Positions 1 to 34,841 of a stretch of DNA of 34,841 nucleotides are shown piece by piece (within the stretch, counting starts at the first letter, position 1; every line of letters begins with the position of its first letter). The notes beneath the pieces are model-generated. The model made no database searches. It was not told where the DNA came from and saw only the letters and a program-made list of their open reading frames with translations. The stretch is from Candidatus Rokuibacteriota bacterium (lineage in GTDB: Bacteria; Methylomirabilota; Methylomirabilia; Rokubacteriales; CSP1-6), in assembly GCA_016188005.1 (NCBI GenBank), contig JACPIQ010000114.1, positions 1-34,841 of the forward strand. The letters are read 5' to 3'. The translations under genes were made by a program, and so were the position numbers.

Positions 1-33
1 CAGGAACAGGGCGAGCCACGTGAGACGTCTCAT
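1..33 (-). CDS. N-terminal fragment of an exported protein (runs off the left edge)
   Basis: Only the first 11 codons lie in the window. They read MRRLTWLALFL, a basic start followed by a hydrophobic stretch, which looks like the beginning of a signal peptide or membrane anchor. The ATG overlaps the stop codon of the preceding minus-strand gene in an ATGA junction, the same junction used by the two upstream gene pairs. It is therefore very probably the fourth gene of that operon. Nothing can be said about function. Confidence 0.6.
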   Translation of the reverse strand, partial: MRRLTWLALFL

Positions 34-647
34 GAGTCCCTCCTTGGGAGTGCTGACGAGGTGTTGATCAGGGTCGAGAGGAGCTGCGCGATCCGCCGGA
101 GCGGCTCGCGCAGCTTGTCGGCCTCGGACGCCGAGGTGGTCTTCACATAGCCCTCCGCCTCGTCGAAGGCGAGCCGGACGGCCGTCGAGCTCTTGTTGTC
201 CCGCGAGGAGACGGCGAAGTCCACGAGGTTGTAGTAGCGCCACATCGCCTCGAGGAAGCGCTGGCCCGTGGCCGCGCGCGCCTCACGCGAGAGCGTGCCG
301 CCGGCGAGCTGGCGATCGGCCTCGAGCGCCAGCTCGCGCGCGAGGGCGGCGAAGAAGATCATGAGGCGGCGCTCGACCTCCAGCCCGTCTTTGGACTGCA
401 GGGCGGCGCGGGTCCCGCTTTCCAGCCCGGCGGGCAGCGTCCCCGCCTTCTCACGCATGGCGGCCCTGAGCGCGCCCTCCTCGAAGAGGCGCAGCGCCAC
501 GTCGAACTTCCTGGCCTGCAGCGAGAACTTGATCTGCTTGAAATTGGTCGTGATCCCGTTGTCGCGCGGCGCGTAGGCGCCCACGTGGTGAGCGGAGGCG
601 GGGGACGCCAGGGTCAGGAGCAAGGCGAGGGCGGCGAGGGCGCTCAT
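30..647 (-). CDS. Exported helical protein of unknown function in the HxHAEG membrane operon
   Basis: A 205-residue protein that I do not recognise. It begins with a clear signal peptide (MSALAALALLLTLASPASA, cleavage expected after ASA), so the mature protein starts with HHVGAY and should be periplasmic. The rest is rich in Ala, Leu, Arg and Glu and looks all-helical. Striking stretches are RRLMIFFAALARELALEADRQL (about 111-132) and YYNLVDFAVSSRDNKSS (about 151-167). The ATG was chosen because it overlaps the upstream gene's stop (ATGA) and gives the signal peptide; the longer upstream reading frame is non-coding. The paired N-terminal histidines could bind metal, but that is only a guess. 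Confidence 0.75.
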   Translation of the reverse strand: MSALAALALLLTLASPASAHHVGAYAPRDNGITTNFKQIKFSLQARKFDVALRLFEEGALRAAMREKAGTLPAGLESGTRAALQSKDGLEVERRLMIFFAALARELALEADRQLAGGTLSREARAATGQRFLEAMWRYYNLVDFAVSSRDNKSSTAVRLAFDEAEGYVKTTSASEADKLREPLRRIAQLLSTLINTSSALPRRDS

Positions 648-1174
648 CGGCGGACGAGCCTGAGGGCGACGACACCGGCGAGCCACCAGAGCGCCACGAT
701 GGTGGCACCACCGAACGGGATCCAGACGACCCACTCCGCGATCGCCTTTCCTCTCTCCAGCCCGACGTACGGGATGAGTGCCGCCCACAACAGGTAGCCG
801 AGAGGGTAGCACGCTCCGCCCACCGTGAGAAGGCTGATAATCAGGGGCCGCGCCGGCGCCGTGCGCACGAGCGTGGCCGCCACCGTGCTGGTGGCGATGA
901 TGACCAGGCCCATGCCCTCCGCGTGCATGTGGAAGAGACGCAGGCCCGCGTCGAATTTCACGAGGGCCTCGTCGAGGATGCGCTCGTCGACGTCGCGCAC
1001 GCCCACCAGGCCGTGCACGGCGGGATGCGTGAGCATCGTGCCGCGCGCCCAGCGCGTGATCTCGATCTTGAAGCGCGACATCGACGCGCCGCCCACTTCG
1101 GCGCATACGATGAGCACGACGGCGACGAGCAGGACCCAGACAGGCGGCAGGCGCCACGTGGTCTCGGGGGTCAT
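644..1174 (-). CDS. Four-helix membrane protein with HMHAEGMGL motif (paralogue 2)
   Basis: A 176-residue predicted inner-membrane protein with about four transmembrane segments, around residues 12-30, 84-104, 110-132 and 147-172. It is clearly paralogous to the gene upstream. Both share a glutamate-containing first helix (E-x-GGA-x-MS), an HGL-x-G element in the loop, the motif F-H-x-HAEG-x-GL at the start of helix 2, a GG...P/Y-x-GYL segment in helix 3, and P-x-GGA in helix 4. The His and Glu residues inside or next to membrane helices suggest metal, haem or proton chemistry, but no family is recognised. The start overlaps the upstream stop (ATGA) and its own stop overlaps the next ATG. Confidence 0.8.
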   Translation of the reverse strand: MTPETTWRLPPVWVLLVAVVLIVCAEVGGASMSRFKIEITRWARGTMLTHPAVHGLVGVRDVDERILDEALVKFDAGLRLFHMHAEGMGLVIIATSTVAATLVRTAPARPLIISLLTVGGACYPLGYLLWAALIPYVGLERGKAIAEWVVWIPFGGATIVALWWLAGVVALRLVRR

Positions 1175-1719
1175 GGGCGCGGAGCCACGTCCGCTCGCGC
1201 CGGCGCCGCGTGACGGCTGCGCACGGCGAGGCACACGGCGAGAGCGATCAATCCGGCGATGGCGGCGCCGCCGAGCGGGGTGAGGACCCAGCGCTCGGCG
1301 AGCTCGATGCCGGCGTCACGGCCGAGTTCGAGCGCGCCCGCGCCGTAGACGAGGTAGCCGATCGGGAAGAGGCCGCCCGCGGTGAGAAGCACGTAGAGGG
1401 CCGCGCGCGCCCGGCGCCACGGCACCGCGCTCGCCACCAGCGTGCTCGTGAAGAAGAGGATGAGACCGAGGCCTTCCGCGTGGAGGTGGAAGAAGGACAG
1501 ACCGGTTTCGGCGCTGTACACCGCGCGGGCGCGCACCTCGTCGTCGTACTCCGCGGAGCCCGAGAGCCCGTGCGCCGGCGCGTTCGCGTTGACGCGCGCC
1601 GTGGCGTAGCGGGCGATCGAGGGCCGGAGCTGCGACATGGCGGCGCCGCCCGTCTCGCCGAGGGCCAGCACGAGGACGGCGATGAGGACGATGGCGAGTG
1701 GCGGACGTCTGAGCGCGAT
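1171..1719 (-). CDS. Four-helix membrane protein with HLHAEGLGL motif (paralogue 1), probable ATC start
   Basis: About 182 residues, first gene of the minus-strand operon and paralogue of the next gene (shared GE-x-GGA-x-MS, HGL-x-G, FFHLHAEGLGL, GG-LFPIGYL and P-x-GGA motifs). It has four predicted membrane helices and a charged, proline-rich C-terminus. The reading frame has no ATG, GTG or TTG at a sensible place: the nearest upstream candidates would lie before the promoter, and the first downstream ones fall inside or after helix 1. A strong Shine-Dalgarno (GGAGGG, 1726-1731) sits 6 nt before an ATC codon at 1719-1717, and I have used that as the start. This is unusual, and a sequencing error turning ATG into ATC is a simple alternative. 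Function unknown. Confidence 0.72.
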   Translation of the reverse strand: MALRRPPLAIVLIAVLVLALGETGGAAMSQLRPSIARYATARVNANAPAHGLSGSAEYDDEVRARAVYSAETGLSFFHLHAEGLGLILFFTSTLVASAVPWRRARAALYVLLTAGGLFPIGYLVYGAGALELGRDAGIELAERWVLTPLGGAAIAGLIALAVCLAVRSRHAAPARADVAPRP

Positions 1720-1749
1720 CGCGTTCCCTCCGGGGGCTGAAGTGGCGGG

Positions 1750-1778
1750 ATGGTAGCACCGCGCTGCCGATTTGTCAT
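1750..1778 (-). promoter_or_regulatory. Sigma-70-like promoter of the HxHAEG operon
   Basis: On the minus strand, -35 ATGACA (1773-1778, 5 of 6 to consensus) and -10 TACCAT (1750-1755, 4 of 6) are separated by exactly 17 nt. Transcription would start near 1743, giving a leader of about 24 nt that contains the GGAGGG at 1726-1731. On the plus strand the overlapping TTGTCA (1772-1777) with CAACAT (1795-1800), also 17 nt apart, is a weaker possible divergent promoter for the glycosidase remnant. Confidence 0.5.
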
Positions 1779-1831
1779 TACGCGCCGCCTGTGGCAACAT
1801 TGGCCGGCCGATGAGAAAGATGGGAGACCCC

Positions 1832-2191
1832 ATGACCGCAGACGCGTGGAGCGGGGCGATCGATCGCATGCTGGGCCGCATCCAGGACACGGCGGCCCGC
1901 GTGAAGGACGGCTTTCCCCACTGGGCCGATCCGGAGACGGGGCAGTGGACCACCACGCCCGAAGGCGACTGGACGGGCGGCTTCTGGATCGGCCAGCTGT
2001 GGCTGGCCGCCGCGGCGACGGGCGATGCGCGGTACCGGTCGTGGGCGGCGCCCTTCGCCGAGCGCCTGCGCGCGCGCATCGACGCGCAGACGGTGTTCAA
2101 AGCGAACCGCTGCGAGTTCATCGTGGGCAGCTACTACCTCTTCGAGAGCCTGCTCGGCCTCGCGGGCCGCATCGACCCCTTGCGCGTGTGA
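1832..2191 (+). pseudogene. Internally deleted glucuronyl-hydrolase-like (GH88-type) gene remnant
   Basis: A 119-residue product from ATG 1832, which has GGGAGA 5 nt upstream; ATG 1811 is an in-frame alternative. Residues 1-87 resemble the N-terminus of (alpha/alpha)6-barrel unsaturated glucuronyl hydrolases: the DWTGGFWIGQLWLAA block at about 46-60, followed by ATGD-x-RY. Residues 92-112 (NRCEFIVGSYYLFESLLGL) resemble the very end of the same family, where a G-S/D-YY-F/L-E-x-L segment is typical. Full-length members are about 350-400 residues, so roughly two-thirds of the barrel, including the catalytic region, is missing without a frameshift. Family assignment is from memory of motifs; a genuine small protein is possible but less likely. 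Confidence 0.5.
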
Positions 2192-2351
2192 CGGCGGTGC
2201 CCGGCGGCGACCGTCGGCGGGGCGAGCAGGCTCTGCACTCCGCCCACGCCGCGCATCATCCCGATAGGCAGAAGCGGTGCCGGAACCCCGTGATTGCGGC
2301 CATCGGCGGGTATACCATGGGGGCCGGCCTCGAGCTGAGGGAGGGAGCGCC

Positions 2352-3359
2352 GTGGCGCACTCGTTCGGTCTGATCCTCGCCAACCGCGCCGTCGTCCTCG
2401 GCGCCGTCAAGGTATCCGACCTCCTCGCGCTGTCGGCGGAGGCCGAGCGCGCGGGCGTCTTCGACGCCGTCTGGGTGGGCGACAGCCTGCTCGCCAAGCC
2501 GCGGCTCGAATCGGTGACGCTCCTCTCGGCGCTGGCCGCCGCGACGTCGACCGTGCGACTCGGCGTCGGGTGCATGGCGACGTTCGTCCACCGGCACCCG
2601 GTGATGCTCGCCCATCAGTGGGCGAGCCTCGACGTGCTCTCGAACGGCCGGGCATGGCTCGCCGCGTGCCTCGGCGGGCCGAGCGAGGCCAACGCCGCTC
2701 AGGCGGCCGAGCACGCGGTCATGGGGGTGGCCTCCGCCGAGCGGGTGGGGCGGCTCGAGGAGGGCATCGTCGTGCTCCGGAAGCTCTTCCACGAGAAGAA
2801 CGTGACCCACGAGGGCCGCTTCTACCGCTTTGCCGGCGTCACGCTGGAGCCCAGGCCCCTGCAGGATCCCTGCCCGATCTGGATCGCCTCGAACCCGACC
2901 GGCCTCACGTGGAAGGGCGGTGCCTCCGCCTCCGAGGCCGTGATCGAGCGATCGTTCCGCCGGGTTGCGCGCCACGCCGACGGCTGGATGACGAACAAGG
3001 TGTCGCCGCGGGAGTTCCGCGCCCAGTTCGCGCGCATCCAGGCCATGGCGCGCGAGGAGGGGCGCGACCCGGCGAAGCTCGGGAGCGCGCTCTACCACAA
3101 CCTTCACATCAACGAGGACCGCCAGCAGGCGCTCGAGGAGTCGAAGAAGTTCCTCGACACGTACTACACGGCGAACTTCAGCGCGAAGTTCGTCGAGCAG
3201 TGGACGGTGGCGGGCAGCCCCCGGCAGTGCATCGAGGGGCTCCGCGCCTACTTCGACGCGGGGCTCGGCCACATGGCTCTGCGCCTGAGCTCCTGGGACC
3301 AGGCGGGGCAGTTCACGCGCTTCCTCCACGAGGTGGCGCCGGCGTTCGGGGGGCCCTAG
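2352..3359 (+). CDS. Luciferase-like (LLM class) flavin-dependent oxidoreductase
   Basis: A 335-residue protein of the bacterial luciferase-like monooxygenase family, TIM barrels that use FMN or F420 to oxidise small organic molecules. Visible family features are the N-terminal strand with FGLIL, the AE-x-AGFD-like block (AERAGVFDAVWVGDS, about 33-47), the SALAAATSTVRLG segment, HPVMLAHQWASLD, SNGR, and the late PIWIASNP motif before the substrate-specific insertion. The GTG start has GAGGGAG just upstream and gives the expected N-terminus. The VOC gene follows after 3 nt and a TRAP uptake system comes next, so it probably acts in catabolism of an imported compound. Substrate and flavin type cannot be read from the sequence. 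Confidence 0.85.
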   Translation: MAHSFGLILANRAVVLGAVKVSDLLALSAEAERAGVFDAVWVGDSLLAKPRLESVTLLSALAAATSTVRLGVGCMATFVHRHPVMLAHQWASLDVLSNGRAWLAACLGGPSEANAAQAAEHAVMGVASAERVGRLEEGIVVLRKLFHEKNVTHEGRFYRFAGVTLEPRPLQDPCPIWIASNPTGLTWKGGASASEAVIERSFRRVARHADGWMTNKVSPREFRAQFARIQAMAREEGRDPAKLGSALYHNLHINEDRQQALEESKKFLDTYYTANFSAKFVEQWTVAGSPRQCIEGLRAYFDAGLGHMALRLSSWDQAGQFTRFLHEVAPAFGGP

Positions 3360-3362
3360 AAC

Positions 3363-4139
3363 ATGCTCACGGCCATCGACCACCTGATCATCGCCGTCCC
3401 CGACCTCGAGGCGGCGGTGAAGAGCTACCAGGGCCTCGGGTTCGCCGTGATGCCGGGCGGCCGCCACACGGGCATCGGCACCTACAACGCGCTGATCGCG
3501 TTCCAGGACACCGCCTACCTCGAGCTCATCGCCTTCTACGAGCCGCGCCCCGACCACCGGTGGTGGGCGCCGCTCCAGCAGGGCGGCGGGCTCGTGGACT
3601 TCTGCCTGCAGACCGACGACCTCGCGGGCGACGCCGCCGCGCTCCGGCGCGCGGGGATCGACATGGGCGAGCCGGAGCACCGGGACCGCAAGCGCCCCGA
3701 CGGGTTCGAGGTGCGGTGGACCTTCGCCCTCGCGCGCGGGGCCCACCGGGGCGTCGCGCCGTTCGTCATCACGGATCGGACGCCGCGCGACGAGCGCGTG
3801 CCGCGCGAGCGTCGCCACCCGAACGGCGTGACGGGCATCGGCACGGTCGTCGCCGCCGTGGACGACATCGCCCGGGTGCGCGGCTGGTACAGCGCGGTAC
3901 TCGGGCAGCCCGGCGAGGACATCCGGCGGCCGGATCTCGACGCCGCGGGCGTCCGCTTCGTGATCGGGCCGCACGCGTTCGAGTTCCTGGCGCCGGCCGG
4001 GCCGGGGGGGCCGCTCGCGGCCTGGCTCCGGACGCGCGGCGCCTCGCCCTACGCGGCCACGCTCACGACGAGCGGCGGGCCCGTGGGACCATTGGACGAA
4101 GCCAACACCTTCGGCGCGCGGCTCTCGCTCCGCGTCTGA
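3363..4139 (+). CDS. VOC family (glyoxalase-like) protein
   Basis: A 258-residue vicinal-oxygen-chelate protein of the two-domain Glyoxalase_3-like type. The first half starts with the classic IDHLIIAVPDLEAA element (residues 5-18) and contains YLELIAFYEP (about 53-62). The second half starts with a degenerate repeat, GIGTVVAAVDDIARV (about 158-172), and ends with FEFLAP. Known family members are dioxygenases, lyases or isomerases using a metal held by His and Glu; here His7 and Glu55 are plausible ligands. It follows the luciferase-like gene by 3 nt and is almost certainly co-transcribed with it. Its substrate is unknown. Confidence 0.8.
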   Translation: MLTAIDHLIIAVPDLEAAVKSYQGLGFAVMPGGRHTGIGTYNALIAFQDTAYLELIAFYEPRPDHRWWAPLQQGGGLVDFCLQTDDLAGDAAALRRAGIDMGEPEHRDRKRPDGFEVRWTFALARGAHRGVAPFVITDRTPRDERVPRERRHPNGVTGIGTVVAAVDDIARVRGWYSAVLGQPGEDIRRPDLDAAGVRFVIGPHAFEFLAPAGPGGPLAAWLRTRGASPYAATLTTSGGPVGPLDEANTFGARLSLRV

Positions 4140-4161
4140 GGGACCCGGAAAGGAGCGGCGA

Positions 4162-5145
4162 ATGAAGCGCATCGCGTGTCTCGCTGTCATGTTCGCGCTG
4201 CTGATCCCGCCGGCAACGACCGTGGCCCAGCAGCCCGTGACGCTCGCCTTCTCGACGCTCGACACCGGCAGCGCCTGGTACGTGTACGGCGCGACGATGG
4301 CCGAGATGCTCAGGAAGACGCTGCCCGCCGGCTCGAACATCGACGTGAAGCCGCGGGCCGGCGGCGTCGGCAACCCGCGCCTGGTGGCCAAGAACGAGAC
4401 GCCGCTCGGCTTGAGCTTCACCGTGACCAACCGGTGGGCCTACGAGGGCAAGGAGGCCTACGACACGAAGCTCGACACCCTGCGCGCCCTCGTCGGCGGG
4501 CTGGACACCTACTACCTCGTGGCGGTCGTCCCGAAGAAGGTCGGCATCGCCACCGTGAAGGACATCAAGGACAAGAAGCTCGCGGTCAAGGGCACGACGC
4601 AGCCGGTGGGCTCGCTCGGCGAGTTCGCCGCGCGGCAGCTCATGCGCTCCGCGGGCATGAGCTACGCGGACGTCAAGGCCTGGGGCGGCTCGATGCAGCA
4701 CGCCGGCTACAACGTCATCGTGGACGCCGTCAAGGACGGGCGCGCCGATATGCTCATCGCGGTCGTCACGCCCAAGCACCCGTCGGTGACCGAGATCGCG
4801 AACGCGGTGGACGTGAAGTTCCTCGGCCTGGACGCCGAGACGATGAAAGCACTGGCGCCGCTCGGCTACGTGCCGGCCACGATGCCGGCGAACACGTTCA
4901 AGGGGCAGACGGAGCCCGTGCAGACCGTCGGCTTCCCGACGGTCCTCATCACCAACACGACCCTGCCGGAGCCCGTCGCGTACACGATCACCAAGACGAT
5001 CCTCGAGAACAAGGACGCCCTCGTGCGGGGCCACGCCGGCCTCGCCGAGTTCGACCCGAAGACGGCGTGGCAGCCGGAGAAGGTGGGCCTCCCCCTCCAC
5101 GCGGGCGCGGAGCGCGCGTACCGCGAGAAGGGCTGGATGAAGTAG
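4162..5145 (+). CDS. TAXI family TRAP transporter solute-binding protein
   Basis: A 327-residue exported protein with a signal peptide at residues 1-24 (MKRIACLAVMFALLIPPATTVAQQ). The mature part starts with the TAXI-family pattern: a strand, then DTGSAWYVYGATMAEML, then a GGVGNPRLVA block (about 69-78), which together bind the solute. It would work in the periplasm and deliver substrate, commonly a carboxylate, to the membrane component encoded next. AAAGGAG lies 6 nt before the ATG. Its stop codon TAG is followed directly by the TTG start of the fused permease. The ligand cannot be inferred. Confidence 0.9.
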   Translation: MKRIACLAVMFALLIPPATTVAQQPVTLAFSTLDTGSAWYVYGATMAEMLRKTLPAGSNIDVKPRAGGVGNPRLVAKNETPLGLSFTVTNRWAYEGKEAYDTKLDTLRALVGGLDTYYLVAVVPKKVGIATVKDIKDKKLAVKGTTQPVGSLGEFAARQLMRSAGMSYADVKAWGGSMQHAGYNVIVDAVKDGRADMLIAVVTPKHPSVTEIANAVDVKFLGLDAETMKALAPLGYVPATMPANTFKGQTEPVQTVGFPTVLITNTTLPEPVAYTITKTILENKDALVRGHAGLAEFDPKTAWQPEKVGLPLHAGAERAYREKGWMK

Positions 5146-7020
5146 TTGGGGTCGCCCCGCGTCTGGCTGGCCGCGGCCTGGTCGCTGTTCCAGCTCTACA
5201 CGGCCTACGCGGGGCTCTTCGACCTCCTCATCCAGCTCCCGGTCCACGTCGCCTTCGCGGTCGCGCTCGGCTTCCTGCCCGACCCGATCCCCCAGTCGGC
5301 GACCCAGGCCGCCGCGCTGGGCGGGCGCCGGCCGCGCCGCCGGCTCGACGGGCTCTGCGCCCTGTTGACGGCCGCCTGCGTGGCGTACTACCTCTGGCAC
5401 CACCAGCGGCTCGTCACGCGCATGGCGATGGTCGACGACCTGCCGCCGAGCGACGTCGCCGTCGGCGTCCTGTTCGTGCTCCTGCTGCTCGAGGCCACGC
5501 GGCGCCACATCGGCCTGGCGCTCCCGGCGCTGGCCCTCGCGTTCGTCGCCTACGCCTTCGTGGGGCCGTGGCTGCCCGGCTTCCTCTCTCACGGCGGCGA
5601 GACAGCCCTCGCCCTCGTGGACGCGCAGATGTTCACGACGGGCGGCGTCTTCGGCATCCCCACGCTCGTCTCGGCGACGTTCATCTACCTCTTCGTCCTC
5701 TTCGGCGGCGTGATGTCGCACGGCGGGCTCCTCCGCTTCTTCACCGACGCAGCGCTCGCCGTCGCCGGGCATACGCGGGGTGGCGCGGGCAAGGTCGCGG
5801 TGATCTCGAGCGGGCTCTTCGGCACCGTCAACGGCAGCGCCATCGCCAACGCCGTCACGACGGGCGCGTTCACGATCCCGCTGATGATCCGCGCGGGCTA
5901 CCGGCCGAGCTTCGCCGCGGGCGTCGAGGCGACGGCCTCGATGGGCGGCCAGCTCATCCCGCCTGTCATGGGCGCCGCGGCGTTCATCATGGCCGAGACC
6001 CTCGGCGTGTCGTACGGCACGGTCGCCCTGGCGGCCGCGATCCCCGGCGTCCTCTACTTCGTCTCGGTCGGCGTGATGGTGCACTTCGAGGCCGCGCGCC
6101 AGGGGCTGCCGGTGCTGCCGCGCGCCGAGCTGCCGCGCCTCGGCGCCGTCCTCACGCGCGACCTCCACCTGCTCGCCGGCCCCGCGCTCCTCGTCTGGTT
6201 CCTCGTCGAGGGGCGCTCGCCGCTGTTCGCGGGGTTCTGGGCGCTGGTCACCGCGCTCGCCGCGAGCCAGGTCCGGCGCGACACCCGGATCGGCCTGCGG
6301 CGGGCGGCCGCCGTCCTGGTCCAGGGCGCGCAGAGCGCCTTGCCGGTCGCCCTCGCCTGCGCCACCGTCGGCGTCGTCGTCGGCGTCGTGTCGGCGACGG
6401 GCCTCGGGCTCAAGCTCGCGAGCGGGATCGTCGGGCTGGCGCAGGGGAGCATGCTCCTCACGCTGCTTCTCACGATGGTGGCCGCCCTCGTGCTCGGCAC
6501 GGGGCTGCCGACCTCGGCGACCTACATCATCACGTCCATCATGGCGGCGCCGGCGCTCGTCCAGCTCGGGGTCCCGAAGCTCGTCGCACACATGTTCGTG
6601 TTCTACTTCGGCATCCTCGCCGACCTGACGCCGCCCACGGCGATCTCGACCTACGCGACGTCGTCCATCGCCGGGTCGGACGTCTGGAAGACGCAGTGGA
6701 CGGCCATGGCGCTGGCGCTCTCCGGGTTCATCATCCCGTTCAGCTTCGCGTACGACCCGGCGCTGATGATGCTGGGCGCGAGCGTGCCCCACATGGTCCT
6801 GCGCACGGCGGCGGCGGCGCTCGGGATCGTGATGCTCGGCGCCGGCCTCATCGGCTACCTCCGGGGGCCGACCCGGCTCTGGGAACGCTCGCTGCTCCTC
6901 GCGGGCGCCGTGCTGCTGATCTTCCCGGGAGCGCTCGGTGACGTGGTCGGCGCGGCCTGTCTCCTGGTGGTGTCCGCGTCCCAGCGGACACGGCGGGTCC
7001 GCGTGCCCGTGCGCGGGTGA
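5146..7020 (+). CDS. TRAP transporter fused permease (DctQM-type) for the TAXI system
   Basis: A 624-residue multi-spanning protein, the usual size for the fused small (4-helix) and large (12-helix) TRAP membrane subunits. The N-terminal third matches the small-subunit part. The large part shows the family signatures GGLLRFFTDAAL, GTVNGSAIANAVTTG (about 225-239), the FAAGVEATASMGGQ block, and near the end LGTGLPTSATYII and FGILADLTPPTAI. It would drive secondary, usually sodium-dependent, uptake of the solute captured by the TAXI protein. The TTG start abuts the previous stop codon; no ATG is available nearby, so the start is moderately certain. Confidence 0.9.
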   Translation: MGSPRVWLAAAWSLFQLYTAYAGLFDLLIQLPVHVAFAVALGFLPDPIPQSATQAAALGGRRPRRRLDGLCALLTAACVAYYLWHHQRLVTRMAMVDDLPPSDVAVGVLFVLLLLEATRRHIGLALPALALAFVAYAFVGPWLPGFLSHGGETALALVDAQMFTTGGVFGIPTLVSATFIYLFVLFGGVMSHGGLLRFFTDAALAVAGHTRGGAGKVAVISSGLFGTVNGSAIANAVTTGAFTIPLMIRAGYRPSFAAGVEATASMGGQLIPPVMGAAAFIMAETLGVSYGTVALAAAIPGVLYFVSVGVMVHFEAARQGLPVLPRAELPRLGAVLTRDLHLLAGPALLVWFLVEGRSPLFAGFWALVTALAASQVRRDTRIGLRRAAAVLVQGAQSALPVALACATVGVVVGVVSATGLGLKLASGIVGLAQGSMLLTLLLTMVAALVLGTGLPTSATYIITSIMAAPALVQLGVPKLVAHMFVFYFGILADLTPPTAISTYATSSIAGSDVWKTQWTAMALALSGFIIPFSFAYDPALMMLGASVPHMVLRTAAAALGIVMLGAGLIGYLRGPTRLWERSLLLAGAVLLIFPGALGDVVGAACLLVVSASQRTRRVRVPVRG

Positions 7021-7044
7021 CCGGGACGCCGTCCCCCGAACCCC

Positions 7045-8415
7045 ATGTCAGGAAGGCTGGATCCTGCACGCGCTGAGCCGGTGGTCGCTCCGGTGACTTC
7101 CGATCGGGCCCCGCTGCCTCGCCTGGCGTGGATCGTCTGGGGGATCCCGGCCTTCCTCTTCCTGCTCGCCTTCGTCCACCGCGTGGCCCCGGGCGTCATG
7201 GCGAAGGACCTGATGCAGGCCTTCGACGCCTCGGGCGCCATCGTGGGCCTCCTCTCGGCCACCTACTTCTACGCGTATGCGGGCTTCATGGTGCCCGCGG
7301 GCCTGCTCCTCGACGCCTACGGTGTCCGGCTCGTCATGACGGCAGGCGGCGCCGTCATGGGGCTGGGGGCCATCGCCATGGCCGCGGCGCCCGGCACGGG
7401 CGCGCTCTTCACCGGGCGCTTCCTCGTGGGGCTCGGCGCCACGGTGACCTTCATCGGCGCGCTCAAGATCGCGGCGACCTGGTTCCCGCCCTCGTACTTC
7501 GGCACGCTGTCGGCGGTGACGGCCGCGGTGGGCGTCCTCGGCGCCCTCGCGGGCACGCTCCCGCTGGCAGCGCTCATCGGGCTGGCCGGCTGGCGGGGCT
7601 CGTTCTGGATCATCGGGCTCCTGACGATTGCCGGCGTCGCATGCTGCCTGCTCATCGTGAGAGACCACCCACCCGGGCACGCCGGGGCCGATGCGCCCGT
7701 CCCCGGGCTCCGCGCCGTGATGGGCGGGATGGGCCAGGTCCTCGGCAACCCGCATACCTGGCCGCCCTTCCTCGCCTTCTTCTTCCTCTACTCGGCCACC
7801 GGCAACCTGATGCTCTGGGCCGTGCCCTACCTGAAGGACGTGTACGGGATGTCGACCACGCAGGCGGCGCTCCACTTCTCGGCCACCGCGGTGGCCCTGC
7901 TCGTCTCGGGCCCGCTGACGGGCTACCTGTCCGATCAGGTGCTGAAGCGGCGGAAGCTCCCCTACACCGTGCTCACCGCCTCCTACCTGGCGCTCTGGCT
8001 GCTCATGGTGGTGACGCTGGGCGCGCTCCCACTCTGGGCCGTCCCCGTCCTCTTCTTTGCGCTCGGCATGACCAACGGCGCCTTCGTGCTCACCTGGCCC
8101 CTCGGGCGCGAGGTCAATCCGCCGGCGCTGGCCGGCATCGCCGTCGCCGTGACCAACCTGGGCGGCTTCCTCGGCGCGGCGCTCACCCAGGGCCCGGTGG
8201 GCGCGGTGCTCGATGCGGGCTGGGCCGGTGCCATGGCCGGCGGGGCCCGCGTCTACCCGCTGTCGGCCTATCGCGGCGCCTTCGGCGTCTGCGCCGGCTT
8301 CGTCCTGCTCTCCATGCTCATGACGCTCTTCCTCAAGGAAACGCGAGGCCTCAACATCTATCACCAGCTCAGGGGGCGCTCCGCGCCGGCCGCCGGGTCG
8401 GCGCCGGGACCGTGA
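7045..8415 (+). CDS. MFS transporter
   Basis: A 456-residue protein with about twelve membrane helices after a hydrophilic N-terminus of about 25 residues. The MFS hallmarks are the helix 2-3 region YAYAGFMVPAGLLLDAYGVR, a GRFLVGLGA segment in helix 4 and a D-Q-V-L-K-R-R-K loop (about 294-301) between the two halves. It resembles the oxalate/formate-nitrate type of MFS porters in layout, but the substrate is not evident. It lies 24 nt after the TRAP permease, and its stop overlaps a possible GTG of the thioesterase gene. The ATG lacks an obvious Shine-Dalgarno, and an in-frame GTG at 7081 or 7093 is possible. Confidence 0.85.
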   Translation: MSGRLDPARAEPVVAPVTSDRAPLPRLAWIVWGIPAFLFLLAFVHRVAPGVMAKDLMQAFDASGAIVGLLSATYFYAYAGFMVPAGLLLDAYGVRLVMTAGGAVMGLGAIAMAAAPGTGALFTGRFLVGLGATVTFIGALKIAATWFPPSYFGTLSAVTAAVGVLGALAGTLPLAALIGLAGWRGSFWIIGLLTIAGVACCLLIVRDHPPGHAGADAPVPGLRAVMGGMGQVLGNPHTWPPFLAFFFLYSATGNLMLWAVPYLKDVYGMSTTQAALHFSATAVALLVSGPLTGYLSDQVLKRRKLPYTVLTASYLALWLLMVVTLGALPLWAVPVLFFALGMTNGAFVLTWPLGREVNPPALAGIAVAVTNLGGFLGAALTQGPVGAVLDAGWAGAMAGGARVYPLSAYRGAFGVCAGFVLLSMLMTLFLKETRGLNIYHQLRGRSAPAAGSAPGP

Positions 8416-8441
8416 CCCCGGGCGATCGGGAGACGCCGCTC

Positions 8442-8927
8442 GTGACGTACAACACCTCCTCCAGCCCGTCCATCGACCCCGCGCGCATGCAGCAGCGGCA
8501 CCGCGGCACGCTCACCGATCTGCTCGGCGTTCGTTTCGTCGAGGGCAGCCGCGAGCGCATCGTGGCCGAGGTAACCGTCAGGAAGGACCTGCTGACCTCC
8601 GGGGGGCGCCTCCACGGCGGCACGCTGATGGCGCTGGCCGACATCGTGGGCGCGACCGGCGCCGCCGAGAACCTCCCGCCGGGGACGTGGACGACGACGC
8701 TCGAGTCGAAGACCAACTTCTTCGCGGCGGTGGGCAGCGGCACGATCCGCGCCGAGGCAACGCCACTGCATCGCGGCAGCCAGACCATGGTCTGGCAGAC
8801 GCGGATCACTGACGAGTCCGGCCGGCTTCTCTCGATGACCGTCCAGACCCAGATGGTGCTGCAGAGGCGTCAAGCCGAAGGTGACTCTCCTGCTCCTCGG
8901 TCAGGAGCGCCAGGCGGCGTGCCCTGA
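8442..8927 (+). CDS. PaaI-like hotdog-fold acyl-CoA thioesterase
   Basis: A 161-residue hotdog-fold protein that would hydrolyse acyl- or aryl-CoA thioesters in the cytoplasm. The core is visible: LGVRFVEG, then GGRLHGGTLMALADIVGATGA (about 51-71), containing the HGG and the acidic residue (Asp65) used by PaaI-type enzymes, then LESKTNFF and the closing strand SMTVQTQMVL (about 129-138). GTG 8442 has GGGAGA 8 nt upstream; GTG 8412, overlapping the MFS stop, is the alternative. The last about 20 residues are not typical of the family and run into the 3-prime end of iorB on the other strand. Confidence 0.85.
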   Translation: MTYNTSSSPSIDPARMQQRHRGTLTDLLGVRFVEGSRERIVAEVTVRKDLLTSGGRLHGGTLMALADIVGATGAAENLPPGTWTTTLESKTNFFAAVGSGTIRAEATPLHRGSQTMVWQTRITDESGRLLSMTVQTQMVLQRRQAEGDSPAPRSGAPGGVP

Positions 8928-10398
8928 CGATGGCGGTGCATCGCTGATGGCCGGCACCCGCCCGGCGGTCCTCGGCCACGGCGGCGGGCAGCGTCTCGTC
9001 GAGGAAGTGCCCGAGGCCGCGGAAGAGGCGGCGCCTCACCTCGCCGTAGCCCTTCACCACGCTGGCCATCTCCGCCACCTCGAGGGCCAGGCCGCAGTCC
9101 AGCGCCGCAGCCTCCCGCACCGCCCGTTCCCAGCGGTCCATGAGCGCGGCCTCGCGCTCGTAACGCAGCGACTGCGGCCGCAGGGCACGCAGTCGGCCGA
9201 GCAGCCACACCCGCAGGAAGCCCAGCACGGTGGTGGTCCTCACGTGCTGGGCGAGGCTCGGTCGGCCCCGGGGCCAGCGGCGCTCGGCCCAGCGCGCGAC
9301 GGGACGAGCCAGGGCCGCGGGGAGAATCCCGTAGATCTCGTCGAGGTCCGGCTTGAGGTAGTCGGTGACGACCAGCGTCGATCCCTCCTTCGCCGCGTTC
9401 TCCCGGCCGATGCGCTCGAAGCGCCCTCGCCGGGTCTTGAGGTCCGCCACCCGGATGGCGTCCTCATAGGTCATCCACACGGCGAGCCGGCGGGCGAAGG
9501 CCCGAGTCAGCCGGCCCTCGGGGTCCACGGCATGGATGGCCCGCACTCGCTCCAGGAAGCGCTCCGCGTAGCGGGCGTCCTGGTAGTCGACGAGCCGCGC
9601 GAGGGCCTCTCCCAGTGTCTCGTGGAGATGCTCCGGGAACTCCCTCTCGGCGCGGGCAGCGAGCGCCAGGAAGTCGCGGCCCCTCCGGCCCAGCGCCGCC
9701 GCGCGCTCGCCCCTGAGAGCCGTCCACGGGCGCCGGGGGCGAGGCGGCCCGGCGGTCTCCACGCCCAGCTCCACGAGCTCCCGGCCGGCCTTGAAGCCCG
9801 CCAGATTCCGCTCCACGGCCACGCCACCCTCCCCGATGGCCGCCTCGAAGGCGCTCCCTGGAAGCGGCAGCACCCGGGTCGCGGACAGGGCGCCCAGGAT
9901 CACGGCGTTGACCTCGCTCTGAGCCCGGCGGGCCGCCGCCCGCGCGTCGAAGGTGACGGCCTGGCGGGTGAGGGCCCGCGCGGCCTCCCGGATGCGGGCG
10001 GCGGGGAAGACGCCATCGCCGGGGACGCTCTTCTCTCCGATCGCGTAGAGGCGATGGGTGCTGGCGATGAGCAGCGTCCGTTCCGGTGAGGCGTAGTCCA
10101 GCTCGAGGGTGCGTCCAGCCTCGAGCCACTCCGAGGCGATGATCACGTCCACATCCCCCGGGGTCGGGTAGAGCGAGAAGACCAGGTCGGGCGCGCCGGC
10201 CTCGCGCGGCTGCGGTGCGATCTCGATGTAATAGGTCGTGGCCCCCGTGCGCTGGGCCACACCCGGGATGGAGGTCGACTGCACGGCATGGCCGGCCTGG
10301 TCCGCGGCCGCGACGATCCACTCGGTGAGGACGCCCCCGCCCTGCCCGCCGAGGGCGGCGATGAGGATGGACAGGGGACGGCGAGGATCGCGCGGCAT
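8806..10398 (-). CDS. iorB: Indolepyruvate oxidoreductase subunit beta family protein with DUF6537-type C-terminus
   Basis: A 530-residue partner of the IorA-like protein encoded just upstream. Residues about 8-190 form the gamma/beta-type domain of 2-oxoacid:ferredoxin oxidoreductases, starting with ILIAALGGQGGGVLTEWI and SIPGVAQRTGATTYY. The remaining about 330 residues match the DUF6537-type extension found in long bacterial IorB proteins (a REFPEHLHETLGEALARLVDYQDARYAE region, then TYEDAIRVADLKTRRGR). The complex would oxidatively decarboxylate aryl-pyruvates to acyl-CoA with ferredoxin reduction. The ATG overlaps the iorA stop by one base (TGATG). The tail after TEEQ (last about 28 residues) is antisense to the thioesterase gene. 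Confidence 0.88.
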   Translation of the reverse strand: MPRDPRRPLSILIAALGGQGGGVLTEWIVAAADQAGHAVQSTSIPGVAQRTGATTYYIEIAPQPREAGAPDLVFSLYPTPGDVDVIIASEWLEAGRTLELDYASPERTLLIASTHRLYAIGEKSVPGDGVFPAARIREAARALTRQAVTFDARAAARRAQSEVNAVILGALSATRVLPLPGSAFEAAIGEGGVAVERNLAGFKAGRELVELGVETAGPPRPRRPWTALRGERAAALGRRGRDFLALAARAEREFPEHLHETLGEALARLVDYQDARYAERFLERVRAIHAVDPEGRLTRAFARRLAVWMTYEDAIRVADLKTRRGRFERIGRENAAKEGSTLVVTDYLKPDLDEIYGILPAALARPVARWAERRWPRGRPSLAQHVRTTTVLGFLRVWLLGRLRALRPQSLRYEREAALMDRWERAVREAAALDCGLALEVAEMASVVKGYGEVRRRLFRGLGHFLDETLPAAVAEDRRAGAGHQRCTAIVRARRLALLTEEQESHLRLDASAAPSGSGRSSREAGRTRQ

Positions 10399-12497
10399 CA
10401 GGCCGCTTGCAGCCACCCGATCACCCGGCGCCGCATCGCCCAGAGCGCCCGCTCCCACGGTCCCGGGTTGTGGACCACACGCACCTCGTAGAAGGACGGG
10501 CAGAGGGCCGCCGCGTGGGCCACCTCGCCACAGAGCCCACAGCCCACGCAGCTCTGCTCCACGTGGGCGACCGGATCGTCCCGGAGCGGATCGGCGCTCT
10601 CGCCGAGGGTCAGTGACGGGCAGCCGTTGAGCCTCGTGCAGGACTTGTCGCCGGTGCAGACGTCGGGATCCACGCCGAAGCGCGGCGTCTCCACGCGCGC
10701 GCCCGCCCTGAGCTGCGCCTCCGTCTGCGGCCTGGTACGGCGCTGGCGCTCGAGCTGGCACTCGGCCCTGGCGATGATCACCTTGAGCCCGCCGGCCGCC
10801 GTGGTCATGGCCTCCCTGAGCGTCGCCAGCGTCGCTCCCACCTTGTACGGGTTCACCACCCGGAGCCAGGAGACGCCGAGGCTCCGGATGGTGTCGGCGA
10901 TGGACATCCTGACCTCGTCCCCCCGCGGGTTCTTCCCCGTCGAGGGATTGGCCTGCTGGCCCGTCGCCGAGGTATAGAAGTTCTCCAGGATGACCAGCAC
11001 CGAGTCCTGCTTGTTGTAGACGGCATTGGCGACACCCGCGGTGAGGCCCGAGTGCCAGAAGCCGCCGTCACCCAGGATGGAGACGACGCGCTTGCCGAAG
11101 GCGGGGGCCACGGCGCTGGACGAGGCCAGGCCCATCCCGTAGCCGAGGATGGTATTGCCCATGTTGAAGGGGGGCAGCGTCGCGAAGGCGTGGCAGCCGA
11201 TGTCTGCCGCGACGTGGGTGTCCCCCAGCTCACGCTGGGCGAGCTTGAGCGCGCTGAAGACGGGGCGCTCCGGACAGCCCGTGCAGAAGGCCGGCGGCCG
11301 CTTCGGCAAGGGCGCGCCCAGGATCTCCCGGCCGCGCCCCGCGTGGGCCGTCAGGGCCCCGCGCCGCCGCGCGGCCTCCTCGCCGAGGAAGCGCGCCAGC
11401 GCCGCCAGGACCACCTCGGGGACATACTCCCCCTGGACGGCCACGGTCTCCTTGCCGTGGAGGCGGACGCCGAGGCCACGCTCGTAGGCCAGCGCCTTCA
11501 GCTCCTGCTCGACGAAGGCGGGCATGCCCTCCTCGAGCACGAGCACGCGCTCCTTGCCTGCGAGGAAGGCGAGCACCTGCTCCGGGACCAGCGGGTGGAC
11601 GACGTTGAGCACGAGGATCGGGATCTGGCTCCGTCCGGTCTCGTCGGCCTGGCCCAGGAGCGCCAGGGCGCGCAGCGCCGTGGGGGTGAGCCCGCCCTGG
11701 ACGATGATGCCGAGCCGCCCCTCCCTGCCGGGAAGCAGCTCGTTGAGCCCGTGCTCGACGATGTAGCGCCGCGCGGCGGGCAAGCGCCGCTCGTGCTTCT
11801 GCGCCTCCTGCAGGTAGGTGGACGGCGGATGGCTGATCCGGGCGTAGTCGAACGACGGCCGGGCGAGGCGATCCCGCATGCTGATGGCGGGCCGCCGGTT
11901 GTCCTTGCAGACCATGCGGCCGCGCATGTGCGCCGTGCGAATCCTGACGCTCAGCACCACCGGCAGGCTGGCGGCCTCGGACAGGCCGAAGCTCTCCTCG
12001 ACCATGTGGGCCAGGGTCTGCAGCGCCGGTCGAGGGTCCAGCAGGCAGAGCGAGGACTTCAGCGCGAAGGCGTGGGTCCGCTCCTGGATGATGCTGGCGC
12101 CGGCGCCATAGTCGTCCCCCACCACGACCAGGGCGCCGCCGAGGACGCCGGCCGACGCGAGGTTGGACAGCGCGTCAGCGGCCACGTTGGTGCCCACGAT
12201 GGACTTCCACGTCACGGCGCCGCGCATGGGGTAGTTGATGGAGGCGCCGAGGAGCGCGGCGGCGGCGGCCTCGCTGGCCGAGGCGTCGAGGTACACGCCC
12301 ATGGGCTCGAGCAGCACTTCGTTGGCCTCCGCGAGGACATCGAGCAGGTGAGACACCGGCGCCCCGGGGTAGCCGCCCACGTAGGAGACGCCCGACTGCA
12401 GCAGCCCCTTCGTGATGGCGAGGATGCCCTCGCCGCGGAGGATCGCTCCCTCCCCGAGCGCCAGCTGCTTGACTTCGGCCGCGAAGGACCGTTCCAT
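10398..12497 (-). CDS. iorA: Indolepyruvate ferredoxin oxidoreductase subunit alpha-like protein
   Basis: A 699-residue protein. The N-terminal pyrimidine-binding domain contains GYPGAPVSHLLD (about 39-50) and the EAAAAALLGASIN stretch. The middle and C-terminal part holds the ThDP-binding block ILGDGGFWHSGL followed by NAVYNKQDSVLVILEN. The last about 90 residues carry the iron-sulfur region: C-x5-C-x5-CP then CVGCGLC-x8-CP. The first motif lacks the usual second cysteine (CTGD instead of CxxC), which I recall as normal for this DUF6537-linked subgroup. The ATG was chosen over a longer frame because the conserved N-terminus begins there. It forms an operon with iorB and is divergent from the GNAT-like gene. 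Confidence 0.9.
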   Translation of the reverse strand: MERSFAAEVKQLALGEGAILRGEGILAITKGLLQSGVSYVGGYPGAPVSHLLDVLAEANEVLLEPMGVYLDASASEAAAAALLGASINYPMRGAVTWKSIVGTNVAADALSNLASAGVLGGALVVVGDDYGAGASIIQERTHAFALKSSLCLLDPRPALQTLAHMVEESFGLSEAASLPVVLSVRIRTAHMRGRMVCKDNRRPAISMRDRLARPSFDYARISHPPSTYLQEAQKHERRLPAARRYIVEHGLNELLPGREGRLGIIVQGGLTPTALRALALLGQADETGRSQIPILVLNVVHPLVPEQVLAFLAGKERVLVLEEGMPAFVEQELKALAYERGLGVRLHGKETVAVQGEYVPEVVLAALARFLGEEAARRRGALTAHAGRGREILGAPLPKRPPAFCTGCPERPVFSALKLAQRELGDTHVAADIGCHAFATLPPFNMGNTILGYGMGLASSSAVAPAFGKRVVSILGDGGFWHSGLTAGVANAVYNKQDSVLVILENFYTSATGQQANPSTGKNPRGDEVRMSIADTIRSLGVSWLRVVNPYKVGATLATLREAMTTAAGGLKVIIARAECQLERQRRTRPQTEAQLRAGARVETPRFGVDPDVCTGDKSCTRLNGCPSLTLGESADPLRDDPVAHVEQSCVGCGLCGEVAHAAALCPSFYEVRVVHNPGPWERALWAMRRRVIGWLQAA

Positions 12498-12544
12498 AGG
12501 ATTCTCTTTGTACCACAGCCCCCAAGCGCCGGGAGGGGACGAGC

Positions 12545-12622
12545 ATGGCGCACATGACAACGCCGCACATGGACGACATCAGCGAGCGCCCGCTCGAGTT
12601 TCTTGCCGGCGCCGGCGCCTGA
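12545..12622 (+). CDS. Short ORF with strong ribosome-binding site: leader peptide or frameshifted N-terminus
   Basis: A 25-codon ORF (MAHMTTPHMDDISERPLEF then LAGAGA, stop TGA). GGGAGGGG at 12531-12538 lies 6 nt before its ATG, the best translation-initiation signal in this divergent region. The ORF overlaps the first 20 nt of the next frame, which itself has only a TTG start and no Shine-Dalgarno. A +1 shift just before or at the TGA joins the two frames smoothly. So this is either the true N-terminus of the GNAT-like protein separated by a one-base error, a programmed +1 site (GCC-TGA-C), or a small leader peptide. I favour the first. Confidence 0.5.
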   Translation: MAHMTTPHMDDISERPLEFLAGAGA

Positions 12623-14339
12623 CGGAACGCGGGCCCGGGCGCTGATCGAGGCCCTCGCCGCCGTCGCGCCGCGTTCCTCTCCGGACGATCGGGCGGAGAA
12701 GCGGCGCCTGCTGGATAGCCTCGCGGGCCGCCGCATCGGTCACCCGGCGGTGCTGCTGCGCTTCCACGAGACGCTCTGCCTGCTCCAGGCCTACCCTGAC
12801 GACCGGGAGATCCTGACCCGCGTGGACAGCGCGCTGAGCACCTTTCCCGACCGCGTGCAGCAGCTCGGCGGGGGAGCCCGGGCACGGCTCCGTGAGTCGG
12901 GGATCGTGGGCACGAGCCTCGAGTATCCCTTTGGCCTGCCGATGGCGCGCTGGCTCGCCGCGCGGCACCCGAGAGAGGTCGAGGTGGCCTGGGCCAGCTT
13001 CGTCGAGGACGAGCGGCTGGAGGACGTCCTCACGCTCCTCGTCGCCCGGGCCGAGGAGGATGCCTTCACCGAGGGGGGCCTCGGCTGGCGCCAGTGGATC
13101 CGCGCGGCCAAGGGCGGCCGCCGCGTCAGCGACCTCCGGGTGCTCGCGGAGCTCTTCGGCCAGGCTGAGCTGCCCGAGGAGGTCCGCGACTGGCTCTTCG
13201 AAGGGCTGGGGCTCTCCATCCGGTGGAGGCTCCGCACCCTGGCCGCCTCGCGCACCGGCGCCCGGCTCCCCTGCCCGGCGCCCTTCTTCGGCCCCCCCGC
13301 CTCATCGCCGGCGGGCTTCGATCTCGTCCGCGCCGTCACGGCCCCTCTCGCCCAGCCGCGGCGCGTCGCGGGCCCCGAGGCGGATGCCCTCATCGAGGCC
13401 GCCCGCCTGGCCATGGCCACGCGGGCGCGGGAGCTGCACGCCTTCTCGCATCCGAACGCCGACGACGTCCTCCTCGCCGACTGCGGCCGCGGGCTCACCG
13501 TGGCGCTCATCGGGCTCGACCCGGCCTGGCGGCTGCCCTTCGAGGGCTACTACGCCTTCTTCGCGCTCCGGAACGGCGTGCCCGTGGGCTACGGGGGCGG
13601 CTGGTGCCTCTTCGAGACGATGGAGTTCGGATTCAACATCTTCGAGTCCTTCAGGCAGGGCGAATCGCGCATCGTCCTGGCCGAAGTGCTCCGCGTCTTC
13701 CGCCGGGTCTTCGGCATCCGCACCGTGGTGGTGGACCCCTATCAGATCGGCCACGATAACGCCGAAGCCCTCCGCTCCGGCGCCTTCTACTTCTACTACC
13801 GGCTCGGCTTCCGCCCCCACGACCCCGAGGTGCTCGCGCTGGCCGCTCACGAGCAGGGCAAGGTCGCACGCGACCGCTCCTACCGCTCGGCGCTGCCCGT
13901 GCTGCGGCGGCTGGTGCGGGGCGAGCTGGCCCTGCGGCTCCCCGGGGCCAGCCCGCGCCCCGAGAGCAGGATCAGGGCGAGACAGCTCGCCACCCTCGCC
14001 ACGCGGGACATCGGGTTGCGCTTCGCGGGAGACCGCGCCGCGGCCACTCGCGAGGCCACGGGCCGCGTCGGGCGGGCCCTGGGCGCTGCAGGCTGGCGCC
14101 GGTGGCAGCCGGCCGGGCGCGGAGCCTTCGAGCGCTGGGCGCTCGTGCTCGCGCTGCTGCCCGACCTCCCTCGCTGGCCGGCAGCCGAGCGCCGGCGAGT
14201 CGCCCGGATGATCCAGGCCAAGGGCGAGCCCGGCGAGGCCGCCTACGTGCGGCAGATGCAGGCCCTCCCGCGACTGCGCCGCGCCCTCGAGGCCCTCGCG
14301 CGCGAGGCCGCGCCAGTCGTGGCCCGGGCGGCTCGGTGA
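12603..14339 (+). CDS. Large GNAT-like protein of unknown role
   Basis: A 578-residue cytoplasmic protein without signal peptide or membrane helices. Residues about 310-405 look like a degenerate GNAT fold: GVPVGYGGGWCLF, then FRQGESRIVLAEVLR in the place of the acetyl-CoA loop, then DNAEALRSGAFYFYYRLGFRP, similar to the GNAT C-terminal N-x-A...Y-x-x-GF pattern. The flanking about 300 N-terminal and 170 C-terminal residues are Arg/Ala/Leu-rich and not recognised. The annotated TTG start has no ribosome-binding site; translation probably begins at ATG 12545 in another frame (see the preceding ORF). Its stop overlaps the GTG of the MFS gene, implying coupled translation with an exporter. Enzymatic function is unproven. 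Confidence 0.6.
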   Translation: MPAPAPDGTRARALIEALAAVAPRSSPDDRAEKRRLLDSLAGRRIGHPAVLLRFHETLCLLQAYPDDREILTRVDSALSTFPDRVQQLGGGARARLRESGIVGTSLEYPFGLPMARWLAARHPREVEVAWASFVEDERLEDVLTLLVARAEEDAFTEGGLGWRQWIRAAKGGRRVSDLRVLAELFGQAELPEEVRDWLFEGLGLSIRWRLRTLAASRTGARLPCPAPFFGPPASSPAGFDLVRAVTAPLAQPRRVAGPEADALIEAARLAMATRARELHAFSHPNADDVLLADCGRGLTVALIGLDPAWRLPFEGYYAFFALRNGVPVGYGGGWCLFETMEFGFNIFESFRQGESRIVLAEVLRVFRRVFGIRTVVVDPYQIGHDNAEALRSGAFYFYYRLGFRPHDPEVLALAAHEQGKVARDRSYRSALPVLRRLVRGELALRLPGASPRPESRIRARQLATLATRDIGLRFAGDRAAATREATGRVGRALGAAGWRRWQPAGRGAFERWALVLALLPDLPRWPAAERRRVARMIQAKGEPGEAAYVRQMQALPRLRRALEALAREAAPVVARAAR

Positions 14340-15502
14340 CCCGCCGGCCGGCGGCCGTACTCGGGCTGGCCTCGGCCGCGCACTTCGTCCACGACGGTTT
14401 CTCCGACATCCTGTACGTGCTACTCCCCGTCTGGAGCGGCGAGCTCGGCCTCTCCTTCGCCCAGGTGGGACTGCTCAAGACGGCCTACAGCGGCGGAATG
14501 GCCGGCTTCCAGGTCCCCTCGAGCCTCCTGGCCGAGCGCTGGGGCGAGGCGCGGCTGCTGGTGGCCGGCACGGTGCTGACGGCGCTCGCCTACCTGGCGG
14601 CGGGGACGGCGGGAGGCTTCGCGGCGCTTCTCGGCTGCCTGCTCCTCGGAGGCCTCGGCTCCTCCGTCCAGCACCCGCTGTCCTCGACGCTCGTATCGCG
14701 GGCCTACGAGAGCGGGCCGAGACGGCTGGCGCTCGGCACCTACAACTTCTCCGGCGATCTGGGCAAGGTCGTCGTGCCGGCGGCTGTGGCCTTCGCAGCT
14801 ACGTGGATGGGCTGGCGCGGAGCCACGCGAGTCTATGCGCTCGTGGGAGTGGGCGCGGCGGCGCTACTCCTGCTGGGGCTTGCCGGCCTCCAGGTCGGTG
14901 GGGCCTCGCCGCTGCGTGCCGAGCGGGCAAGCGCCACCGGGCCGCCCGCCTCGGGGTGGGGCATCAGGGATCCACGCGGCTTCAGGGCGCTGTCGGCCAT
15001 CCACACGATCGACAACTCCACGCGCACCGCCTTCCTCACCTTCCTCCCCTTCCTCCTGATCGCGAAGGGCTCGACGGTGCCGGCGGTGGGGCTGGCCCTC
15101 ATGCTCGCCTTCGCGGGCGGGGCTGCCGGAAAGCTCGCCTGCGGCGCCCTGGCGGAGCGAATCGGCGTGATCCGCACCGTGGTGGTGACGGAGGCGGCGA
15201 CGGGGATCGGCATCCTGCTGCTCCTGGGCCTGCCGCTCGGCGCCTGCCTCGCGATCCTCCCGGCGCTGGGGATGGCCCTCAACGGCACCTCGTCGGTGCT
15301 CTACGGGAGCGTGGCGGACCTCGTGCACGCCGACCGGCGCGGCCGGAGTTACGCGGTCTTCTACACGGTCGGCATCGGGGCCTCGGCCCTGTCCCCGTTC
15401 GTCTACGGTCTCGTGAGCGACTGGGGCGGCGTCACCCTCACGCTGGGGATCGTCGGCACCATGGTCTTTGCCACGCTGCCGCTCACCCTCGCCCTCCGGT
15501 AG
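14336..15502 (+). CDS. MFS transporter, fosmidomycin-resistance (Fsr) type
   Basis: A 388-residue protein with about twelve helices. The N-terminus AAHFVHDGFSDILYVLLPVW is the signature of the Fsr subgroup of the major facilitator superfamily (H-F-x-x-DGF...LLP), followed by LSFAQVGLL. The second half starts at about RALSAIHTIDNSTRTAFLTFLPFLL. Relatives are drug or metabolite exporters; substrate unknown. GTG 14336 overlaps the previous stop (GTGA), so it is translationally coupled to the GNAT-like protein; the two may act on the same compound, by analogy with acetyltransferase-exporter pairs (inference). Its TAG stop shares two bases with an inverted repeat that follows. Confidence 0.85.
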   Translation: MTRRPAAVLGLASAAHFVHDGFSDILYVLLPVWSGELGLSFAQVGLLKTAYSGGMAGFQVPSSLLAERWGEARLLVAGTVLTALAYLAAGTAGGFAALLGCLLLGGLGSSVQHPLSSTLVSRAYESGPRRLALGTYNFSGDLGKVVVPAAVAFAATWMGWRGATRVYALVGVGAAALLLLGLAGLQVGGASPLRAERASATGPPASGWGIRDPRGFRALSAIHTIDNSTRTAFLTFLPFLLIAKGSTVPAVGLALMLAFAGGAAGKLACGALAERIGVIRTVVVTEAATGIGILLLLGLPLGACLAILPALGMALNGTSSVLYGSVADLVHADRRGRSYAVFYTVGIGASALSPFVYGLVSDWGGVTLTLGIVGTMVFATLPLTLALR

Positions 15503-15575
15503 GGGTCAGGTCTTGCAATCACACACCTGCACACTCGCCGAAGGGGCCGTTGTTGGAATGCAAGACCTGACCCCT
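15501..15575. repeat. Inverted repeat (17-bp perfect arms) between convergent genes, REP/RAYT-like
   Basis: The left arm, 15501-15517 (AGGGGTCAGGTCTTGCA), is the exact reverse complement of the right arm, 15559-15575; the interior is 41 nt. The left arm begins inside the TAG stop of the MFS gene and the right arm ends directly before the stop codon of the convergent secreted-protein gene, so the element fills the whole intergenic space. The GGGGTCAGGTCTTGCA core resembles the hairpin ends I associate with REP-associated tyrosine transposase sequences. It may also act as a bidirectional terminator, though there is no T-tract. Confidence 0.7.
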
Positions 15576-16196
15576 TCAGCGGATCGAGAGGCGTTCGCTC
15601 ACCGGGGTACGCTCCGCCCCCCGGAGCCAGGTCAGCGAGAGCCGCCCGTCCGGATCGAAGCGAAGGGACAGCACCACGTCCGCCAGCGACGGCGCGGGCG
15701 CCCAGGCGCGCGAGACGCGGGCCACCTCGCGGCCGGAGAAGATCTGCCGCACCACGAGGGCTCGCTCCTCCGCGGCCACCAGGCGCTGGCGCCGCAGGTC
15801 CACGGCGAGCACGGACCAGCGGGGGGGCGAGATCAGCCGCCGGCGCGCCTCGAAGAAGTAGGAGACCGTGCAGGGGCGCCCGCAGTCGAAGCGCGCTTCG
15901 GCGAAGGTGGCGGCGTGCCAGATCACCTGCGGCCTGGGGAGCGACGCCATCCCGGGCGGCGGGTCGAGCCACGTGGCGCGGGCAGGGTCGCCGGCGTAGT
16001 GGCCCACGCGGCACCGGGCGTCGGACTCGCACTCGGCGACGAGCCCCGCGCTCGGCAGCATCGAGCGGTAGAGGCACCGCGAGGGAGCGGCCCCTCCCGG
16101 CCCCGCGCACTCCCCCGGCGTCGGATCGGCGGCGAGGGCCGCCGTCGCCCCCACCGCGAGCGCGGCCAGCATCAGCAGGCCCGCGCGCTGTCTCAA
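15576..16196 (-). CDS. Secreted cysteine-containing protein of unknown function
   Basis: A 206-residue protein not recognised. Residues 1-23 form a signal peptide (hydrophobic core LLMLAALAVGATAALA, cleavage before ADPTPGE). The mature protein has six cysteines, four of them in the first about 40 residues (GEC, RC, AEC, RC) and two in FDCGRPC (about 104-110), which suggests disulfide bonds in the periplasm or outside. The C-terminal half is strand-rich (WSVLAVDLRRQRLVA, VVLSLRFDPDGRLSLTWL). The start is TTG; an ATG nine codons in would shorten the signal peptide. It lies 45 nt downstream of coxG and could share its transcript. Confidence 0.7.
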   Translation of the reverse strand: MRQRAGLLMLAALAVGATAALAADPTPGECAGPGGAAPSRCLYRSMLPSAGLVAECESDARCRVGHYAGDPARATWLDPPPGMASLPRPQVIWHAATFAEARFDCGRPCTVSYFFEARRRLISPPRWSVLAVDLRRQRLVAAEERALVVRQIFSGREVARVSRAWAPAPSLADVVLSLRFDPDGRLSLTWLRGAERTPVSERLSIR

Positions 16197-16241
16197 GGAA
16201 CCGAAGAGGAGGCGCCGGCGGCGCAGGGGGCCCTCGCCGCC

Positions 16242-16685
16242 TCAGGGCTGGGCGACGAGAATGGCGGTCATCTTGCCGAAGAACTGGTCCAGCATGAGCT
16301 TGGACACGCCGCCCAGCATCCGCTGGCCCACGCTGGCGATGAGGCCGCCGACCTGAACGTCCGCGCTGTAGTGGACCCGGGTGCCGCCTTCCACGTCCGA
16401 CAGCTCCATGGCGGCCTGGCCGCGGACGAAGCCCGGGCCACCCTTGCCGTCGACGGTCATGCGGTAGCGGGTCGGCGGGTCCAGGTCGGTCAGGCACACC
16501 TTCCCCTCGAAGGTGCCCTTGATGGCGCCCACGCCGACCTTCATGATGGCGCGGTACTCGCCGGGCCCGATGGCCTCGAGCTGGTCGCAGCCCGGCATGG
16601 CCTGCGCGAGCACGACCGGGTCCAGGAAGGCCGCCCACACCCGCTCGCGGGGCGCCGCGATGTCGGTCGTTCCCTCGAGCTTCAT
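16242..16685 (-). CDS. CoxG-like SRPBCC protein (carbon monoxide dehydrogenase subunit G family)
   Basis: A 147-residue START/SRPBCC-fold protein. It starts MKLEGTTDIAAPRERVWAAF, with the typical pattern strand, 'aPre+vWaal-D', then LAQAMPGCDQLEAIG (about 30-44), AIKGTFEGKV, and near the end VGGLIASVGQRMLGGVSKLM. In aerobic CO dehydrogenase clusters CoxG helps enzyme assembly or membrane attachment; no coxL, coxM or coxS is present here. The last residues lack the long hydrophobic tail of some members. Its ATG overlaps the stop of the aminotransferase gene (ATGA), so it is probably translated together with it. The function here is uncertain despite a confident fold. Confidence 0.85.
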   Translation of the reverse strand: MKLEGTTDIAAPRERVWAAFLDPVVLAQAMPGCDQLEAIGPGEYRAIMKVGVGAIKGTFEGKVCLTDLDPPTRYRMTVDGKGGPGFVRGQAAMELSDVEGGTRVHYSADVQVGGLIASVGQRMLGGVSKLMLDQFFGKMTAILVAQP

Positions 16686-17872
16686 CCCTCGAGCGATCGG
16701 ACGGCGGCGTCCATGCGTACGAGCCCCTCCTTGATGGTCTCGAGGCCCGTCGCATAGGAGAGGCGGATGTGGGCGTCGGAGCCGAAGTCCACGCCCGCGA
16801 CGGTGGCGATGCGCGCCTCGTCCAGCAGGAAGGCGCAGACGCCCGCCGACCCGTGGAGCACGCCCCCCTTGTGGCGTCGGCCGAAGAGCCCAGAGACGTT
16901 GGGGAAGGCGTAGAAGGCGCCCTTCGGCATCACGCAGGAGACGCCGGGCACGGCGTTGAGGCCTTCCACGATGACGCGCCGGCGTCGGTCGAACTCGCCC
17001 ACCATCTTCGCCACCTCGTCCTGGGGCCCCGCGAGGGCCTCCACGGCGGCCCACTGGGCGATGGACGTGGGGTTGGAGGTCACCTGGCTCTGCACGTCGG
17101 TCATCGCCTTGATGATGGCCTTCGGGCCCGCCGCATAGCCGATGCGCCAGCCCGTCATGGCATAGGCCTTGGAGCACGTGTTGACCACCAGCGTGCGCGC
17201 CTTGACCTCGGGCGAGAGCGTGGCGATGGAGACGTGGCGGCCCTCGTAGGTCAGCGCCTCGTAGCACTCGTCCGAGACGACCCAGAGGTTCCGCTCGACG
17301 GCCAGCTGGGCCACCTCCCGGAGGGCCTCGGGCGAAAACACGGCCCCGGTGGGGTTGCCGGGACTGTCCAGGACGATCAGCTTCGTCCGCGGCGTCACGG
17401 CCCGGCGCAGCTCGGCCGGGTCGAGATCGAAGCCCGTGGACTCGGGGGTTGGCACCGCGACCGGGGCGCCGCCCAGCAGGCGGACCTGCTCGGGATAGGA
17501 GACCCAGTACGGGCTCGGGATCAGCACCTCGTCTCCAGGGTTCACCAGCGCCATGACGATGTTGTAGAGGGTGTGCTTCGCCCCGCAGGAGACCACGACC
17601 TCATCAGGCGCGTAATCGAGCCCCTGATCGCGCTTGAGCTTGTGGCAGACGGCCGCGCGCAGCTCGGGGATCCCGCCCACCTCCGTGTACTTGGTCTGGC
17701 CGCCCTGGAGCGCCCGGATGGCCGCCTCCTTGATGCGCGCCGGAGTGTCGAAGTCCGGCTCGCCGGCGCCGAACGAGATCACGTTGATCCCCTGAGCGCG
17801 CATGGCCTTGGCCCGGGCCTGCATGGCGAGCGTGGGAGAAGAAGCGAGCGTCTTCAGGCGATCGGCGAGCAT
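16682..17872 (-). CDS. aspC: Class I pyridoxal-phosphate aminotransferase (aspartate type)
   Basis: A 396-residue fold-type I enzyme that would transfer the amino group between aspartate and 2-oxoglutarate, or a related amino-acid pair. Visible signatures are FGAGEPDFDTP (34-44), TKYTEVGGIPELR (60-72), SCGAKHTLYN, SPYWVSYPEQ, the NPTG motif (about 193-196), and the PLP-lysine region NTCSKAYAMTGWRIGY (lysine near 234). The C-terminal substrate-arginine region reads IRLSYAT. This is the bacterial AspC type that often follows coaD in recG-rsmD-coaD clusters. It lies 9 nt downstream of coaD and overlaps coxG. Substrate preference between aspartate and other amino acids is not settled by sequence. 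Confidence 0.9.
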   Translation of the reverse strand: MLADRLKTLASSPTLAMQARAKAMRAQGINVISFGAGEPDFDTPARIKEAAIRALQGGQTKYTEVGGIPELRAAVCHKLKRDQGLDYAPDEVVVSCGAKHTLYNIVMALVNPGDEVLIPSPYWVSYPEQVRLLGGAPVAVPTPESTGFDLDPAELRRAVTPRTKLIVLDSPGNPTGAVFSPEALREVAQLAVERNLWVVSDECYEALTYEGRHVSIATLSPEVKARTLVVNTCSKAYAMTGWRIGYAAGPKAIIKAMTDVQSQVTSNPTSIAQWAAVEALAGPQDEVAKMVGEFDRRRRVIVEGLNAVPGVSCVMPKGAFYAFPNVSGLFGRRHKGGVLHGSAGVCAFLLDEARIATVAGVDFGSDAHIRLSYATGLETIKEGLVRMDAAVRSLEG

Positions 17873-17881
17873 GGGCAGCTC

Positions 17882-18367
17882 CTACGTTCTGGAGAACTTC
17901 TCCATCATGCGCTCCTCGACCAGAGGCGGGACCAGGCCCGTGACCGGAGCGCCCAGGGAAGCGACTTCCTTGATGAGGCGGGACGAGATGTAGGTGTACC
18001 GCTCGTGGGGCATCATGAAGACGGTCTCGACGGTGCTGCGCAGCTTGCGGTTCATGAGCGCCATCTGGAACTCGTACTCGAAGTCCGACACCGCGCGGAT
18101 CCCCCGGACGATGCAGTCGGCCTGCTCCCGGTGCACCAGGTCGATGAGGAGGCCGTCGAAGGAGGTGATGCGCATGAAGGACAGCCCGTGGGTGGCCTCG
18201 TCGATGAGCTCCAGGCGCTCCTTCACGGTGAAGAGCGGCTCCTTGGCGGGATTGGCCACCACCGCGACGATCAGCTCGTCGAAGATGCGCAGGCTCCGCT
18301 CGATGAGATCCAGGTGCCCATTGTGGATCGGATCGAACATGCCCGGATAGACGGCGCGCTTGCCCAC
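17882..18367 (-). CDS. coaD: Phosphopantetheine adenylyltransferase
   Basis: A 161-residue enzyme for the penultimate step of coenzyme A synthesis (4-phosphopantetheine plus ATP to dephospho-CoA). It has the nucleotidyltransferase motif YPGMFDPIHNGHLDLIERS (H-N-G-H at about 16-19), VRGIRAVSDFEYEFQMALMN (about 88-107), and the closing YTYISSRLIKEVASLG motif. Length is normal for the family. The GTG start was chosen because it yields VGKRAVYPG directly and is preceded by GAGGGGG; the long open frame upstream of it is the opposite of recG coding sequence. It sits between rsmD and aspC, a common bacterial arrangement. Confidence 0.93.
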   Translation of the reverse strand: MGKRAVYPGMFDPIHNGHLDLIERSLRIFDELIVAVVANPAKEPLFTVKERLELIDEATHGLSFMRITSFDGLLIDLVHREQADCIVRGIRAVSDFEYEFQMALMNRKLRSTVETVFMMPHERYTYISSRLIKEVASLGAPVTGLVPPLVEERMMEKFSRT

Positions 18368-18414
18368 GAGGACCCCCTCGAGCGGTCGGCGATATGGGTG
18401 AAGCCTCGATGAGT

Positions 18415-18969
18415 TTACGCGGGGCTTCGGAAGAAAGTCAAGGTCGTCTCCCCGAACCGGCGCGCCTTCCACGGGGCCAGCGCGCCGAGCGCGGACGGCG
18501 GCGGCGACTTGGTCGCGTGCTGGAGCACCACCACCGCGCCGGGGAGCAGACAGCTCCCCTCGGCGAGGCGCTCGAGGGCCGGACGGGCGCGCGGCGAATC
18601 GTAGGGCGGGTCGAGGAAGACCACGGCGAAGCGCGCGCCCGCCTCCGCCAGACGCTCGAGCGCGCGCGCGCCATCCGTGCGGAGCACACGCGCGCGCCCG
18701 GACAGACCCAGGCGCTCGACGTTCTCGCGAAGCGCCCGGAGGGCGCGCACCTCCTGCTCGACGAAGACCGCCGAGGGCGCCCCTCGCGACAGGGCCTCGA
18801 TCCCCACCCCTCCCGCCCCCGCGAAGAGATCGAGGAACGGGCCACCCGCCAGGTACGGCATGAGCGTGTCGAGGCAGGCGATCCGCACCTGGTCCGACGT
18901 GGGGCGCGTCGTCCGCCCCGCGGGCGTCGTGAGCCGGCGGCCCTTGAGGTCGCCCGCGAGCACTCGCAT
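18415..18969 (-). CDS. rsmD: 16S rRNA (guanine(966)-N(2))-methyltransferase RsmD
   Basis: A 184-residue SAM-dependent methyltransferase that modifies G966 of 16S rRNA. Family features are the N-terminal MRVLAGDLKGRRL, the R-P-T-S-D-Q-V-R block (22-29), the SAM-binding FLDLFAGAGGVGIEALSRGA (about 45-64), FVEQ, and the catalytic DPPY (about 120-123). Length is as expected. It follows recG by 12 nt and precedes coaD by 47 nt, the usual recG-rsmD-coaD order. Confidence 0.93.
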   Translation of the reverse strand: MRVLAGDLKGRRLTTPAGRTTRPTSDQVRIACLDTLMPYLAGGPFLDLFAGAGGVGIEALSRGAPSAVFVEQEVRALRALRENVERLGLSGRARVLRTDGARALERLAEAGARFAVVFLDPPYDSPRARPALERLAEGSCLLPGAVVVLQHATKSPPPSALGALAPWKARRFGETTLTFFRSPA

Positions 18970-18981
18970 GCCGGGCGCCCC

Positions 18982-21108
18982 TTACCCGACACTGGCCAGG
19001 TCGAGCTTGCCGCGCCAGCGCGCCAGCAACGCGGCACGCAGGGCCCGGTGCTCGGGGCGGAGGAGATGCGGGTCGGCGGCCACCAGCGCGAAGGCCTCTT
19101 TGCGTGCCTCCTCGAGCATGCCGGCGTCGCGGAGGAGATCGGCCACCCGGAACTCGGGCAGCCCTGACTGGCGGGTGCCGAAGAAGTCGCCGGGGCCACG
19201 GAGCTCGAGGTCGGCCTCGGCGATGCGGAAGCCGTCGTTGGTGGCGACCATCGCCTGGAGCCGGCGCCTCGCGTCCTCGGAGGCCCCCTGGCTCATGAGG
19301 GCGCAGTAGCTCTTCCAGGGCCCGCGCCCGACGCGGCCGCGGAGCTGGTGGAGCTGGGAGAGACCGAAGCGCTCGGCGTGCTCCACCACCATCGCCGAGG
19401 CGTTCGGGACGTCGATGCCCACCTCGATCACCGTCGTGGACACGAGGAGGTGGATGGCGCCGGCCCTGAACTCCGCCATCACCCGATCCTTCTCGGCCGC
19501 GCTCATCCGCCCGTGGAGCAGCCCGACCCTGAACTCGGGGAAGATCTCCTGCTGGAGGCGTCCGGCCATCTCGGTGGCGGCGCGGAGGTCCGTGGCCTCG
19601 GACTCCTCGACCAGCGGGTAGACGACGTAGATCTGCCGCCGGGCCTGCATCTCCCGGCGCAGGAAGGCGTAGACCCTCGTACGTTCCGTCTCGTCGCGGA
19701 TGGCCGTCCCGACCCGCTGCCGCCCGGGCGGCATCTCGTCCAGGACAGACACGTCGAGGTCGCCATAGACCGTCAGCGCCAGCGTGCGCGGGATCGGCGT
19801 GGCCGTCATGACGAGCACGTCCGGGCTCTGTCCCTTCCCGCGGAGCGTCGCCCGCTGCAGCACGCCGAAGCGATGCTGTTCGTCCACCACCGCCAGCCCC
19901 AGCCGCTTGAAGCTCACCCCTTCCTGCACGAGCGCGTGGGTGCCGACGAGGCAGCCTGTCTCGCCCGCCTCCAGCGCGGCGAGCAGCGCCTGGCGCGGCT
20001 TGCCGCGCGTCGCGTTCGTCAGCAGCGTCACCCGGATCCCGAGGGGGCCGAGCAGCCCCGATACCGTGCGCCAGTGCTGCTCGGCCAGGATCTCGGTAGG
20101 CGCCATGAGCGCCCCCTGGAAGCCGGCCTCGATGGCGGTGAGGATGGCCAGGCAGGCGATCACCGTCTTCCCCGAGCCCACATCCCCCTGGAGGAGCCGG
20201 TTCATGGGGAACGCCTGCGCCATGTCCGTGCGGACCTCCGTCCACACCCGCTCCTGGGCCCCCGTCAGCCGGTACGGCAGCGAGCCGAGCAGCCGCCGGG
20301 CCAGCACGCCGGGCGGCTTCATCGCCAGGCCGGGGCGGCGGCCCTCCCGGTGGCGTCGGATGGCGAGGCCCAGCTCCAGCAGGAAGAGATCGTCGAATAC
20401 CAGCCGCCGACGTGCCGTCGCCAGCGTCGCTTCGGTCTCGGGGAAATGCCCCTGGGCGAGCGCCCGTCCCAGGGGCTCGAGCCCGTGGCGCAGCCGGATC
20501 GAGTCGGGCAACGGCTCGGGCACGCCCGCGGCGCAAGCATCCACCAGGCGCTTCATCAGCGCCCGGAGCGGACGCTGGGCCAGCCCCAGTGTCGCCGGAT
20601 ACACGGGAACGAGCCGCCCGGTGTGCAGCGTCTCGTCGTCACCGTCCTCGACGAGCTCGTAGTCGCCGACATGGAGCTCGAGCGGCCGTCCGCGCCCCCG
20701 CCTCACGGTGCCGTGAACGATCAGGTGCTGGCCCCGCTTGAAGATCCGCTCGAGGTAGGCGCGGCCCCACCAGAGGGTGTTGAGATGGCCGCTGGCGTCC
20801 CGGAGCGTGACGAAGAGCGGTGCGCGCGAGCGGCCCCGGGGCGGCGGGCTGATTGCGGCGATGGTGCCGGAGCAGGTCAGCGTCTGTCCCACGCTGGCGC
20901 TCCCGAGCGGCGCCAACCGGCTCCGGTCCTCGTGACGCGACGGCAGGTGCAGGAGCGCATCGCCCACGGTCTCGAGCCCGAGCTTGCCCAGCAGTCGGGC
21001 ACGCTGGGGGCCGACACCCTTGAGGTACTGGAGCGGCGTGTCGAGCCGCACGAGCCCCTCCGGGGTGGTGGGCCGGGCGGTCGGGGCGGGCGGCTGGCTA
21101 GCGGCCAC
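18982..21108 (-). CDS. recG: ATP-dependent DNA helicase RecG
   Basis: A 708-residue superfamily 2 helicase that remodels stalled replication forks and Holliday junctions. The wedge/OB domain occupies about residues 20-180 (including LQYLKGVGPQRARLLGKLG). Motor motifs are Walker A GDVGSGKT (308-315), the MAPTEILAEQH block, DEQH (409-412), the MTATPIPRTLAL motif, HGRMSAAEK, TTVIEVGIDVPNA, and the Q-L-H-Q-L-R-G-R-V-G-R-G motif VI. The C-terminal TRQSGLPEFRVADLL is typical. It starts with GTG after a GAGG-like site. It is divergent from rpmB, with overlapping predicted promoters, and heads rsmD-coaD-aspC. Confidence 0.95.
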   Translation of the reverse strand: MAASQPPAPTARPTTPEGLVRLDTPLQYLKGVGPQRARLLGKLGLETVGDALLHLPSRHEDRSRLAPLGSASVGQTLTCSGTIAAISPPPRGRSRAPLFVTLRDASGHLNTLWWGRAYLERIFKRGQHLIVHGTVRRGRGRPLELHVGDYELVEDGDDETLHTGRLVPVYPATLGLAQRPLRALMKRLVDACAAGVPEPLPDSIRLRHGLEPLGRALAQGHFPETEATLATARRRLVFDDLFLLELGLAIRRHREGRRPGLAMKPPGVLARRLLGSLPYRLTGAQERVWTEVRTDMAQAFPMNRLLQGDVGSGKTVIACLAILTAIEAGFQGALMAPTEILAEQHWRTVSGLLGPLGIRVTLLTNATRGKPRQALLAALEAGETGCLVGTHALVQEGVSFKRLGLAVVDEQHRFGVLQRATLRGKGQSPDVLVMTATPIPRTLALTVYGDLDVSVLDEMPPGRQRVGTAIRDETERTRVYAFLRREMQARRQIYVVYPLVEESEATDLRAATEMAGRLQQEIFPEFRVGLLHGRMSAAEKDRVMAEFRAGAIHLLVSTTVIEVGIDVPNASAMVVEHAERFGLSQLHQLRGRVGRGPWKSYCALMSQGASEDARRRLQAMVATNDGFRIAEADLELRGPGDFFGTRQSGLPEFRVADLLRDAGMLEEARKEAFALVAADPHLLRPEHRALRAALLARWRGKLDLASVG

Positions 21109-21112
21109 CGGG

Positions 21113-21141
21113 TTGCCTCATCTCACCCGCCATGCTATAAA
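21113..21141 (+). promoter_or_regulatory. Predicted extended -10 promoter of rpmB
   Basis: TTGCCT (21113-21118) and TATAAA (21136-21141) are separated by 17 nt, with an extended TGC (21133-21135) directly before the -10. Transcription would start near 21148, leaving a leader of about 38 nt with AAGGAG 5 nt before the rpmB ATG. This is the best sigma-70 match in the window and suits a ribosomal protein gene. Confidence 0.6.
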
Positions 21142-21160
21142 AGGGGGCCGCATCCGGCAA
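21132..21160 (-). promoter_or_regulatory. Predicted promoter of recG
   Basis: On the minus strand, TTGCCG (21155-21160) and TAGCAT (21132-21137) are separated by 17 nt, each 4 of 6 to the sigma-70 consensus. Transcription would start near 21125, about 17 nt before the recG GTG. The -10 hexamer overlaps the -10 of the opposing rpmB promoter by two bases. Confidence 0.4.
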
Positions 21161-21185
21161 CCGAATCGAACCCCAAGGAGTCAGA

Positions 21186-21377
21186 ATGGCTCAGCGCTGC
21201 GACGTCTGCGGGAAGGGTCCCGCCGTCGGCCACCGCATCAGTCACGCCCACAATGTCACCACCCGTCGCTGGCTCGCCAACCTGGTGTCCATGCGGGCGA
21301 AGATCGGCGGGAGTGTGAAGCGCGTCCGCGTCTGCACACGGTGCCTGAAGGCCGGAAAGGTCACGAAAGTCGTGTAG
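21186..21377 (+). CDS. rpmB: 50S ribosomal protein L28
   Basis: A 63-residue basic ribosomal protein. It starts MAQRCDVCGKGP and continues with GHRISHAHNVTTRRWLANL, the standard L28 core. Two Cys-x2-Cys pairs (CDVC at 5-8 and CTRC at 51-54) indicate the zinc-binding (C+) form. AAGGAG lies 5 nt upstream of the ATG. Being monocistronic and divergent from recG is a common arrangement. A GC-rich hairpin follows the stop codon. Confidence 0.95.
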   Translation: MAQRCDVCGKGPAVGHRISHAHNVTTRRWLANLVSMRAKIGGSVKRVRVCTRCLKAGKVTKVV

Positions 21378-21380
21378 CCG

Positions 21381-21412
21381 CAGGGCGGGGGACATCACCG
21401 CCCCCCGCCCTG
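21381..21412 (+). terminator. GC-rich hairpin after rpmB
   Basis: An 11-bp perfect stem (CAGGGCGGGGG at 21381-21391 paired with 21402-21412) with a 10-nt loop starts 4 nt after the rpmB stop codon. There is no run of T after it, so it may be a Rho-independent terminator of the weak GC-rich kind or an mRNA 3-prime stabiliser. Confidence 0.5.
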
Positions 21413-21447
21413 TGCTTCTGCCGCAGGAAGTATGGAAGCATGAGTGC

Positions 21448-21473
21448 CGGTGGGAGGCCGCCACCCCCCACCG
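21448..21473. other. Hairpin between the rpmB and lysine micro-ORF transcripts
   Basis: CGGTGGG (21448-21454) pairs with CCCACCG (21467-21473), a 7-bp stem with a 12-nt loop. It lies 17 nt beyond the stop of the minus-strand 12-residue lysine ORF and 71 nt beyond the rpmB stop. It could end the minus-strand transcript; no T-tract is present. Confidence 0.3.
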
Positions 21474-21489
21474 CCCAGCAACACAGAGG

Positions 21490-21528
21490 CTACTTCTTCT
21501 TCTTCTTGGTCGCCTTCTTCTTCGCCAT
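21490..21528 (-). CDS. Poly-lysine micro-ORF (12 residues)
   Basis: The ORF reads MAKKKATKKKKK followed by TAG; every lysine codon is AAG. It is preceded by AGGAGGTGA (21536-21544), a near-perfect Shine-Dalgarno, 7 nt from the ATG. Such a strong site in front of so short a frame argues for real translation. The peptide has 8 lysines in 12 residues and resembles the basic tails of histone H1-like or ribosome-binding proteins. It may also be a stalling peptide, as lysine runs slow ribosomes. No gene follows on this strand before recG, so a classic attenuator role is unlikely. Confidence 0.5.
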   Translation of the reverse strand: MAKKKATKKKKK

Positions 21529-21547
21529 GGGTTTGTCACCTCCTTTC

Positions 21548-21563
21548 GTCAGCATTCGCTGAC
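21548..21563. other. Small hairpin before the 12-residue lysine ORF
   Basis: GTCAGC (21548-21553) and GCTGAC (21558-21563) form a perfect 6-bp stem with a 4-nt loop. On the minus-strand transcript it ends 3 nt before the AGGAGGTGA of the micro-ORF. A second short stem, CCGGA/TCCGG, lies at 21566-21579. They could separate or regulate the two micro-ORFs. Confidence 0.35.
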
Positions 21564-21595
21564 TGCCGGAGCGTTCCGGATACCCCGGGGCGCTC

Positions 21596-21664
21596 CTATT
21601 TCCGCTTGCCCTTCTTCACCGCCTTCTTCTTGCCGCCCTTCTTGACGGCCTTCTTCTTCTTCAC
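21596..21664 (-). CDS. Lysine-rich micro-ORF (22 residues)
   Basis: The ORF begins at GTG and encodes V/M-KKKKAVKKGGKKK-AVKKGKRK, with 14 lysines in 22 residues and two KKAVKK units, then TAG. GGGGGTGA (21673-21680), one mismatch from GGAGGTGA, lies 8 nt upstream, the same layout as in the following 12-residue ORF. An in-frame GTG at 21676 would add MSRT in front. It begins 44 nt after the stop of the AbiEi-like gene on the same strand and may share its transcript. The composition is like a free DNA- or RNA-binding tail. Whether it is translated is unproven. Confidence 0.5.
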   Translation of the reverse strand: MKKKKAVKKGGKKKAVKKGKRK

Positions 21665-21708
21665 GGTTCGGCTCACCCCCTTCCTGGCGCCGCGTCACGC
21701 CCGGCCCG

Positions 21709-22755
21709 CTAGTACCCCATCGCCTCGCGCCGGAGATGCAGGGCCTGCTCCCGTCCCCGGGGCTCGTAGTGATACAGATCGGCGTACAGCTGCGGCAGGC
21801 ACACCACCGGAAGTCCGCTCTTCGTGATTGGCGAGTAGAAAACCCCCTCGTCGTAGGGCCCCAGCAAGTAGACATTGCCCTCACCGACGCCACCCCGGAA
21901 GCCGAGGCTCCGGGCGATGGGCTCGGGGCTCCCCTCCACGTAGCAGTGGATGGCGGGGAAGCGCAAATTGGAGGCGACGAGCCCCGCCCCCGCGTGCAGC
22001 GTGAAGGCGTACCGGCGCCCCTCGGCATGACAGACCCGCCCGAGCTCGCCGATCAGCTTCCGGGTGATCCGCTCCGGAGCGAAGTAGGCCTCGATGTCGT
22101 TCAGCCGGTAGGCGTAGGAGTCGACCCAGCCTTCCAGCAGGTCCCCGGGCTTGACGAGATGGATGCGCTGGTGGTCCCGGCGCTCCACCCACGACACCTC
22201 CTCCAGCCGCTTCACCACGTTGTGGCAGTGGCCCAGGCTCACGTCGGCCGCCTTCGCGAGCTCCTCGAGCCGCCAGACGTGCTGGGAGTCAACCAGGAGC
22301 ACCCGGACGACCCGCGTGGCCCGGGGGGCGAACAGCGAGCGGAGCGGCCGCGTGGAGGGACGAAGGTTGGGCTTTCCCTCCTTCTCGATCAGCACGTTGT
22401 CGAAGGACAGGTGGCAGTTCCCCGAGAGGTCCAGATAGCCGAGCCCGCTCTTCTTCAGGAGCGCGGCGCTCTGGGAGCTGATGTAGGGCGCCACGGCCAC
22501 GGCATAGGCGCCAGGAACCTCCCGTCGAAGTTCGCCGAGGCGGGCAATGGCAGCTCGGATCTGCCTGGGCTGCCCCAGGGGAGTGGTTTCCAGGATCACG
22601 ATGTGTTCCACCGAGCCCAACGTGAATCTGACAAGCAGATCCACCGCTTGAGTGCCAGTCTGGAAGTCTGGGGCCTCCTGCCAGTCGCCGGCACGCGAGA
22701 AGAGATCGCGGAGCCGCTGGGCTGCCAACCTTCGTATGTCGCGGGACTTAGACAT
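21709..22755 (-). CDS. AbiEi-like winged-helix regulator (type IV antitoxin family), no toxin partner seen
   Basis: A 348-residue protein resembling the AbiEi/DUF-type transcriptional antitoxin family. The N-terminal about 130 residues look like a degenerate PD-(D/E)XK-type domain (VDLLVRF, then HIVILETTPLGQPRQIRAAIARL, then VAPYISSQSAALLKKSG and GYLDLSGNCHLSF, about 110-122). Residues about 155-200 form a winged helix (WRLEELAKAADVSLGHCHNVVKRL, then a basic wing). The C-terminal part (HAGAGLVASNLRFPAIHCYVEG) is the family's sensor-like domain. The start ATG lies downstream of the predicted promoter and operator, with AAAGG just ahead; an upstream TTG would place the promoter inside the gene. 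No AbiEii-like nucleotidyltransferase toxin follows; instead come two poly-lysine micro-ORFs. Confidence 0.7.
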   Translation of the reverse strand: MSKSRDIRRLAAQRLRDLFSRAGDWQEAPDFQTGTQAVDLLVRFTLGSVEHIVILETTPLGQPRQIRAAIARLGELRREVPGAYAVAVAPYISSQSAALLKKSGLGYLDLSGNCHLSFDNVLIEKEGKPNLRPSTRPLRSLFAPRATRVVRVLLVDSQHVWRLEELAKAADVSLGHCHNVVKRLEEVSWVERRDHQRIHLVKPGDLLEGWVDSYAYRLNDIEAYFAPERITRKLIGELGRVCHAEGRRYAFTLHAGAGLVASNLRFPAIHCYVEGSPEPIARSLGFRGGVGEGNVYLLGPYDEGVFYSPITKSGLPVVCLPQLYADLYHYEPRGREQALHLRREAMGY

Positions 22756-22763
22756 CCTTTCAC

Positions 22764-22805
22764 TTGTTCCATAGGTTTCAGCGTGTGCTGAAACGATAGG
22801 AACAA
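22764..22805. promoter_or_regulatory. Two-tier 42-bp palindromic operator of the AbiEi-like gene
   Basis: The inner arms GTTTCAGC (22775-22782) and GCTGAAAC (22787-22794) are a perfect 8-bp inverted repeat around GTGT. The outer arms TTGTTCC (22764-22770) and GGAACAA (22799-22805) are a perfect 7-bp inverted repeat centred on the same point. The 4-nt links between tiers do not pair. The element spans the -10 and the start region of the predicted promoter and ends 9 nt before the ATG, where a repressor would block transcription. Autoregulation is known for AbiEi-type antitoxins. Confidence 0.65.
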
Positions 22806-22821
22806 ACGAAACTCCTGTCAA
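22793..22821 (-). promoter_or_regulatory. Promoter of the AbiEi-like gene
   Basis: On the minus strand a perfect TTGACA (22816-22821) and TATCGT (22793-22798, 4 of 6) are separated by 17 nt. The -10 is interleaved with the palindromic operator. The surrounding about 90 nt are much richer in A and T than the rest of the window, including seven As at 22823-22829. Confidence 0.6.
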
Positions 22822-22878
22822 CAAAAAAAGTTGCGCGGGACCGGCTGAGACGAGTAGGTGGAACAGCGGGACGGTGTG

Positions 22879-23250
22879 CTAGAAGGCCTCTTCGATGTCG
22901 TCCATGGTCTCGTCGTCCAGCCCGAAGTAGTGCCCGACCTCGTGGATCACGACGTCCCGCACCAGGTCGGCCATCTCCTCCCGGTCGGCGCAGTCCTCCT
23001 CGATGGGGCCCTGGTAGATGTGGATGGTGTCGGGCAGGACATTGCCGTAGGAGGCGTCACGGTGGGTGAGGTCCACGCCCCGGTAGAGCCCGTAGAGGGT
23101 GTCCGGCGGGGCAATGCCCATCTCCTGCAGGGTGTCGTCGTCGGCCCAGTCCTCGACCACCACGGCGATGTTGGCCATCTTCTCGCGGAAGGGGCGCGGG
23201 AGCTTGCGGAGGGCGGAGGCCACCAACCTCTCGAACGCGGCGCGGGTCAT
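22879..23250 (-). CDS. Small zincin-like metallopeptidase family protein
   Basis: A 123-residue cytoplasmic protein of the minimal zincin family (Zincin_1, formerly DUF1025). The HEVGH zinc motif is at 103-107, followed by FGLDDE, which gives the HExxHxxGLDD pattern; a conserved LYGLYRGV-x-LTHR segment is at about 52-64 and PDTIHIYQGPI at about 73-83. Members are presumed zinc peptidases of unknown substrate. The ATG at 23250 follows AGGGAG closely; a GTG one codon earlier is an alternative. It lies 72 nt after rel on the same strand and may be co-transcribed. Confidence 0.85.
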   Translation of the reverse strand: MTRAAFERLVASALRKLPRPFREKMANIAVVVEDWADDDTLQEMGIAPPDTLYGLYRGVDLTHRDASYGNVLPDTIHIYQGPIEEDCADREEMADLVRDVVIHEVGHYFGLDDETMDDIEEAF

Positions 23251-23322
23251 CACTCCCTGAGTCGGGGCGACGTCCCCTGCTCCGGCGCGGGCAGCACGTC
23301 GAGCAACGCGGCGGGCAGCCCG

Positions 23323-25470
23323 CTACAGGCCGCGGACCCGCTCCACATTGATGACGTCCCTCACCTCGCGGATGGCCTGCATGATAGCCTGCAGCTGGCG
23401 GAGGTCGTCGACCTCGACCACGAAGTGGTTGATGCCCTTGCGGTCCTCGGTCACGACGATGTCGGCCTTCGTGATGTTCCCCTGGCGCGAGGAGATCGCC
23501 GTGGTGATCTCCGCCAGGAGCCCGGGGCGGTCCCGGCCGATGTGGACGGCGATCCCCACGGGCCGCTTGGTCGGCGAGCCGTCCTCCCACTCCACGGCCA
23601 CGAGGCGCTCCCGGTCGAGCACGTTCTTCACCACGGTCAGGCAGTCGCGGGCGTGCACCGTGAGCCCGCGCCCGCGGGTGATGAAGCCCACGATGCCGTC
23701 GCCCGGCACCGGCGAGCAGCACTTGCCGAAGCGTACCAGGAGGTCGTCCACGCCCCGGATGCGGACTGCGCCGTCGGCCCGCTTCGCCGGCTTCTGGGCG
23801 CGCGGCTCCTCGCGCCTCTCGGCGTCGTGCACGGCCGCCGGGGCGAGCTTGCCCAGCACCTGCTGGACGGAGGTCTTGCCGTAGCCCATGGAGGCCAGCA
23901 AGTCGTCCGGGGTGGGGAATCCCAGCTCGGTGATCAGCCGCCGCATCTCGTCCGAGGCGAGCAGCGCGGCGGGCGACAGGCGGAACTTCTTGGCCTCCCG
24001 CTCGAAGAGCTCGCGCCCGAGCGCCAGGGAACGGGTGCGCTCCTCGGTCTTGAGCCACTGGTTGATCTTGGCCCGCGCCCGGTTGGACTTGACGATCTTG
24101 AGCCAGTCCCGGCTCGGGTGCTGGGCGGGCGAGGTGATCACCTCGACGATGTCCCCCTGCCGGAGCGTGTAACGGAGGGGGACCAGCTTGCCGTTCACCT
24201 TGGCGCCGACGCAGTGATTCCCCACGTCGGTGTGGACGGTGTAGGCGAAGTCGATGGGGGTGGAGCCCTCGGGGAGCGCCTTGACGTCCCCCTTGGGGGT
24301 GAAGACGTAGACCTCGTCGGGAAAGAGGTCGAGTCGCACGGAATCCATGAACTCCTGCGGATCCTTGACCTCGCTCTGCGACTCCATGAGCTGGCGGAGC
24401 CACGTGAAGGCGTCGTCGAACCGGTCGCGCTCGCTCCGCTTCTCCTTGTACAGCCAGTGGGCGGCGATGCCCTCCTCCGCGATCCGGTGCATGTCCCACG
24501 TCCGGATCTGGATCTCCACCGGATCCCCCTTGGGGCCGATCACCGTCGTGTGCAGGGACTGGTACATGTTGACCTTGGGCATCGCGATGAAGTCCTTGAA
24601 GCGGCCCGGCACGGGTTTCCAGAGGGAGTGGATCACGCCGAGCGCGCCGTAGCAGTCGCGCACGCTCTTGACGATGACGCGGACGGCGGTCAGGTCGTAG
24701 ATCTCGTCGAACTCGCGCCCGCCCTCGTGCATCTTCTTCCAGATGGAGTAGAAGTGCTTGGGCCGGCCGCTGATTCGCGCCTCGATGCCCACCTCCCCGA
24801 GCTTCTGCTGGAGGAAGGCGATGACCTGGTTGATCTCGTCCTCGCGCTCGAGGCGGCGCTTGGCCACCCGCCGCATGAGATCCTGGTAGTCCTCCGGGTT
24901 GAGCGCCCGGAGCGCCAGGTCCTCCAGCTCGGCCTTCACCTTGGCCATGCCGAGCCGGTGGGCCAGCGGGGCATAGATGTCGAGCGTCTCCTGGGCGACC
25001 TTCCGCGCCTTGTCGGGCGGCAGGTAGCCGAGGGTGCGCATGTTGTGGAGCCGGTCCGCGAGCTTGATCATCAGGACGCGCAGGTCGCGGGCCATGGCGA
25101 CCAGCATCTTGCGGAAGTTCTCGGCCTGGCGCTCCTCGCGCGAGGAGAAGGCCAGCTTGCCGATCTTGCTGACGCCGTCCACCAGGTCGGCGATCTCGTG
25201 GCCGAACTCCCGCTCGAGCTCCGGCTTGGTGGTCTGGGTGTCCTCCAGGACGTCGTGGAGCAGGCCCGCTGTCACGGTGGTCACGTCCATCTTGAAGGCG
25301 ACCAGGAGCCCAGCGACTTCGAGGGGATGAGAGAGGTACGGCTCCCCGGAGGCCCGCTGCTGCCCCCTGTGGGACTGCTCCGAGAAGCGGTAGGCGCGGG
25401 TGACCAGGTCCAGGTCGGCCCCTGGCTGGTACTTCGGGATCTCCTCGATCAGCCTCTCAAGCGCGGTCAA
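23323..25470 (-). CDS. rel: Bifunctional (p)ppGpp synthetase/hydrolase, Rel/SpoT family
   Basis: A 715-residue stringent-response enzyme that makes and degrades (p)ppGpp. The N-terminal HD hydrolase domain is intact (HDVLEDT, with H72-D73 and E76-D77; ADRLHNMRTL at about 138-147). The synthetase domain has GRPKHFYSIWKKM, EFDEIYDLTAVRV (253-265) and RFKD (290-293), the positively charged loop typical of bifunctional Rel rather than RelA. The TGS domain follows (VYVFTPKGDVKALPEGSTPIDFAY), then the CC motif (FGKCCSPVPGDGI) and a C-terminal ACT domain. The start is TTG with GGGGGA upstream. It is placed 42 nt after secF in the same direction. Confidence 0.94.
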   Translation of the reverse strand: MTALERLIEEIPKYQPGADLDLVTRAYRFSEQSHRGQQRASGEPYLSHPLEVAGLLVAFKMDVTTVTAGLLHDVLEDTQTTKPELEREFGHEIADLVDGVSKIGKLAFSSREERQAENFRKMLVAMARDLRVLMIKLADRLHNMRTLGYLPPDKARKVAQETLDIYAPLAHRLGMAKVKAELEDLALRALNPEDYQDLMRRVAKRRLEREDEINQVIAFLQQKLGEVGIEARISGRPKHFYSIWKKMHEGGREFDEIYDLTAVRVIVKSVRDCYGALGVIHSLWKPVPGRFKDFIAMPKVNMYQSLHTTVIGPKGDPVEIQIRTWDMHRIAEEGIAAHWLYKEKRSERDRFDDAFTWLRQLMESQSEVKDPQEFMDSVRLDLFPDEVYVFTPKGDVKALPEGSTPIDFAYTVHTDVGNHCVGAKVNGKLVPLRYTLRQGDIVEVITSPAQHPSRDWLKIVKSNRARAKINQWLKTEERTRSLALGRELFEREAKKFRLSPAALLASDEMRRLITELGFPTPDDLLASMGYGKTSVQQVLGKLAPAAVHDAERREEPRAQKPAKRADGAVRIRGVDDLLVRFGKCCSPVPGDGIVGFITRGRGLTVHARDCLTVVKNVLDRERLVAVEWEDGSPTKRPVGIAVHIGRDRPGLLAEITTAISSRQGNITKADIVVTEDRKGINHFVVEVDDLRQLQAIMQAIREVRDVINVERVRGL

Positions 25471-25512
25471 CCCAAGTCCCCCTCAGGTTGACCTAGAATT
25501 TTGCCACTGAAA

Positions 25513-26451
25513 TCAGGCTTTTGCTACGAGTTTCTTCCTCGCCCGCCAGCGTCCCTCCATCCACCCTGTCCAGTCCACGATGAGGGAGCCGGCGATGTAG
25601 ACGGTGGAGTAAGTCCCGGTGATGACCCCCACCGTGAGGACGAAGGCCAGATCTTCCAGCACCTTGCCCCCGAAGAGGTACAGCACGACCGTCGAGAAGA
25701 ACGTGGTCAGGGCGGTGAGCACGGTGCGCGAGAGCGTCTGGTTGATCGCGGCGTTGATCTGGTTGGCGAAGGGCTGGCCCTTGCGCAGCCCCTTGCCCCG
25801 GTTCTCCCGGACCCGGTCATAGGCCACGATGGTGTCATTGACGGAATACCCGATGATCGTGAGCAGGCCGGCCAGCAAGGGCAGCGACAGCTCGCGGTTG
25901 GTCAGCGACATGGCGCCCAGGCAGACCAGCACGTCGTGGACGATGGCCGCGATGGACGCGAACCCGCCCTTGAGGTCGAAGCGGATGGCGACGTAGATCA
26001 GGATGCCGGCCATGCTCCAGAGCACGGCGTAGAGCGCCTGCACCTGCAGGTCGCGCCCCACCTGCGGGCCCACGAACTCGACCCGCCGGATCTCGGCCTT
26101 GCCGAGCGCCTGGTCGGCGGCCAGCGCCTCCTGCACCCGGCGCGTCACCGCCTCGGCGGAGGTCTCGGCCAGGGGGAGGCGCAGGATGAACTCGCGGGGA
26201 TCGCCGAACTCCTGGATGACGCTCTCGCCCATCTGGATCCGCTCGAGGCTCGTGCGGATCCGCTCCACGGGCACGGCCCGCTCGAAGCGCACCTGGATGA
26301 GGGTGCCGCCGGAGAAGTCGATGCCGTAGCGGAGGCCGCCCTTGGCCACCATGGAGCCCAGCCCGATGAGGATGAACACCACGGAGGCCAGGTAGGCCCA
26401 GCGCCGCTTGCCGATGAAGTCGAACCGCGGATCGACGAAGATCTGGAACAT
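25513..26451 (-). CDS. secF: Protein translocase subunit SecF
   Basis: A 312-residue inner-membrane protein that works with SecD and YajC to aid protein export using the proton gradient. It has a short N-terminus with FDFIGKRRW, a first membrane helix, then YGIDFSGGTLIQVRF (about 46-60) of the periplasmic domain, and five C-terminal helices including GYSVNDTIVAYDRVRENRG (about 203-221). Length is typical. It starts 12 nt after secD. Confidence 0.95.
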   Translation of the reverse strand: MFQIFVDPRFDFIGKRRWAYLASVVFILIGLGSMVAKGGLRYGIDFSGGTLIQVRFERAVPVERIRTSLERIQMGESVIQEFGDPREFILRLPLAETSAEAVTRRVQEALAADQALGKAEIRRVEFVGPQVGRDLQVQALYAVLWSMAGILIYVAIRFDLKGGFASIAAIVHDVLVCLGAMSLTNRELSLPLLAGLLTIIGYSVNDTIVAYDRVRENRGKGLRKGQPFANQINAAINQTLSRTVLTALTTFFSTVVLYLFGGKVLEDLAFVLTVGVITGTYSTVYIAGSLIVDWTGWMEGRWRARKKLVAKA

Positions 26452-26463
26452 GCCTGTCCCCGG

Positions 26464-28077
26464 TCAGATGGAGACCGACACGACCTTGCGGGAGGCCGTG
26501 TAGATCAGGTCGAAGAGCAGCCGCGTGAAGAACACGGCCGTGAACAGGCTCGCCAGGATGCCGATCATCAGGGACACGGCGAAGCCCTTCACCGGGCCGG
26601 TGCCGAACTGGTAGAGGATGAGGCCGGACACCAGCACCGTCACGTGGGTGTCCACCACGGTCTTGAAGGCCCGGGAGAAGCCAGCGTCGATGGCGGAGCG
26701 CACCGTCTTGCCGCTGCGCAGCTCCTCCCGGATCCGCTCGAAGATGAGGATGTTGGTATCCACGGCCATGCCCACGGTGAGCGCGATACCGGCGATGCCT
26801 GGCAGCGTGAGCGTGGCGTGGAAGCCGGCCATGACCGCCATGAGCACCAGCAGGTTCAGCCCGAGCGCGACGTTGGCGATCAGCCCCGACAGCCGGTAGT
26901 ACACGAGCATGAACAGGCAGACCAGCGCCGTGGAGGCCAGGATGGCGATGATGCCCTGCCGGATGGAGTCGGCGCCGAGGGACGGCCCCACCGTGCGCTC
27001 CTCGAGCACCTGGACCGGCGCCGGCAGCGCGCCCGCCCGGAGCACGATGGCCAGGTCCGTCGCCTCCTCCGTCGTGAAGCCCCCCGTGATCTGCGCCTGT
27101 CCGGAGGGGATCCGCTCCCGGATCACCGGCGCCGAGTGCACGCTGCCGTCGAGGATGATGGCCAGGCGCTTGTTGACGTTGGCCTCGGTCAGCTCGGCGA
27201 AGGCCCGGGCCCCCGCCGCATTGAACTCCACCGAGACGTACGGCTCGCTGGTGGTCTGGTCGATGGAGACCCGGGCCGTCGAGAGATCGGCGCCCGTGAG
27301 CAGCGTCTTCTTCTGGATCACGAAGGGGACGCGACGCTCCTGCCGGGTCTCCTTGTCCACGTGCTTCTGGTAGAGGACCTCGGAGCCCTCGGGCAGCTTC
27401 CCGGCAAGAGCCTCCTCCACCGAGGTGCGCTCGTCGAGCAGCTTGAACTCCAGCAGCGCCGTCTTCCCGATCAACGCCTTGGCCCGCTCGGGATCCTGGA
27501 CGCCGGGGAGCTGGATGAGGATCCGGTTCTCGCCCTGCTGCTGGATCGAGGGCTCCGCGACGCCGAACTGGTCCACGCGGTTCCGGATGGTCTCGAGCCC
27601 CTGGCGCACCGCCAGGTCGCGCAGCGCGGTGCCCTCCCTGGCCCGCAGCGCGAGGACCACGCGGCCAGCGGCCTGATCGGTCTCCTTGGTCTCGAACATC
27701 GGCAGCTCGCCGAAGGTGGGCTGGGCGGCGGCCCAGGTCGCGGGCGAGAGCAGCTCCACCACGAGCTCCGTGGTCCCGCGGCGCCGGATGTCCTTGACGG
27801 CGATGCCCTTCCGCTCGAGAGAGGCCCGGATCCCGCTCCCGGCGCGCTCCACCTGCGCCTCGATCGCCTTGTCGAGATCCACGCCGAGGACGAGGTGGAT
27901 CCCGCCCTGGAGGTCGAGCCCGAGGTTCAGCGTGGACGGGAGGATCCCGGCGCGGCGCGCCTGCGCGGCCGGCCCGTAGAGGTACGCCCGCGCGAAGGGG
28001 GGCGGGTAGAGGTAGAGGAGGGACGCGACGAAGACGGTGGCGACGATGCCGATGCGGAGCCAGAGATGCCGCCGCAT
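26464..28077 (-). CDS. secD: Protein translocase subunit SecD
   Basis: A 537-residue partner of SecF. The first helix is at about 8-24, followed by LGLDLQGGIHLVLGVDLD (about 49-66), the P1 periplasmic domain with IRNRVDQFGVAEPSIQQQG, and six helices at the C-terminus with ALTVGMAVDTNILIFERIREEL. The ATG overlaps the yajC stop by one base (TGATG). Only the part from 28077 is coding: the longer open frame upstream runs antisense-like through yajC and tgt. Confidence 0.95.
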   Translation of the reverse strand: MRRHLWLRIGIVATVFVASLLYLYPPPFARAYLYGPAAQARRAGILPSTLNLGLDLQGGIHLVLGVDLDKAIEAQVERAGSGIRASLERKGIAVKDIRRRGTTELVVELLSPATWAAAQPTFGELPMFETKETDQAAGRVVLALRAREGTALRDLAVRQGLETIRNRVDQFGVAEPSIQQQGENRILIQLPGVQDPERAKALIGKTALLEFKLLDERTSVEEALAGKLPEGSEVLYQKHVDKETRQERRVPFVIQKKTLLTGADLSTARVSIDQTTSEPYVSVEFNAAGARAFAELTEANVNKRLAIILDGSVHSAPVIRERIPSGQAQITGGFTTEEATDLAIVLRAGALPAPVQVLEERTVGPSLGADSIRQGIIAILASTALVCLFMLVYYRLSGLIANVALGLNLLVLMAVMAGFHATLTLPGIAGIALTVGMAVDTNILIFERIREELRSGKTVRSAIDAGFSRAFKTVVDTHVTVLVSGLILYQFGTGPVKGFAVSLMIGILASLFTAVFFTRLLFDLIYTASRKVVSVSI

Positions 28078-28412
28078 CAGGCGGCGCCCTCCTTCTCTCC
28101 GGCGGCCGGCACGATGCGGCCGATGGCCGCCCGGTCGAACTGGAGCTTGACCTGGTCGGACACCTTGAGCGTCACCGTGTGCTCGTCGAGGCCCACGACC
28201 GTGCCGTGCATCCCGCTCGAGGTCACGACCCGGTCGCCCTTCTTGACGGCCCGCAGCAGAGCCTCCCGCTCCCGCTTCTGCTTCTGCTGCGGGCGGATGA
28301 GGAGGAAGTAGAAGATCGCGAAGATGGCCGCGAAGAAGACGACCTGAGTCGCCACCGAGCCGGCGCCGCCGCCACCCGGGGACTGTCCCATCGCATACGC
28401 CAGGTCCACCAT
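28077..28412 (-). CDS. yajC: Preprotein translocase accessory subunit YajC
   Basis: A 111-residue single-span membrane protein. The helix VVFFAAIFAIFYFLLIRPQQKQKRER (about 24-49) with the conserved RPQQK signature is followed by a small cytoplasmic domain containing GDRVVTSSGMHGTV. It joins SecDF in the holo-translocon. It starts 6 nt after tgt and overlaps secD, the standard queA-tgt-yajC-secD-secF order. Confidence 0.95.
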   Translation of the reverse strand: MVDLAYAMGQSPGGGGAGSVATQVVFFAAIFAIFYFLLIRPQQKQKREREALLRAVKKGDRVVTSSGMHGTVVGLDEHTVTLKVSDQVKLQFDRAAIGRIVPAAGEKEGAA

Positions 28413-28418
28413 AGAGCC

Positions 28419-29576
28419 TCAGGCCTCCGTGTCTGTCGTGCTGTCCGACGAACCGCCCCCGGATTCTACCCCATAACGGCCCAGAAACCGAGAGCGGAAT
28501 GCCCCGAACTCGCCTGCGGCGAGCGCCCGGCGCATGGCCGCCATGAGCCCGAGATAGAACGTCACGTTGTGGAGCGAGAGGAGCCTGTAGGCGAGCAGCT
28601 CGCGCGCCACAAAGAGGTGGCGGAGGTACGCGCGCGAGAAGCCGCGGCAGCCCTCGCATGGGCACGCGGCCTCCAGCGGCGCGGGATCGCGCGCGTAACG
28701 GGCATGCGTGATGGTGAGGGGCCCGTCGGCGGTGAAGACCTGGCCGTTGCGCGCGTTGCGCGTGGGCAGGACGCAGTCGAAGAGGTCCACGCCCCGCGCG
28801 ACGGCTTCGACCAGGTCCGCGGGCTTGCCCACGCCCATCAGGTATCGCGGCCGAGCGGCGGGCAGGAGCCCGGCCACGAGCGCGGCGATCTCGTACATCC
28901 GTTCGGTCGGCTCGCCGACGGCCAGCCCGCCGATGGCGTAGCCGTCGAGCCCGAAGGCCACGGTGGCTTCCGCGGAGCGCCGCCTGAGGTCGTCGAAGGT
29001 GCCGCCCTGCACGATGCCGAAGAGCGCCTGGCTGCCGTTCCCCTCGCGATGGGCCGCGACAGAGCGGGCCAGCCAGCGCAGGGTGAGTCCGAGGGACTGC
29101 TCGGTGGCGGCGGCGGTGGCGGGCTGGGCGAGACACTCGTCGAGCGGGTGGATGATGTCGACCCCGAGCGCCTGCTGGATCTCGATGCAGCGCTCGGGGG
29201 AAAGGGCGCGGAGGGAGCCATCGATGTGCGAGCGAAACTCGACGCCCGCTTCGCTGACCTTCCGGAGCTTGCTGAGGCTCCAGACCTGGAAGCCGCCCGA
29301 GTCGGTGAGGATCGGCCCGTCCCAGCCCATGAAGCGGTGGAGCCCCCCCAGTTCGCGCACGGTCTCGGGTCCCGGCCGCAGGAAGAGATGGTAGGTGTTG
29401 GAGAGGACGATCTGCGCGCCCGCGGCGCGGAGATCCGTGGGCGAGAGGCTCTTGACACTGCCCTGGGTGGCCACGGGCATGAAGGCGGGTGTCTCGATGG
29501 GGCCCCGCGCGGTGCGGATCCTGCCGAGACGAGCCGCGCCTTCGGTCCGGAGCAGCGCGAACTCGATCGCCGCCAT
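28419..29576 (-). CDS. tgt: tRNA-guanine transglycosylase (queuine tRNA-ribosyltransferase)
   Basis: A 385-residue TIM-barrel enzyme that swaps guanine 34 for preQ1 in tRNAs with GUN anticodons. Visible motifs are TPAFMPVATQGSVK (29-42), the general acid/base region LTDSGGFQVWSL (Asp92), GGLAVGE, and the nucleophile block DLFDCVLPTRNARNG. Zinc ligands are in CPCEGC followed by a histidine at AYLRH. Its ATG directly abuts the queA stop codon, indicating coupling with the next step of queuosine synthesis. Confidence 0.95.
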   Translation of the reverse strand: MAAIEFALLRTEGAARLGRIRTARGPIETPAFMPVATQGSVKSLSPTDLRAAGAQIVLSNTYHLFLRPGPETVRELGGLHRFMGWDGPILTDSGGFQVWSLSKLRKVSEAGVEFRSHIDGSLRALSPERCIEIQQALGVDIIHPLDECLAQPATAAATEQSLGLTLRWLARSVAAHREGNGSQALFGIVQGGTFDDLRRRSAEATVAFGLDGYAIGGLAVGEPTERMYEIAALVAGLLPAARPRYLMGVGKPADLVEAVARGVDLFDCVLPTRNARNGQVFTADGPLTITHARYARDPAPLEAACPCEGCRGFSRAYLRHLFVARELLAYRLLSLHNVTFYLGLMAAMRRALAAGEFGAFRSRFLGRYGVESGGGSSDSTTDTEA

Positions 29577-30617
29577 CTACTGGATGAGCATCGCGTCGCC
29601 GTAGGAGTAGAAGCGGTAGCGCGCCTCGACGGCGTGGGCGTAGGCGGCGAGCATCAGCTCCCGGCCCGCGAAGGCCGACACCAGGACGAGCAGCGTGGAG
29701 CGCGGCAGGTGGAAGTTGGTGACGAGAGCGTCCACGATGCGGAAGCGATGGCCGGGCCGGACGAAGAGGTCAGCCGCCCCCGTCCCCGCCCGGACGCCTC
29801 CCCCCGCCTCGGCGGCCCACTCCAGCGAGCGCGTCGTCGTGGTGCCGACGGCCACCACGAGCCGGCCGTCGGCCTTCGCGCGGCTGACGGCCTCGGCGGT
29901 CTCAGCGGGGATCGTCACCCGCTCCGCCTCCAGCCGGTGCTCCTCGACGGTGTGGCCCACGAGGGGCCTGAAGGTCGCCGGGCCCACGTGGAGCGTGACG
30001 GCGTGGATCTCGACGCTCCGGGCCCGCAGCCGCTCGATCAGCGCCGGCGTGAAGTGCAGCCCCGCGGTGGGGGCCGCCACCGACCCCGGATCGCGCGCGT
30101 AGACGGTCTGGTAGCGCTGCCAGTCCTCGGGCTTCGGCGAGGCGTGACGCGCGATGTACGGCGGCAGCGGGGGCAGCCCGTGGCGCTCGAGGAGGTCCAG
30201 CACCGGGCCCGGAGCGTCGATGTCCAGCACGCGGGTGCCCTGCCCCGTCCGCCCGAGGACCACGGCGCGCGCCGCGCCCCCCGCCAGCTCGAGCCTCACG
30301 CCCGGTCGACAGCGGCGGCCGGGACGGACCATGGCCTCCCAGCGACCTTCCGCCTGTTCGCGCAGCAACAGCAGCTCCACGGCACGGCCGTCGTTGGCGA
30401 GCGTGCCCAGGAGCCGGGCGGGGATCACCCGGCTGTCGTTCCAGACGAGGCAGTCGCCGGGGCGCAGGAGATCGGGTAGCTCGCGAAAGCTGCGGTCCTC
30501 CCAGCGCCCGCTCGCACGGGTGACGCTCAGGAGGCGGGAGGCGTCGCGCGGCGAGACCGGTTCCTGGGCGATCAGCTCGGGTCGCAGGGGGTAGTCGAAG
30601 AGCGAGGCGTCCGTCAC
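29577..30617 (-). CDS. queA: S-adenosylmethionine:tRNA ribosyltransferase-isomerase
   Basis: A 346-residue enzyme that converts preQ1-tRNA to epoxyqueuosine-tRNA using SAM. It begins VTDASLFDYPLRPELIAQEP, followed by SRLL, the VWNDSRVIPARL block, PLPPYI, and the strongly conserved GSVAAPTAGLHFTPALIERL and LHVGPATFRPL. GTG 30617 gives the canonical N-terminus; the longer frame upstream is not coding. The stop is immediately followed by the tgt ATG. It heads the queA-tgt-yajC-secD-secF block, probably transcribed from further upstream. Confidence 0.95.
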   Translation of the reverse strand: MTDASLFDYPLRPELIAQEPVSPRDASRLLSVTRASGRWEDRSFRELPDLLRPGDCLVWNDSRVIPARLLGTLANDGRAVELLLLREQAEGRWEAMVRPGRRCRPGVRLELAGGAARAVVLGRTGQGTRVLDIDAPGPVLDLLERHGLPPLPPYIARHASPKPEDWQRYQTVYARDPGSVAAPTAGLHFTPALIERLRARSVEIHAVTLHVGPATFRPLVGHTVEEHRLEAERVTIPAETAEAVSRAKADGRLVVAVGTTTTRSLEWAAEAGGGVRAGTGAADLFVRPGHRFRIVDALVTNFHLPRSTLLVLVSAFAGRELMLAAYAHAVEARYRFYSYGDAMLIQ

Positions 30618-30636
30618 GGCAAGACCCCGGGCGCGC

Positions 30637-31020
30637 CTATGCGGACGCGGCGGCCCGGCGCGAGGCGGAGGCCGAGAGCGCCGGCAGCACCGCGAGCTGC
30701 CGCGAGGCCTCCGGCGTGAAGCGGAGCAGGCAGCGGAAGGCCGCCACATGCGCGGCGGCATCGCTCTCCGGCGCCACGTAGAGGGCGGCGATCAGGTCCC
30801 GCCACCGGAGCAGCTCCCGTCTCAGGGGGCGGCGCGCCTGCACCTGGATGGTCAGGTCCGCGAGCTCGAGCACGCGCTCGTACGAGTGCTGCAGCCGCCC
30901 CCGGTCTCGCGCCTCCACGAGCTTCCCCGCCCGGTTCATCTCGTTCCCGATCATGAGCACCTGCTGGTCGAGCGAGAACGCCGCCCACCGCTCGGGCGTC
31001 AGCGAGGCGTGCTGCGCCAC
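30637..31020 (-). CDS. Small helical protein of unknown function, partner of DUF5674 gene
   Basis: A 127-residue protein predicted to be mostly helical, with no signal peptide. The most distinctive part is the N-terminal about 60 residues (TPERWAAFSLDQQVLMIGNEMNRA, then a basic stretch and YERVLELADLTIQV). That layout looks like a small conserved four-helix family I have no name for. It starts with GTG one base after the stop of the DUF5674 gene, so the two are translationally coupled. The C-terminus is Ala/Ser/Arg-rich and poorly conserved in look. Confidence 0.7.
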   Translation of the reverse strand: MAQHASLTPERWAAFSLDQQVLMIGNEMNRAGKLVEARDRGRLQHSYERVLELADLTIQVQARRPLRRELLRWRDLIAALYVAPESDAAAHVAAFRCLLRFTPEASRQLAVLPALSASASRRAAASA

Positions 31021-31021
31021 C

Positions 31022-31393
31022 TCAGAGGTCCTCCCCCTCGCCGATCAGCGCGAACGTCAACTCGCGGATCCGCTCCCGCACCCCTTCGTCCTGCACTTCC
31101 ATGCCGGGGTTCCCTCGCGAAGGCCGGATGTTGATGAGCGACGTGAACTCAATGCAGCCGTCGCGTCGCCGCCCCGGGTAGTAGTTGGCGCCCCACAGGT
31201 CGCCTTGGCGACTGTCCGCCTCCAGGAGCAGCTGCTCGGCGTCGGCGTGCAGCTCGCCGCCGATGGCGACGACCCCTCGTTCCACGTCCGCCACGTACTT
31301 GATCATATCGCCGAAGAGCCGGGCGAGGCGGATGAGCTCCGCGCGTTCGATCCTGCGCGTGAGCACGAGGATCCGGGCAGGCTCGCTCTCCAT
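31022..31393 (-). CDS. DUF5674 family protein
   Basis: A 123-residue protein matching the DUF5674 family by its core: LARLFGDMIKYVADVERGVVAIG, then GELHADAEQLLLEADS (about 44-59), LWGANYYP, and IEFTSLINIRPSRGNPG (about 80-96). The family function is unknown; it is small, soluble and widespread, often beside another small helical gene as here. It is the first gene of the minus-strand block that leads into queA. A TATAAC hexamer at 31404-31409 lies very close to the ATG, so the transcript may have almost no leader. Confidence 0.82.
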   Translation of the reverse strand: MESEPARILVLTRRIERAELIRLARLFGDMIKYVADVERGVVAIGGELHADAEQLLLEADSRQGDLWGANYYPGRRRDGCIEFTSLINIRPSRGNPGMEVQDEGVRERIRELTFALIGEGEDL

Positions 31394-31502
31394 GGTCTCG
31401 TCGGTTATACCGCAAGAGGGCCTCCGGGAGACAGCCGGTTTGGCTTGTCAGGCGCGGGGCACTTGCGACAAGATATCGCCTAGTCCCGGGGGGGGTGACT
31501 CG
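31394..31502. promoter_or_regulatory. Divergent control region between DUF5674 and the SDR gene
   Basis: This 109-nt region separates two divergent operons. On the minus strand TATAAC (31404-31409) is a good -10 candidate without a clear -35. On the plus strand TTGTCA (31445-31450) is a possible -35 with only a poor -10 17-18 nt later. CTTGTC (31444-31449) and GACAAG (31467-31472) form a 6-bp inverted repeat 17 nt apart that could be an operator. The SDR Shine-Dalgarno, GGGGGGGTGA, ends 3 nt before its ATG's flanking CTCG. Confidence 0.3.
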
Positions 31503-32369
31503 ATGGGCAGGCTCGACGGGCAGGTCGCGGTGATCACCGGCGGTGCCAACGGCATCGGCCGCGAGACGGCGCTCAGGTTCCTCGACGAGGGGGCGCGCGT
31601 GGTGATCGCCGATCTCAACGCGCGCAACGCCGAGGCCGTCCTGGAGCGGGCGGCGTCGCGCGGGCACCGCGACGCCATCCGCTTCGCCCGGACCGACGTC
31701 GCCGAGGAGCGGGACGTCGAGGCGATGATCGGCGGCGCAGTGGAGGCCTTTGGCGGGCTGGACTGTGTGTTCAACAATGCAGGGATCGGCGGCGCCTTCG
31801 GCCCGATCACCGAGACCCGGGTCGGGGAGTGGGACTTCACGCTGGGCGTGCTGCTGCGGGGGGTGTTCCTGGGCATGAAGCACGGGGCGCGCGTCATGAA
31901 GGCCCAGGGCCGGGGCGGCTCGATCATCTCCACGGCCTCGGTGGCCGGCTTCGCCGCCGGTGGCGGGGCCCACTGCTACTCGGCCGCCAAGGCCGCGGTG
32001 ATGAACCTCACGCGGACGGTGGCCGTGGAGCTGGCGCCCCACCGGATCCGCGTCAACGCCATCGCCCCCGGCCCGCTGATGACGGATCTCTTCCACCGGG
32101 GAAGCCAGGCCGCCGCCGAGCAGACCATCCTGGACAAGCAGCCCTGGCCGGATGTCGGCCGGGGGGAGGACGTGGCCGGCGTCGCGCTCTTCCTCGCTTC
32201 GGCGGATGCGCGCTTCGTCACGGGCGAGACCGTCGTGGTGGACGGTGGTCTCCTGGCGCGCGGGCCGGCCGTCTTCGGCAGCGGCGCCGACAGCCCCCTG
32301 CTCAAGGCCGCGGGGCTGGACAGGGGCTCCACGGGCGAGCCATCCGAGGTGCGCCGCGTTGAACGCTGA
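31503..32369 (+). CDS. Short-chain dehydrogenase/reductase (SDR)
   Basis: A 288-residue classical SDR using NAD(P)H. The cofactor motif TGGANGIG is at 12-19, NNAG at 91-94, catalytic serine near 146, and Tyr159-x3-Lys163 (YSAAK); the end of the core reads ARFVTGETVVVDGG. Asp37 after the second strand (VVIADLN) suggests preference for NAD. The protein is about 30 residues longer than usual at the C-terminus. It has an excellent Shine-Dalgarno and overlaps the E1 alpha gene by 11 nt, so it probably acts on a metabolite of the same pathway. Confidence 0.88.
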   Translation: MGRLDGQVAVITGGANGIGRETALRFLDEGARVVIADLNARNAEAVLERAASRGHRDAIRFARTDVAEERDVEAMIGGAVEAFGGLDCVFNNAGIGGAFGPITETRVGEWDFTLGVLLRGVFLGMKHGARVMKAQGRGGSIISTASVAGFAAGGGAHCYSAAKAAVMNLTRTVAVELAPHRIRVNAIAPGPLMTDLFHRGSQAAAEQTILDKQPWPDVGRGEDVAGVALFLASADARFVTGETVVVDGGLLARGPAVFGSGADSPLLKAAGLDRGSTGEPSEVRRVER

Positions 32370-33309
32370 GGGGAAGTGCGAGCTGCTGCGGACCATGCTC
32401 CTCATCCGCCGTCTCGAGGGGGCATGGGTAGAGGCCTATGTCCAGGAAGAGATCGGCGGGATCCCGCCGGCGCTCTCCACCGGTCAGGAGGCCGTGGCCG
32501 CCGGCGCCTGCGCGGCGCTCGGACCGGGCGACTTCGTCTTCACCACCCATCGCGGCCTGGCTCCGCAGGTCGCGCGCGGGCTCGACCCCGACCGCATCAT
32601 GGCGGATCTCTACTGCCGGTGCGGGGGCTACAACAAGGGCAACTCCTACCACGTGACCGACATGAGCCGCGGCGTCGTGGGCATGGGCGGCATCGTGGCG
32701 GCCCAGGTCCCCGTGGCCGCGGGGATGGCGCTGGCGCAGAAGATGCGGGGCACGGACCGCGTCAGCCTGGCCTTCTTCGGCGACGGCGCGGCCAACGAGG
32801 GGGCCGTGCACGAGAGCGCCAACCTGGCTGCCATGTGGACGCTGCCGCTCATCCTCCTCTGCGAGAACAACGGCTACTGCATCTCCCAGCCCGTGGCGGT
32901 GGCCGTGAAGGCGTCCTCCATCGCGGCCCGGGCCGCAGGCTACGGCCTGCCCGGCCTCGTCGTGGACGGCAACGATCCGCTCGCCGTGCTTGAGGCCGTC
33001 GGCGCCGCGGTGGCCCGGGCGCGGGCGGGGGGCGGCGCCACATTCATCGAGGCCAGAGCCCTGCGGCTCGGCGGCCACCTCGCCCACGATCCGCAGAGCT
33101 ACCGCAGCAAGGAGGAGATCGCGGCCGCGTGGGAGCAGTGCCCCATCAAGCGCTTCCGCGAGCGGCTCCTCGGCGAGGGGCTCCTCACGACCGAGGCCTG
33201 CGCAGAGATGGAGGCCCGGGTGGAGCGCGAGGTGACGGCAGCGGTGGGATTCGCTCGCCAGAGCCCGTTCCGCGACCCCGCCGAGGCCTTCGAGGACCTG
33301 TGGGCATGA
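32359..33309 (+). CDS. 2-oxoacid/acetoin dehydrogenase E1 component, alpha subunit
   Basis: A 316-residue ThDP-dependent alpha subunit of the pyruvate/acetoin/branched-chain dehydrogenase family. Visible are LSTGQEAVAAGACAAL (39-54), the THRG element (63-66), and the ThDP motif GDGAANEG (141-148) to ENN (169-171), then RLGGHLAHDP. The TTG start is supported by GAGGTG 7 nt upstream and lies inside the end of the SDR gene. The beta subunit follows with an ATGA overlap. No E2 or E3 gene is in the window, so the physiological substrate (pyruvate, acetoin or other) is open. Confidence 0.88.
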   Translation: MNAEGKCELLRTMLLIRRLEGAWVEAYVQEEIGGIPPALSTGQEAVAAGACAALGPGDFVFTTHRGLAPQVARGLDPDRIMADLYCRCGGYNKGNSYHVTDMSRGVVGMGGIVAAQVPVAAGMALAQKMRGTDRVSLAFFGDGAANEGAVHESANLAAMWTLPLILLCENNGYCISQPVAVAVKASSIAARAAGYGLPGLVVDGNDPLAVLEAVGAAVARARAGGGATFIEARALRLGGHLAHDPQSYRSKEEIAAAWEQCPIKRFRERLLGEGLLTTEACAEMEARVEREVTAAVGFARQSPFRDPAEAFEDLWA

Positions 33310-34361
33310 CGGCCGGGGGGCGCGCCTTCGACCGGAGGCTGTTCAGGGCGGGCGGCGCGGTGCCTCCGGAAGAGCGCGGGTGGCCGAGCTTCCGGGGGGC
33401 GATCAACGAGGCCATGCGCGAGGAGATGCGGCGGGACCCCTCGGTGTTCCAGATGGGCGAGGACATCGCCGGCGCCCCGCCCTTCGGCGTGACCACGGGC
33501 CTCGCCGCCGAGTTCGGCCCCGAGCGCGTCCGCGACACCCCCTGCTCCGAGGTGGCGGTGGTGGGCGCGGCGGTCGGGGCGGCCATCGGCGGCATGCGCC
33601 CCGTCGTCGAGTTCCAGTTCGGCGACTTCCTCTCCGTCGCCGTGGACCAGCTGACGCATCAGGCCGCCATGCTCCGCTATCTCACCGGCGGCCAGGTCAA
33701 GGTGCCTCTCGTGCTCCGCCTCCCCTGCGGCGGCGGTCAGGGCGCAGGATCGCAGCACTCCCAGGCCCTCTACTCGTGGTTCGCGCATGCGCCGGGGATC
33801 AAGGTGGCGCTGCCCGCGACCTCCGCCGAGGCCAAGGGCCTGATGCGGGCGGCCATCCGGGACGATAACCCCGTCCTCTTCTTCGAGCACAAGATGCTCT
33901 ACCGGACGCGCTGGCCTGTCCCGCCCGAGTTCAAGGACCCCGACTACCTGATTCCCTTCGGCCGGGCCGCCGTGCGGCGCGCGGGCGGCGACGTTACGGT
34001 GGTGGCGACGCTGGTGGCGTTGCACCACGCGCTGGCCGCGGCGGAAGCGCTGGCGCGGGAGGGCATCTCGGCGGAGGTCATCGACCCGCGCACGCTCGTC
34101 CCGCTGGACGGCGACACCATCGTCGACTCCGTGCGGAAGACCGGGCGCCTGCTCGTGGTGGACGAGGCCTATCTCACGTGCAGCATCCAGAGCGAGATCA
34201 TCGCCCTGGTGACCGAGCGCGCGTTCGGCGCCCTCAGGGCAGCCCCTCGCCGACTCGGCAATCCCGGCGTCCCCGTCCCCTTCCCGCCCCCGCTGGAGGA
34301 CGTGGTGCTGCCCGGTCCGGCCGCCATCGCCGCCGCGATCCGCGATATGGTGGCTTGGTAG
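33306..34361 (+). CDS. 2-oxoacid/acetoin dehydrogenase E1 component, beta subunit
   Basis: A 351-residue transketolase-type beta subunit. Motifs are FRGAINEAMREEM, VFQMGEDIAG (about 47-56), VRDTPCSEVAVVGAAVGAA, the PVVEFQFGDFL block, and the later DDNPVLFFEHKMLYR and DPRTLVPLD. It has an N-terminal extension of about 28 residues before the conserved core, unusual for the family. The start overlaps the alpha stop (ATGA), which fits equal production of the alpha2beta2 heterotetramer. Its stop is directly followed by the stop of a convergent gene. Confidence 0.88.
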   Translation: MTAGGRAFDRRLFRAGGAVPPEERGWPSFRGAINEAMREEMRRDPSVFQMGEDIAGAPPFGVTTGLAAEFGPERVRDTPCSEVAVVGAAVGAAIGGMRPVVEFQFGDFLSVAVDQLTHQAAMLRYLTGGQVKVPLVLRLPCGGGQGAGSQHSQALYSWFAHAPGIKVALPATSAEAKGLMRAAIRDDNPVLFFEHKMLYRTRWPVPPEFKDPDYLIPFGRAAVRRAGGDVTVVATLVALHHALAAAEALAREGISAEVIDPRTLVPLDGDTIVDSVRKTGRLLVVDEAYLTCSIQSEIIALVTERAFGALRAAPRRLGNPGVPVPFPPPLEDVVLPGPAAIAAAIRDMVAW

Positions 34362-34718
34362 TCAGGCGGCGGCCTGGCCATGGACGAGGTCGGCCAGGTC
34401 TGACGGCGCCCTGGAGACGGCCCAGGCCCACCGGCCGAACCCGCCGTGCTGGCTCACCGCGCGCGCCCACTCGTCCAGCGCGGCCCGCTTCGCCTGGTCC
34501 TGAGGGGAGTCCTGGCCCTTCACCTCGAGGACGAGCGTGATCCCCGTCGTGAGCCGCACGAGAAAGTCCGGCCGGTACTTCCGCACGACGCCATCGAAGA
34601 CGTAGACGATCTCGAAGCCCAGGTGGTCGTTCTTCGCCCAGGCCAGGACGTCGGGGTCGGCGGGGCGGGGAGGCAGGGGCTCATGCCCTTCACGAGCGCA
34701 CGTCGTGGGCGAGGTCAT
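34362..34718 (-). CDS. Small PD-(D/E)XK nuclease-like protein, related to type III restriction Res C-termini
   Basis: A 118-residue protein whose residues about 24-110 resemble the endonuclease domain at the C-terminus of type III Res subunits: LAWAKNDHLGFEIVYVF, then KYRPDFLVRL and LVLEVKGQ. The last two carry the catalytic Asp and Glu-x-Lys (about 51 and 65-67). The helicase part is absent, so it is either a remnant or a free nuclease domain. An ideal AGGAGGT (34726-34732) sits 7 nt before the ATG, so it seems to be translated on its own. It follows an unknown gene by 23 nt and converges on the E1 beta gene with no spacer. Confidence 0.65.
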   Translation of the reverse strand: MTSPTTCAREGHEPLPPRPADPDVLAWAKNDHLGFEIVYVFDGVVRKYRPDFLVRLTTGITLVLEVKGQDSPQDQAKRAALDEWARAVSQHGGFGRWAWAVSRAPSDLADLVHGQAAA

Positions 34719-34741
34719 CTTGGGAACCTCCTGACCGGATT

Positions 34742-34841
34742 CTACTCCTGAAATGCAAGGAACTCGATGGTACGGATGGCCTCACCACGGATCCACACGC
34801 CGCGATTCATCGGCACGGGCTGCCAGGGGCCGTCATCCTCG
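34742..34841 (-). CDS. C-terminal end of an unidentified gene (enters from the right edge)
   Basis: The last 32 codons of an open minus-strand frame: a segment containing GPWQPVPMNRGVWIRGEAIR and ending EFLAFQE, then TAG. The frame is open to the window edge and precedes the nuclease-like gene by 23 nt, suggesting one operon. The fragment is too short for identification. Confidence 0.45.
   Translation of the reverse strand, partial: EDDGPWQPVPMNRGVWIRGEAIRTIEFLAFQE

Follow-up and report, generated by a model that had tools for sequence, protein, structure and literature searches.

A conserved pair of HxHAEG membrane proteins and an exported N-terminal-histidine partner in Rokubacteria: a possible surface apparatus for handling metal or haem

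Introduction

The left end of a contig from a Candidatus Rokuibacteriota bacterium carries a run of small genes, here called A, B, C and D. A preliminary description, made from the sequence alone, saw in them an operon of duplicated membrane proteins and exported partners and suggested a metal-, haem- or redox-related membrane complex. The locus raises the question of what these proteins are, which partners they work with and which cofactor, if any, they handle.

Results and discussion

Gene organization

The window, i.e. the whole stretch of DNA analysed here, has a length of 34,841 nucleotides and is the entire contig (G000:C114). Genes A to D are situated at its left end and comprise the following features:

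1171..1719, minus strand: gene A (P0001), four-helix membrane protein with HLHAEG, start codon uncertain
644..1174, minus strand: gene B (P0002), paralogue of A with HMHAEG, AlphaFold pLDDT 96.6, nearest fold styrene oxide isomerase
30..647, minus strand: gene C (P0003), all-helical and exported, with residues 1-19 as signal peptide and HHVG at the mature N-terminus
1..33, minus strand: the 11 N-terminal codons of gene D (MRRLTWLALFL), by synteny the start of a LIV-type ABC substrate-binding protein
1471..1488, minus strand: HxHAEG motif of A (HLHAEG), read in the sequence
914..931, minus strand: HxHAEG motif of B (HMHAEG), residues 82-87, with H82 and H84 invariant
585..590, minus strand: His20-His21 of C, mature N-terminus following predicted AxA cleavage
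1171..1174, minus strand: ATGA overlap A/B, read in the sequence
644..647, minus strand: ATGA overlap B/C, read in the sequence
30..33, minus strand: ATGA overlap C/D, read in the sequence

Reading the minus strand confirmed the three ATGA overlaps (A/B, B/C and C/D) by which the genes had been joined into an operon; ATGA overlaps alone are an ordinary feature of bacterial operons. The start of gene A at position 1719 had to be given up as a regular start codon: the codon there is ATC, and ATG, GTG and TTG are absent near the conserved N-terminus. A Shine-Dalgarno sequence, GGAGGG, lies at 1726-1731, 6 nt ahead of this ATC. Since the window is a whole contig, gene D is truncated after 11 residues. 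The source genome was searched with the presumed D orthologue from another genome and yielded 36 matches, of which the best was only 37% identical. Thus there is no close D orthologue in the source assembly, which therefore lacks the remaining genes of the operon.

Conservation and distribution of A, B and C

At the curated cut-offs none of the three proteins matches a Pfam-A or NCBIfam family, in agreement with the preliminary description, which had recognized no known family. A sequence search of the PDB with B alone gave no match, and profiles of A/B and of C found matches only at E 0.028 or worse. Viral contigs were searched for relatives of B and contained none. Searches of an open-licence library for relatives of styrene oxide isomerase, importers of Rokubacteria and N-terminal His proteins brought up no description of A/B/C.

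A and B are homologous four-helix proteins and share the His-x-His-Ala-Glu-Gly motif, as had been stated. In 24 aligned sequences of A, B and the divergent subfamily A' the residues H54, G58, D63, H82, H84, G87, G89, P124, G126, G138 and G155 (B numbering) are invariant; this set holds in an alignment of 53 sequences except for G89. Among 13 aligned sequences from Rokubacteria and a second phylum H82, H84 and G87 are invariant in all. The glutamate of the first helix, which had also been pointed out, is present, but it is not an invariant feature and is replaced by alanine in A'. In three genomes (G081, G083 and G084) A, B and a second B-type domain, B', are fused in one open frame, which in G081 additionally includes C. 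A covalently linked trimer would have just this three-domain form, and we infer that the A/B complex is probably trimeric, with one A and two B subunits. Weak matches of A3 in G011 and G381 were discarded as unlikely after the loci had been read.

The conservation across genomes that had been anticipated was borne out. B-type proteins were detected in 43 of the 95 genomes of the phylum (E<=0.001) and C in 41, all 41 of which also contain A/B. The 43 carriers fall within one family-level group of 57 genomes, and none was found among the remaining 38 genomes. Two genomes have A/B without C: G040, where the locus (L044) seems degraded, and G048, where B ends up about 500 bases from the contig end. 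A narrow motif pattern run on GTDB contigs returned 155 stretches, from which 32 relatives were obtained, all of them from Rokubacteria or Rokuibacteriota. The set is thus carried by a cluster of bacteria from soil and groundwater. It is real and conserved, absent from the family libraries searched and unusual in its pairing.

Gene neighbourhood in relatives

We read 20 loci from 20 genomes (L026-L045); the loci L046-L077 stem largely from the same genomes and were left out of the counts. The gene beyond position 1, read in these relatives, shows that the operon continues into a LIV-type ABC importer, which lies beyond the contig and had been missed in the preliminary description. In 14 of the 20 loci (L026-L039) A/B and C are followed by the gene of a substrate-binding protein, which begins with MKRLTWLALFL in L026 and with MRRLTWLALFL in D. 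In 10 of the 20 (L026-L035) the genes of two permeases and two ATPases and that of a TlpA-like thioredoxin come next. In Pfam searches with the genes of a relative the binding protein was assigned to Peripla_BP_6 (259 bits) and the last gene to AhpC-TSA.

Two further loci (L043 and L045) contain a divergent A'-C' pair, two small exported proteins and then a related importer, and at L041/L069 and L042/L070 the A'-C' pair occurs with no importer within the stretch read. A or A-B without an adjacent C is found at L040/L071 and L044. Upstream of many loci, and divergently transcribed, are genes for an HpaB-type flavoprotein, an enamidase-like amidohydrolase or proteins identified by eye as molybdenum hydroxylase-like, which hints at the catabolism of an organic cargo.

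At the main A-B-C loci of Rokubacteria the TlpA-like thioredoxin is the only possible metal or redox neighbour identified, and no adjacent copper gene was recognized. Near A'-C', L069 contains genes for a CopA-like multicopper oxidase (TIGR01480, 261 bits, below cut-off) and SCO/TlpA-like proteins, and L070 a CtaG-like gene (72 bits, below cut-off).

The exported partner C

The signal peptide of C ends with ASA and is followed by HHVG, so that the exported partner with a mature N-terminus HH is present as described. The AxA|H arrangement, with cleavage predicted, was found in all C/C' proteins of two alignments (19/19 and 29/29), and a second N-terminal histidine at position 2 or 4 is invariant along with H1. 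Neither alignment has an invariant internal histidine for a classical copper histidine brace. A crude signal-peptide rule, which missed some C proteins and whose background may include membrane proteins, picked 153 sequences in the loci read; 15 have His at +1, namely 14 C-family proteins and one small exported protein from A'-C' operons.

C and C' can be aligned over their length and are all-helical. The AlphaFold model of C (pLDDT 89.9) consists entirely of helix, with a low-confidence N-terminal segment although this segment is strongly conserved. In such a model this is as expected if the segment folds on a partner or on a metal. In the fold searches no match of C stands out: of the iron proteins of the EfeO/imelysin kind, Foldseek listed EfeO (prob 0.91 at E 0.31), and an imelysin (Z 11.3) was found among many helical bundles. 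A recent study describes N-terminal-His proteins that bind Cu or Ni and are attached to membrane permeases (PMC12537917).

Homologues outside the phylum

A search of 388 genomes, a set overlapping the phylum, detected a homologue in G264 (E 3.3e-10), and in the phylum of G264 seven of 148 genomes possess one. Seven loci from six of these seven genomes were read (L106 and L120-L125; G510 was left out). All seven encode H-x-H-x-x-G, and hhalign with A/B gave P 4.5e-12. In six of the seven HxH proteins, L124 being the exception, the motif is preceded by a His-rich periplasmic loop, which in most of them contains Met as well. A match of the out-of-phylum protein to Zip (21 bits, cut-off 35) was set aside as a likely artefact of the His-rich loop. 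Plasmids searched with the out-of-phylum HxH protein contained no relative.

Three of the seven loci (L106, L120 and L121) lie in CusBA metal-efflux operons with genes for TolC-like, CusB-like and CusA-like proteins. Each of the three encodes a YHS-domain protein: in L106 and L121 this domain belongs to a P-type ATPase, whereas L120 has a separate YHS-domain protein and no ATPase in the stretch read. A Met/His-rich exported protein is encoded immediately upstream of the HxH gene in L120 and L121 and, with one gene in between, in L106. The RND protein of L106 scores 1269 bits with the CusA/CzcA model. The ATPase of L121 passes the copper-translocating cut-off (566 bits) as well as that of the cadmium family (407 bits). 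The other four loci lie outside metal-efflux operons; one of these, L125, encodes nearby a CYCXC protein and a protein whose CxxCH motif resembles that of cytochrome c.

Fold of B and the possibility of a haem protein

The helices in the AlphaFold2 model of B (mean pLDDT 96.6) are compatible with four membrane helices, the first two of which are separated by a helical hairpin. In a Foldseek search styrene oxide isomerase (SOI; StyC, PDB 8pnu) ranked first (prob 0.99, E 0.15). SOI was also the top match in VIA-align (rmsd 3.1 A, 133 residues aligned) with a Z of 11.7; helical bundles that score below about 13 may merely have a common arrangement. The runners-up were a secretion-system stalk protein (Z 9.5) and MAPEG enzymes (about 9); MAPEG enzymes as a whole gave Z about 7-9 with an rmsd of mostly 4-6, and A and B have no Pfam match to that family.

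According to its structure report, SOI is a trimer which binds haem b at the subunit interface via H58, open to the periplasm, and the authors' own DALI search gave no substantial structural relative (PMC11374702). The main rival to a metal module follows from this fold: A/B could be a haem-b trimer in the manner of SOI, with a haem at each subunit interface that is ligated proximally by H82 and faced on its distal side by H84 from the adjacent subunit. Such a complex would be a periplasm-facing haem enzyme or a bis-His electron carrier, and the importer would take up the product. We regard this as unlikely, though several observations favour it. The fold match is the first of them. The second is that hhalign of A/B with five SOI sequences, in weak alignments (P 0.005 one way and 0.026 the other), places H82 on H58 and G89 on G65. 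H82 and H84 lie on roughly opposite sides of the helix and could face two haems in an SOI-like trimer, which is a matter of geometry and not evidence. The VIA alignment begins with B 7 on SOI 2 and ends with B 172 on SOI 156; as a consistency check rather than a superposition, H82 on H58 fits these ends if loop 1 of B is about 20 residues longer and loop 2 is 8 residues shorter.

The A/B-SOI score of 22.6 compares with about 12.5 for the reversed profile, but it was exceeded by 4 of 150 profiles whose columns had been shuffled within 10-column blocks, which speaks against the haem protein. By subfamily the scores to SOI were 22.4 for B, 16.2 for A and 18.3 for A'. A search of the phylum with SOI gave hits in 9 of 95 genomes (E<=1), the best of which led to HAB-mutase-like proteins and not to A/B. 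These are small membrane proteins for which HAB mutase is a putative name and function; on pCNB the gene adjoins that of a nitroreductase, a context that supports the name. A literature search for this name gave nothing useful, and PMC6600141 does no more than place the chloronitrobenzene genes on pCNB1. The HAB-mutase-like proteins align more convincingly with SOI (hhalign P 0.0003) and, weakly and in an ambiguous register, with A/B (P 0.003). Eight control windows from two membrane families reached up to 16.2 to SOI and 20.6 to HAB, so that the link between A/B and HAB is within reach of chance. The entire A/B family against SOI together with the HAB-mutase-like proteins scored 27.0, the highest null in 120 block permutations being 19.6, and this favours haem b.

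On the other side, the out-of-phylum set alone scored 22.6 against SOI in a different register (residues 10-40), and combining it with A/B lowered the score to 20.0 against SOI alone, with 16.0 against HAB alone. Moreover, the catalytic residues N64 and Y103 of SOI are not kept and are aligned to M88 and L128 (beside Y127). The StyC model NF045734 matched neither A, B nor A', while StyC itself scored 251.7 bits. Altogether, these profiles support a kinship of A/B to SOI weakly to moderately.

A possible metal module and its alternatives

The reading that we put forward, tentatively, is that A, B and C constitute a transition-metal module that faces the periplasm and is coupled to the importer, with C capturing the metal and A/B holding an HxH centre in an SOI-like fold. 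In this module A and B would form an inner-membrane complex with the SOI-like four-helix fold, probably trimeric, whose invariant His-x-His, located where the second membrane helix begins on the periplasmic side, may hold a transition-metal centre. The free N-terminal His of the exported helical bundle C would take up the metal, most likely copper, and C would meet the A/B complex. The module would be co-transcribed with the LIV-type ABC importer and the TlpA-like thioredoxin, and would probably aid the capture or the periplasmic processing of the importer's cargo. The trimer, metal binding, the identity of the metal, the contact of C with A/B and the coupling to import are what we infer here.

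We prefer this reading because HxH is invariant across phyla, homologues are found in CusBA operons and divergent pairs lie near copper-type genes; because six of the seven out-of-phylum HxH proteins have the His/Met-rich loop and those in CusBA operons an exported Met/His-rich neighbour; because C always has AxA|H and co-occurs with A/B; because the top fold match is SOI and the A-B-B' fusions fit a trimer; and because the anglerases provide a precedent. Copper is favoured because of the context of the distant relatives and the type of chelate, whereas haem b is favoured because of the fold. Several observations count against the metal module. No copper gene was found at the main loci and four of the seven out-of-phylum loci are outside efflux operons. 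C is without an invariant internal His, its N-terminal segment is of low confidence in the model, and at some loci no C stands beside A or A-B. Fold kinship to SOI alone would predict haem. Two points count against copper specifically: CusA/CzcA-type RND pumps are exporters of further metals as well, and the ATPase of L121 passes the cadmium cut-off too. The metal-, haem- or redox-related role suggested in the preliminary description is indirectly supported by the SOI fold match, the CusBA context, the neighbours of divergent copies and the predicted N-terminal His of C; a metal or haem function of A/B/C is plausible but unproven.

The next alternative, which we consider improbable, is that A, B and C are cofactor-free accessory subunits of the LIV-type importer, for instance a docking platform for the binding protein, with HxH as a structural element. 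The binding-protein gene directly behind C in most loci fits; in L043 and L045 two small exported proteins intervene. The A'-C' pairs without an importer in the stretch read and the HxH homologues which sit without C in metal-efflux operons do not fit, and two strictly invariant histidines together with a post-cleavage N-terminal His would be unusual for structural parts.

More ambitious, and correspondingly doubtful to a high degree, is the view that A/B/C represent a new class of copper- or haem-dependent, periplasm-facing membrane enzymes, with a heterotrimeric SOI-fold core around the His-x-His centre. The N-terminal-His helical subunit would load or gate this core, and the oxidized or rearranged product would enter the cell via its own ABC importer. 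The least probable reading, for which we see very little chance, is a new copper-dependent membrane oxygenase or oxidase, unrelated to particulate methane monooxygenase but like it in outline (a membrane metal site plus a periplasmic N-terminal-His subunit), whose oxidized product is used by the importer and the catabolic genes: the His at the N-terminus of C, the position of HxH at the membrane face and the divergently transcribed neighbours agree with it, but A, B and C have no Pfam oxygenase match, C has no invariant second internal His and no electron donor gene was recognized.

The A/B/C set, for which we retain the metal module as preferred reading, has the look of new machinery by which metal or haem is handled at the cell surface. 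If this is right, a small membrane protein family that extends through distant members into one other phylum or more joins the very few SOI-like ones, and a natural N-terminal-His protein built on a helical bundle is paired with a separate membrane partner. It would also reveal a way in which metals or reactive compounds are dealt with at the surface of uncultured Rokubacteria, and would offer proteins that can be purified and assayed for copper and haem.

Comparison with known systems

With SOI, A/B share the format of a small four-helix membrane protein and, in weak profile alignments, the register of a His at the start of helix 2; the A-B-B' fusions suggest that they may form a trimer too. 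They differ in having HxHAEG in place of H-x5-N-G, in lacking N64 and Y103, in a periplasmic loop 1 that would be about 20 residues longer, and in being a paralogous pair with an exported partner. The HAB-mutase-like proteins resemble A/B in four-helix size, in H-x-E-G opening helix 2 and in a weak profile match, but have a single His and no known exported partner. MAPEG enzymes (LTC4 synthase, mPGES-1) are trimeric membrane enzymes that have four helices as well; apart from the larger rmsd, their glutathione-site residues were not seen in A/B.

The out-of-phylum HxH proteins are confident homologues which keep HxHxxG and, in the CusBA operons, have an exported Met/His-rich neighbour; in contrast to A/B, six of seven carry the His/Met-rich loop 1, and neither C nor a LIV importer is present in the stretches read. 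As in other LIV-type ABC importers, the downstream genes of the relatives form a complete set, and an operon shared with A, B and C was not found described.

A functional parallel may be the anglerases Ang-1 and Ang-2, which combine an exported N-terminal-His metal-binding part with a membrane protein, the Ang domains being beta-sandwiches fused to HupE/UreJ (PMC12537917). C, in contrast, is all-helical, encoded by a separate gene and without a Pfam match or a fusion to such a permease; what it shares with the anglerase domain is the predicted His1, found in 29/29. By analogy, C and A/B may thus work like anglerases, but with different folds.

Start codon of gene A and the adjoining frame

Gene A encodes the four-helix HxHAEG membrane protein at the head of the A-B-C-D operon, and at its start (1717-1731, minus strand) no ATG, GTG or TTG is apparent in the window. 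An ATC is situated about 5-6 nt downstream of GGAGGG in the window and in three other genomes (loci L026/L048, L027 and L034/L062), CTG is found at the start in three further genomes (L028, L029 and L035), and in other relatives a GTG or ATG occupies this position or one close by. Initiation of gene A in the window seems to occur without ATG, GTG or TTG. Gene A is adjoined by a divergent frame that stops early and, by eye, resembles the opening portion of a glycoside hydrolase:

1772-2191, + strand, 139-aa frame

Neighbours of the HxH genes

CYCXC-type exported proteins were repeatedly observed near HxH genes in different phyla:

L125:8585-8977, above the model cut-off
L069:9497-9838, below the model cut-off
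L123:1992-2417, by eye only

A PEMT/ICMT-type membrane methyltransferase gene lies near the HxH gene in two different phyla:

L106:2975-4991, adjoining the HxH gene
L069:6764-7564, one gene away

Downstream of the divergent A'-C' pair, two small exported proteins are encoded at two loci:

L043:4145-4788
L045:10461-11128

The L043 pair gave no Pfam match above the cut-off. One of these small proteins (L043/L045) has a predicted mature N-terminal His (AxA|HEERL, by eye), as does its relative in L077 by a simple signal-peptide rule.

Comparison with known systems

The window's own genome holds 36 matches to LIV-type substrate-binding proteins, a large importer set for organic cargo. It also carries a HAB-mutase-like gene, in which one TGA was flagged within the matched stretch, whereas reading gave a 149-residue open frame:

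G000:C120:1502-1924 (L093)

Styrene oxide isomerase (SOI) and HAB-mutase-like profiles (L078-L082 versus L091-L095, L097 and L098) aligned with an hhalign P of 0.0003. Since H-x5-N-G or H-x-N at the start of helix 2 is common to both, the HAB-mutase-like small membrane proteins may, like SOI, be haem proteins.

Follow-up and report, generated by a model that had tools for sequence, protein, structure and literature searches.

Lysine-rich micro-genes with strong ribosome-binding sites in Rokubacteriales and other bacterial phyla as candidate sources of nucleic-acid-binding oligolysines

Two minus-strand micro-ORFs behind an AbiEi_2-like gene of a Candidatus Rokuibacteriota bacterium, located in a contig of 34,841 nucleotides (the whole stretch analysed, hereafter the window), probably belong to a widespread class of protein-coding micro-genes, each giving rise to a strongly translated short polycation that would most likely act on nucleic acid through its charge. 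It also seems reasonably probable that these genes form a class of autonomous micro-genes, spread over several phyla and not recognised before, from which ribosomes make an oligolysine of 9–16 residues, a genetically encoded polyamine-like or detached H1-tail-like counter-ion of nucleic acid, and that they have been missed because they lie far below the usual length limit of gene finders. The proposed unit would consist of a strong Shine–Dalgarno (SD) sequence pairing with the 16S 3′ end over almost its full length, a start codon 5–9 nt further on and about 9–16 codons (up to 38) of the form M/V-(A)-KKK-small residues-KKKK. Its predicted product, with a net charge of about +8 to +10, is essentially devoid of acidic, aromatic and large hydrophobic residues. 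If this is true, few conserved classes of autonomous protein-coding genes would be smaller than this one, which occurs in several bacterial phyla and escapes annotation. Cells would then encode bare oligolysine, through which one could test the extent to which nucleic acid or ribosomes can be organised by charge alone, and H1-type tails and micro-peptides might be connected by an evolutionary route. Genes of 9–16 codons can be found via synteny, strong SDs and terminators. No published description of such micro-genes was found in the open-access literature, subscription papers and preprints being outside the scope of the search.

The micro-ORF pair and its AbiEi-like neighbour in Rokubacteriales

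A first-pass annotation had described two minus-strand micro-ORFs of 22 and 12 residues, each located 7–8 nt after a strong SD, and both are seen in the window, their SDs being near-perfect, together with the following features:

21709..22824, minus strand: AbiEi_2-like winged-helix gene, 44 nt upstream of mORF1
21673..21682, minus strand: SD of mORF1, AAGGGGGTGA, 8 nt spacing to the start
21596..21664, minus strand: mORF1, GTG start at 21664, TAG end at 21596, 22 aa, VKKKKAVKKGGKKKAVKKGKRK and stop
21536..21546, minus strand: extended SD of mORF2, AAAGGAGGTGA, 7 nt spacing to the start
21490..21528, minus strand: mORF2, ATG start at 21528, TAG end at 21490, 12 aa, MAKKKATKKKKK and stop
about 21446-21474: second hairpin, by inspection
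21381..21412, minus strand: GC hairpin CAGGGCGGGGG...CCCCCGCCCTG between mORF2 and rpmB, by inspection; possible shared terminator of the pair
21186..21377, plus strand: rpmB (putative ribosomal protein bL28), convergent, named from its ORF sequence

The peptides had been called almost pure lysine, encoded by AAG only. They are lysine-rich instead (13 K and 1 R among the 22 residues of mORF1, 8 K among the 12 of mORF2), and the final lysine codon of mORF1 is AAA. The claim that the architecture is unlikely to arise by chance is borne out: a K-rich, SD-preceded micro-ORF occurs in 0 of 100 dinucleotide shuffles of the window, and in a phylum-wide search the pattern was present in 60/95 genomes versus 0/95 for the reversed pattern. 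A chance origin was rejected on these grounds.

Orthologous Rokubacteriales loci were collected by protein search with the AbiEi-like gene alone, K content not being a criterion. All 27 carry at least one lysine-rich micro-ORF with a strong SD just downstream of this gene, and at each of them start codon, SD and frame are preserved, so that the comparison of relatives proposed by the first-pass annotation did not overturn the ORFs. A tandem pair is found at 25 of these loci and a single micro-ORF at the other two (L017 and L026); at L009, the first copy is longer and K/R-rich. Orthologues of mORF1 at the same site measure 10–23 aa and are preceded by GGGGGTGA or GGAGGTGA. The flanks are variable, but SD and frame are kept and length differences correspond to whole codons. 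In relatives of mORF2, codon position 3 is more variable than positions 1 and 2, an entropy test that is biased because the sequences were preselected for K content, the weight resting on the anchored tests. The position of rpmB downstream of the pair is likewise kept in relatives, and its convergent orientation means that no same-strand gene directly follows the pair. Both 3′ hairpins are recognisable by inspection in L009, L017 and L026 as well. The transcript of the AbiEi-like gene would carry the Rokubacteriales pair at its 3′ end; elsewhere, copies have a promoter and a terminator of their own.

The AbiEi_2-like gene has orthologues in 26 of the 26 other Rokubacteriales genomes searched. 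It resembles the AbiEi_2 component of AbiE type IV toxin–antitoxin (TA) systems, from which the locus appears to differ in several respects: the match to Pfam AbiEi_2 remains below threshold (E=0.0013, 19.5 bits against a cut-off of 21), PADLOC returned weak matches only, no AbiEii-like neighbour was recognised by eye among nearby ORFs, and micro-ORFs occur elsewhere without AbiEi. The AbiEi/poly-lysine unit posited earlier holds as a linkage conserved within Rokubacteriales and fails as a general rule; the link is local to this order. A general link was rejected, as micro-genes elsewhere stand alone or beside serS-secA, apgM-exonuclease, nrdG-smc and other genes. In L060-L063 (Methylomirabilales-like), the tandem pair is found downstream of a winged-helix gene and, in L063, of a HEPN-like gene, an arrangement that parallels the AbiEi_2-like gene ahead of the Rokubacteriales pair. 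Although these neighbours invite the reading that the peptides are toxins or TA components tied to the AbiEi-like gene, such a role is scarcely credible: most other contexts contain no TA gene, TA cargo would not be expected to show such strong constitutive-type signals or to be conserved vertically in synteny, and the peptides have no membrane segment.

Peptide chemistry, codon use and likeness to known basic proteins

The peptides are composed of K, A, R, G, T, V, P and S (K 55–73%, A 15–32%) with a median net charge of +8 to +10, and K/R swaps preserve charge. In AT-rich hosts, AAG accounts for 88 of 153 lysine codons in the micro-ORFs versus 593 of 2573 in the ordinary genes found at these loci (P about 1e-18), an excess that would be expected if lysine runs need translation without slippage. 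The anti-SD duplex has a mean energy of −18.6 kcal/mol for micro-ORFs versus −5.8 for ordinary ORFs, a gap somewhat overstated because ordinary-ORF starts were taken naively. From SDs of this strength we infer a high level of translation, which would yield an abundant peptide.

The SD, unusually long and conserved, and the 3′ hairpins conserved in both CPR and Rokubacteriales are also compatible with a function at the RNA level only, the extended SD being a 30S-binding decoy or an mRNA stabiliser and the codons incidental. This is very improbable, however, since the peptide chemistry survives synonymous and K/R changes, length shifts by whole codons, and the preference for AAG in AT-rich genomes agrees with lysine runs being translated.

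Among the roles listed by the first-pass annotation, a histone-like nucleic-acid-binding peptide is the best. The peptide would most likely act through its charge in the manner of a histone-H1 C-terminal tail detached from its protein, and would bind nucleic acid and neutralise it, the target being the chromosome or a structured RNA, for instance rRNA. Binding is suggested by oligolysine chemistry and by the H1-tail-like relatives. Like bacterial histone-H1-like proteins (Hc1/Hc2 type; NF038053) and the eukaryotic H1 C-terminal tail, the micro-peptides are Lys/Ala/Pro-rich polycations without acidic residues, and the longest micro-gene relatives at two loci read like H1 tails. They differ from H1-like proteins in being 9–16 aa rather than a long tail, and in having neither a globular part nor a model match above cut-off: Pfam and NCBIfam scans of the window peptides and the longer forms returned no family model at that level, the best NCBIfam match being that of a 35-aa form to NF038053 (E=0.15; 12.3 bits against a cut-off of 80). 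A homology test to H1-like proteins is prevented by the low complexity of the sequence. For a chromosomal protein, moreover, the binding of a 9-mer of lysine may be too weak.

Very short, basic and strongly translated ribosomal proteins are known in bTHX and eL41, and a MAKKK start is common to several ribosomal proteins. The micro-peptides might therefore be structural or accessory ribosomal micro-proteins of the bTHX or eL41 kind, their lysines filling rRNA grooves; the small basic composition is in keeping with this, and the extreme SD strength and constitutive-looking stand-alone units match ribosomal-protein genes. We consider this unlikely. bTHX and eL41 have defined conserved sequences that are Arg-rich or mixed, whereas in the micro-peptides charge and small residues are conserved and no fixed sequence is. 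Moreover, a range of 9 to 38 aa at one locus is unlike a defined rRNA-binding fold, there are two or three copies per genome, and about half of the Pedosphaerales loci described below have none.

Copies elsewhere in the genome and in other phyla

The genome of the window harbours a third copy at another locus (MAKKKAAKKKKK), preceded by the promoter TTGACA-N18-TAGAGT. In other Rokubacteriales, a lone copy is situated between a divergent radical-SAM gene and a convergent nrdR (neighbour genes beyond the window being named from their sequence) and hence constitutes its own transcription unit. With nrdR as anchor, again irrespective of K content, the micro-gene is present in 9/20 Rokubacteriales loci.

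A scan of genome contigs yielded at least 80 loci; among the matches listed, most carry a true micro-ORF, and the phyla represented include Verrucomicrobia, Planctomycetota, Omnitrophota, Nitrospirota, Chloroflexi, Patescibacteria, Actinobacteria and others. One host with a matching micro-ORF, Pseudonocardia sp. KRD291, is in culture. Contexts are clade-specific: serS-secA, apgM-exonuclease, nrdG-smc, NCS2 permease-mraZ and phosphoglucomutase-ftsK. Of the 24 loci inspected, many have a TTGACA-type promoter, and a credible intrinsic terminator is seen at over half of them, the call for L153 being too weak to be counted; autonomous units with their own promoter and terminator occur in several phyla. 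In a planctomycete (L163:5916-6109, minus strand), a single promoter and a single terminator enclose three tandem, near-identical KKKGGKKK cistrons spaced 75 bp apart. In Pedosphaerales, where the exonuclease served as anchor, likewise irrespective of K content, 15/30 loci contain a micro-ORF encoding peptides of 13-35 aa (e.g. MTAKKKVVAKKPAAKKPAAKKKK; longer, H1-tail-like forms are KKPAAKKPAAKKKK and the 35-aa form). Its absence from the other half tells against the nucleic-acid-binding reading too, as does the fact that most hosts are metagenome-assembled. Viral contigs gave just 6 matches, so that there is no apparent sign of a phage element. A record titled Nanoarchaeota (L092) displays the same serS and micro-gene arrangement as Levybacteria and is possibly a misbinned contig.

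The serS-secA copies and possible leader functions

In Levybacteria (the CPR order of G100), gaps were located by alignment with the SecA N-terminus as anchor and without selection for K content. Among the 29 intact serS-secA gaps, 27 contain a micro-gene, which in all 27 is followed by an intrinsic terminator and in 16 has a strict -35/-10 motif. The K-ORF finder matched 22 times inside the secA gap; over the other 91.6 kb of sequence it gave 0 matches. The peptides at this locus measure 9-38 aa, include K/R variants such as MARKKAKRKKRKKRKK and MAKKRKKRK, and in L301 take a 38-aa, H1-tail-like form.

With a short ORF, a strong SD and a nearby terminator, and with CPR copies ahead of secA, the micro-genes are akin to attenuator leader peptides (his, trp, SecM-secA). 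They differ from these in being self-contained transcription units, often without a same-strand downstream gene, and their peptides differ in K/R interchange and in having no signal peptide or arrest motif. No regulated gene is seen downstream on the same transcript: the neighbour is a convergent rpmB or nrdR, and the CPR copies are upstream of secA, which however lies behind the terminator. A leader sensing lysine codons, i.e. charged tRNA-Lys, for transcription attenuation could account for Lys-codon runs followed by a terminator at many loci. Such a sensor is hardly to be credited, as Arg freely replaces Lys and the genes downstream are either unrelated to lysine (secA, smc, ftsK, mraZ) or on the other strand; codon-sensor attenuation was rejected for these reasons.

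Lysine runs slow ribosomes. A strong SD might thus load ribosomes whose passage is slowed by polylysine in the tunnel, the parked ribosome controlling expression or stability of the same mRNA, and the CPR stop codon borders directly on a set of switch-like hairpins and a terminator, with secA beyond. This mechanism is nonetheless quite improbable: no same-strand gene follows the window pair or the nrdR-type copies, copies are equipped with a promoter and terminator of their own, inspection reveals a separate -10-like box for the gene that follows the CPR copy, and relatives lengthen into H1-tail-like peptides. The stalling-peptide and toxin or decoy roles raised by the first-pass annotation are likewise poorly supported, many copies being stand-alone units and K/R swaps preserving charge, not codon. 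A strongly translated polycation acting on nucleic acid stays the preferred reading.

Between the micro-ORF stop and the terminator, L284-L313 share a conserved 3′-UTR hairpin, UACCAAUUGAUCA(G/A)UUGGUA, and an upstream half-repeat, UUGGUAA, is located at the stop codon, making a mutually exclusive switch with this hairpin possible. No Rfam match at gathering score was obtained for the hairpin in the loci scanned. This extra conserved element suggests some RNA-level function as well, which counts against the preferred reading. In many CPR loci of the same set (L284-L313), a TATGnTAAAAT box occurs 8-20 nt ahead of the secA start, suggesting that secA may have its own promoter and a near-leaderless mRNA.

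Follow-up and report, generated by a model that had tools for sequence, protein, structure and literature searches.

The regulator gene, its promoter and the palindrome

The window, by which we mean the whole stretch of 34,841 nucleotides analysed here, carries on its minus strand the gene of a predicted regulator whose promoter is interleaved with a palindrome. The following features were assigned to this part of the window:

21709..22755, minus strand: regulator gene, 348 amino acids, with a NucS-like N-terminal domain, a central winged helix-turn-helix (wHTH) and an AbiEi_2-like C-terminal domain (Pfam; AlphaFold2 model)
22758..22761, minus strand: predicted right outer half-site GAAA, just 5' of the start codon and 18 bp from the inner GAAA (alignment of upstream regions)
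22776..22793, minus strand: inner palindrome TTTCAGC-ACAC-GCTGAAA, the predicted operator (exact sites in relatives; alignment of upstream regions)
22785..22786, minus strand: predicted transcription start, about 7 nt past the -10 element and at the palindrome centre (from promoter geometry)
22793..22798, minus strand: -10 element TATCGT, whose final T also begins the inner palindrome (promoter search; alignment of upstream regions)
22808..22811, minus strand: predicted left outer half-site TTTC, inside the -35/-10 spacer and 18 bp from the inner TTTC (alignment of upstream regions)
22816..22821, minus strand: -35 element TTGACA (promoter search; alignment of upstream regions)

The window comes from Candidatus Rokubacteria (G000:C114), and its nearest relative is 93% identical in the regulator protein. 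The C-terminal part of this protein matches AbiEi_2 (PF09952) with E = 0.0012 and 19.6 bits, below the Pfam gathering cut-off of 21, and most homologues of 30-40% identity reach 32-64 bits and thus lie above it. Pfam also gave weak MarR/TrmB-type wHTH matches at residues 135-206. In the AlphaFold2 model (pLDDT 90), the N-terminus matches NucS/EndoMS nucleases (E = 1.6e-4) and the middle part MarR/IclR winged helices. A sequence search of the solved structures returned nothing significant, and PADLOC gave weak matches only. Neither the window protein nor the aligned orthologues from Rokubacteriales have the lysine of the catalytic E-x-K of NucS/EndoMS; T, S, G, A, C, R or another residue stands in its place. 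Taken together, the domain matches suggest an AbiEi-like winged-helix protein with a weak AbiEi_2 C-terminus, in agreement with the earlier note, which had been made from the sequence alone.

The promoter (TTGACA-N17-TATCGT) was the sole match in the 2.4 kb searched, where 0.1 would be expected. This confirms the proposal of the earlier note that a palindrome is interleaved with the -10 element and the start point of a TTGACA promoter. The inner palindrome lies 20 bp upstream of the ATG of the regulator (22755, minus strand). An inverted-repeat search extended it to arms of 25 nt each (22758-22782 and 22787-22811), which are 76% complementary and separated by 4 nt; on the minus strand the long palindrome reads TTTCGTTTGTTCCTATCGTTTCAGC-ACAC-GCTGAAACCTATGGAACAAGTGAAA. 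These arms contain both the 8-bp inner arms (22775-22782 and 22787-22794) and the 7-bp outer arms that the earlier note had described (22764-22770 and 22799-22805). The window has 4 instances of exact 8-bp arms around a 4-nt loop, compared to 1.9 in shuffles, and the combination of 8 exact pairs with at least 19 of 25 positions paired was reached once in 200 dinucleotide shuffles of the window. From the window alone, the statistical case for the palindrome against chance is therefore moderate. It was decided by conservation, since the inner 7-bp arms are unchanged in 57 aligned upstream regions.

An element TTCTAG is found about 28 bp upstream of the -35 element (-56 from the palindrome) in 26 of the 57 loci, with 0.6 expected, and is often seen as (C/G)TGTTCTAG in orthologues. 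The genus of the window has a variant, CTGTTC(C/T)A, located farther upstream.

Conservation of the site and comparison with the recognition helix

We searched 95 genomes of the phylum for the exact inner pattern TTTCAGC-N4-GCTGAAA, an approach which degenerate sites escape. There were 57 matches in 56 genomes, every one directly upstream of a regulator orthologue and none elsewhere in the 95 genomes, and two of the exact sites belong to the single genome that carries the orthologue twice. The 35 genomes of families f5-f10, all without the orthologue, have no exact site, and the reversed pattern used as a control gave no match in the 95 genomes. One further orthologue (G083, L052) carries a site with a single arm change, TTTCAGC-AGAT-GTTGAAA. 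The earlier note had suggested that the regulator may control something else. This is not supported by the 95 genomes, nor by the genome of the window, in which we counted 13 possible further operator sites with up to 3 mismatches, compared to 18 in the control. Homologues lacking the palindrome at this place would speak against the interpretation of the earlier note; they were looked for among the orthologues, but the palindrome proved to be conserved.

The promoter is conserved together with the site. The -35 element is TTGACA in 56 of the 57 upstream regions and TTGACG in the remaining one, all 57 show the -10 pattern TANNNT, and the two are separated by 17 nt in 17 loci and by 18 nt in 40. 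Promoter and palindrome are interleaved alike across the 57 regions, and the distance from palindrome to start codon ranges from 17 to 32 nt. The AT-richness which the earlier note had pointed out is genuine, but it is limited to the intergenic strip, and the same AT-rich promoter is kept in all Rokubacteriales orthologues.

Only the inner of the two concentric tiers described in the earlier note withstood this comparison. Among the 56 distinct upstream sequences, TTGTTCC and GGAACAA pair no better than the column compositions predict, and the right one of these arms overlaps a probable Shine-Dalgarno stretch (GGAG/GGAA). Conservation is instead seen in TTTC at -18 (56 of 56 distinct sequences) and in GAAA at the mirror position (55 of 56). 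Therefore, we write the full predicted operator as TTTC-N14-TTTCAGC-N4-GCTGAAA-N14-GAAA. It would span the promoter spacer, the -10 element and the predicted start point and reach through the leader to the start codon.

A palindrome at this place could also act in the RNA, as a stem-loop of the 5' leader that governs translation or stability of the regulator mRNA. Indeed, the 57-nt strand of the palindrome folds as a two-tier hairpin (-25.2 kcal/mol, z = -5.8). But the transcript is predicted to start at the palindrome centre and would hold the right half alone, which makes a hairpin of the whole palindrome unlikely even though the strand folds well. Furthermore, in the 56 sequences the linkers and outer arms pair no more than their column composition predicts, while the TTTC and GAAA blocks are conserved, and distant homologues retain the motif, some of them with an extra copy that precedes the promoter, about 70 bp upstream. 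We therefore give an RNA function scarcely any credence.

These distant homologues, of 30-40% identity, come from Spirochaetota, Desulfobacterota, Calditrichota, Melainabacteria, Verrucomicrobiota and other families of the same phylum. A related 18-bp palindrome was found in 13 of the 22 with sufficient upstream sequence, where 0.002 would be expected per region; the background was 1 match in 166 kb of the homologues' flanking DNA. Four more of the 22 have a 19-bp form, TTTTACC-N5-GGTAAAA. Four Verrucomicrobia homologues (L029-L032) have no such palindrome upstream. Of the 13 homologues with the 18-bp form, 12 have TTTC or TTTT at -18; most of the 13 have GAAA 17-18 bp outside on the right, and many a TTGAC -35 element at a similar place. 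The half-site appears to co-vary with the recognition helix. In a comparison by eye of few lineages of shared ancestry, helices with SLGH or SLGQ go with TTTCAGC or TTTCAAC, SLGL with TTTCACC and SLRT with TTTTACC. A paralogue on another contig of the same genome (G000:C8) has SLGL, and its predicted operator, TTTCACC-ACCC-GGTGAAA, is placed in its promoter in the same way.

If the site served a different regulator and the AbiEi-like gene were just its target, this too would explain why the site is conserved at this place, and the TTCTAG element near -56 hints that other factors may act at this promoter. However, the number of sites tracks the gene exactly, with two sites where there are two copies and none where the gene is missing. 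Between paralogues the site changes along with the recognition helix, and this genome is itself an example, as SLGL of the C8 copy is accompanied by TTTCACC-N4-GGTGAAA. A foreign regulator is thus very unlikely. The comparative evidence argues strongly for an autoregulatory operator: very probably, the palindrome is the site at which the AbiEi-like protein, the product of the gene right behind it, represses its own promoter. The protein would bind to TTTCAGC half-sites that face each other across the transcription start, and the presumably weaker TTTC element, 18 bp outside each inner half-site, would add to recognition. With its 25 bp - 4 bp - 25 bp, the arrangement would cover the spacer and the -10 element as well as the start point and the 5' leader, and bound protein would thereby shut out RNA polymerase. 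Once the protein becomes scarce, the predicted strong TTGACA promoter would fire until its level has recovered. Autoactivation instead of repression is formally conceivable but disfavoured by the overlap of the site with the -10 element and the start point. The comparisons show a conserved architecture that is confined to this one promoter and changes along with the recognition helix among homologues, whereas binding, the sign of the control (repression), how many protein copies bind and the translation of the micro-ORFs described below are inferred. The operon controlled in this way would comprise the regulator and one or two lysine-rich micro-ORFs, but no AbiEii toxin.

Gene order, the missing toxin and the lysine micro-ORFs

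The earlier note had remarked that no AbiEii toxin gene follows the regulator, and this holds. A tblastn search with 9 AbiEii homologues found no AbiEii (DUF1814) gene in the window or in the orthologous loci. The same search did find AbiEii behind most distant homologues, where the AbiEii/NTP_transf_8 genes overlap or adjoin the AbiEi-like gene on its 3' side, and behind the paralogue in the same genome (G000:C8; paralogue at 5230-6297, AbiEii homologue at 6291-7112). Since AbiEii was looked for and is absent, the window does not contain a complete AbiE toxin-antitoxin system. Near the classical AbiEi_2-AbiEii pair on C8 (L095), a second AbiEi-like copy is present at C8:2974-3285, broken by one internal stop.

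The gene order secD-secF-spoT-zincin-regulator-recG-coaD is fixed across Rokubacteriales, and the regulator orthologue is a core gene of this order that is nearly always single-copy. An unrooted tree groups the orthologues in a single clade (support 100/100), in which the order's other families branch first. Fixed synteny and tree argue against a recent horizontal acquisition of the regulator. The transfer with which the earlier note had found the AT-rich promoter consistent is therefore not supported, and the retention of this promoter in all orthologues points the same way. The simplest reading would be that the toxin was lost and the regulator then retained vertically, with the direction inferred because the tree is unrooted.

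Three small features follow the regulator gene:

21596..21664, minus strand: lysine micro-ORF 1, MKKKKAVKKGGKKKAVKKGKRK, 22 codons, GTG start, Shine-Dalgarno sequence GGGGGTGA (conserved 3' of orthologues)
21490..21528, minus strand: lysine micro-ORF 2, MAKKKATKKKKK, 12 codons, Shine-Dalgarno sequence AAAGGAGGTGA (conserved 3' of orthologues)
21449..21472, minus strand: conserved stem-loop GGTGGGGGGTGGCGGCCTCCCACC after micro-ORF 2, without a T-run (conservation; folding -25.2 kcal/mol)

The only criteria for selecting micro-ORFs were a start codon and a Shine-Dalgarno-like motif. Two lysine-rich micro-ORFs of 10-23 codons with a strong Shine-Dalgarno sequence were found in 48 of 56 testable loci, and one in the other 8. 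Among their codons we counted AAG 809 and AAA 75 times, compared to 2 AAC and no AAT; alanine is encoded by GCG (151), GCC (70), GCA (17) and GCT (7), all of these counts including an unrelated third ORF, farther on, in eight loci. This codon use, with alanine codons that differ in their third base, is what coding sequence should show. The stem-loop behind them has 10 pairs, 2 of them with compensatory changes, and is unique in the genome. A comparison with Rfam gave no family, only a chance miRNA match. The stem-loop is G-rich enough for a two-tier quadruplex.

Past the stem-loop lies rpmB (21186-21377, plus strand). Since this next gene is convergent, the micro-ORFs have nothing directly downstream to lead, and we dismissed the idea that they are the leader of the next gene. 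An ORF at 21135-21539 (minus strand) was likewise dismissed as a gene, being antisense to rpmB.

Similar micro-ORFs occur elsewhere. A second locus of the same genome (G000:C86:1782-1827; L126 from about 983) has a lysine micro-ORF, MAKKKAAKKKKK, that stands alone and has a TTGACA promoter of its own, a Shine-Dalgarno sequence and then a GC-rich hairpin, and the same is seen in L127-L131. A similar stand-alone micro-ORF is present in G003, a genome without the regulator orthologue. Tandem lysine micro-ORFs were found in families f6 and f7 (L152, about 4450-4595, minus strand; L153, about 4375-4490, plus strand). Those of L152 come after a gene pair of an HTH (HVO_A0114-like) and a HEPN protein, and those of L153 after two ORFs of about the size of this pair. 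A tandem pair of micro-ORFs behind an HTH-HEPN pair lies in G008, and G018 has a similar pair.

The operon could still be a toxin-antitoxin system, with harmful lysine micro-peptides that the AbiEi-like protein counters or limits, the autoregulatory operator being kept. In every orthologous locus that could be tested, micro-ORFs are found where AbiEii would be expected, and another family has a similar pair behind the HTH-HEPN genes. On the other side, a micro-ORF stands alone with its own promoter elsewhere in the genome, and one stands alone in a genome without the orthologue. Furthermore, the regulator is a vertically inherited, nearly always single-copy core gene, unlike typical toxin-antitoxin loci. 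Therefore, we regard such a system as unlikely. It is speculation that the micro-peptides act as a polycation on nucleic acids or ribosomes. A broader scenario is tentative and less likely than not: the ancestor of Rokubacteriales may have remade its AbiE locus, losing AbiEii, so that the autoregulated antitoxin gene would now head a core operon with two lysine peptides of 10-23 residues, as dose-controlled polycations (for ribosomes, RNA or nucleoid) or as a new toxin partner.

Autoregulation in known AbiEi systems

The locus is a clear case of an antitoxin-family protein that lacks a toxin partner and that an entire order of soil and groundwater bacteria keeps as a fixed core gene, together with its predicted operator. 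Thanks to the correspondence between helix and half-site across paralogues, DNA recognition in the AbiEi_2 branch, which has received little study, becomes open to direct testing. The lysine micro-ORFs fall below the size range that ordinary gene callers report and did not turn up in the literature searched, which included few subscription journals; nor did we find a publication there that links Rokubacteria with AbiEi or with lysine-rich small proteins.

AbiEi of the type IV toxin-antitoxin system AbiE of S. agalactiae represses its own promoter via two 23-bp inverted repeats 3 bp apart (PMC3985639, PMC7319586). This member of COG5340 resembles the window protein in its winged helix, its AbiEi-type C-terminal domain and the two long inverted repeats over the promoter, spaced 23-3-23 there and, as judged from the sequence, 25-4-25 here. 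In contrast, the window gene has no AbiEii behind it, is a fixed core chromosomal gene, has a different operator sequence and encodes an extra NucS-like N-terminal domain of about 135 residues. Rv2827c of M. tuberculosis binds four repeats overlapping its own promoter (PMC7319586). Also a member of COG5340, it is similar in that several repeats overlap its own promoter and one pair straddles the predicted sigma-factor site. It differs in being paired with the DUF1814 toxin gene rv2826c, in its four 23-bp repeats and in the N-terminal position of the wHTH, which lies in the middle of the window protein.

Also close are the AbiEi_2 proteins paired with AbiEii/NTP_transf_8 (Spirochaetota, Desulfobacterota, Calditrichota, families of NC10, and G000:C8), which are homologous over most of their length at 30-40% identity. 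They share domain order and operator architecture with the window, most with TTTC/GAAA 17-18 bp outside. Apart from the overlapping or adjoining toxin gene and, in several loci, the second palindrome about 70 bp upstream, they differ in the PD-(D/E)XK site (residues 36-64 of the window protein), the E-x-K of which many of them keep and the Rokubacteriales orthologues do not. Autoregulation of AbiEi through inverted repeats is thus already published, and the operator proposed here would follow the same principle. What is new is the toxin-less, order-wide core copy, the family-wide correspondence between half-site and helix, and the lysine micro-ORFs.
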